From a virus: DNA of 34,853 nt. This document shows, in pieces, positions 1-34,853 of the stretch (positions are counted from its first letter, which is position 1; each line of letters begins with the position of its first letter). The position numbers and the translations under genes were made by a program. The stretch spans positions 1-34,853 of the IMG/VR virus record IMGVR_UViG_3300047189_000043; one strand, 5' to 3'. The notes below the pieces were generated by a model that saw nothing but the letters and a program-made list of their open reading frames with translations, was not told where the DNA came from and did not search any database.

Positions 1-327
1 ATTTTAATTTCTTGTAAAAAAGAAAATTATAATCCTGAAAGTAACAATTTTGTTACGTATTATGCATTCTGCTCAAAAGTTAATTTCAAAGTATCTTATC
101 TTAATGAATATGGTATTTTGAAAAATACTTCAACGCTTAAAAATCGTTGGGATACTACATTTAAAAGTATACATAATAATACTTGGCAGATGATAGTTAA
201 AACTGATTCAGTCGATGCTTTTTTGTATGGTGCTATAGGTGTTAATCTATTAATCAGAGACATTCAAACAATTGACACTACGAAAGTTGATAATAATCAG
301 ATCATTTGCAATTTTAAGATGGATTAA
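1..327 (+). CDS. Partial small lipoprotein (5' end outside window)
   Basis: The frame is open from the first base and ends at TAA 325-327, so the N-terminus is missing. The first visible residues, ILISCKKEN, look like the end of a lipoprotein signal peptide: hydrophobic residues, then S-Cys, then a charged linker, so the Cys would be lipidated. The remaining ~100 residues are polar with alternating beta-type hydrophobics and no motif that I recognise; a small beta-sandwich lipoprotein is plausible. It may be a phage-borne accessory gene, or the last host gene before an integrated phage, since a tRNA follows 14 nt later. A TTG at 118 is an internal codon, not the start. Confidence 0.6.
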   Translation: MLISCKKENYNPESNNFVTYYAFCSKVNFKVSYLNEYGILKNTSTLKNRWDTTFKSIHNNTWQMIVKTDSVDAFLYGAIGVNLLIRDIQTIDTTKVDNNQIICNFKMD

Positions 328-336
328 TTATCTTTG
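305..336 (+). promoter_or_regulatory. Bacteroidota-type promoter for the tRNA operon
   Basis: TTTG at 305-308 and TATCTTTG at 329-336 are separated by 20 nt, a full match to the Bacteroidota consensus (TTTG, 19-21 nt, TAnnTTTG). The expected start point, a few bases after 336, falls at the 5' end of the tRNA (341). The -33 element lies within the last codons of the upstream lipoprotein gene. Confidence 0.75.
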
Positions 337-340
337 TGTT

Positions 341-413
341 TGCGCGGTGGTGTAAATGGTCAGCACGATAGCCTCATAAACTATTGATCTAGGTTCGAAT
401 CCTGGCCTCGCTA
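341..413 (+). tRNA. tRNA-Met-like (anticodon CAU), partly degenerate
   Basis: A cloverleaf can be drawn. The D stem is GTGT 350-353 with GCAC 363-366 and a loop containing GG. The anticodon stem is 368-372/380-384 with loop CTCATAA and anticodon CAT at 375-377. The T stem is CTAGG/CCTGG around loop TTCGAAT (394-400). The acceptor strands 341-347 and 406-412 pair at five of seven positions, with mismatches at 1:72 and 5:68, and the anticodon stem has one C-A mismatch (31:39). CCA is not encoded. CAU could be Met, or Ile if C34 is modified. The mismatches leave it open whether it is charged or is a decayed or att-site copy. Confidence 0.7.
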
Positions 414-427
414 CTAAAAAAAAGGTT

Positions 428-667
428 ATGAAAAATGAAATTTTTAAATTAACCGAAAAATGTTTTTTGAGTATTAAAAATGGTAATAATCATATTCGGC
501 ACGGATATTCAAAAAATAAAAAGTACCTCAGACTATTCCAAATTCAAAAAAATGAAATAATTTTATTGAAAAATGAAAAGACCGGAGAAATTATCGAAAA
601 ACTTTTTAAAAGTATAAAAGTCTTTGAAATTGACAACAAAAGTATTTTTGAAGTAACATTTGAATGA
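428..667 (+). CDS. Hypothetical protein, 79 aa
   Basis: ATG 428 lies 14 nt after the tRNA, and the stop overlaps the next start (ATGA 664-667), so the gene is co-transcribed with the tRNA and the ParB-like gene. The product is Lys/Ile-rich (about one fifth Lys), with predicted beta strands and no motif, signal peptide or membrane segment. I do not recognise the family. Confidence 0.6.
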   Translation: MKNEIFKLTEKCFLSIKNGNNHIRHGYSKNKKYLRLFQIQKNEIILLKNEKTGEIIEKLFKSIKVFEIDNKSIFEVTFE

Positions 668-1209
668 GTAAAATTAAGTTAGACAGGCATAATTATCGCC
701 TACATGATGATAAAAATAAACAACTGATAAAAAAATCAGTTGACGAGTTGGGTGCAGGTAGATCAATTCTTATTGATTCTGATAATGAAATTATTGCCGG
801 TAATGGGGTATTTGAACAATGGGGGGACCGCCCGGTTAAAGTAGTAGAAACTGACGGAAGCGAACTTATTGTTGTTAAGAGAAATGACTTAAAAACTGAT
901 GATGAAAAGCGAAAAAAATTAGCTATTTTAGATAATAGCACCTCTGATTTGAGTACCTTCGATTTTAAATTATTGAAAACTGATTTTGATGTTCAGGAAA
1001 TTGAAGATTTAGGGATTGAAATAAACGCAGGTTTTTTTGAAAAATTTGAAGCAAGTGCCAAAAAGGCAATCGAAAAAATACCATACCCTATTACAATTGT
1101 AGTCGACGAGACTGATTACGAAATTTGGCAAAAGGTTAAAAATAAAATGAATGAAACTAATGATTTAAAAGCATTTATGAAAATATTCAAAACCTTAAAG
1201 GATGAATGA
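664..1209 (+). CDS. ParB N-terminal-domain-like protein
   Basis: 181 aa. Residues ~5-90 resemble the ParB/sulfiredoxin-like fold: an N-terminal segment of the type 'RLHDDKNKQLIKKSV', then GAGRSILID and IIAGNGVFEQ, the usual ParB 'GxxxPhhVD..G.IhxGxxR' region in the variant seen in phage proteins near terminases. The C-terminal half is acidic and lysine-rich with no recognised domain. Phage ParB-fold proteins have been linked to DNA binding, nuclease activity and base modification; which applies here cannot be read from the sequence. It overlaps both neighbours (4 and 8 nt), suggesting translational coupling with the radical-SAM gene downstream. Confidence 0.75.
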   Translation: MSKIKLDRHNYRLHDDKNKQLIKKSVDELGAGRSILIDSDNEIIAGNGVFEQWGDRPVKVVETDGSELIVVKRNDLKTDDEKRKKLAILDNSTSDLSTFDFKLLKTDFDVQEIEDLGIEINAGFFEKFEASAKKAIEKIPYPITIVVDETDYEIWQKVKNKMNETNDLKAFMKIFKTLKDE

Positions 1210-2386
1210 TTTTATAGGAGAATTTCTATTCCACCCAGCCCCGATTGAGGTAAGCGGAAATACTTGTTCGCATAATTGCAATTATTGCTTTGCGAACATC
1301 AGGAAAAATGAAAGGGTAGTAGATTTAAAAAAGTTTATAAGGTTCTGCAATAAAACAGACCCGGTAAGTTATATAGATAACTTAATAGCGGAAGAATATC
1401 CTATTTGCATAAGTAATAAAACAGATCCGTTCAGCACAAGTAATTATATACATACGATAGCTATGTGCCAACAATTAACAAAATTAAAAAATGGCATATT
1501 TTTTCAGACCAAAACTGGAAAAGGATTATGGGAGTGTGAAAAAATATTGGATCGGAAAAACATCATTTGGTATATTACTATAACGACAATTAGAGAAGAA
1601 ATAAGAAAACGGATTGAACCCGGGGCCCCGTCAACCGATGAAAGGTTAAAAACAGCGCAAGAACTTAAGAAAAAAGGCTATCATGTTATTATAGCTTTAA
1701 ATCCATTGCTTGAGGAGTGGATGCCTAAAGCGGATTTATATAAACTATTAGGGATATTAAATAATATAGGGCTAAATTATATTTGTCTTGAGGCTTTACA
1801 TTTAAATAGAAAAGAAGTTGATAATTTTACACCAGCCCGTTTAAAGTCTTTTAATCCGTCTGAAATTGAGTATGCAACATCAAAAGGATTTCAAAATTAT
1901 GTGAAGGAAGTTATTCCATTGCTGATTAAGGAGAATTTTCATGTTGTTAAATTAGGAATGCCATATCCGACGAAGTTTTATGAACCTATAAAAAAGTGGT
2001 TTGGCCATATATTCCCTAATCAGTATGATATTATAAATCACTGTTATAATACTAAATTGATTGGAAATGTTACGTTTGATTTGTTTTATGAACTTTCAGT
2101 TGATAATAAGCCATTTTTTGAAAGGCATTTTAATAGGGCTAATTCATATATCATAAAACAATCCATGCGAGCTTGGGCAGATAGCAAGGAAGCAAAAAAA
2201 ATAGATACTCTAAAAGAAGTATTGAGATTTATGTGGAATACAAAAATAATGAAGGGATCACTTCAGAACAATCAAACGTTTCGAACCCTAATTAAGGGTG
2301 GGAAAACTTTGAAAGATGAGGAAAATAACTTAATATTGTATTTTGATGGGGGAGTATACCCTAACGATCGGAGTATTAACATTTAA
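1202..2386 (+). CDS. Radical SAM protein (spore-photoproduct-lyase-like architecture)
   Basis: 394 aa. The cluster-binding motif CxxxCxxC is intact at Cys22, Cys26 and Cys29 (CSHNCNYC), near the N-terminus as in radical-SAM enzymes that bind a 4Fe-4S cluster and S-adenosylmethionine. Downstream, ISNKTDPFS and FFQTKTGKG match the strand/loop pattern of the SPL-like and phage radical-SAM groups. The remainder fits a TIM-barrel of usual length. The substrate is unknown. Overlap with the ParB-fold gene suggests the two act together, possibly on DNA or a nucleotide; that is inference. The gene is followed by an intrinsic terminator at 2452-2477. Confidence 0.8.
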   Translation: MNDFIGEFLFHPAPIEVSGNTCSHNCNYCFANIRKNERVVDLKKFIRFCNKTDPVSYIDNLIAEEYPICISNKTDPFSTSNYIHTIAMCQQLTKLKNGIFFQTKTGKGLWECEKILDRKNIIWYITITTIREEIRKRIEPGAPSTDERLKTAQELKKKGYHVIIALNPLLEEWMPKADLYKLLGILNNIGLNYICLEALHLNRKEVDNFTPARLKSFNPSEIEYATSKGFQNYVKEVIPLLIKENFHVVKLGMPYPTKFYEPIKKWFGHIFPNQYDIINHCYNTKLIGNVTFDLFYELSVDNKPFFERHFNRANSYIIKQSMRAWADSKEAKKIDTLKEVLRFMWNTKIMKGSLQNNQTFRTLIKGGKTLKDEENNLILYFDGGVYPNDRSINI

Positions 2387-2461
2387 ATGTTTAGCTATGA
2401 AAAGAGTAGAAAAAGACATCCTTACATGGGGTGGAGCGTGGTATTAATACGAAGGGGCTAA
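2387..2461 (+). CDS. Possible micro-ORF, 24 aa
   Basis: ATG 2387 directly follows the TAA of the radical-SAM gene (TAAATG), allowing reinitiation. The 24-residue product begins MFSYEKSRKRH and is very basic. Its stop codon lies inside the terminator stem. There is no homology evidence and it may be chance. Confidence 0.2.
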   Translation: MFSYEKSRKRHPYMGWSVVLIRRG

Positions 2462-2477
2462 TAAATGCCCCTTTTTT
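2452..2477 (+). terminator. Intrinsic terminator after the ParB/radical-SAM operon
   Basis: Stem AAGGGGC (2452-2458) pairs with GCCCCTT (2467-2473) around an 8-nt loop, with a T-run at 2472-2477. It separates the first operon from the late (terminase) operon. Confidence 0.8.
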
Positions 2478-2507
2478 ATTTAGTTAAGGAAATTTAACTT
2501 ATCTTTG
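2475..2507 (+). promoter_or_regulatory. Promoter of the late/structural operon
   Basis: A perfect -7 box TATCTTTG is at 2500-2507, identical to the one before the tRNA. The -33 box is weaker: TTTA at 2475-2478 with 21-nt spacing. ATG of the terminase small subunit follows 17 nt after the -7 box, giving a very short leader. No other promoter of similar quality is seen until 22532. Confidence 0.6.
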
Positions 2508-2524
2508 TTTTATAAAATTTCTAA

Positions 2525-3076
2525 ATGAATTCTAAGAAAGAAAAAATAAAAGAATATGCTAAGTCTTTATTCTTAGAGGTTAATGCGGAAGGTAAGAAAA
2601 TTAATACTTGGGAGGCTATTTCTAAGAATATTCTAAAGAAGTTCAAATTAGAAATTCATTTTACAACCATTCAAAAATGGTCAAAACGTTATGACTGGGA
2701 AATTACTTTTGAAAAGCTTAAAATGGCCGGTATTGAGCGAGGCAAAGAACAATTACAGCAAAAGGAAAATCAGATCATAGACGAGAAGGCTAATACAATT
2801 GCCGATATATACCAAGCTAATAAAAGGCTTCAAAAATTAGCCCAACAAACTATTTTGGCACAGATGACAGGGCAAAAACTTACGGATAAAGACGGTAATA
2901 TAATAAATTGCAATGTTGGGAATACTGATGTTATTCGGCTAATTCAGCATTCGGAAAATACTCTTTTGAATTTACATAATAAGGGAATAAAGCCTATAGA
3001 TAAATTACCGACTATCATCATTCAGGATTTGCAGACACAAAAAGAGATTGAAAAACTAATAACTCCAGAAAAATGA
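2525..3076 (+). CDS. terS: Terminase small subunit-like DNA-binding protein
   Basis: 183 aa. The N-terminal ~60 residues look like a helix-turn-helix domain (INTWEAISKNILKKF, then FTTIQKWSKRYDWE) of the kind that opens phage small terminases. A central helical, Gln/Lys-rich segment (~75-130) fits the oligomerisation helices. It is first in the operon and two genes upstream of an unmistakable large terminase. The role would be recognition of packaging sites and recruitment of TerL. The identity is by position and architecture. Confidence 0.75.
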   Translation: MNSKKEKIKEYAKSLFLEVNAEGKKINTWEAISKNILKKFKLEIHFTTIQKWSKRYDWEITFEKLKMAGIERGKEQLQQKENQIIDEKANTIADIYQANKRLQKLAQQTILAQMTGQKLTDKDGNIINCNVGNTDVIRLIQHSENTLLNLHNKGIKPIDKLPTIIIQDLQTQKEIEKLITPEK

Positions 3077-3159
3077 TTATAATTTTGGTACTAGCGACAG
3101 CATGGTTTGTTTGTATTTTATTAATAGCATTAAGTACACTCCCGATAAAACAAAAATGA
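3073..3159 (+). CDS. Tiny membrane peptide (28 aa) between terminase genes
   Basis: ATG 3073 overlaps the TGA of the small terminase (ATGA), the arrangement seen in translationally coupled genes. The product begins MIIILVLATAWFVCILLIA and is one hydrophobic helix of ~20 residues followed by a short basic tail (KQK). The stop is at 3157-3159, 38 nt before the large terminase start. Its function is unknown. The coupling, and a second similar case at 5401-5472, argue against chance. Confidence 0.5.
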   Translation: MIIILVLATAWFVCILLIALSTLPIKQK

Positions 3160-3197
3160 ATTGAAGTAAAACGGCAAAAAAACTTTCAAAATGAAAT

Positions 3198-4358
3198 ATG
3201 AAAACGACCAACGTATTCAGTCGTAATATTTTAGCTTACAATAATCACATACCTATCATTGCCAACCAGGGAGGCCAGGGTTCCTCGAAAACTATTTCTA
3301 TTCTTCAGATACTTTATCTCATAGCAAAATATCATAAAAAATTTATAACGATTTCTTCTTTTGCCTTGCCTCATCTAAAAGATGGCGCAATGAAAGATTT
3401 TAACATGATCCTCCTAGAAGAAGGGATTTATCCAGATAATATATGCAACAGATCAGAATCAAAGTATTATATCGAAAAATCTGAAATCGAGTTTGTTGGG
3501 ATTGAAGGGAACGAGGCAAAGGCCACGGGACCCAGGCGGGATATTTTGTTTATGAATGAAGCTAATCGACGTATTAAATATGAGATATTTGATTTGATGA
3601 ATTCTCGTACCCATGATTGCACCTTCATAGATTTCAACCCCAGTGCTGAGTTTTGGTTCCATGATAAAATAGTTCCTAATTTTAAGAATGAACTTATTAA
3701 GTCTACATTTAGGGATAACCCCTACCTTCCAGAACGTGAACTTCAAAATATTTTAATGAAGAAAAATAAACCAGGGTTTGAGAACTGGTGGAAGGTATAC
3801 GGTGAGGGAGAGCTTGGCCAACTTGAGGGTGCAATATTAACTAACTGGAAATATGGGGAGTTTGATAATACCTTGCCATTTATTTATGGATTAGATGTAG
3901 GGGTCAAACATCATGACGCACTGATAAAAATAGCCGTTGATCGAAGTAAAAGTTTGATCTATGCGAAAGAAGAAATTTATTTAACAGGATTGTCTACTAT
4001 TAAATTGGGCGAAATAATCAAAACAAAAGTTTTAGAAAAAAAACTTATCATAATTGATTCTGCGGCATTGAGAACTAAGTTAGATTTAGAAGGGCAAGGT
4101 TTTAATATACAATCTGTTGTAAAAGGTCTTATTGTTGAAGATGTTAAAATGCTATTAGATTGGCAGATCATAGTTGATCCGTCATCGACTAACTTGGCTC
4201 ACAACCTGAATAATTGGCTATGGTTGGATAAAAAAGGAGAGGTTCCAATGGACGAAGAGGACGATTGTATAGACGCGCTCAGGTATGCCGCTCGTACCCT
4301 TATAAAACCTAAAGCTACTCAAACCGGCCACAAATCCATAACCTATGCTCGTCGTTGA
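3198..4358 (+). CDS. terL: Terminase large subunit
   Basis: 386 aa ATPase-nuclease that drives DNA into the prohead. Walker A is GGQGSSKT (25-32). Walker B with the catalytic Glu is DILFMNEAN (D115-N123). The C-terminal RNase H-like nuclease shows the first acidic site in YGLDVGVKHHD (~232-242), a second strand LIIIDSA (~283-289) and a late acidic cluster DEEDDCIDALRYAAR (~352-366). The length is typical for the compact Terminase_3/PBSX-like group. ATG 3198 is chosen because the Walker A lies at the expected distance; an ATG at 3191 is in another frame. Confidence 0.95.
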   Translation: MKTTNVFSRNILAYNNHIPIIANQGGQGSSKTISILQILYLIAKYHKKFITISSFALPHLKDGAMKDFNMILLEEGIYPDNICNRSESKYYIEKSEIEFVGIEGNEAKATGPRRDILFMNEANRRIKYEIFDLMNSRTHDCTFIDFNPSAEFWFHDKIVPNFKNELIKSTFRDNPYLPERELQNILMKKNKPGFENWWKVYGEGELGQLEGAILTNWKYGEFDNTLPFIYGLDVGVKHHDALIKIAVDRSKSLIYAKEEIYLTGLSTIKLGEIIKTKVLEKKLIIIDSAALRTKLDLEGQGFNIQSVVKGLIVEDVKMLLDWQIIVDPSSTNLAHNLNNWLWLDKKGEVPMDEEDDCIDALRYAARTLIKPKATQTGHKSITYARR

Positions 4359-4893
4359 TAGAATTACTTTTTTAGAGTACATTCAATTAGAAGATAAATC
4401 AGTCTATGATTTCTGGATGAAATATGCCTATGAATGCCAGGCAAAAGATGTCTTCGGAGTAGGGGATTTTATGAAACTACCTTTCGGCTTTATCAAAGAT
4501 CAACAATACGAATTAACAAAAGGAATGGGGTGGGAAAAAATGCTCGATGCATTTTCTATCCTGACAAAAAAAACAGTCAAACAACTTGTTAAATATCCGT
4601 TATTAGAAATTTGTCAGTTCAAAAATTATTTCCTGGCAGAAATGGAGAAAATAAACATGGTCGAATCAGAGACGTTAAGTCATTCGGCTGATAAAAAGGA
4701 AATCGCAGCCGGAATAGATCGGTTCAATGTCCTGGGCGCGTATCTTCAAATCGAATCGTTAGCCGGAAATGATGTGCTTAAAATAGAATCAGTTAAGAAA
4801 TTGCCTTATGAAACCTGTTACCTATGGCTTTACTCTCAGTCATTAAAAGCTGACTATCAACATGATTATATACATGTTAATAAGCCTGCCTAA
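4345..4893 (+). CDS. Hypothetical phage protein, 182 aa
   Basis: It starts 14 nt inside terL. The product is mostly helical, with aromatic-rich segments (VYDFWMKYAYECQ, PYETCYLWLYSQ) and no catalytic motif. Its position between the terminase and small neck/tail genes suggests a morphogenesis role, but I do not recognise the family. Confidence 0.65.
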   Translation: MLVVDRITFLEYIQLEDKSVYDFWMKYAYECQAKDVFGVGDFMKLPFGFIKDQQYELTKGMGWEKMLDAFSILTKKTVKQLVKYPLLEICQFKNYFLAEMEKINMVESETLSHSADKKEIAAGIDRFNVLGAYLQIESLAGNDVLKIESVKKLPYETCYLWLYSQSLKADYQHDYIHVNKPA

Positions 4894-4945
4894 TTTTATT
4901 TGTATAATACTAAACTAATTGGTAATATTGCTAAAATTATTAGCA

Positions 4946-5404
4946 ATGACAAGATTTGATTTAATTGGTGCTTTAAATACTTATGCTGCGAGTAAATCGT
5001 GGCATTTTTTATATGGTACATCCTTTTATCAAAATATAGAAGCTGATGAGGCTTACTTAAACGGTGAACTAATTCTCGGCGCTGATTTCAACGCGCATCC
5101 TGTTTATGGCAAGGGAATGGGAATAACCGAAATACAATATTCAGGGATACTTTTATTAGGTAGAAAATTTGATAATGATGGGACGACTGGTCAGAGCGAC
5201 GGTACTCCGGCGGACTTAGATGAATCAATGTATCAAAAGTATACGCGAAGATTACTTTATCTTATGACATCTTTAGACACAGCGATAAAAGCTATTGCTT
5301 GCGCGAATGAACTTTCGGTTACCGGGTGTGAAATGAAAATGGACATCAATAAATTTGATACGAACATTGATTTTGTTGCGGCTACTATAACTTTTGTGCA
5401 ATGA
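4946..5404 (+). CDS. Putative small virion protein, 152 aa
   Basis: I use ATG 4946 (MTRFDLIGAL). An upstream TTG at 4919 is in frame but would add a poor extension. The protein has mixed beta/alpha character with the segment ILGADFNAHPVYGKGMG and ends in a beta strand. Size and position fit a neck or tail-terminator component, but no family is recognised. Its stop overlaps the ATG of a tiny hydrophobic ORF (ATGA at 5401-5404). Confidence 0.6.
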   Translation: MTRFDLIGALNTYAASKSWHFLYGTSFYQNIEADEAYLNGELILGADFNAHPVYGKGMGITEIQYSGILLLGRKFDNDGTTGQSDGTPADLDESMYQKYTRRLLYLMTSLDTAIKAIACANELSVTGCEMKMDINKFDTNIDFVAATITFVQ

Positions 5405-5472
5405 AATTAATTCTATCAATAATATTTACATTATCAATATATTATATTTTAATCATAATGATTTGCCCATGA
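5401..5472 (+). CDS. Tiny membrane peptide, 23 aa
   Basis: ATG 5401 overlaps the preceding TGA and the stop TGA 5470-5472 overlaps the next ATG (5469), so it is coupled on both sides. The product is one hydrophobic helix (MKLILSIIFTLSIYYILIIM) ending ICP. It is the second such peptide in this operon after 3073-3159. It could be a real membrane peptide, or a bridge that keeps ribosomes moving between the flanking genes. Confidence 0.45.
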   Translation: MKLILSIIFTLSIYYILIIMICP

Positions 5473-5966
5473 CAATTAAAGAAAAAATAGATACATGGCT
5501 GGAGGATGCAAGAAAAGACTTAGCTGAAAACTATAAAAAAATAGAGCCTTATGGTATTTTTTCAAGGGATGAGGATTGGGGATCTCTTTTAGAACCAAAA
5601 TTTGAAGAAGAAAACGGAAGGTTACATGTAAAAATGTTAGGTCCTTATTATACCTATTGGTTAGAACATGGCCGGGGTCCTACCAAAAATCCAACACCTC
5701 ATGTTCCTACCGTTAGAGAAGTTGTTTATAGATGGATAAAAAAATATAATATACAATCTAAAGACCCTAAATATAATCAAAAAACATTAGCTTTTTTTAT
5801 ATCCAGATCAATTCATAAGTACGGAATAAAAGTACCAGGGAAATACAATCCAGGCGGCATTTTAACAAGCGTAATTACAAAGGATCGTGTAACTGAACTT
5901 GTTAAAGAAGTAAACTTTCTTTTTATAGTAGATTTTAAAAGTACAATCATTAAAGAACTAAAATAA
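5469..5966 (+). CDS. HK97 gp10-like neck/tail completion protein (putative)
   Basis: 165 aa from ATG 5469; a TTG 25 codons upstream is in frame but lies within the tiny ORF. The central segment YYTYWLEHGRGPTKNPTP resembles the 'xxxEfGTxxxPapPFl' region of HK97 gp10-type tail-completion proteins, preceded by a long amphipathic helix. Such proteins join or terminate the tail tube. Position between the terminase and tail genes agrees. The match is by motif shape only. Confidence 0.5.
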   Translation: MTIKEKIDTWLEDARKDLAENYKKIEPYGIFSRDEDWGSLLEPKFEEENGRLHVKMLGPYYTYWLEHGRGPTKNPTPHVPTVREVVYRWIKKYNIQSKDPKYNQKTLAFFISRSIHKYGIKVPGKYNPGGILTSVITKDRVTELVKEVNFLFIVDFKSTIIKELK

Positions 5967-7141
5967 TGAGTGTTGAAGCTGTAACTATTTTTCAAGATAA
6001 TATCACGGGTCGCAATGGAAGTGATCTTTTAGCTGTACATTCTCCTCTTATCTTTATAGCAGATGCTGAATATTCAGGCAGTCCGCCTGATTATCTTTAC
6101 GTACATATCTACGATGTGCCAGGTTTAGTTTATTTAGGCTCTTTTAAGATGATCCCTTACAAGGATACGTCTGGAACGCACAGGCAATTTATGTTTATTT
6201 CGGATTCGATTTTGCGAGGATTAATGGAAGATTTTCCGGATTTTGTACAAACTGGCGAATCGTTTGATATTGTGGAAGATATTACCAAACCATTTTATCT
6301 TGTATTTTCAGATTCGACAATTGATGAACCTGACCCTGAGGATATTGGACTTACAATTATGGCATTAACAGGATCAAGACAATTTGGTGACGATCCGAAC
6401 GCTGAAGAAATATATAACAATAGCCTTGATACATATTACGGGGCTGTAAATAAACCTGTGTATGTTTATTTTTATAATGACAATGCTGCAAATGTCTTAA
6501 CTGTTGTGGATCACATACATTATACTAAAACGCAAAATTTTACACGAAATAATTGCACACCTCCCGAAGAGGGATCAATAGTTGCTTATACAAAAATTTA
6601 CACAAGTTATGTAAGCAAGGTCGATCTCGATGCCCAAGTTGCCGCTGATACGGTTAATTATCTTATTGAAGGGCAGGCTTATGCTAACTTAAATGGAACA
6701 TGTTCGATTATTTATTTAAAAGATGAACAATTTGACAACTGGTCAGCAGGTCTTCCGGTTGGCTGGTCAAAATATAATCCATCATCAATAGTTGTTGTTA
6801 ATAATTCCGACAGGGCAGATATTACAATTGATCCTGATCCGGGTATGACAATAACAGCATTGAGATATGTAGATATACTTGATTTTGGATTATATGATTC
6901 TGTCAAAATTATTGTAAAAGTAGATTCAACACCTGAAAGCGAAAATTTCGCATTAATAATGCAAGATCATGATAGCGGTACGTATAACGTACATTATCTC
7001 GTCACTGGATTAAATGAATTTATTATGGTTAAAGGTGTTAATTACCAGGATGGTTGGGATACAATTGGTATTGCCAACTATCCAATTGGCAGTTATCCTA
7101 AAAATATTATTATCGACTATATAACAATACAGGAATTATGA
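5966..7141 (+). CDS. Tail/virion protein with DUF5977-like domain
   Basis: 391 aa. Residues ~190-250 resemble DUF5977 of Bacteroidota proteins: FTRNNCTPPEEGS, a 'YTSYVSKVDLDAQVAAD' segment, then EGQAYANLNGTC, with the paired Cys residues bracketing the domain. The C-terminal ~140 residues (from DEQFDNWSAGLPVGW) read like a jelly-roll carbohydrate-binding module. The N-terminal ~185 residues are beta-rich. A surface or tail-tip role with glycan contact is plausible. ATG 5966 overlaps the previous stop by one base. Confidence 0.6.
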   Translation: MSVEAVTIFQDNITGRNGSDLLAVHSPLIFIADAEYSGSPPDYLYVHIYDVPGLVYLGSFKMIPYKDTSGTHRQFMFISDSILRGLMEDFPDFVQTGESFDIVEDITKPFYLVFSDSTIDEPDPEDIGLTIMALTGSRQFGDDPNAEEIYNNSLDTYYGAVNKPVYVYFYNDNAANVLTVVDHIHYTKTQNFTRNNCTPPEEGSIVAYTKIYTSYVSKVDLDAQVAADTVNYLIEGQAYANLNGTCSIIYLKDEQFDNWSAGLPVGWSKYNPSSIVVVNNSDRADITIDPDPGMTITALRYVDILDFGLYDSVKIIVKVDSTPESENFALIMQDHDSGTYNVHYLVTGLNEFIMVKGVNYQDGWDTIGIANYPIGSYPKNIIIDYITIQEL

Positions 7142-7671
7142 GCACAGTAGGGTATTATAGATATAAATACGATAACCTAACGGAAGGGAATCATACGGCT
7201 TTTTTATTAAACAACGGTACTTATCTTTCTGAAAAATATTTAGTTATTAAATACTGGTGTACTGGACAGCGCCTTATTAAATATTTGGATAAAAGCGGGC
7301 AATACAGATTTTATCCTTTTAATAAATATTGGGAATCAAAAGACAAACCGACCTTGCTAGGCAAAACAAATGAATTGATTACTGATATTTTAACTGCTCA
7401 GTCTAACGCAAAAATAGTAGGTTACAAAAACGAGCGGTCTGTTATGTTGATAGCTGATGAGGTGACAGAAGATGAACTTACTATCTTGTCTCAAATATAT
7501 ACTTCGCCCAGGGTTTATCTTTATATCGGGACAACAACGGACATTGCATCAGATTGGCTCTTGGTCGAGGTCAAAGGAAAAGATTTTCTGAACAAAAGAA
7601 AAAAAGGTAACGTAACCTCAGTAGAAATTGAATGCATTTTACCTGAATGGTTCTCAATTAATATGCTATGA
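7138..7671 (+). CDS. Hypothetical tail protein, 177 aa
   Basis: ATGA overlap with the previous gene and 4-nt overlap with the next. The protein is beta-rich and aromatic-rich (YYRYKYD, YWCTGQRLIKYL, RFYPFNKYW) with a C-terminal strand pair ending in LPEWFS. There is no signal peptide or recognised motif. It sits in the tail block between two larger virion-type proteins; a baseplate or distal-tail role is inferred from position only. Confidence 0.55.
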   Translation: MSTVGYYRYKYDNLTEGNHTAFLLNNGTYLSEKYLVIKYWCTGQRLIKYLDKSGQYRFYPFNKYWESKDKPTLLGKTNELITDILTAQSNAKIVGYKNERSVMLIADEVTEDELTILSQIYTSPRVYLYIGTTTDIASDWLLVEVKGKDFLNKRKKGNVTSVEIECILPEWFSINML

Positions 7672-9389
7672 GACTTCTACAAATAACAACATCTGTAAAT
7701 ACTTACACGGTTGATATTGACGACGAAACCGCAATAGGAATAGACTTTCAATGTTACGATATTAAGGAACCTGGTAAGCGTAAGATTAATATTTCAAATC
7801 AATTTACTATACCTGGTACGGCCCATAACCTTGCGATATTTGGATATGCCAATAATCCTCAGTCAACCAGCACTATTATCTATGCAAAAAATACAATCAA
7901 TTACTGGGTTGACAATCAACAATTAATTACCGACGCCAGGGTACGGGTTGAAGAAATACAGGACAGGATTTCGCTGTTTATTTTTCAAAAGAATGATATT
8001 TGGGATGATTTAAAAGCTTTGAGTTGGCCGGAATTTCAAAGACAATTCATGGTATGGCTTCATACGGTCAAGGGATTACCTGATATAGATAGCCCCTACA
8101 CTGACACCTGGCAAAATTTTGTGACATTTTATACAAATAGAATCAATGCCCATTGTCTTTTTATGCCTATTTATTTTGGCAATCTTTTGAATGAACAAGA
8201 TCCGGACGAGGCTGAAGGTATATTTCTTGAAAATTGTACGGATACAAACCCTACGATATACGCAAGTTTCATAAATGATATAAATACTTTAAAGACAGGT
8301 CATTTCTGCACATACGTAAAAAATATTTTTGAATTCATTGAGGATACATACGGGGTAAACTTCTATACCAGTACTTCATTTGCAGGAAATATTTGGGACG
8401 ATGCAGTCATACCAACTATGTTCACCGCTTTACGGGATTTCTTGGTAACTCCGAAAGTTCTTTCTCCAATTGGAAGTTTTTATTTTAATGTCGAACTTGA
8501 AAGTATTGTAATTAAAAGTTATTTCAAGCCATTTGATATTGTTTACGATAAGGCAGATCGTACGCTTTATGATTTTGTCAATGCTTTTTTTCAACATTGC
8601 AATATTATTATAAATCAAAGTGATATAGATATTAAATTAAGGCGTTGGGATTCAATTGTAACTTATGGACAGATTGTAAATTGGTCAGGGGGATTGTCTG
8701 GAAAACCTAAGTATAAGCCTTTTATACAAGGCTACGCGCAAAAAAATTATATTCGTTTCAAAGAAATTTACCCGGACGGGGACAAAACGCAAAATCAAAA
8801 GGTAATTGATTTCGGAAATCTTAATCTTGACGCTGAACAAGATTTATTTGAAATTGATGCTTTCGTAAATACTTTTTTTCAATTAGCAGATGATAAACTT
8901 GCACCTGATCTTTCTGTTACAGAATCATTTAAGACATTTCATTTCTTTTTACCTGATCCTGTAAATACTTTAGTTAATGATGTCAATATAAATTTACGAT
9001 ATATACCTATAATTGGCATTACTACAAACTATACAGCTACTGCAAAACCTGTAATTCCTGTCCTTTATTCTTTGGATTCCGAATATACTCTTTTAGAAGC
9101 CGCCCTTGTAACTCCAAAATTTTACGAAATTGAAAAATGGTTAACTCTTAATGATATAATTGCCTTAGATTTTTTCAATCAGTTTTACATTCAGGAACTG
9201 AACGGGTCTTTTTTTATCAACAAAATATCTGGCTTTAACCCTCAGAAATCTATGGCTCCGACAAAACTTGAGGTTTTTAAAATAAGCGACCGGACTCCGT
9301 CTTTAGTTGGTAGTGAACTTGAATATTTAACCGATGGCATTGGCGAAAACTTTGCTGATGGCATTGATGATCCCTTTTATACTTTTTAA
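7668..9389 (+). CDS. Putative large tail/baseplate protein, 573 aa
   Basis: It begins MRLLQITTSVNTYTVDIDDE and is mixed beta with many aromatics. No catalytic motif is visible. It lies immediately upstream of the tape-measure gene, with two nucleotides between stop and ATG. Large proteins beside the tape measure usually build the distal tail or tail tip; here it precedes rather than follows the tape measure. The C-terminus is repetitive: YLTDGIGENFADGIDDPF. Confidence 0.5.
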   Translation: MRLLQITTSVNTYTVDIDDETAIGIDFQCYDIKEPGKRKINISNQFTIPGTAHNLAIFGYANNPQSTSTIIYAKNTINYWVDNQQLITDARVRVEEIQDRISLFIFQKNDIWDDLKALSWPEFQRQFMVWLHTVKGLPDIDSPYTDTWQNFVTFYTNRINAHCLFMPIYFGNLLNEQDPDEAEGIFLENCTDTNPTIYASFINDINTLKTGHFCTYVKNIFEFIEDTYGVNFYTSTSFAGNIWDDAVIPTMFTALRDFLVTPKVLSPIGSFYFNVELESIVIKSYFKPFDIVYDKADRTLYDFVNAFFQHCNIIINQSDIDIKLRRWDSIVTYGQIVNWSGGLSGKPKYKPFIQGYAQKNYIRFKEIYPDGDKTQNQKVIDFGNLNLDAEQDLFEIDAFVNTFFQLADDKLAPDLSVTESFKTFHFFLPDPVNTLVNDVNINLRYIPIIGITTNYTATAKPVIPVLYSLDSEYTLLEAALVTPKFYEIEKWLTLNDIIALDFFNQFYIQELNGSFFINKISGFNPQKSMAPTKLEVFKISDRTPSLVGSELEYLTDGIGENFADGIDDPFYTF

Positions 9390-9391
9390 TC

Positions 9392-11764
9392 ATGGCAGAA
9401 AAAATAGAATTATTCGATATCACGATGAACTTTGAGCAGGCTGTTAAGGATGCTGAGAGGTTAAAGACTGAAATAGTCAAACTCAAAGAAGAAACCGATC
9501 GCCTAAAAAAAGAACAAGGTGAGACATCAAAGGCTTATATTCAATCTAATGCCACGCTTAAGGCTGCTCAAGCTGAATTAAAAACACATGAAACGCTTAT
9601 CCAAAAAACAATCGGGTCGCAACGCGCCCAAAAAGGATCTATTGAACAAGTCAGGTTAGAACTTGCGGCTGTGTCTGTGGCTTGGGCTAAAGAGGCAAAA
9701 GCCAGTGGAGAAAATTCTGCTAGGGCTAAAGAATTAGCCGCTGCTAAATTGAAACTTACCGAGGCTTTAAAGTCAGAAGAAAAAGCAACTGGAGATACCC
9801 GCAGAAATGTAGGAAATTATGCAGAAGGAATGAAGGAAGCGACCGGAATGATAGGAAGATTTATACCTGGCTTAGGAAATGCTTCGAATGCTGTGAAAGC
9901 TTTCGGATTAGCTTTAAATCTTTCTTTATTACCTATAACCGCTATTGTCGCGGCTGTCCTTGCGCTAATAACTTACTTTAAACGCACCGAAGAAGGGCAA
10001 AATAATCTTAATAAGATTATGAAAGTATTTGGAGTCATTCTAAATAATATCATGGATATTGTCGCAAAAGTAGGCGAGGCTTTATATAAAGCAGTCATGG
10101 AGCCTAAAAAAGTTTGGCAGGATTTTAAAGATTTTATTCACGGAGTTGGTGTATTTTTTAAAGAAACTTTTGGAAATATTATCGGCGGTTCAATTGACGT
10201 CTTTGTTGCCTGGCTCGAAAAAGGATTTGCTAAAGTAGGGCTTGCCTGGCAGAAACTAAAAGATGTTTTTGTTGACAATTCGGTAAAGGTTGCAGGGGCA
10301 GAGGAAAAAATAGTAGCAGCAAATAAAAAAATAGAGGAAGGGCAAGCTCGTGTTAAAGAAGGTGCTGAAAATTTAAAGGCTGGCGTAGTTGCGGCTTACG
10401 ATAAAATCAAGTCAAAGATTGGCGAGGTCGTTGCCGAAACGCAAAGAGAAATTGCTATAGCTCAGAAATTAGCGGATATGCAAGCGGCTTTGAATAAAAG
10501 ATTGCGTGCAGAAATGATTAACGATGCTAAAGACGAGGCAAAAATAGCAGAATTAAGAGAAAAGGCAGCCGAAAAGAATAAGTATAACGCAGAGGAACGG
10601 CTTAAAATGATGGATGAAGTCGTCGAACTTCAACGTAAAATGTTAGCTGATGATTTAGGAATAGCTCAAACGAAGGCTTATATACACGGACAAGAGATCG
10701 AAATGCGGGGTGCAACAAAAGAAATGCTCGACGAACAAGCGCAACTTGAGGCCGAAGTATTTAGAGTTCAGCAAAGAAATTTTGAAGCAGAAAAAAGCTT
10801 TCAGATGCAACGACAAACAGCATTAAGAGAGATTGCAGAGGATGCAGTTAAAGCACTAGAAGCTGAGACTAATGCCTATCTCGAAGCTAACAAACAAAAA
10901 TTAATTGATTACCAAAGACTTTTTGAATTACAGGAAGCAGCGTTAAGCGAAAGCCTTGCTCGCAATCTCATAACGCAAACCGAATATGACACTCAGATCG
11001 CAAAGATTAAAGCAGATAATGCAGAAGCGGAAAGAATAAGGAATATTGAAAGAATCAAAACTAATTATGATAATGATCTCGCTATTGCCGAAGATTCTAT
11101 ATTTGGGCAATTAGACGTACAGAAAAAACAAAACGATTTCAAACGCGCGGAAGAAATACAGGCGGCTGAAAAAATTGGTGCGAGTGTAAAAAAAATAAAT
11201 GAGAAATATGATAAAGCAGATAGGGCATTAGAAAAAGCTCGTATGTCTGCTAAGTTGGAACTTGCTGCCGGATTTGCCGGGAATATTGCTGAGATTGCCG
11301 GTAAGGAAACTGCAATAGGTAAGGCTGCTGCTGTTGCCGAAACTTCAATAAATACTTTTAAATCTGCTACCGGAGCTTTTTCTGGAATGGTTTCGGCTGT
11401 TCCAGGCCCTGTTGGAATTGCTTTGGGTATTGCCGCCGCCGCCGCCGCCGTTGCAATGGGATTGGCAAATGTGAAACAAATACTTTCTGTAAAATCCGGT
11501 TTACCAGGGGATAGCGGAGGGGGAGGCTCTTCGATTTCAGGAAGTGGTGGAGGCACTCAAGCCGCTACTGTGGTAAGAAATGTTGTAAATCCCGAGATCG
11601 GACAAGGTATCATAAGCAGATCAACATTAGACATGACTGACCAATTAGCGCAGGGTGTTCAAAAGGGCATGGAAAATGCAAAATTACAGCCTACACAAGT
11701 AATTGACGATGTGACATCTAAGCAAATTAAAACTGCATCTCAAAAACAAATGCAAAATATATGA
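9392..11764 (+). CDS. Tape measure protein
   Basis: 790 aa. An N-terminal coiled coil (~10-110) is followed by a hydrophobic region ~165-200 (SLLPITAIVAAVLALITYF) and very long Ala/Glu/Lys coiled coils (~290-620). An Ala/Gly-rich hydrophobic stretch (~645-695) includes a six-Ala run from a GCC repeat near 11438. A Gly/Ser-rich linker precedes a short tail. This length, coiled-coil content and membrane-active segments are typical of siphovirus tape measures, which set tail length and cross the host membrane on DNA entry. The long opposite-strand frames here are shadows of its Ala-rich codons. Confidence 0.85.
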   Translation: MAEKIELFDITMNFEQAVKDAERLKTEIVKLKEETDRLKKEQGETSKAYIQSNATLKAAQAELKTHETLIQKTIGSQRAQKGSIEQVRLELAAVSVAWAKEAKASGENSARAKELAAAKLKLTEALKSEEKATGDTRRNVGNYAEGMKEATGMIGRFIPGLGNASNAVKAFGLALNLSLLPITAIVAAVLALITYFKRTEEGQNNLNKIMKVFGVILNNIMDIVAKVGEALYKAVMEPKKVWQDFKDFIHGVGVFFKETFGNIIGGSIDVFVAWLEKGFAKVGLAWQKLKDVFVDNSVKVAGAEEKIVAANKKIEEGQARVKEGAENLKAGVVAAYDKIKSKIGEVVAETQREIAIAQKLADMQAALNKRLRAEMINDAKDEAKIAELREKAAEKNKYNAEERLKMMDEVVELQRKMLADDLGIAQTKAYIHGQEIEMRGATKEMLDEQAQLEAEVFRVQQRNFEAEKSFQMQRQTALREIAEDAVKALEAETNAYLEANKQKLIDYQRLFELQEAALSESLARNLITQTEYDTQIAKIKADNAEAERIRNIERIKTNYDNDLAIAEDSIFGQLDVQKKQNDFKRAEEIQAAEKIGASVKKINEKYDKADRALEKARMSAKLELAAGFAGNIAEIAGKETAIGKAAAVAETSINTFKSATGAFSGMVSAVPGPVGIALGIAAAAAAVAMGLANVKQILSVKSGLPGDSGGGGSSISGSGGGTQAATVVRNVVNPEIGQGIISRSTLDMTDQLAQGVQKGMENAKLQPTQVIDDVTSKQIKTASQKQMQNI

Positions 11765-11961
11765 AAGTAAATGCTGAAAGGGTAAGATCACGGGAAATAT
11801 TTGTAAAATTAGCTATGAATGATCCGGTGAAAGCTGCTAAAATATTAAGACAGCACGCAGCCAAATTGGAAAAAAGCGAACGTATTAAGGAAATTACTGA
11901 CGCAGTGATGAGTACTATCTTTGTTAGCGAGAAAACTTTGTATAACGATCTTAAGAAATAA
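11761..11961 (+). CDS. Small helical protein, 66 aa
   Basis: Overlaps the tape-measure stop (ATGA). All-helical, with RSREIFVKLAMNDPVKAAKILRQHA and a C-terminal segment VSEKTLYNDLKK that reads like a recognition helix of a helix-turn-helix. It could be a small regulator or a tail accessory protein; no family is recognised. Confidence 0.5.
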   Translation: MKVNAERVRSREIFVKLAMNDPVKAAKILRQHAAKLEKSERIKEITDAVMSTIFVSEKTLYNDLKK

Positions 11962-11990
11962 ATGTAAAGACAGGATCATGTTAGATTAAT

Positions 11991-12023
11991 TAACTAATTA
12001 TATAGTTATTGGTAATAGCTTTG
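11991..12023 (+). promoter_or_regulatory. Inverted repeat plus possible -7 box before the head genes
   Basis: TAACTA (11991-11996) and TAGTTA (12003-12008) form an inverted repeat with a 6-nt centre. It is followed by TAGCTTTG at 12016-12023, which fits TAnnTTTG. No good TTTG lies at the expected -33 position. ATG of the protease gene is 13 nt after the box. It may be a secondary promoter for the head module. Confidence 0.35.
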
Positions 12024-12036
12024 AGAAAAATAATTT

Positions 12037-13149
12037 ATGCCAGAACCTATCGGCACACAAAGTATTTATTTACTTCCTATAAACGGCGTAATTGGCGAAG
12101 ATTTTAAATATACCGATTTGCTAATGCATCTCAACGCCGCTAAAGATTATCCCGTTATAAAACAATTAATAAATTCTCCTGGTGGATTTGTTGACGAAGC
12201 AGAAAAGATGCGGGATGCTTTAGATAATTCCGGTAAAATAATTATTTCAACAAATATCGGCGATGTGGCCAGCGCTGCTGTTGATTTATTTCTGGCAGCA
12301 CCAAAACCGAATAGAACTTTTGATCCTACTAAAGGGCAGTTTGTTATACATTTTCCTTTTATTGATCCAAAAGACGGGGGTGTTACCGGGACGGCTTCTG
12401 AAATCGAAACCGTAGCAAAAGAAATGAAACGCATGGAATCCGATCTTGTAAAACAATATGTCAAAGCAACAGGAACTGATGCCAATATCCTTGCCGGTTT
12501 TATGGGTGAAAATATTCCTTTGACCCCAGAACAAATACAAACATTAGGTTTTGCAACAGTAATACAACCTCAGCAACTAAAAGCAGTAGCTTATTATAAA
12601 TCTTTAAATAACAATAACATGGAACAAAAAGAAGTTATCGAAAAACTTTCGGGTCTTGAAAAAGTCCTGCAAAAAATATCAAATTGGATACGTCCAAGAG
12701 CTATGGTGGTACAGGATGTAAGTGGTAAGGAACTTGATTTTGGTGAGACTATTACCGACGCAAGTCAAATACAACCTGGTGTAATTGCTACGGTTGACGG
12801 GGCTCCGGCTGACGGTGATTTTACTTTGCCCGACGGATCGGTGTATACCTTTGTAAAAGGAGCTTTGCAAACAATCACTCCAGCGGCAGGCAGTGAACTT
12901 GAATCTTTAAAAAAAGAAAACGAACAGCTAAAGGCTGATCTTGCAACGGCTAACGCTGCTAAGGCACAACTTGAAACTGATCTTGTTGCTTTTAAAGCGA
13001 GTGCAGAAACGCAGATAAACGGTGTAAAAACTGAATTGATTGCTTTCAGGAATCAGTTTTCAAAAAGTGAACCTCCGACAAATAAACCTGATGTTCAGAA
13101 CACAGGAAAAAAAGGCGTGTTCAAAAAAGAAGAAATCGAAAAATGGTAA
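12037..13149 (+). CDS. ClpP-like prohead protease fused to scaffold domain
   Basis: 370 aa. Residues ~8-190 have the ClpP/crotonase fold: LINSPGG (44-50) for the oxyanion loop, the nucleophile in GDVASAA (Ser79), and the His in FVIHFPF (His105). The acid should lie in the following helical region. After residue ~195 the protein changes to a low-complexity part and then a Lys/Glu/Ala coiled coil (~285-345), ending KKGVFKKEEIEKW. The combination is typical of capsid maturation proteases carrying the scaffold in cis. The major capsid gene follows 20 nt later. Confidence 0.85.
   Translation: MPEPIGTQSIYLLPINGVIGEDFKYTDLLMHLNAAKDYPVIKQLINSPGGFVDEAEKMRDALDNSGKIIISTNIGDVASAAVDLFLAAPKPNRTFDPTKGQFVIHFPFIDPKDGGVTGTASEIETVAKEMKRMESDLVKQYVKATGTDANILAGFMGENIPLTPEQIQTLGFATVIQPQQLKAVAYYKSLNNNNMEQKEVIEKLSGLEKVLQKISNWIRPRAMVVQDVSGKELDFGETITDASQIQPGVIATVDGAPADGDFTLPDGSVYTFVKGALQTITPAAGSELESLKKENEQLKADLATANAAKAQLETDLVAFKASAETQINGVKTELIAFRNQFSKSEPPTNKPDVQNTGKKGVFKKEEIEKW
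12619..13149 (+). CDS. Probable nested scaffold protein (internal start)
   Basis: ATG 12619 is in frame (codon 195 of the protease gene), right where the protease fold ends, and is preceded by TAAATAACAATAAC, the A/T-rich unstructured context used for initiation in Bacteroidota. The product would be 176 aa: a short helix, a beta segment and the C-terminal coiled coil. This matches the lambda C/Nu3 arrangement, where the scaffold is made from a start inside the protease gene. The inference rests on domain boundary and leader. Confidence 0.45.
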   Translation: MEQKEVIEKLSGLEKVLQKISNWIRPRAMVVQDVSGKELDFGETITDASQIQPGVIATVDGAPADGDFTLPDGSVYTFVKGALQTITPAAGSELESLKKENEQLKADLATANAAKAQLETDLVAFKASAETQINGVKTELIAFRNQFSKSEPPTNKPDVQNTGKKGVFKKEEIEKW

Positions 13150-13169
13150 ACAATTTAAATTAAAATACA

Positions 13170-14240
13170 ATGGCAGATATGTTTGACGGCATAAGCGGCC
13201 TAACGCTTAATATTCAGGAAGCTACCCAGGATAGTGATCTGATAAAAGTTAATCCTTACCTTAATCCTGAAATCATAGCAGTACATGGTGTTCAAACCGG
13301 AATTGTTATGGATAAATACATTCCTATCCTGGGACAAATTGAGGATATTGGTCTTGTTGATCCAGGCACTTGCGGCGTGAATACTTACACTGGTAATTTT
13401 CCCGTGTCTGAAAAAACTTGGACGCCAAAAACGATTTCACAAAGAATTCCACTTTGTGTTGATGATATTCCCGCCAAACTTAAATTTTGGCGCGAACAGC
13501 AAAAAATTATCGGACGCTGGGAAAACATCAGCAAACCTCTGGAACAATATGTTTTAGACTTGGCTGGATTAGCTGTATCCAGAGCAATCATACGTATTGC
13601 AGAATTTGGCGATACTGCGGCCGCTCTTGTTGCAAATGGAGGTTACATCACTGCGGGCAGTACAGTAGGATTATTTACAATGCTTTCGGGTATGTGGAAG
13701 CAAATTTTTGTCGATGGAGCTTTGGGTACTCCTCTGATCCCTCGCTATACCATTACCGAAAATTCCGGAGGCGATAAAGCCGCTCAGTTGGCTTTAGCGG
13801 CTGACCGCGCTTATGAGGTATTTGCTTTTCTCACCGAAGCCATTGCTCCAGAAGCTTTGTCAGGCTCAAATATGATCCAGTGTACCAAAACTTTATGGGA
13901 CAATTGGGTTAGATATATTGAAAGTAAATCAGGCGCTTACATGCCGGAATTGTTACAGGACGGAATGTCAAAAACACAATTCAGGGGTTATCCTATAAAG
14001 GTTAGGCCTGATTGGGACAGGCTGATTAAAAAGTATCATGATCTCGGTACTACCTATTATTTTCCACACCGTGCTTTAATTACGGACATCAATAATATGC
14101 CTATCGGTACTAACGACACCGAATCATTTAGCGCACTTGATGTGTTCTATGATAAGGTATCAAAAAAAGTTTACATTGATGTAGCCTGGAATGAGGACTT
14201 GAAAGTACTTCAGGAAGTCAATATGGTAGTTGCTTATTAA
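13170..14240 (+). CDS. Major capsid protein (HK97-type, putative)
   Basis: 356 aa, directly after the protease/scaffold gene. N-terminal ~30 residues are helical, then an extended segment and long mixed alpha/beta domains (LEQYVLDLAGLAVSRAIIRIAEF as a spine-like helix, Gly/Ala-rich loop NGGYITAGSTVG). The C-terminal part ends in strands (KVYIDVAWNEDLKVLQEVNMVVAY). Length and context fit the coat protein. Codons are more G/C-rich than neighbouring genes, as expected for a highly expressed protein. Confidence 0.75.
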   Translation: MADMFDGISGLTLNIQEATQDSDLIKVNPYLNPEIIAVHGVQTGIVMDKYIPILGQIEDIGLVDPGTCGVNTYTGNFPVSEKTWTPKTISQRIPLCVDDIPAKLKFWREQQKIIGRWENISKPLEQYVLDLAGLAVSRAIIRIAEFGDTAAALVANGGYITAGSTVGLFTMLSGMWKQIFVDGALGTPLIPRYTITENSGGDKAAQLALAADRAYEVFAFLTEAIAPEALSGSNMIQCTKTLWDNWVRYIESKSGAYMPELLQDGMSKTQFRGYPIKVRPDWDRLIKKYHDLGTTYYFPHRALITDINNMPIGTNDTESFSALDVFYDKVSKKVYIDVAWNEDLKVLQEVNMVVAY

Positions 14241-14258
14241 CTTTAAAACTTTAAAACA

Positions 14259-14864
14259 ATGAAAAAAATATTTTCACTTTTATTTTTAATAGCAATTTGC
14301 TATTCGATTTCTGCACAGGAGAGGACTGTAGATCTTAATTCCGGTTTGGTTGATATAACCGTAAAGAAAAACATCGCTTACAACGGCACGACTTCTGATC
14401 GGTTAATCCCGACAACTCGTGACACAATAGACTACTATGTGCAACTTAGTAATTACGGTCCAGGCCCTTTGCATTTTTACGCTGTATTTACCTTTGACAC
14501 CATTGCCGGAGCAGACACTACTATAGCAATTACAGTGCAGGAAAAAAAGTTCGCTAGTCAAACCTATACTGATATTATTGCGTCATCTGTAACAAGTGCA
14601 ATAACTGCGGAAGCGCAAGTGGTAAAAACTTCTTTGGGAGTAATTTCTGAATTTACAGAAACTGTCGCGGGAGCTACAGATATCATAAGTGCAGTAGTGA
14701 GTACTAATAAAGATACTGTCACTGTTGCGGCAAGATCAATTACGAGAACGCCTAATACTTTGATTTATTACAAATATCTTAAATTTAGGCTTATTTTGCA
14801 AGGTAATGATAATGTAGGAACTGGCATACGGGTAAAACGTGTTGAACTTCAATTCTTTCAATAA
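14259..14864 (+). CDS. Exported protein in the head module, 201 aa
   Basis: N-terminal signal peptide: MKKIFSLLFLIAICYSISAQ, with likely cleavage after SAQ. The mature part is Thr/Ala/Val-rich and beta-type, with no Cys, resembling a beta-sandwich. The leader holds two tandem TTTAAAAC copies (14243-14258). A Sec signal on a gene between the major capsid and other structural genes is unexpected; it could be a surface or adsorption-blocking protein, or a virion protein processed in the cell envelope. Confidence 0.65.
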   Translation: MKKIFSLLFLIAICYSISAQERTVDLNSGLVDITVKKNIAYNGTTSDRLIPTTRDTIDYYVQLSNYGPGPLHFYAVFTFDTIAGADTTIAITVQEKKFASQTYTDIIASSVTSAITAEAQVVKTSLGVISEFTETVAGATDIISAVVSTNKDTVTVAARSITRTPNTLIYYKYLKFRLILQGNDNVGTGIRVKRVELQFFQ

Positions 14865-15436
14865 TGGGATGCACGGACGGAATTGTAAAAACGATCACAA
14901 GTAATTGCACGACTGCTCCTAATGGTGGTCTTGAAATTACTATGTATATTTTTAACAGGCTCAATGCGACAATAACTTACGATGGCACAAGTGGCTGTAA
15001 AATTACAGGCATCGTAAGAGTAAGTACTGCATTAGCTTATAAGGTACTGGGTGTCAAAAAATCTTTTGACGCAGGCCACGATATTGTAGTTTCGGAGAAT
15101 CGCCCAAACAAGTGGATGCACACTGTATCATTCGAAATGTTTGAGAGACTTGCCGCCGATACAATTAACGGCGATAATCTCAATGATGTGTTTGTCATTG
15201 TTGAAGTAAAAGACAAAACAGGCACAGGCGAGGGCGTGTTTATCGGCTATGGTATAGCTCATGGATTATATTTGTCGGCTGATACACGTAGGGCAAATAC
15301 CGATAATGGAGCTCGTAAGATAGAGTTAAAATCAATGGCCGGTCAAGAGGAAAATTATAGCGAGTATACATATTTCCATACTAACTACGCAACTTCGAAG
15401 GCCGATCTAGAAGCTTTATGTGTAGCAGTGCCTTAA
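14864..15436 (+). CDS. Putative tail tube or virion protein, 190 aa
   Basis: ATG 14864 overlaps the previous stop by one base. The protein has strands and a central helix, with GGLEITMYIFNR, GCKITGIVRVS and VFVIVEVKDKTGTGEGVFIGYG, and several Cys. A beta-rich protein of ~190 aa in this position could be the major tail tube protein, for which no other candidate stands out. That assignment is inference. Confidence 0.5.
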   Translation: MGCTDGIVKTITSNCTTAPNGGLEITMYIFNRLNATITYDGTSGCKITGIVRVSTALAYKVLGVKKSFDAGHDIVVSENRPNKWMHTVSFEMFERLAADTINGDNLNDVFVIVEVKDKTGTGEGVFIGYGIAHGLYLSADTRRANTDNGARKIELKSMAGQEENYSEYTYFHTNYATSKADLEALCVAVP

Positions 15437-15873
15437 GAGAAGACTTAAAATTAATCTTAAGCAAGACGTTTGAAGAGGTTGCAAAATCTCAGGATGTTTT
15501 GCTTAAGATGTTATATTTATACTCAACACTTTATTTATCAGGGCAGCCAGCCGCTTGGTGCGAATATTGTCAGCACGATTATTACACAACTTTAAAAAAA
15601 GAAGGTATGGAAAAAATTGCAGAACTTGAAGAAATACAAAAAAGGACTTGCATCCCAGCATGGACAGGCTTAAAGTATATACATAAATCCGGTAGGCATT
15701 TTAACAATGAACTTATTACTGATGTTCAGGCTATTGATCTTTTGGAACGAGGTTTTTTATCGGAAACAGATTTTATCAAAATTCCCGAAGGTTTTAATCC
15801 AGAAGATGCCAAAATAGTACAGGAAATAATTGAAGAAGAAAAAGTTAAAGTACCCCGTAAACCTCGTAAATAA
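15418..15873 (+). CDS. Hypothetical phage protein, 151 aa
   Basis: Starts 19 nt inside the previous gene, and its stop touches the portal start. The N-terminal ~100 residues are helical with WCEYCQHDYY and a later Cys, a possible metal site. The middle has YIHKSGRHFNNELITDVQAIDLLERGF, and the C-terminus is acidic then basic (VKVPRKPRK). The family is not recognised; it may be a head-tail or portal-associated factor. Confidence 0.6.
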   Translation: MCSSALREDLKLILSKTFEEVAKSQDVLLKMLYLYSTLYLSGQPAAWCEYCQHDYYTTLKKEGMEKIAELEEIQKRTCIPAWTGLKYIHKSGRHFNNELITDVQAIDLLERGFLSETDFIKIPEGFNPEDAKIVQEIIEEEKVKVPRKPRK

Positions 15874-17111
15874 TGCGTCTCCTTAGAACAGACATCGACA
15901 AGAGATTATGCGTTAAGCTCGATAAGTCGATTAAGGCGGACGGGGTTAAAGGCATAATGAAATTTGGTGAGGACAATGATTATCCTCAAATTATAGAACG
16001 TCTTATCGGTGGATCAATCACAGCTACATGCGCTAAAAATATTTATGCATCTTTTTTAACAGGTTTAGGATTTGAAAATCAAACAATTAACGAAATAGTT
16101 ATAGGTAAGGATATTAGAGGAAAAAAAATAACAATACTATCATTGCTCAAACAAGTTGCTCAGTCAATTGCGTATAACAATGGCGTTTACTTACTTTGCA
16201 ATGAAAATCTTGACAGAAAAATAGGCGACGTAAAAATTATACCTTTTAAATATTGTCGGTTTTCAAAACCTGATGATATGGGGTTTTCGGCAAAAATTGG
16301 CGTTTACGAAAATTGGGACAAAGAATCCGGCGTAAAATTTGAGGATAAAAAAATAAAGTGGTATCATACTTTTAACCTTGAAGAAAAAGTTTTCACCGCG
16401 CAAGTTGCTGAGGCTTTAAACGGCGAAGAACTAACCCAAGAGAGCATAAAAAAATTTAAGGGCCAGATTTATTTTGAATTTTTAGACAATACTTATCTGT
16501 ATCCTCTGTCTCCGATTGATGAAATATACCTGGATTGCGACACTGAGAATCAGATTTCTATTTTTAAAAATAACACAACGCGTAACGGCATGCTTAAAAA
16601 GACTGTGTTACGTGTTGCGGAACCTAAAAATAAAGAAGATCAGGAAGAACTTGAAAAAAATATTACAAAATTTTTGGGTACAGATGGTCCATCAACTTTG
16701 ATTTTAACAGACGAAGTTGACCCGGCCACCGGGGAAATAAAAAAAGTAGGAGCATTTGCTATCGACACAATTGAATCGAATATTGATGATAAAATTTTTG
16801 AGGGTTGGCAAAAAGAACTCATTAATAATATCCGAAAGGCTTTTAAAAATTTACCTGCGATCCTCATAGATTACGAAGAAAGCAAACTCGGTACTACAAG
16901 CGGGGAGGCTATAATCCAGGCCACTAATTTTTACAATGCGATGACCTCAAGCGACAGGAGTACTGTGTCAGCAATTTTTAAAGAGATTTTTACTAATTCG
17001 ATGAATAACTTATTATCTTCGAATCAAAATTGGAATATAAAACCTTTGAGTTTATATGGCACTAATACTGATCTGGTCGCAGCAAATAGCGATCAAAAAA
17101 ATATCGGCTAA
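15873..17111 (+). CDS. Portal protein (putative)
   Basis: 412 aa. Early segment RLIGGSITATCAKNIYASFLTGLGFE, clip/wing-type beta strands in the middle, and a C-terminal helical region with WQKELINNIRKAFKNLPAIL and SKLGTTSGEAIIQATNFYN. These match the stem and 'YxxSkxgtxSGEA' pattern common in phage portals. The portal forms the dodecameric DNA channel at the head vertex. It lies far from terL and after the major capsid gene. Confidence 0.75.
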   Translation: MRLLRTDIDKRLCVKLDKSIKADGVKGIMKFGEDNDYPQIIERLIGGSITATCAKNIYASFLTGLGFENQTINEIVIGKDIRGKKITILSLLKQVAQSIAYNNGVYLLCNENLDRKIGDVKIIPFKYCRFSKPDDMGFSAKIGVYENWDKESGVKFEDKKIKWYHTFNLEEKVFTAQVAEALNGEELTQESIKKFKGQIYFEFLDNTYLYPLSPIDEIYLDCDTENQISIFKNNTTRNGMLKKTVLRVAEPKNKEDQEELEKNITKFLGTDGPSTLILTDEVDPATGEIKKVGAFAIDTIESNIDDKIFEGWQKELINNIRKAFKNLPAILIDYEESKLGTTSGEAIIQATNFYNAMTSSDRSTVSAIFKEIFTNSMNNLLSSNQNWNIKPLSLYGTNTDLVAANSDQKNIG

Positions 17112-17619
17112 TAATAGTAGTAAATACACTCAATTAGCTACTGAGGTAGAGGAGTTGGAACTCAAGGAACTACTTGGTATAGCTTTATTGCAGGATTTAC
17201 AAGCTAATCCGGCAACAACTTATAATGCAAAATTGTTAAATGGTGATTCTTTTACTAATTTTTTAGGGCAATCAGTAACTCATAAGGGCTTACGCTATGT
17301 AATAGCATATTTAAATTATGCAAAATATATTGGTGAAAGCTGGGTAAATGATACTTACACAGGTATGGTTAGCAAAAAAAGAGAAGAATCTGACCTACTA
17401 AGCGAAGGAAGTATAAGGAGGTTGCAAGACCAGGCGCGTAAACAGGCGCTAACGGAATGGGAAGTTATAAAAGACTATTTGAATTGTAGTTCAATAAATT
17501 TCCCGAAATGGCTTTGTGGAAATTCTAAAATTCCATTTACGCCGAAATTTATACCAGTACAAAAAACAGGACATCGAAAAGAAATTTTTCATTTTCCCGT
17601 GCCAAGAACTAATACATAA
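17056..17619 (+). CDS. Head-tail connector-like protein (DUF6712-like)
   Basis: 187 aa, overlapping the portal by 56 nt; no other in-frame ATG occurs near the start. Residues ~80-150 carry a pattern I associate with DUF6712-type connectors of Bacteroidota phages: LRYVIAYLNYAKYI, VNDTYTGMVSKK, then helices RLQDQARKQALTEWEVIKDYL. A connector below the portal fits this. The C-terminal ~35 residues are Pro/His-rich. The family assignment is from memory of motif order. Confidence 0.6.
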   Translation: MALILIWSQQIAIKKISANNSSKYTQLATEVEELELKELLGIALLQDLQANPATTYNAKLLNGDSFTNFLGQSVTHKGLRYVIAYLNYAKYIGESWVNDTYTGMVSKKREESDLLSEGSIRRLQDQARKQALTEWEVIKDYLNCSSINFPKWLCGNSKIPFTPKFIPVQKTGHRKEIFHFPVPRTNT

Positions 17620-17963
17620 TGGCAGAACTTTTTAACCAAACGCTTAAAGCGATTTATGCAGCAACGGATCACGCGGCTGTTGGTGTACCTGGACAGTCAG
17701 GGTGTGATAATATTTTAATGAGTAATTATGAGGCTCAGATCGTAGCAAGTCAAGTGCGTTGTAACGGTGCTGTGGCAGTAACCGAAGGCGAACATACTAT
17801 AACTTTCTCTTCGACTTTAGGAACTGCTGATATAACTGTAAATATTATTGATTATCAACAATTAGGAGTTTTTTTAGTGAGTTGGACAGCGACTGGATTT
17901 ACTTATAATTGTCTGGCTGTAGGTGGCGGAAATATTGGTTATTTTGCATGTAAAAATATATAA
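17619..17963 (+). CDS. Small virion-type protein, 114 aa
   Basis: ATG 17619 overlaps the previous stop by one base. A short N-terminal helix is followed by a beta-rich Gly/Thr domain (EGEHTITFSSTLGTADITVN) and a hydrophobic end (GGGNIGYFACKN). Candidate head decoration or fibre-associated protein; not recognised. Confidence 0.5.
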   Translation: MAELFNQTLKAIYAATDHAAVGVPGQSGCDNILMSNYEAQIVASQVRCNGAVAVTEGEHTITFSSTLGTADITVNIIDYQQLGVFLVSWTATGFTYNCLAVGGGNIGYFACKNI

Positions 17964-17964
17964 C

Positions 17965-20046
17965 ATGAAAAAGATATTAACAATTTTATTAACAATAATT
18001 ACAATAACAGTTTCGGGGCAAGTTGTATATTTTCAAAATGGTAATTTATATTATTATAAAACAGGCACTTGGACTAAATTAGACACAACTGTCGCGAGAT
18101 TAGTTGGAATAAATCTAACACAGTTAAAATCAGACACAACATTATATGATGCAACAAAAAAACAATTAATTGACAGTGTACTTGCATTACATTCTAGAAC
18201 TGCCTTAGTTCAGAATATTAAACATCAAGACACAGCAAGATGGGCGGCAAATGGCGATAGTTCAAAATTAAAATCAATCTATCAAGCTCATCTCGATACC
18301 TTAAGATTACCTAAACTCGCAGCAAGGGATACAACTGGTACTATTCCAAAGGTTGTCACTAATTTAGGATTGCGGACAGGGATACCAGGGGGGAAAAAAA
18401 TAGTCGGGGGGACAGGTGTTAATGATTCTGTAACTATCATAGGTACATCAGGCAACGGTACCTTAACAAAACCGGCGGTAACGATTCACGGCGGAAATAA
18501 TGGCGCAACGCCAATTGCAACATTTTTAAATAATGGGAATGTTGGGATAGGAATTGTTTCTCCAAGCTGTAAATTTGCAGTTGGTTCAGATTTAGGGACA
18601 ATTGCAATTCCTACATTAGTTTCAATATCTAATACAACAGGCAATTCAGGTTTTATTGTTGGACAATCTGCAACTAATTGCCTTGTATCAAAATGGATAT
18701 ATAATTCTATACCATCATCCTCCTATGGCATTTTTAATACAGCTTCTTATTCTAATGATTTAAGATTTGATGCAAAAAATATATTATTTCAAACATCTAC
18801 CTCTGGTAATATTGGAATTGGTACATTAACTCCAACTTATAAACTATCATTTTCAGGCGACTCTTATCAAATTATTTGGATGGAAAATAATACTACGAGT
18901 AATACTGCTGGAAAATATTTACATATACAAGCAGGTGGATGCACTTCTGATGCAACTGATAAAGATGGTGGTGAATTAAGAAATTCATCAGGCATAGCAC
19001 GAGGTACCGGTAGTTCGTTTTTATCTTTTTATACGGCCACTCCAGGTGCAACTGGCAACGGATTAAGAACGCCTACTGAAAAAGTGAGGTTGTCAGGTTC
19101 TGGATGCCTAAGTATTGGTACTACAACAAATTATAAATACGGACTTTATTTGAACAGAACATTTGCTGCCAATAAAGATTCAATACCAATAACCACCGGA
19201 AAAACATGGGGATTGGTTCCGGATACGACAACAGGGCAGATTAAAAGGCAATTAATTTCGTCTACTGCATATACAGCATCAAATGGAATAACTTTAAATA
19301 GTTTAAATTTTGAACTTGGCGGATCACTAACAAAATCAACAAATATTTTTATAGGTAGTAATCATTTTGGTCTTTTTGATGTATGGGGAGGGTTCGTTTT
19401 GAATAAAGGAAATTTTAGATTATATACATCTGATTTAAATGAAGAGAGGCAAACAGAAATAAATGGAGACACTTTAGCTATAACCTTTAGCGGTAAAGCT
19501 ATTATTAATACTGCTGAAGCAAAATTTGATAGTTTAGGTTTTAAATATATTAATAATCTTTCAGCAAAAAATGCTTCTAATCCTAGATGGATGCCTGATA
19601 AAAATTACGTCGATTCAATGGCAAATCATACTACAAAAGATGTGTATAGTGACATGCCTGGCTGGGATATGATAATATCGTCTACATATGATTCAATTAT
19701 AAGGACAAACACAAAACAATGGATTATAACTTTGGTAGATAGCGGCATTTATCAAATAAATTATTCAGGGTATAGTAATTGTGTTGATGCTACATGGGTT
19801 AATTATGCAGAAACTGACGTTTATATATCATCCTCATTTAATGGTACTTTGCTACAAAGTTATTTCGGAATTATGAAACCGGCTATGTCTGGTAATACTC
19901 AACATTTAGGTACTGTTTCAGGTTCTTTTCTTTATAATAATAGAAAAAATGATATATTATCTTGGCATATACACTCATCGGATATTCCGTCAACTGGAGT
20001 TGAATATTTTTTGCCCCTATCATTTTATGCAGTAAAAATTAAATAA
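17965..20046 (+). CDS. Exported tail-fibre-like protein with GIGT repeats
   Basis: I use ATG 17965, giving 693 aa. The start two nucleotides after the previous stop begins a clear signal peptide (MKKILTILLTIITITVSGQ); the longer GTG start at 17923 would bury it. Repeated units of the type GNVGIG..SPSCKFAV and GNIGIGTLTPTYKLSF occur at about residues 190-310, with a further GCLSIGTTTNYKYGL near 400. They are typical of fibre-like and S74-associated proteins in Bacteroidota. No C-terminal S74 protease is seen. Probable receptor-binding or adhesin role. Confidence 0.7.
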   Translation: MKKILTILLTIITITVSGQVVYFQNGNLYYYKTGTWTKLDTTVARLVGINLTQLKSDTTLYDATKKQLIDSVLALHSRTALVQNIKHQDTARWAANGDSSKLKSIYQAHLDTLRLPKLAARDTTGTIPKVVTNLGLRTGIPGGKKIVGGTGVNDSVTIIGTSGNGTLTKPAVTIHGGNNGATPIATFLNNGNVGIGIVSPSCKFAVGSDLGTIAIPTLVSISNTTGNSGFIVGQSATNCLVSKWIYNSIPSSSYGIFNTASYSNDLRFDAKNILFQTSTSGNIGIGTLTPTYKLSFSGDSYQIIWMENNTTSNTAGKYLHIQAGGCTSDATDKDGGELRNSSGIARGTGSSFLSFYTATPGATGNGLRTPTEKVRLSGSGCLSIGTTTNYKYGLYLNRTFAANKDSIPITTGKTWGLVPDTTTGQIKRQLISSTAYTASNGITLNSLNFELGGSLTKSTNIFIGSNHFGLFDVWGGFVLNKGNFRLYTSDLNEERQTEINGDTLAITFSGKAIINTAEAKFDSLGFKYINNLSAKNASNPRWMPDKNYVDSMANHTTKDVYSDMPGWDMIISSTYDSIIRTNTKQWIITLVDSGIYQINYSGYSNCVDATWVNYAETDVYISSSFNGTLLQSYFGIMKPAMSGNTQHLGTVSGSFLYNNRKNDILSWHIHSSDIPSTGVEYFLPLSFYAVKIK

Positions 20047-20055
20047 ATAAATACA

Positions 20056-20478
20056 ATGAAAAAATTAATATTAATATTTACTTTATTGGCATTACTCCTC
20101 AACAGTAATGCTCAGTTAAAACCTTTAAAAGGTTATTACGCAAAAATAACTAAGGATAGTTTAATAACTCCATCTACGGTATTATATACAAATTTTTGGG
20201 TCGAAATTGATTCAATACAACAAGTCAATAATGTCCGTATAGGATGGGACCAGGTTATAACTTATACTACGATTTCCTTTAAAATTTACAAGGGATACTA
20301 TTATTATCGAAATTGGTTTTCGAATATCTATTACCCTGTCAGTTCTTTTTCGATCCAAAATATTGATATAATTGATGGATGGTACCTTGAAACATGGATG
20401 CCTGCGGTTTTAAAAACTAATTTGGCAACCATATTTCAAGTGGCAGAAAGTGCAGTAACAATATATTCGTATTATTAA
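20056..20478 (+). CDS. Exported aromatic-rich protein, 140 aa
   Basis: Signal peptide MKKLILIFTLLALLLNSNAQ, with cleavage after NAQ. The mature part is beta-rich with many Tyr/Trp (YKGYYYYRNWFSNIYYP) and ends YSYY. It follows the fibre-like gene with a 9-nt gap and is probably its partner. No catalytic motif is visible. Confidence 0.6.
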   Translation: MKKLILIFTLLALLLNSNAQLKPLKGYYAKITKDSLITPSTVLYTNFWVEIDSIQQVNNVRIGWDQVITYTTISFKIYKGYYYYRNWFSNIYYPVSSFSIQNIDIIDGWYLETWMPAVLKTNLATIFQVAESAVTIYSYY

Positions 20479-20494
20479 TTTAAAATTAAAAGTC

Positions 20495-20728
20495 ATGAAA
20501 AATTTAAAAGACAAAGTAACAAATATTTGTGCATGGATTACAGGGGTTGGCGGAGTAATAATAGGTGCTCATCTTTCTGGCCAAATAATGTTACCAACAT
20601 GGGCAGTTTCAATTTTAGGTACCTTGATTGGAATAGCTGTTGTGGCTACTCAAATTTTAACAGGAAAGGCTCCAGATGGCACAACTAAAACTCCTGAGCA
20701 AATTATTCAGCAAAACACGAAAGGGTAA
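20495..20728 (+). CDS. Holin-like membrane protein, 77 aa
   Basis: Two hydrophobic segments (~12-30 and ~34-55) are joined by a short turn (SGQIMLPTW), with a polar C-terminus. Size and topology match class II phage holins, which permeabilise the membrane for the endolysin. An M15 endolysin is encoded 1.3 kb downstream in the same operon. Confidence 0.55.
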   Translation: MKNLKDKVTNICAWITGVGGVIIGAHLSGQIMLPTWAVSILGTLIGIAVVATQILTGKAPDGTTKTPEQIIQQNTKG

Positions 20729-20732
20729 AACT

Positions 20733-20858
20733 ATGAAAACAAAAAGATGTCCAGAACCGACACCACCAGCTCCTCCAGGGGGATCTCCAGGGGGAGGATA
20801 TTATAGAGTGCCTCCTCCTGTGGATGATGATGATCCACCTCAACCTTATTATTATTAA
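20733..20858 (+). CDS. Pro/Gly/Tyr-rich micro-protein, 41 aa
   Basis: From ATG 20733, four nucleotides after the previous stop. The product is a low-complexity peptide: a basic start (MKTKRC), then Pro-rich PTPPAPPGGSPGGGYY, an acidic DDDD patch and a PPQPYYY end. The next ATG is three nucleotides after the stop, so it sits inside the lysis block without gaps. There is no known family. Confidence 0.5.
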   Translation: MKTKRCPEPTPPAPPGGSPGGGYYRVPPPVDDDDPPQPYYY

Positions 20859-20861
20859 ATT

Positions 20862-21311
20862 ATGAAAAATCAATTAGTTATATTAGGGTTGATCGCAGTA
20901 ACACTATATGTTACATGGATGTTCTGTGGGGATAAAAAAGTGCCATTTTGGCGAACTTGGAGGTACCTGGTTGAATGGGGTTTTTTCACCGGCGTATTTG
21001 TAATATGTGCAATTAATTTTGATACATTTTGGCAACTATTAGGGTATTTAGTTTGTGGCTGGTTTGGATTGATAATGATTATTTTTCATATTGTTATGAT
21101 AAATAAAACTCCAAAACAATTTTCTGAATATCTTAATCATAAACACAACTTAGGCATGTTGTTCGGAATAGGGGTTCTTATTTCGTTAATAATAACTTTT
21201 GTAATAGGTAATTGGCAAAAAATTAAAAAAAGTAAAATATGGCTAAAAGTGTATGGAACGCTATTATCGGTTATGTTGTTGGCGCATGTATTTGTGCAAT
21301 ATTTACGATAG
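20862..21311 (+). CDS. Multi-pass membrane protein, 149 aa
   Basis: Four hydrophobic segments (about 5-21, 40-55, 58-78, 96-115) and a further hydrophobic C-terminus (~132-147). No catalytic motif. Lies in the lysis block. Its last 73 nt overlap the next gene in another frame. Possible holin/antiholin or accessory lysis factor. Confidence 0.55.
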   Translation: MKNQLVILGLIAVTLYVTWMFCGDKKVPFWRTWRYLVEWGFFTGVFVICAINFDTFWQLLGYLVCGWFGLIMIIFHIVMINKTPKQFSEYLNHKHNLGMLFGIGVLISLIITFVIGNWQKIKKSKIWLKVYGTLLSVMLLAHVFVQYLR

Positions 21312-21634
21312 GTATATTTAATATAGGTTTAAAGGAGCAAATAGCGATTTTAATAGCTATCTTTGGGTGGTCTGGAGGTCTGACGATATGGTACGTTAAT
21401 TTTGTCAATGGGAATAAAAAAGAAGATTACAAAATATTGCGTGATGAGATTATTAACAATAAAAAAGAATTTCTAAAAGCTTTAGAATATAAGGCTGATA
21501 TAAAAGACATTACTCAGATCAATTGTATTTTACAAGAATTAAAAGAATACTATAAAGATCAATTGAAAAATCAAAACGAAATGAATAAAATTATTACTCA
21601 GATATACAAGGAAATGCCTAAATTAAAAGAATAA
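21239..21634 (+). CDS. Membrane-anchored coiled-coil protein, 131 aa
   Basis: ATG 21239. Two N-terminal membrane segments (~8-28 and ~35-55) are followed by a Lys/Glu coiled coil (~62-130). The start lies 73 nt within the upstream membrane gene. Topology suggests a cytoplasmic or periplasmic coiled coil next to the lysis genes; an i-spanin-like or holin-partner role is possible but not shown. Confidence 0.55.
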   Translation: MAKSVWNAIIGYVVGACICAIFTIGIFNIGLKEQIAILIAIFGWSGGLTIWYVNFVNGNKKEDYKILRDEIINNKKEFLKALEYKADIKDITQINCILQELKEYYKDQLKNQNEMNKIITQIYKEMPKLKE

Positions 21635-21646
21635 AATTAATCATGA

Positions 21647-22063
21647 ATGAACGATACTGTTTCCATTAAAAAACATTTAAATATACTCATTAAAAAAAAT
21701 GATAAGGCTATCCGGGAATTGTTTAAATTGCATGAAAAGTACTCTAATGAAGCTTTAAATATTTTTAAAGACACAAATAACATACATCTTGAACATTTAA
21801 ACAATACTTACACAGTAACTAAAAGAATAATAGATGATATTGCATCAAGAACGGTAGGTATCGTAACTTTTGAAGGTTTTAGAGATATGACTAATAAACG
21901 ACTTAGCGACCTGGAAGCAATACATCTAAAGCAAGAGGGAGAGACAAAAATAACAGATAAGCATGTTGAAAATACGGGGAAATGGATTTATTTTGTAATT
22001 GCAATGGTAGCGGCATTTTTAAGCTCACTTGGAACAGCATTATTTGTACATTTTATTAAATAA
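21647..22063 (+). CDS. Coiled-coil protein with C-terminal membrane anchor (XhlA-like)
   Basis: 138 aa. Residues 1-100 are helical/charged. Residues ~114-136 (WIYFVIAMVAAFLSSLGTALFV) form a single membrane segment close to the C-terminus. This layout resembles XhlA/haemolysin-like lysis accessory proteins. It sits directly upstream of the endolysin (3-nt gap). Confidence 0.55.
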   Translation: MNDTVSIKKHLNILIKKNDKAIRELFKLHEKYSNEALNIFKDTNNIHLEHLNNTYTVTKRIIDDIASRTVGIVTFEGFRDMTNKRLSDLEAIHLKQEGETKITDKHVENTGKWIYFVIAMVAAFLSSLGTALFVHFIK

Positions 22064-22066
22064 ACT

Positions 22067-22468
22067 ATGGATTTATCGACAATTAGCATACACATATTAG
22101 ATACCTGCGATAAAAGGCTTAAGCATTTGGCTTTAGAAGCTATAAAAGAAAGTCCCTACCAATTTATTATTACTTGTGGGTACCGAACAGAAAAAGAGCA
22201 ACAAAAATTATACGCCCAGGGGCGAACCTTACCGGGTAAGATAGTTACAAGAATAGATGGAGTTATTCAAAAATCAATGCATAATTTTTGGCCTGCCAGA
22301 GCTTTTGATATTGCCGTTATGATTGATAATAAAATTACTTGGGATACTCAATTTTATAAAATAGTTGCTGAACATATCAAAAAGGTTGCAGATAAATTAG
22401 GTATTAAAATTAATTGGGGAGGCGATTGGAGTGAATTTAAAGATTATCCACATTTCGAAATTTTGTAG
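22067..22468 (+). CDS. Endolysin, M15 family peptidase
   Basis: 133 aa. Zinc-binding residues are visible: SMHNFWPARAFD (Ser70, His72, Asp81) and PHFEI (His129, with Glu131), with GYRT at 38-41 as in VanY/L-Ala-D-Glu peptidases. Such enzymes cut peptidoglycan stem peptides. There is no signal peptide, so release would need a holin, consistent with the upstream membrane genes. It ends in TAG and is followed by a terminator. Confidence 0.85.
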   Translation: MDLSTISIHILDTCDKRLKHLALEAIKESPYQFIITCGYRTEKEQQKLYAQGRTLPGKIVTRIDGVIQKSMHNFWPARAFDIAVMIDNKITWDTQFYKIVAEHIKKVADKLGIKINWGGDWSEFKDYPHFEIL

Positions 22469-22534
22469 TTTTTTCATAATGATAGATTTAGTTGGTTAGT
22501 TGGAACCGGTTGTCGCGAGATAACCGGTTTTTTT
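22469..22534 (+). terminator. Terminator element T1 with conserved upstream box
   Basis: AACCGGTT (22504-22511) pairs with AACCGGTT (22522-22529) around TGTCGCGAGA-type loop sequence, followed by a T-run to 22534. Upstream, TGATAG and GTTGGTTAGT (22491-22500) recur at the same distance from the stop codon in the element at 30941-31010. Confidence 0.8.
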
Positions 22535-22563
22535 GCTTTAATCAAAAAGTATATTTATATTTG
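22532..22563 (+). promoter_or_regulatory. Strong promoter of the early/accessory block
   Basis: TTTG (22532-22535), 20 nt, TATATTTG (22556-22563): a full match to the Bacteroidota consensus. The -33 box falls within the terminator T-run. The -7 box overlaps the operator-like TTGTGCAACA (22561-22570). The start ATG 22584 of the regulator gene follows about 15 nt after the expected start point. Confidence 0.8.
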
Positions 22564-22583
22564 TGCAACAAAAACTAAAAAAA

Positions 22584-22760
22584 ATGAAAAAACAAAAACA
22601 TGCGGGTGGCAGGCCGAAAATTAACCTAGATGACCAGTTAACTATAAGGTGTGTGATTAAATTCTCAAAAAATCAGGCTAAAAAGATGGGCAGCCCCGAC
22701 CAAGCGCGGCGAAAAATAAGAATATGTGCGAATAATTTTATTAAGTCTGAATGTCAATAG
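22584..22760 (+). CDS. Small DNA-binding protein, likely autoregulator, 58 aa
   Basis: ATG 22584 is chosen because the in-frame GTG at 22563 is inside the -7 box. The product is basic. It starts MKKQKHAGGRPKINLDDQ, then TIRCVIKFSKNQAKKM, like the N-terminus of ribbon-helix-helix proteins of MobC or small-repressor type, where a strand precedes two helices. It is first behind a strong promoter, with TTGTSCAACA repeats overlapping that promoter and downstream. Repression of its own operon is inferred. Confidence 0.6.
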   Translation: MKKQKHAGGRPKINLDDQLTIRCVIKFSKNQAKKMGSPDQARRKIRICANNFIKSECQ

Positions 22761-22770
22761 GTTATAAAAA

Positions 22771-22832
22771 ATGTTATATAACATATAAAAATATGTTGTC
22801 CAACATATAAGATAATTAGTTATTGTGCAACA
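22771..22832. promoter_or_regulatory. Operator-like inverted repeats
   Basis: Three sites lie in 62 nt. ATGTTATATAACAT (22771-22784) is a perfect palindrome. ATATGTTGTCCAACATAT (22791-22808) has 8-bp arms around TC. TTGTGCAACA (22823-22832) is the third. The core TTGTSCAACA of the last two also occurs at 22561-22570 over the upstream promoter. The array stands just before the next transcription signals. Confidence 0.6.
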
Positions 22833-22839
22833 TAAACAA

Positions 22840-22847
22840 TATCTTTA
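22840..22847 (+). promoter_or_regulatory. Possible -7 box of a second promoter
   Basis: TATCTTTA differs from TAnnTTTG in the last base only. No clear TTTG is found ~20 nt upstream. The operator-like site at 22823-22832 would lie in the spacer. Weak on its own. Confidence 0.3.
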
Positions 22848-22870
22848 CGTATAATTATACAATATCACAC

Positions 22871-22881
22871 GTTCTTTAACA
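22871..22881 (+). promoter_or_regulatory. boxA-like antitermination element
   Basis: GTTCTTTAACA resembles the rRNA/phage boxA (E. coli rrn TGCTCTTTAACA), the RNA site bound by NusB-NusE. It lies near the 5' end of the transcript that enters a block containing several hairpins. A related GTTCTTTGAAAA occurs at 31015-31026. Function is inferred from sequence match and position. Confidence 0.4.
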
Positions 22882-22929
22882 CTTCAAAAGTTAGGCAAAA
22901 CGACAAGCGGGCCGAACAGGCAGCAAAGC

Positions 22930-22983
22930 AAGGTAAACGGGGGTAATGGGGCCTTACAATTGAGTTCGATTCTCAATACCTTC
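22930..22983 (+). ncRNA. tRNA-like acceptor/T-arm structure in the leader
   Basis: T-arm: TTGAG (22960-22964), loop TTCGATT, CTCAA (22972-22976). It is directly followed by TACCTT (22977-22982), which pairs with AAGGTA (22930-22935), the same stacking as acceptor on T-arm in tRNA. Between them GTAA (22943-22946) and TTAC (22954-22957) close a 7-nt loop TGGGGCC. There is no D-arm and no CCA. Probably a structured leader or a tRNA-derived fragment rather than a functional tRNA. Confidence 0.4.
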
Positions 22984-22987
22984 ACAA

Positions 22988-23001
22988 TCAGAATATTCTG
23001 A
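22988..23001. promoter_or_regulatory. Perfect 14-bp palindrome before the first small gene
   Basis: TCAGAATATTCTGA is self-complementary and lies 19 nt upstream of ATG 23021. It could be a protein-binding site or a small hairpin in the leader. Confidence 0.45.
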
Positions 23002-23020
23002 GATTCAAAAACTTGACAAA

Positions 23021-23311
23021 ATGAAAACAATAATTAACAACGTAGAGCATTTAAAAAATAGAAGTAACGTAACCTTAAATATTTTAGGTTACGGCAATGA
23101 ACATGTTGAAATATGCAATAAAATAACTGCTATTTGCAGAAAATACAACGCACAACAAAACATATATAGCAACACATCACATCTTATTTTTAATAAAAGG
23201 GGTGATGTTATTGGGTTTGCGAATGGTAATTCAGGCGGTACGATTACTTTTCATAGTCATAGTTGCGAACCTCAAAAAGCAGTCGAAGAACTTTTAAACG
23301 CACTAAAATAG
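23021..23311 (+). CDS. Hypothetical small protein, 96 aa
   Basis: ATG is preceded by AAAACTTGACAAA, a motif also found before the genes at 23429, 23751 and 24787. The protein has alternating strands and helices, with ITFHSHSCEP near the end and a C-terminal amphipathic helix. The family is not recognised. It is the first gene behind the boxA-like leader. Confidence 0.6.
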   Translation: MKTIINNVEHLKNRSNVTLNILGYGNEHVEICNKITAICRKYNAQQNIYSNTSHLIFNKRGDVIGFANGNSGGTITFHSHSCEPQKAVEELLNALK

Positions 23312-23428
23312 CCTGCCACTTTCCTGTCAAGTATTTGGCAGGTTTTAACCCCGGTCAATAAATTGGCTGGGGTTTTGGTAGTAGAAGACGGCCCCGACCG
23401 GTTTCGGGTAATTTAAAACTTGATAGTT
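23312..23428 (+). ncRNA. Structured leader A (three stems, start-codon-proximal complement)
   Basis: It spans the whole gap between two genes. Stem 1 is CCTGCCA (23312-23318) with TGGCAGG (23336-23342). Stem 2 is AACCCC (23347-23352) with GGGGTT (23369-23374). Stem 3 is CCCGA (23393-23397) with TCGGG (23404-23408) around loop CCGGTT. CTGTCAAGT (23324-23332), in the stem-1 loop, is complementary to ACTTGATAG (23418-23426) just before ATG 23429, with one G-U pair. Leader B has the same plan with compensatory changes, which supports a selected RNA structure. Confidence 0.65.
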
Positions 23429-23632
23429 ATGAAAACTGACAAATTTAAAGAATCGTTAAAACGATTCGAAAAACAAACCGAAGAAACAAGGCAATCTTGT
23501 CTTTGGCAAATATTTCCGCCAAAATCTAATTTTATGTTGGAATGTTGGCAAATGCAAGATGGAAGTGTTAAAATTTTTCAAATTTTTGATAATGGTCACG
23601 GTTATATGACTTATAATCAAGAATTAGTTTAA
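23429..23632 (+). CDS. Hypothetical small protein, 67 aa
   Basis: ATG 23429 (MKTDKFKESLKRFEKQ) is preferred over an in-frame TTG at 23420, which lies inside the conserved leader motif. An N-terminal charged helix precedes a strand-rich part with Trp and Cys (CLWQIFPPKS, LECWQMQDGS). Flanked on both sides by related structured leaders. Confidence 0.6.
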   Translation: MKTDKFKESLKRFEKQTEETRQSCLWQIFPPKSNFMLECWQMQDGSVKIFQIFDNGHGYMTYNQELV

Positions 23633-23750
23633 CCTGCCAAATTTCCTGTCAAGTTTCTTGGCAGATTGCCCCGGCACTCGAAAGAGGTCGGGGCTTTGGC
23701 AGTAAAAGACGGCGCGTAACCGGTTTTACGTAACTTAAAACTTGACAACC
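23633..23750 (+). ncRNA. Structured leader B (homologous to leader A)
   Basis: Stem 1 is CCTGCCA (23633-23639) with TGGCAG (23659-23664). Stem 2 is GCCCCG (23668-23673) with CGGGGC (23689-23694). Stem 3 is CGTAA (23715-23719) with TTACG (23726-23730) around the same CCGGTT loop. TGTCAAGTTT (23647-23656) is perfectly complementary to AAACTTGACA (23738-23747), three bases before ATG 23751. Stems 2 and 3 differ in sequence from leader A but keep pairing. Confidence 0.65.
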
Positions 23751-23873
23751 ATGAATGAAACAAAAGAAGAAACCTTTTTTAGTTATGACATGCTGTTAAT
23801 GTGGTCATATAAAGGTCAATTGAATCCTGATAAGGTAGATTTTACCGAGTTTGAAATAATGTTACAAAATTGA
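23751..23873 (+). CDS. Small acidic protein, 40 aa
   Basis: ATG 23751 follows leader B. The product, MNETKEETFFSYDMLLMWS onward, is 40 residues, acidic and partly hydrophobic, ending MLQN. A terminator-like hairpin lies 10 nt after the stop. The regulated leader supports it being a real gene. Confidence 0.6.
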   Translation: MNETKEETFFSYDMLLMWSYKGQLNPDKVDFTEFEIMLQN

Positions 23874-23883
23874 TGCCAAGCCA

Positions 23884-23913
23884 GGGCGGACACAAGCCCG
23901 CCCCTCCTTTTTT
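23884..23913 (+). terminator. Terminator-like hairpin
   Basis: GGGCGG (23884-23889) pairs with CCGCCC (23898-23903) around an 8-nt loop, with a T-run at 23908-23913 after CTCC. It may be a partial terminator within the operon. Confidence 0.6.
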
Positions 23914-23946
23914 GGAGCCGTTTAAATCAATTAAAAAATAGAAATA

Positions 23947-24258
23947 ATGATAAATTATAGAGGTGTAGAGATTTTTCATATTGATTGCAAAAATTTAAAC
24001 GAGCAAGATTTTATCAATAAAGTTAGAGTGATGGCAAAATTGGCAAATGGTCATAAAGATAGTAGTTTGTTAGGTTTAGCAGATTACAATGGGGTAAATC
24101 TAACTGATAAAATTAAAGAATTTTTAGATTCTGCTGAGATAGCGGAAAGTTTGAAAAAATATAAGAAATTTGCCATCATCGGTTTATCTACTCTTCAACG
24201 AATAGCGTTAAAATTTTTCAATTATGCTCTCAAATTATTGCGTATGACACGGTGTTAG
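23947..24258 (+). CDS. STAS/SpoIIAA-like protein with probable frameshift near the C-terminus
   Basis: 103 aa as read. MINYRGVEIFHIDCKNL, LLGLADYNGV and KKFAIIGLSTLQRIALK follow the pattern of small STAS-like proteins (YKGKEI..D; K.kAVVGltGl.ki). After codon 88 the frame ends in an unlike tail (LRMTRC). Shifting -1 at AAAATTTTT (24210-24218) gives QLCSQIIAYDTVLVP, ending at TAG 24285-24287, which restores the expected 'iiayDT' strand. Either a recent frameshift, an assembly error or slippage. Role unknown. Confidence 0.5.
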   Translation: MINYRGVEIFHIDCKNLNEQDFINKVRVMAKLANGHKDSSLLGLADYNGVNLTDKIKEFLDSAEIAESLKKYKKFAIIGLSTLQRIALKFFNYALKLLRMTRC

Positions 24259-24339
24259 TGCCAGTTATTTATAATGAAAATAAATAGCAAATATATTGAA
24301 AATAATTGCCGAATCAAATAACAATTAAAACATAAAACG

Positions 24340-24543
24340 ATGAAAACTTACAAAAACGTAACCGGAATTAACAGAGAAGATTTAAGCGCAAGTGCATTAT
24401 TAGAAGCTGTAAAAGAACAATTAGAACAATCTTACCCAAATTTAGGTGGCGAAAGTTTAACAATAGTAGCCGATTTAATGGTAAGATACGATGAAGATGT
24501 AACTGAATCGAATGGTCAATTTTCTTGTTATTCTGCCGAATAA
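24340..24543 (+). CDS. Hypothetical small protein, 67 aa
   Basis: ATG 24340 (MKTYKNVTGINREDLSA). The product is acidic and helical, with an Asp/Glu-rich end and one Cys. Its TAA overlaps the next ATG (TAATG). The family is not recognised. Confidence 0.6.
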   Translation: MKTYKNVTGINREDLSASALLEAVKEQLEQSYPNLGGESLTIVADLMVRYDEDVTESNGQFSCYSAE

Positions 24544-24707
24544 TGAAAAGACAAACCATAATAGTAATAATTACCCCGGGTAAAGAACCAGAGACCTGGG
24601 GTAATTTTAAAAAGGCTTGCGAGGCAAAGGGATGGCATAATATTCGCGACAAAGAAATTATGGCATTTGAAAGTGAAATCGAAGCAAAAGAATGGTTAAT
24701 TTCATAA
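24543..24707 (+). CDS. Hypothetical small protein, 54 aa
   Basis: ATG 24543 overlaps the previous stop; an upstream in-frame TTG (24525) would give a longer but less likely form. MKRQTIIVIITPGKEPETW is followed by FKKACEAKGWHNIRDKEI and ends EAKEWLIS: a strand-helix-strand-helix fold of ~54 residues. The family is not recognised. Confidence 0.6.
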   Translation: MKRQTIIVIITPGKEPETWGNFKKACEAKGWHNIRDKEIMAFESEIEAKEWLIS

Positions 24708-24786
24708 AGTTTTAAAGGTCTAAAGTCCTTGAAAATTCTGGGATAGCAGGGCATCTGCCCTGTAAACAAACTAAAACTTGACAAAA
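24708..24786 (+). promoter_or_regulatory. Leader C: hairpin plus shared ACTTGACA motif
   Basis: CAGGGCA (24747-24753) pairs with TGCCCTG (24756-24762) over a 2-nt centre, followed by TAAACAAACTAAAACTTGACA before ATG 24787. The last part matches the end of leaders A and B and of the 23021 leader. The complementary TGTCAAGT segment of A and B is absent. Confidence 0.45.
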
Positions 24787-24948
24787 ATGAAAGCAAATTA
24801 CACAATTAAACTTCTTGAAAATGAAATTAATATCATTCAAAAATGTTTGAATGAATGGCCTAAAAATGAATATTTAGAAGCGTTTAAAGAACGTGATAAG
24901 AGATTGAATGAATTGAAAAAATGTAAAGAAATTATTGAAAATTATTAA
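24787..24948 (+). CDS. Small helical protein, 53 aa
   Basis: ATG 24787, MKANYTIKLLENEINIIQK onward. Entirely charged helix/coiled coil with two Cys, ending IIENY. It follows leader C. No family. Confidence 0.55.
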   Translation: MKANYTIKLLENEINIIQKCLNEWPKNEYLEAFKERDKRLNELKKCKEIIENY

Positions 24949-24964
24949 TTTAAAATTTGATATT

Positions 24965-25240
24965 ATGAAAAAGATTATGATTTTAGCATTGTGCATATTA
25001 TTATATGCATGTGCAATTAAACCTGTTTGTCATCTTGATAACCAGGTGGTAAAAATTACCGGTTATCACAAATCAACTAAAACAGTTGAGTGTGAAAACT
25101 TATCAAGGACTTGTTTCGCCTCTTTTACCTGCAATCAAAAAGTACAAATCGGTGATACGGTAAAAGTTGAGGTAGTAAATTACGGTTCGGTGGCAGGCAA
25201 TAGGTTACCAGTATGTACTATAAAAAAATTAACTAAATAA
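24965..25240 (+). CDS. Small lipoprotein, 91 aa
   Basis: ATG 24965 begins MKKIMILALCILLYAC, a lipobox (LLYAC) with Cys16 as lipidation site. The upstream TTG at 24935 would hide it. The mature part is beta-type with further Cys residues (VECENLSRTC, FTCNQKVQIGDTVKVEV), like a small OB-like domain. Candidates are superinfection exclusion or an outer-membrane spanin-like function; nothing decides. Confidence 0.6.
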   Translation: MKKIMILALCILLYACAIKPVCHLDNQVVKITGYHKSTKTVECENLSRTCFASFTCNQKVQIGDTVKVEVVNYGSVAGNRLPVCTIKKLTK

Positions 25241-25248
25241 AAAAAATC

Positions 25249-25443
25249 ATGAATGCTTACGAAAAGGCCCAGGCTAAAAAAGATGAAATAAAATATAATG
25301 CTTTGATTGATAAGTACTCAATGTATATTGAGTACTTAGATAATGCATTAAAAGTTGCTAATCAAAATATTAGTAGTGCCGAAAAAATATTAAGTGATTT
25401 AAAAAGTTCAATAAATATGTTGTCTAACATAGAAAAAAATTAG
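25249..25443 (+). CDS. Small coiled-coil protein, 64 aa
   Basis: ATG 25249. Highly helical and charged, with a heptad-like pattern throughout (IDKYSMYIEYLDNALKVANQ), no Cys or Trp. It resembles the next small protein in character, and they may pair. Function unknown. Confidence 0.55.
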   Translation: MNAYEKAQAKKDEIKYNALIDKYSMYIEYLDNALKVANQNISSAEKILSDLKSSINMLSNIEKN

Positions 25444-25463
25444 GAATACATTTTTGGTTAATA

Positions 25464-25471
25464 TAGTTTTG
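25464..25471 (+). promoter_or_regulatory. Possible -7 box
   Basis: TAGTTTTG fits TAnnTTTG and lies 13 nt before ATG 25485. No acceptable TTTG is found ~20 nt upstream, so it may be chance in A/T-rich DNA. Confidence 0.25.
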
Positions 25472-25484
25472 AAAAACTAAAATA

Positions 25485-25685
25485 ATGGATGAACCATATT
25501 ATTTAAGGGAATCTCGAAGATTAAAAGAACGAAAGGTATTAGAAAAAAATATCGAAACCATTCAGAAGATTATTGCCAGTAAAGAGAATAAAATAAATAA
25601 ATTAATAAATGATATTTCATCTTCTAAAATTGACCTCGAAGAAAGTCTCAATAAACTAAAAACATTAAACCAAAATGACAATTAA
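25485..25685 (+). CDS. Small coiled-coil protein, 66 aa
   Basis: ATG 25485, MDEPYYLRESRRLKERK onward. Long charged helix with heptads (IETIQKIIASKENKINKLI). It overlaps the next gene by 11 nt. No family. Confidence 0.55.
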   Translation: MDEPYYLRESRRLKERKVLEKNIETIQKIIASKENKINKLINDISSSKIDLEESLNKLKTLNQNDN

Positions 25686-25947
25686 AAAGACAACATATTC
25701 ACTCTATTTTTATGTCCTTTTTTTGGTATTTTTTATTTTACTTTTAATAATTGTATCTGCAAAAATTGATATGATTAATAAAAAAATTGATTTAATGCAG
25801 CAAACCCGCGTAATTATACCTATTGAAGATTTAAAATTACTCTCAAGAAACCTGTATCTAAAAGGATTTAATGACTGGGGCAATATGAAAACACCTGCTC
25901 AGGTAGATTCTTTAACAGAAAAATTAATCAAAAAATTAAACCAATGA
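25675..25947 (+). CDS. Membrane-anchored small protein, 90 aa
   Basis: One strong membrane segment (~8-28: YSLYFYVLFLVFFILLLIIV) is followed by a short helix and a soluble C-terminal part. It overlaps neighbours at both ends. Possibly a membrane partner of the neighbouring coiled-coil proteins. Confidence 0.55.
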   Translation: MTIKKTTYSLYFYVLFLVFFILLLIIVSAKIDMINKKIDLMQQTRVIIPIEDLKLLSRNLYLKGFNDWGNMKTPAQVDSLTEKLIKKLNQ

Positions 25948-26084
25948 AAACATTACTTGAAATATTAGCTTATGCTATTTTAATTATTCCAACAAGTCTT
26001 GTTATTATTTTGGCTATCAGGGCAGCCATAAGGAACGCAAAATATTTGAAAACAAAACAATTTAGAATGTATGATAGAAACTGA
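25944..26084 (+). CDS. Tiny membrane protein, 46 aa
   Basis: ATG 25944 overlaps the previous TGA. The membrane segment is ILAYAILIIPTSLVIILAI, then a basic tail (RAAIRNAKYLKTKQFRMYD). It overlaps the next ORF by 14 nt. Chain overlap with both neighbours supports expression. Confidence 0.5.
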   Translation: MKTLLEILAYAILIIPTSLVIILAIRAAIRNAKYLKTKQFRMYDRN

Positions 26085-26178
26085 CAATATACAATTATTA
26101 AAATTTACAGGTATTTTAATAATCTGCATACTATTTATGGTTTATATTTTTTGGAACGATCCTAAAGATTATGACTAA
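26071..26178 (+). CDS. Tiny membrane protein, 35 aa
   Basis: ATG 26071, MIETDNIQLLKF then membrane segment TGILIICILFMVYIFW and acidic tail NDPKDYD. It overlaps neighbours by 14 and 8 nt. The topology mirrors that of the previous gene, so the two may act as a pair. Confidence 0.5.
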   Translation: MIETDNIQLLKFTGILIICILFMVYIFWNDPKDYD

Positions 26179-26353
26179 AATAAACTCAATTGATTTACCC
26201 GGAGAGGAAAAAGGTTTTATTGCTGCCGGATGTCCTGTTTGTGGTTTGCCTATTGAATCTTTTTTTGACTGGGAAACAATGGAAAATAAATTAAGATGCA
26301 CACATCCTTTTTTAAATCATATAATTGAAAATGGGCAAAGAATTAACAACTGA
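26171..26353 (+). CDS. Small Cys-motif protein, 60 aa
   Basis: ATG 26171. AAGCPVCGLPIES carries a CxxC, with a further Cys and His near CTHPFLNHI, so a single zinc-ribbon-like site is possible. Overlaps the next start. Confidence 0.55.
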   Translation: MTKINSIDLPGEEKGFIAAGCPVCGLPIESFFDWETMENKLRCTHPFLNHIIENGQRINN

Positions 26354-26528
26354 AAAAAAACTCAGAATTACTATTGAGGCGCTAAAACAATGTGCTAACC
26401 TATCCGGAGAGTATGACAATAAATTTATACAACCTAAAAATTGCATTGAAAATGTAAGTCGGTTAGCGAAAATAGCCCTTACAAAAATTGGAGTGGACTT
26501 TACTAATGTAAAAATAGATCAGTCATAA
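26331..26528 (+). CDS. Hypothetical small protein, 65 aa
   Basis: ATG 26331 (MGKELTTEKKLRITIEAL) is chosen over TTG 26325. Helical, with three Cys. It overlaps the previous gene by 23 nt and ends 18 nt before the recombination cassette. The family is not recognised. Confidence 0.55.
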   Translation: MGKELTTEKKLRITIEALKQCANLSGEYDNKFIQPKNCIENVSRLAKIALTKIGVDFTNVKIDQS

Positions 26529-26546
26529 ACAATTTAAAAATACAAA

Positions 26547-27455
26547 ATGGAAAATCAAATTCAAATTATTTCTTCAGAAGCCATAGAGGCAATAAATAGA
26601 GCCGAGGTAGACGTTCAAATTACTACGGCTAAAAAATATCCGCGTGAATTACGGAAAGTACTAACGCAAATAGAAACACTAGCCACTTTAGACACCGAAA
26701 CAGCGGAGGATTGTTTTTATGCTTTAAAAAGAGGCAAGGGTGACGATGCTAAAATTATCGAAGGATTATCAGTAAGGTTTGCTGAGATTATTGCAAATGC
26801 TTGGGGAAATCTCAGAATAGCAACAAGAATTATCGGCAATGATGGCAAAATGATAACCGCCCAGGGGGTCTGTCATGATCTCGAATCTAATGTCGCAACC
26901 TCTGTTGAGGTGCGTCGTAGGATTACGGATAAATATGGTAAAACTTATTCGGATGATATGCAGGTGGTAACCGGTAATGCCGCAAGTGCTATTGCTTACA
27001 GAAATGCTGTTTTAAAAGTAATTCCTAAGGCTATAACTAAAAGCATAGTTGAACAAACAAAACAAGTGGCAATGGGTAAGGCTTTGGATATTGAAACAAG
27101 TCGTAATAATGCCTTGGCTAATTTTAAAAAGATTGGCGTGTCCGATGTTCAGATTTGCGAATATCTTGAGGTTAAATCAATATCAGAAATCGACAAAGAA
27201 CATCTTTTTACACTTAAAGGGCTTTGGAATGCAATCAAGGAAGGTTCCACAACAGTAAAAGAAACATTTATTCAAAAGGGTGTTGAAAAAACCGAATTAG
27301 ACCTATTCAGAGAAAAAATAATCACATCATTGGATACTTACCAAGGATTGGATAAAGATCAAATAAAATCTGAATGCATTAAAGCCCAAAATGACGGAAA
27401 GTTTGATCTTGAGTTTGCTAAATTACAGGCCAAAAAAATTGGGATTGAATTATGA
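26547..27455 (+). CDS. Phage recombination protein, probable single-strand annealing type
   Basis: 302 aa. The N-terminal half carries RELRKVLTQIETLATLDTE, GKGDDAKIIEGLSVRFAEIIAN and QGVCHDLESNVATSVEVRR, a pattern I associate with a conserved phage protein family found beside YqaJ exonucleases. NAASAIAYRNAVLKVIPKA resembles the RecT/Erf-type hydrophobic core. The C-terminal third is helical. The role would be annealing of single strands left by the nuclease. The exact family is not certain. Confidence 0.6.
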   Translation: MENQIQIISSEAIEAINRAEVDVQITTAKKYPRELRKVLTQIETLATLDTETAEDCFYALKRGKGDDAKIIEGLSVRFAEIIANAWGNLRIATRIIGNDGKMITAQGVCHDLESNVATSVEVRRRITDKYGKTYSDDMQVVTGNAASAIAYRNAVLKVIPKAITKSIVEQTKQVAMGKALDIETSRNNALANFKKIGVSDVQICEYLEVKSISEIDKEHLFTLKGLWNAIKEGSTTVKETFIQKGVEKTELDLFREKIITSLDTYQGLDKDQIKSECIKAQNDGKFDLEFAKLQAKKIGIEL

Positions 27456-28042
27456 CCTATCATGACGTTTCACAAAATACAGATCACTGGTTAGATTTAC
27501 GTAAAGGACATTTTACAGCCTCTTCCGCTACAGATTTATTTTTGAAACCTGAAACGGCTGGTTATCGTAAATGCATCGCACGGGTACTTTATGAAAAAAA
27601 AACCGGGGCTTTATTACCTGAAGAAAGATATAATAATAAAGCAATGGAAAACGGCCACGAGCGGGAAATATTTGCTAAAGAACAATATGAATTGAAAACA
27701 TTCTCAAAGGTTTACAACGGTGGGTTTTGTGAATTGAACGAATGGATAGGATGCTCCCCTGATGGTTTAGTTGGAGAAAATGGCCTTATTCAAATAAAGT
27801 GTCCTGATTTTTCAACTATTGTTGAATACAAACGAACCGGCAAACTTCCTTTGAATTATTCCAGGCAAATGCAATTTGAATTATTAGTAACAGGCCGGGA
27901 ATGGAATGATTTTTATGTTTACTATCCTTTAATCGAACCTTTTATAATTCGAGTAGATAGAGATGGAAATATTATAAAAGAGATTGAAGAAAAACTAAAA
28001 AATGCTATTTATGAAGTTCAGGAATTTTTAAAAATAATTTAA
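27452..28042 (+). CDS. YqaJ/lambda-exonuclease-like nuclease
   Basis: 196 aa. WLDLRKGHFTASSATDLF at the start, AMENGHEREIFAKEQYE (Glu70 area), CSPDGLVGENG (Asp104) and QMQFELLVTGREWNDFYVYYP follow the YqaJ viral recombinase pattern. The usual catalytic 'ExK' in the LIEIKCP strand reads LIQIKCP here (Gln114, Lys116). The enzyme normally resects double-strand ends 5'-3'. ATG 27452 overlaps the previous gene by 4 nt, matching an exonuclease-annealing pair. Confidence 0.85.
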   Translation: MTYHDVSQNTDHWLDLRKGHFTASSATDLFLKPETAGYRKCIARVLYEKKTGALLPEERYNNKAMENGHEREIFAKEQYELKTFSKVYNGGFCELNEWIGCSPDGLVGENGLIQIKCPDFSTIVEYKRTGKLPLNYSRQMQFELLVTGREWNDFYVYYPLIEPFIIRVDRDGNIIKEIEEKLKNAIYEVQEFLKII

Positions 28043-28051
28043 ACTAATATT

Positions 28052-29410
28052 ATGAAAATTAAATCATTAACAATTAAAAATATCGGTATAATTCCCGATC
28101 AAATAATCGAGATAAATAAGCCCCTTACACTTTTTTATGGTGACATAAAGCAAGGTAAAACAACTATACTCAATTGCGTCCGCTGGTGTTTTGGCGGTTC
28201 ATTTCCGAAAGATATAATCCGACATGGAGAATCAGAAGGATTAATCACATTATTGCTTGACAACGGGTCTATTTCGCGTTCTTTTTACGTTAACAAGGAA
28301 GGTGAAACAGTTTCCCGGCCCCAGACTATTATCATCAACAATCAGTCAAAACAGGTCAAAGATTTGAAAATGTTCTTAAATCCATTTCTTTTGAAACAAT
28401 CATACTTGGAAGATTTAAAAGACAATGAGCGTCCTAAATATATCCTTGAATTGTTTGACATTGATACTACTGAAATCGACAATAAAATTCTGACAAAAGA
28501 AACTGAAGCCAGTAATTTAAGGGCAAAGATAAAAGGATACGGCGAAATAAACTCAATTCCAGTTGAAAAGCCTGATTTTGAAATTTTGGAGGCTGAAAAA
28601 AAGAAAATACAAAATAGTATTGATGAGCAGAAAAGTTCGGTTGCTGCAACAAACAGTGAATTGAAATCAAAATGGAATGCCGAAAAACAAAAAGCTTTAG
28701 AAGAAATTATTAAATTCAATAATGAGCAAAAAAATCTTTCAAAAACGATTGAAAACGCCAATACATTATTGGGTATTATCACCAAAAGCGTTTTAGGAAC
28801 TATCCTGGAAAAATGTTTTGATGTAGATTGCGCAAAAAGAACTATTGAAGCATTGCCGAAGCCTGTCGAAGAAAAACTTTTGATTGTCAATATCCCGGAG
28901 CCTACTTACGCAGTTGTCGATACTTGTATATTAACCGAGATCGACCAAAAAATTAACGAAGCTAAAATTCAACAAGTTAAATATGAATCCTATCTAAAGG
29001 ATAAGACTAGGCAAGATGCCAAAGCAAAAGACCAATCCGATTTAAAAAATCTGGAATTAAGTATCAAAGAACTACGACAACAAAAATTATTAAAATTGTC
29101 CGAAATAAACGGCAAAATTGAGGGACTTGAAGCTAATGAAAAAGGATTGTTCTTTGAGAATACTTCATTTGATATGCTTTCAACTTCTCAGATCATGAAC
29201 CTTAGCAGCCAGTTATCATCATTCTACCCGGAAGGTTTCGGGATTGAACTTATAGATCATGGTGAATCGCTCGGTAAGTCTATTTTTGAGTTTGTAAAAC
29301 GTGCTGAAAAAGAAGAAAAAACAATTCTTGCTACAATCGTGGGTGAAAAACCTGCTATAGTTCCTGAAAACATTGGTGTGTTCGTGATTGAAAATGGGAA
29401 ATTAATGTAA
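28052..29410 (+). CDS. SMC/RecF-like AAA ATPase
   Basis: 452 aa. Walker A is YGDIKQGKTT (G30-T37). A long coiled coil (~150-230 and ~300-350) is flanked by the N- and C-terminal ATPase lobes. ELIDHGESLG near the C-terminus is the Walker B-like strand. The build is that of short RecF/RecN/SbcC-like phage ATPases. It follows the nuclease and likely works with it in DNA repair or recombination. No zinc hook CxxC is present in the coiled coil. Confidence 0.8.
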   Translation: MKIKSLTIKNIGIIPDQIIEINKPLTLFYGDIKQGKTTILNCVRWCFGGSFPKDIIRHGESEGLITLLLDNGSISRSFYVNKEGETVSRPQTIIINNQSKQVKDLKMFLNPFLLKQSYLEDLKDNERPKYILELFDIDTTEIDNKILTKETEASNLRAKIKGYGEINSIPVEKPDFEILEAEKKKIQNSIDEQKSSVAATNSELKSKWNAEKQKALEEIIKFNNEQKNLSKTIENANTLLGIITKSVLGTILEKCFDVDCAKRTIEALPKPVEEKLLIVNIPEPTYAVVDTCILTEIDQKINEAKIQQVKYESYLKDKTRQDAKAKDQSDLKNLELSIKELRQQKLLKLSEINGKIEGLEANEKGLFFENTSFDMLSTSQIMNLSSQLSSFYPEGFGIELIDHGESLGKSIFEFVKRAEKEEKTILATIVGEKPAIVPENIGVFVIENGKLM

Positions 29411-29455
29411 ATGAAATACGCTGAAAAAATAACTATTAAAGACGATCAAATATGA
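29411..29455 (+). CDS. Possible micro-ORF, 14 aa
   Basis: ATG 29411 follows the ATPase stop (TAAATG) and its TGA overlaps the next ATG (ATGA). The product MKYAEKITIKDDQI may only serve to pass ribosomes on. Confidence 0.25.
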   Translation: MKYAEKITIKDDQI

Positions 29456-29811
29456 TTATCATACCTGCATTACTTGAAACTATCAGCACCTTAAAAGACG
29501 GAACAATTAAACTCGTTTTTGAAACTCAGGAATTAAAACCTTCCGACGTTGGAATAATATTTAGTTACCGTAAAGGATTAGGGTATTTAGCTTTCAAACC
29601 TGAAACTTTTAATGAAGATCAAATTAAAATGATCGAAGGGTTAAAAGTTGAGGATTTTGAACATGAGAAATCTGATTCAAAAAGAATGAGAAATGTCTTA
29701 TTTCGTCTTTGGCAGATAAATAAGGCTGGGTATGATGACTTTAACTTATATTACAAATATAGGATGAATGATCTCATCGAGATGCTTAAAACTGAATTCC
29801 CGGCACAGTAA
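29452..29811 (+). CDS. Conserved-type phage protein, 119 aa
   Basis: MIIIPALLETISTLKDGTIKLVFETQELKPS opens a mixed strand/helix fold. The C-terminal half is helical (MRNVLFRLWQINKAGYDDF). It looks like a common protein of phage replication/recombination cassettes of unknown function. Confidence 0.6.
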   Translation: MIIIPALLETISTLKDGTIKLVFETQELKPSDVGIIFSYRKGLGYLAFKPETFNEDQIKMIEGLKVEDFEHEKSDSKRMRNVLFRLWQINKAGYDDFNLYYKYRMNDLIEMLKTEFPAQ

Positions 29812-29833
29812 TATTTACTTAATTTTTTATAAA

Positions 29834-30226
29834 ATGTCAAAAACAAAAAATGTTGATTTAAAAAACTCATGCGACAAGGTCGAAGAGTTTACCTATCTGA
29901 AACAATTTACCGAAAGTGAATTGTCGGATTTCAAAACAGATTTGTCTACTATCATGATTAAGGCGGACAAGATCGAAACCAGGTTTAAGACTATCAAAGA
30001 TGAATTTAAGGCAGAACTTGACCCTTTGAAAAAAGAAGTTAAAGAACTCTTAACATTCATCCGGGACAAAGCGCGCTCTATTACTGAGGAGTGTTACATA
30101 ATGTACGATGGAGAGTACGCTGTTTACTTCAATGCAGACGGGGACGAAGTTTACAGGCGTCCACGTACTGAGGCTGAATTACAAAAAACAATCTTCATGG
30201 CTCAAAGAGAGGGCACTAATAACTAA
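29834..30226 (+). CDS. Hypothetical phage protein, 130 aa
   Basis: ATG 29834 (MSKTKNVDLKNSCDK) is preferred to an upstream in-frame ATG at 29768, which lies in the previous gene. Long helices (~35-85) precede a small beta end (YDGEYAVYFNADGDEVYRRP). No catalytic motif. Probably a helper of the recombination cassette. Confidence 0.6.
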   Translation: MSKTKNVDLKNSCDKVEEFTYLKQFTESELSDFKTDLSTIMIKADKIETRFKTIKDEFKAELDPLKKEVKELLTFIRDKARSITEECYIMYDGEYAVYFNADGDEVYRRPRTEAELQKTIFMAQREGTNN

Positions 30227-30232
30227 AAAATT

Positions 30233-30940
30233 ATGGAAGAACTAAAAGTAACTGTTGAAAGCGGAGTGAAAGAACTCGAAATTAGAACCGGCGATGCTGG
30301 AAGGATAATCGAATCCAAAGCAGTTAATATTGTTGGAATAATCAATACGCCTTTGGAATATTTAAAAGTTAGAAAACAGCATATTGATTTTGCAATTGCC
30401 AATATTCAAGTTCATCGTGAAGGATTATCTATAATTATTTCTTTGGATGAAAATTTGGATATTGAAAGTAAAATTTCTGGAATATTGTCTTTAACTCAAG
30501 AGTTTAAAAACTTTGGAATTAATTCCGGTAAAGGGTGGGTTCCGAGGGAACTTGCTGAATTTATTAAAATGAACCGGGTATGTTTTGAAAGTAAGGATAC
30601 AGCAAATAAACTTTGTGCCATTCTTTCTGATGTAAAAATTAGAATTGATAAAGTAGTAGAAGATCAAAAAGGGCAACAAGGAAAGATAAGGCAACTCAAA
30701 GAACAAACCTTGAAAGAATGTAATATACCTGAAAACTTAACCCTTGAAATGCCAATTTTTAAAGGTGCAAAAAAATCAACATTCCTGGTTGAAATTTGGA
30801 TTAACCCTGATGATTTATCCGTAAAACTTATTTCGCCTGATGCTGCAGATATTATTCGGCAGGTACGAGATGAGGAAATAGATTCAGTAATTACTCAGAT
30901 TCGTGAAATTTGCCCAGAATTGGCAATATTGGAAATTTAG
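30233..30940 (+). CDS. Hypothetical phage protein, 235 aa
   Basis: Begins MEELKVTVESGVKELEIRTG. An alpha/beta N-terminal part (~1-100) precedes a charged helix (~140-165) and a C-terminal beta/helix part. No motif that I recognise. Last gene of the operon: element T2 follows its stop at the same spacing as T1 after the endolysin. Confidence 0.6.
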   Translation: MEELKVTVESGVKELEIRTGDAGRIIESKAVNIVGIINTPLEYLKVRKQHIDFAIANIQVHREGLSIIISLDENLDIESKISGILSLTQEFKNFGINSGKGWVPRELAEFIKMNRVCFESKDTANKLCAILSDVKIRIDKVVEDQKGQQGKIRQLKEQTLKECNIPENLTLEMPIFKGAKKSTFLVEIWINPDDLSVKLISPDAADIIRQVRDEEIDSVITQIREICPELAILEI

Positions 30941-31010
30941 GTTTCATTGATAGTTTGGATTTGTTGGTTAGTGTAATTAACCGGTCAACCGTGAGGCGTG
31001 CCGGTTATTT
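30941..31010 (+). terminator. Terminator-like element T2
   Basis: TAACCGG (30978-30984) pairs with CCGGTTA (31001-31007), followed by a poor T-run. The upstream TGATAG and GTTGGTTAGT (30963-30972) match element T1, and GTTGGTTAGT starts 23 nt after the stop codon in both. Termination here may be partial, since the boxA-like site follows at once. Confidence 0.55.
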
Positions 31011-31014
31011 TAAA

Positions 31015-31026
31015 GTTCTTTGAAAA
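31015..31026 (+). promoter_or_regulatory. boxA-like element
   Basis: GTTCTTTGAAAA resembles boxA and the element at 22871-22881. Position directly after the hairpin of T2 suits antitermination or readthrough into the replication genes. Confidence 0.35.
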
Positions 31027-31366
31027 TATAAGTAGTTTATAAGTGTCCGGATGAGCATTTGATTTTGGGCTTATTAAGACTTTGGAATCATGGACTAAAG
31101 TTGAAATTTGTATGGTAAATTAAATGAAAATTAACGGAAACGCGCGGAATATTAGAAATTATCATATCTGATATAGAAATATTGACTATTGAAAGAAATT
31201 GATCGCGTTTAACACGTACACTATTGTCTTTTAAGTTTGAAGTAGAGCTCCGAAATGAGGCGAGCTGTTAAAAAAAACTATCGTTTGCAGTAGACGTATT
31301 GCGAAATGCAAAACAGAAGGTTCGAATCCTTTCTTATAAACTATTTTTTAATTTAAATTATTAATT
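31027..31366 (+). other. 340-nt non-coding stretch with structured RNA signals
   Basis: No convincing ORF. It contains a palindrome ATATCTGATAT at ~31168-31178, a promoter candidate at 31208-31239, stem AGCTC/GAGCT (31246-31250/31262-31266), stem TTGC/GCAA (31299-31302/31308-31311), and a T-arm GAAGG-TTCGAAT-CCTTT (31316-31332). TTTATAAG (31036-31043) is complementary to CTTATAAA (31333-31340), directly after the T-arm; it could close a large domain. A tRNA/tmRNA-like fold was considered but no tag ORF or D-arm is convincing. Confidence 0.45.
31208..31239 (+). promoter_or_regulatory. Promoter candidate for the replication-side genes
   Basis: TTTA (31208-31211), 20 nt, TAAGTTTG (31232-31239): correct -7 box and a one-base-off -33 box with ideal spacing. 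The expected start lies at the beginning of the structured tRNA-like leader. Confidence 0.55.
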
Positions 31367-31537
31367 ATGTGGTTCACAGAAGCAATAGCAAAAATTGATA
31401 TTCCCCTTGGCGATAATTTTTTTATAAAACAAGGGTCTAAAATAACTATTACTAAAGGATTTGATTATGAATTTGCTTTGTGGCATTCATACGGAATATA
31501 TGATTTACCAAGTGAATATGTTTTATTAAATAATTGA
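31367..31537 (+). CDS. Hypothetical small protein, 56 aa
   Basis: ATG 31367, MWFTEAIAKIDIPLGDNFF onward, ending YVLLNN. Small mixed beta protein with Trp and Tyr. The leader is A/T-only for about 25 nt, typical for Bacteroidota initiation. No family. Confidence 0.55.
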   Translation: MWFTEAIAKIDIPLGDNFFIKQGSKITITKGFDYEFALWHSYGIYDLPSEYVLLNN

Positions 31538-31541
31538 TATT

Positions 31542-31769
31542 ATGGAACGATTTATTTTAAAATTTCCGAATGGGAGAATAAGGCAACAAGCCGGCATTAA
31601 TACGACGTATTATTCATTACTTAGTGTTGGTGTTATAACGTGGATTATTGATACAAAAAAAGGTGAAATAATGTACGGTAATAAGGACGATAAAGTTATT
31701 ACTGAAAAAATACCTTCTTATCATGATTCTGAATTAATAACTCCATGCAATGAAAATTTGGAAACTTGA
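31542..31769 (+). CDS. Hypothetical small protein, 75 aa
   Basis: ATG 31542 follows the previous stop by 4 nt. Strand-rich (FILKFPNGRIRQQ, VGVITWIIDTKKGEIMYG). Overlaps the next gene by 20 nt. The family is not recognised. Confidence 0.55.
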   Translation: MERFILKFPNGRIRQQAGINTTYYSLLSVGVITWIIDTKKGEIMYGNKDDKVITEKIPSYHDSELITPCNENLET

Positions 31770-31956
31770 TCTAACAACTTTAAAACTTATCCAAGTGGCA
31801 AAGTTTGACCTCTATGAAGGTTGTTTGACATTTAAGGCAGAAAACTACTTGGAAGCTGATAAGTTTGTATCAGCCTTTTTAAAAGGTGAAATGAAACATA
31901 TTAAGGAAGTGCCTCCGGAGATCGACAAAATTATTGAAGAAATAATATATAATTGA
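31750..31956 (+). CDS. Hypothetical small protein, 68 aa
   Basis: MKIWKLDLTTLKLIQVAKF, then helical ADKFVSAFLKGEMKH and an acidic C-terminus. No motif. Part of the overlapping chain of small genes before the origin. Confidence 0.55.
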   Translation: MKIWKLDLTTLKLIQVAKFDLYEGCLTFKAENYLEADKFVSAFLKGEMKHIKEVPPEIDKIIEEIIYN

Positions 31957-31960
31957 AAAT

Positions 31961-32173
31961 ATGTTTAGGGTTTATGCAGCTGGTAATTTTAGTGAGATTT
32001 GTTATAATTGCGTTGAACGATTAAAGCAAGAGGGTAAAGAGATTGGATATAATATCTATTTATCGGAATATTATTCTTTATCAAGATCATACGATTCTTG
32101 TCAAATTTGTGGAAATACTTTTTTTGTGGATGGAAGAAAAAATATAAAAAAAATAGCAGATTATAGTTTTTAA
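31961..32173 (+). CDS. Small zinc-ribbon-like protein, 70 aa
   Basis: CYNC at 14-17 and CQIC at 47-50 form a two-CxxC zinc ribbon spaced by ~30 residues, followed by a basic tail (GRKNIKKIADYSF). Binding of nucleic acid or protein is plausible. Confidence 0.6.
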   Translation: MFRVYAAGNFSEICYNCVERLKQEGKEIGYNIYLSEYYSLSRSYDSCQICGNTFFVDGRKNIKKIADYSF

Positions 32174-32185
32174 TTAAAAAAGTTG

Positions 32186-32193
32186 TATATTTG
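32186..32193 (+). promoter_or_regulatory. -7 box for the small RNA candidate
   Basis: TATATTTG is identical to the -7 box at 22556. No clear TTTG at the expected -33 position, so strength is uncertain. Confidence 0.5.
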
Positions 32194-32198
32194 TAATG

Positions 32199-32304
32199 CT
32201 CGATCTTAAAAAACGAAATATGTCTGTACAAAAATTTCACTTAATTTATATTGCATCTTATCCCAGGTCTGGTTATCGTTCCAGAGAGCGCCTGGGATTT
32301 TTTT
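32199..32304 (+). ncRNA. Candidate ~105-nt small RNA
   Basis: Lies between the -7 box at 32186-32193 and a strong terminator hairpin whose T-run ends at 32304. The 5' part is A/U-rich and mostly single-stranded. The region also holds a 36-codon ORF (32220-32330) which runs through the terminator stem and beyond its T-run, so a coding role is less likely. A trans-acting or decoy RNA is possible; no known family is recognised. Confidence 0.45.
32261..32304 (+). terminator. Two-tier terminator hairpin
   Basis: TCCCAGG (32261-32267) pairs with CCTGGGA (32291-32297). Within it TCTGG (32268-32272) pairs with CCAGA (32281-32285), leaving a GAGCG bulge. Seven T's follow (32298-32304). Confidence 0.8.
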
Positions 32305-32322
32305 ATTTTAATATAATAATTT

Positions 32323-32406
32323 ATGAATAAATGTTATAATTGTGGACATTAATTCGATGAACATGAACTCCATAATGGTTTATCGGAACGAACAGAAAAT
32401 TATTGA
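32323..32406 (+). pseudogene. Zinc-ribbon micro-gene with in-frame stop
   Basis: ATG 32323 reads MNKCYNCGH then TAA (32350-32352); the same frame continues FDEHELHNGLSERTENY to TGA 32404-32406. Joined, it looks like the first half of small CxxC zinc-ribbon proteins (CYNCGxxFDExE..), but the second CxxC is missing. Probably a decayed gene with a substituted codon (e.g. GAA to TAA) and a lost 3' end. Confidence 0.45.
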
Positions 32407-32437
32407 GAAGTATAAAAATAAATATAAATAATGGCTT

Positions 32438-32833
32438 ATGGCTTTGAGTTACGGTGAACAACTTCACGATTCAAGATGGTTAAAAAAATGTGCAGAAATA
32501 AAGGAACGTGATGATTATAAATGTAGGATATGTAAGGATCATGAACACTACTTGGACGTTCACCATATTTGTTATTTTCCTGATATTTTACTATGGGAGT
32601 ATGATAATGAATTGTTAATTACTATTTGTCGAAAACATCATAAAATATTAAATTTTGAACTTCCTAAATTAGCCGGGTTGATTGCATTTCGAATATTGAC
32701 AAATGATATTGATCCGATGAATATTGAATGGTTTCTTAATTTATTGAAAGATTTAGATAAAAATATATATGGCCAGAATCAGAACGATAAAACCGGAATT
32801 TTGGAGTCATCCGATTTTAGCAAAACAAGATGA
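32438..32833 (+). CDS. HNH-like endonuclease
   Basis: 131 aa from ATG 32438. YKCRICKDH (CxxC), then LDVHHICYF with the catalytic His pair region, and ITICRKHHKIL as the closing CxxH/H. This is the HNH zinc-binding pattern with 'V(H)H...W.yDN.L.t.C..CH'-like order. The C-terminus is a helical extension. Overlaps the next gene by 65 nt. It could be a free-standing homing nuclease or a helper of replication or packaging; the location beside the origin favours the former two. Confidence 0.75.
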   Translation: MALSYGEQLHDSRWLKKCAEIKERDDYKCRICKDHEHYLDVHHICYFPDILLWEYDNELLITICRKHHKILNFELPKLAGLIAFRILTNDIDPMNIEWFLNLLKDLDKNIYGQNQNDKTGILESSDFSKTR

Positions 32834-33398
32834 TGCCACTAAATTACTTGCAATAGCATTATTAAATTTTGCTGATGATGAGGGTTATTTTCACGCAGAA
32901 CCTAATGTTGTTAGAGGGTTTTGCAGACCATTCGACGATAACTCGACGATAACTCGACGATGCCTCGATAATCTTTTGAAAATAGGGTATATTTTTATAT
33001 GTGAAAATGAATTTTATGGTTCAATTGGATTGATAAAAACATTTTCAGAACATCAACGGATTGATAGGCCAAGTACTTCAAGATTAAAAGATTATTATTC
33101 GACGAACACTCGACGAACACTCGACGAACACTCGACGGAGGAAGGGAAAGGAAGGGAAAGGAAAGGAAGGGAAAGAAATAGTAAATTTATACCACCAATT
33201 TTAGAAGAAGTAAAACAATACTTCAAGGAAAAAGGATATAAAGAAACAGCAGCTATTAAAATGTTTGAATCTTATTCCGTTGCAAATTGGATAGATTCAA
33301 AAGGATCACCGGTAAAAAATTGGAAACAAAAAGCCATAAATGTTTGGTTTACAGATCAAAATAAAATTAATGGTCAATTAACTATTTTAGCCAGATGA
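32769..33398 (+). CDS. Replisome organiser-like replication protein
   Basis: 209 aa. MARIRTIKPEFWSHPIL and LLAIALLNFADDEGYFHAEPN are typical of phage DnaD-like/replisome-organiser N-terminal winged-helix domains. A charged middle (~110-140) is encoded by the iterons and a polypurine tract. The C-terminal ~60 residues (EEVKQYFKEKGYKETAAIKMFESY, then NWKQKAINVWF) resemble the DnaD tail. It should bind the origin and load the helicase encoded next (ATGA overlap). Confidence 0.75.
   Translation: MARIRTIKPEFWSHPILAKQDDATKLLAIALLNFADDEGYFHAEPNVVRGFCRPFDDNSTITRRCLDNLLKIGYIFICENEFYGSIGLIKTFSEHQRIDRPSTSRLKDYYSTNTRRTLDEHSTEEGKGRERKGRERNSKFIPPILEEVKQYFKEKGYKETAAIKMFESYSVANWIDSKGSPVKNWKQKAINVWFTDQNKINGQLTILAR
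32932..33138 (+). repeat. 11-bp iterons, probable replication origin
   Basis: Cluster 1: TCGACGATAAC at 32932-32942 and 32943-32953, TCGACGATGCC at 32954-32964, then TCGATAATC. Cluster 2: TCGACGAACAC at 33099-33109, 33110-33120 and 33121-33131, then TCGACGG to 33138. A G/A-only tract follows (to ~33178). The 11-bp unit is not a multiple of three, so copies are read in shifting frames; conservation is at DNA level. The setting is like lambda O, where the origin lies inside the initiator gene. Confidence 0.75.
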
Positions 33399-34853
33399 AA
33401 ATAATATCCCTTAATACGAAAAAAATATACGATCTTGACGTTAATAGACAGGGCGAAAATCATATTAAATGTCCTGAATGTTCACCGGATAGAAAAAAGA
33501 AATCTGCTAAACCGTTTATGTGGAATAATACCAAGATGGTAGGGCATTGTTATCATTGTAATTGTAATTTTGTTGAATATAAACCTTTTAAAACTGAAAA
33601 AATATATTTTAATCCAGAATGGAAAAATATTACAAATTTAACTGATAAAGTAGTAAAATATTTCACTGGCAGGATGATTAGCCAAGAAACACTTGTTAAA
33701 ATGAAAGTTTATTCCGATAAGCAATTTATGCCGCAACATGAAAAAGAAGTTGAGGTAATATGCTTTCCGTACTTTTTTAACGATAAACTAAAAAATATTA
33801 AATTTCGTGGCCCAGGAAAATCATTCATGTTGGTTAAAGACGCTGAACTAATATTTTGGAATTTAGATTGTGTATTAAAATCAGAAATTGTCATTATTGT
33901 TGAGGGTGAAATTGATTGTATGAGCCTCATAGAATGTGGATTTGAAAATTGCATATCTGTACCAAATGGAGCATCTTCGAAAGATATGCCCTTTATAGAT
34001 AATTATATTGAATTATTTATTGATAAAAAGATAATAATTGCTGTTGACAATGATATTCCGGGAACAGATTTAAAAAATGAACTTATTCGAAGGTTTGGTT
34101 CTGAAAATTGTCTTACTGTTGAATTTGAAGATTGTAAGGATGCGAATGAGATACTTTGTGAAAAAGGAGGTATAGAACTTAAACGAATAATTAATGAAGC
34201 AAAAGAAATACCAGTTTCAGGAATAATTGATATTGAAAGCCAATATGATGATATTTATAATCTTTATATACACGGACTTGAAAAGGGTAAGATTTTAGGA
34301 ATACCTGAAATTGATGAATTAATAACATGGGAACTTTCAAGACTTGCTATTTGGACGGGAATACCCTCGCATGGAAAAAGTTCAATAGTTGATTTAATCA
34401 ATGTTTTACTTAATATTCGTTATGGTTGGAAAGTAGCATATTTTTCACCTGAAAATTATCCTATGAAATTTCATTTTGCAAGACTTTATTCTTTGATTTC
34501 AGGTAAAATTTTTAAAGCTTATGGAATTCCTGACGAAGCAGAATATGAACAAATTTTTAATTATATAAATGAAAATTTTTCGTTTATATATCCAGATGAT
34601 AATTTCAAAGTTGAAACTATTCTTGGAAAGGCTATGTTTCTGGTTAAGAAAAAAGGGATAAGCATATTAGTAATTGATCCGTGGAATAATCTTGAGCATA
34701 CAAAAAATAAAGGTGAAAATGATACGGATTATACCGGAAGAGTTCTTTATGAACTTATAAAATTTGGAAAGAAAAATAATTGTTTAGTTCATTTAATAGC
34801 TCATCCAACGAAGATGAAAAAGCAATTAAATGGATTATACGAAGTCCCTAATA
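33395..34853 (+). CDS. DNA primase-helicase (partial, runs off window)
   Basis: 486 codons visible, no stop. An N-terminal zinc ribbon (CPEC 26-29, CYHC 52-55) is followed by a TOPRIM-like primase segment: IVIIVEGEID (~160-170), AVDNDIPG (~216-223). The C-terminal helicase has Walker A GIPSHGKSS (~320-328) and ILVIDPW (Walker B-like strand, ~430). Order and motifs match T7 gp4/Twinkle-type bifunctional enzymes. Start ATG 33395 overlaps the previous stop. Confidence 0.9.
   Translation, partial: MKIISLNTKKIYDLDVNRQGENHIKCPECSPDRKKKSAKPFMWNNTKMVGHCYHCNCNFVEYKPFKTEKIYFNPEWKNITNLTDKVVKYFTGRMISQETLVKMKVYSDKQFMPQHEKEVEVICFPYFFNDKLKNIKFRGPGKSFMLVKDAELIFWNLDCVLKSEIVIIVEGEIDCMSLIECGFENCISVPNGASSKDMPFIDNYIELFIDKKIIIAVDNDIPGTDLKNELIRRFGSENCLTVEFEDCKDANEILCEKGGIELKRIINEAKEIPVSGIIDIESQYDDIYNLYIHGLEKGKILGIPEIDELITWELSRLAIWTGIPSHGKSSIVDLINVLLNIRYGWKVAYFSPENYPMKFHFARLYSLISGKIFKAYGIPDEAEYEQIFNYINENFSFIYPDDNFKVETILGKAMFLVKKKGISILVIDPWNNLEHTKNKGENDTDYTGRVLYELIKFGKKNNCLVHLIAHPTKMKKQLNGLYEVPN

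Follow-up and report, generated by a model that had tools for sequence, protein, structure and literature searches.

Two homologous structured leader RNAs before tiny genes of a Bacteroidota phage

Why would a phage keep the same folded RNA in front of more than one of its tiny genes, and what could such an RNA do there? We take up this question at one locus of a phage that infects Bacteroidota, IMG/VR virus record IMGVR_UViG_3300047189_000043, the whole of which (34,853 bases) we call the window. Two gaps between open reading frames (ORFs), spaced 321 nt apart in this one genome, each begin with the base directly after an upstream stop codon and end with the base that abuts the next ATG. We refer to them as leaders, and the layout around them is as follows.

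22533..22563, plus strand: match to a Bacteroidota-type promoter (TTG, spacer, TAnnTTTG), upstream of the whole operon
23312..23428, plus strand: leader 1, between a 96-aa ORF (stop TAG 23309-23311) and a 67-aa ORF (ATG 23429); from homology, minimum free energy (MFE) z-score and pair counts
23429..23632, plus strand: 67-aa ORF, directly 3' of leader 1, of no confident family
23633..23750, plus strand: leader 2, intercistronic, between a stop TAA (23630-23632) and the 40-aa ORF that it precedes (ATG 23751); from MFE z-score, homology and pair counts
23751..23873, plus strand: 40-aa ORF, directly 3' of leader 2
23884..23913, plus strand: likely intrinsic terminator (GGGCGG..CCGCCC, then CTCCTTTTTT) that closes the three-gene operon; from a terminator scan

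A promoter scan of positions 22400-25300 gave a Bacteroidota-type match only at 22533-22563 and none between the leaders, and a protein search returned no relatives of the 67-aa ORF. Because the sole promoter match lies upstream of the operon and the terminator-like site at 23884 follows the 40-aa ORF, the leaders are probably intercistronic elements on one message. The reading that we favor, with our own judgment evenly balanced on it, is that they are cis-acting RNAs that determine how the message folds around each tiny gene's start. Bacteroidota do not use SD sequences; their translation is lowered by structure in the region from about -20 to +20 and is tuned as well by particular nucleotides, A at -3 among them (PMC6847099). 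Since translation in these bacteria depends on start-region structure and not on SD pairing (PMC6847099), the leaders are plausible as effective regulators.

Other parts of the window also drew our attention. The leader of the operon's first gene (22870-23000, plus strand) has a boxA-like GTTCTTTAACA as well as a T-arm like that of a tRNA (TTGAGTTCGATTCTCAA), closed by AAGGTA/TACCTT; neither ARAGORN nor Rfam finds a tRNA in it. An ORF-free stretch of ~430 nt at 30940-31366, plus strand, which contains both a boxA-like GTTCTTTGAAAA and, once more, a T-arm-like AGAAGGTTCGAATCCTTTCT, is possibly a tRNA-like leader of the same kind. After the endolysin gene, 22465-22537 (plus strand) bears a sub-threshold likeness to FopS, a Bacteroidetes sRNA family (35.2 bits, cut-off 56, E 0.007), and ends in a strong terminator, and a short tandem repeat (CGACGAACACT) lies at 33100-33140, plus strand, within the ORF at 32769-33398.

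Are the two leaders really one RNA? It had been predicted from the letters that the gaps at 23312-23428 and 23633-23750 align over their full length, and this proves right, coordinates included: the leaders can be aligned end to end, and a covariance model that had leader 2 as its sole input, run over the whole window, gives leader 1 a score of 72.2 bits (E 2e-16), with every remaining hit at 14.3 bits or less. Both fold more stably than their shuffles (MFE z -3.08 for leader 1 and -3.75 for leader 2). Stem 2 is AACCCC/GGGGTT in leader 1 and GCCCCG/CGGGGC in leader 2, and stem 3 is CCCGA/TCGGG against CGTAA/TTACG around a common loop, CCGGTT, all as originally read. In the model-fitted alignment, 98.4% of the paired cells of the two leaders can pair, and both sides have changed in 6 of the 32 pairs, all six within stems 2 and 3 of these two aligned copies; when partners are slid by one to three columns as a control, pairing drops to 29-51%. 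The further claim that three stems are kept while their sequence changes thus stands for stems 2 and 3 but not for stem 1, which is nearly invariant between the leaders and contributes no covariation; the CTGTCAA strand is likewise constant. From the 72.2-bit match, the pair counts and the z-scores, we conclude that the leaders are homologous and structured. Only three instances are firm, counting the homologue described below, and two of them are from one genome and probably duplicates of each other, which makes a small sample for covariation. An RNAalifold consensus on a MAFFT alignment was discarded, stem 2 being misaligned in it.

What shape, then, do these RNAs take? The best predicted fold of both is a three-way junction followed by stem 3 and by an A-rich tail that carries the ATG. 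Of the junction helices, P1 (CUGCCA/UGGYAG) is on the outside, P2 (CUGUCAA/UUGGCAG) is a hairpin, and P3 is stem 2; the strands of P1 are CUGCCA/UGGUAG in leader 1 and CUGCCAAA/UUUGGCAG in leader 2.

23313..23318, plus strand: leader 1, 5' strand of P1 (strand a), CTGCCA; partner TGGTAG at 23376-23381, alternative partner TGGCAG of P2 (MFE, energies)
23323..23342, plus strand: leader 1, P2 hairpin, CCTGTCAA-GTAT-TTGGCAGG
23347..23374, plus strand: leader 1, P3 (stem 2), AACCCCGGTCAA/TTGGCTGGGGTT (MFE, pair counts)
23393..23408, plus strand: leader 1, stem 3 hairpin, CCCGA-CCGGTT-TCGGG (MFE, pair counts)
23409..23428, plus strand: leader 1, pre-start tail, TAATTTAAAACTTGATAGTT
23634..23702, plus strand: leader 2, three-way junction; P1 CTGCCAAA/TTTGGCAG, P2 CTGTCAAG-TTT-CTTGGCAG, P3 GCCCCGGC..GTCGGGGC
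23715..23730, plus strand: leader 2, stem 3 hairpin, CGTAA-CCGGTT-TTACG (MFE, pair counts)
23731..23750, plus strand: leader 2, pre-start tail, TAACTTAAAACTTGACAACC, which includes AAACTTGACA, complementary to TGTCAAGTTT at 23647-23656

The original prediction had drawn stem 1 as a simple stem, CCTGCCA/TGGCAGG, and here the junction replaces it: both CTGCCA and CTGTCAA have either copy of TTGGCAG as a possible partner (and CTGTCAA has the tail as well), so CCTGCCA/TGGCAGG is an alternative pairing and not part of the best predicted fold. Evaluated alone, the junction comes to -38.4 kcal/mol in leader 1 and -43.2 kcal/mol in leader 2, as against -35.2 and -33.1 kcal/mol for the nested part of the alternative fold, to which a loop-tail helix adds ~9-10 kcal/mol before any pseudoknot penalty is counted. 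By these energies, the junction is the predicted favorite in leader 2, and the two forms are predicted to be close in leader 1. Such values are only a guide, because the predicted fold of leader 1 changes when 100 nt of native flank are added.

Is the leader a peculiarity of one phage? Four relatives were found through a search with the major capsid protein, and one of them, G798 (IMGVR_UViG_3300042731_006219, 40,208 bases), with a capsid protein 66% identical and a structural module at ~31-70% protein identity, holds a third copy. This homologue, E1 (L210 11946-12039, minus strand), scores 28.6 bits with model R2 (E 3e-5 in 52 kb), the runner-up in the same 20 kb reaching 11.2 bits. It occupies a 93-nt gap, CTATGCTAGTTCCTGCTACATCTGCAGGACACTAACCCCAACTGGTTTTGACCTTCGGGGTTTTGGCAGTAGAAAACAATAAAACTAGAAATC-ATG, that separates two small ORFs in the accessory region of G798; its own MFE structure (z -2.53) repeats the three-way junction but has no stem 3, and it retains ACCCC..GGGGTTTTGGCAGTAGAAAAC. 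An independent homologue that agrees with the leaders in both fold and context, E1 counts for us as a member of the candidate motif. The preceding gap in its operon, E2 (L210 12361-12442, minus strand, CCGGGGG..CTCCCGGTTTTAGTAGTAGA), has the P3-UUUURGYAGUAGA block without P1 or P2 and gives no model hit; it is a possible degenerate fourth copy. G798 also has near-identical promoter/operator blocks (L210 14450-14590 and 12716-12815, minus strand; GACAATATTTTGTC repeats, TTG..TATCTTTA) before two small-gene operons, the second of which bears E2 and E1.

The ORFs behind leader 1, leader 2 and E1 are mutually unrelated (blastp, no significant similarity among six proteins), and because the copies precede genes without homology to each other, what is conserved is the RNA and not the downstream gene. 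The idea of a transferable cis cassette for small phage genes finds support here, with the same leader before non-homologous genes and the RNA core kept. The covariance-model search that had been suggested as a check yielded this one independent homologue (28.6 bits) but none in the other viral or host sequences searched. The remaining capsid relatives hold no further copy; scans of viral contigs for patterns of leader pieces returned nothing or chance matches; blastn against phages and plasmids returned only terminator-like hairpins and AT-rich chance matches; among relatives of the phrog_3657 protein, 61 of them viral and 21 from genomes, models R1 and R2 had no hit; and models R2 and R3 on Bacteroidota genomes, in ~1,900 overlapping draws, gave three 29-bit hits, judged to be chance, and no accepted copy. 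The genome negatives are weak, because the first pass of that same search missed E1, which only a full cmsearch recovered.

How would such a leader act? On the cis-acting reading, the upstream cistron would end within a single long transcript and the next ~70 nt would fold into the P1-P2-P3 junction, followed in the leader-bearing phage by the extra stem 3 hairpin and then by the A-rich tail with the start codon. By default, the P2 hairpin would tie up the CTGTCAA strand, and leader 2 would have a free start region; in an alternative state, CTGTCAA would pair with the pre-ATG sequence and initiation would be lower. The job of the leader would be to control, and to keep separate, the translation of each downstream tiny gene on a polycistronic message, non-homologous genes being pluggable behind one shared leader, and it may have a further role in mRNA stability or 5' processing. 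We infer both the action in cis on translation and the use of the alternative pairing.

That alternative pairing is the heart of a stronger proposal, a bistable translational switch, in which CTGTCAAGT, in the loop of CCTGCCA/TGGCAGG, masks the 9-10 nt before the ATG until an unspecified signal moves the RNA to the open three-way junction. The complement itself is present in both leaders, with 10 Watson-Crick pairs in leader 2 and 9 pairs, including one G-U, in leader 1, where CTGTCAAGT, the 5' strand of P2, is complementary to ACTTGATAG. It clearly beats shuffles only in leader 2, where the longest Watson-Crick complement between the upstream part and the tail is 10 nt (p about 0.003). In leader 1, E1 and E2, the longest is 6-7 nt (p 0.16-0.24), and in leader 1 it belongs to another segment, GTTTTAA (p about 0.2); in the leader of a nearby twister ribozyme it is 8 nt (p 0.0125). 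The combined p of 0.0008 covers five leaders including the twister's, with leaders 1 and 2 being related and the twister stem belonging to a known ribozyme fold. The switch also has its alternative pairings built in, the strands being duplicated (two CUGYCA-like, two UUGGCAG), and rough energy sums place the pseudoknotted form near the junction while the pseudoknot penalty is excluded.

Once that penalty is counted, however, the junction is favored. The complement of leader 1 is no better than chance, and the complementary strand is without covariation. The prediction had taken loss of the complement in a homologue as evidence against masking, and the single homologue goes part of the way, no more than 6 nt being left in E1 (CTAGTT/AACTAG, p 0.24). 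The default fold has TTGGCAG as the partner of the complementary segment and an open start region in leader 2; in leader 1 the tail is partly paired. The pre-ATG sequence occurs, moreover, without this leader: AAACTTGACA stands upstream of genes at 23021 and 24787 that have a different upstream region, with a close variant before the gene at 24965, and is by all appearances a recurrent pre-start sequence of the leader-bearing phage. Because it precedes two genes that have no such leader, it did not evolve solely for loop pairing. Start-site masking is possible on this evidence, and a full bistable switch seems to us unlikely. The suggestion that the leaders kiss through ACCGGT finds no support, E1 having no stem 3.

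Translational riboswitches and other start-masking leaders, such as SAM-II and preQ1-II, carry in a loop a strand that complements the site of ribosome entry. The leaders resemble them in such a strand and in a possible pseudoknot topology, but no ligand-binding consensus is recognized in the leaders, and the homologue shows weak masking or none. Nor did the comparison with Rfam that had been proposed find them a family: in Rfam 15 nothing reaches its gathering cut-off, DsrA being best at 26.1 bits against 60. One other candidate was c4-2 RNA (RF02944), which three phages linked by their phrog_3657 protein carry just 5' of a gene start (L089 9012-9092, L097 11099-11182, L108 10263-10346). Like the leaders, it is a compact structured RNA near a gene start in Bacteroidota phages, but with no sequence or model similarity and with other genes beside it, we rejected it as a relative.

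Another parallel lies 1 kb downstream of the leaders.

24708..24778, plus strand: type-P3 twister ribozyme (RF03154), Rfam 48.5 bits (cut-off 39.9), in the equivalent position before a small ORF at 24787

Its outer, closing stem is AAGUUUUA/UAAAACUU, and UAAAACUU is the pre-start sequence shared with the leaders. Could the leaders, then, be processing elements, self-cleaving RNAs or RNase III-type sites that give each tiny gene its own 5' end? We find this distinctly doubtful. The ribozyme and the leaders share a phage, a place directly before a small ORF, a closing helix that draws on UAAAACUU, and a hairpin followed by UAA before the tail (in the leaders the U-A-A follows stem 3, in the twister the P1 hairpin), and P3 of leader 1 is a 12-pair helix. 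The leader alone, however, matches no Rfam ribozyme family even at E 10, and no catalytic core is recognized, with hammerhead, HDV-like and pistol cores not seen by eye in either leader; E1 lacks both stem 3 and the UAA after it. Twister covariance models of any type match only 24708-24778, the leaders giving nothing at E 10; the leaders are built on a three-way junction and show no P4/L4 consensus. Because the leaders match no twister model, the resemblance is a parallel and not membership. In the ribozyme itself, cleavage at U-A by the twister rule would fall ~24 nt before the ATG at 24787, removing the upstream closing strand.

P3 might instead be the hairpin of a conditional terminator, or attenuator, with P1 capturing the bases just 3' of it and so setting read-through, which is to our minds more doubtful still. 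P3 alone matches intergenic terminator-like hairpins of Vibrio and Pseudomonas phages (e.g., AACCCCAGTCATTAATTTGGCTGGGGTTTT), and in all copies it is followed by 3-4 U, with which P1 of leader 2 pairs. That U run is just 3-4 nt, though, before GG, and in contrast to the phage terminators, P3 sits within a junction, and a gene begins 50-60 nt downstream of it. Neither leader passes the scan (a GC-rich hairpin, then at once a U-rich tract of at least 5 T in 8) that finds sites at 22502 and at 23884, the operon's likely terminator.

Might there be no function at all, only GC-rich spacer that was duplicated recently and has kept the look of a structure? A pair of copies within a single genome, 321 nt from each other, and few homologues would suit that view, but the compensatory changes in stems 2 and 3 and the independent copy with the same junction in G798 make it improbable. 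A small trans-acting RNA, released or encoded by the gaps, is the most improbable account, the compact GC-rich fold and a weak likeness of two hairpins to enterobacterial sRNAs being outweighed by the lack of an own promoter match, by gap ends that both abut coding sequence, and by the likeness being one of generic hairpins far under gathering scores.

The cis-acting leader stays our favored reading, and what kind of thing would it be? As we see it, the leaders are a candidate new motif of a known kind, the structured phage leader RNA, in three firm copies. A bolder reading, which we very much doubt, would make it a new class of regulatory RNA in Bacteroidota phages: a mobile three-way-junction leader whose duplicated pairing strands toggle the start codon of any tiny accessory gene behind it, alongside a twister that closes with that very pre-start sequence, two RNA devices reading one start-region sequence. 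What stands out most at the locus is that leader and twister apparently have a pre-start sequence in common. To our knowledge, few phage RNA leaders have been described in Bacteroidota. If the leader is plain spacer structure, even then it would be a motif newly noted, and one with an independent homologue. Start-region structure is a main lever for tuning translation in these bacteria (PMC6847099), and if the cis-acting reading is true, leader and twister would together be a concrete system by which RNA controls phage accessory genes, and the leader would be a candidate expression-control part for Bacteroides.
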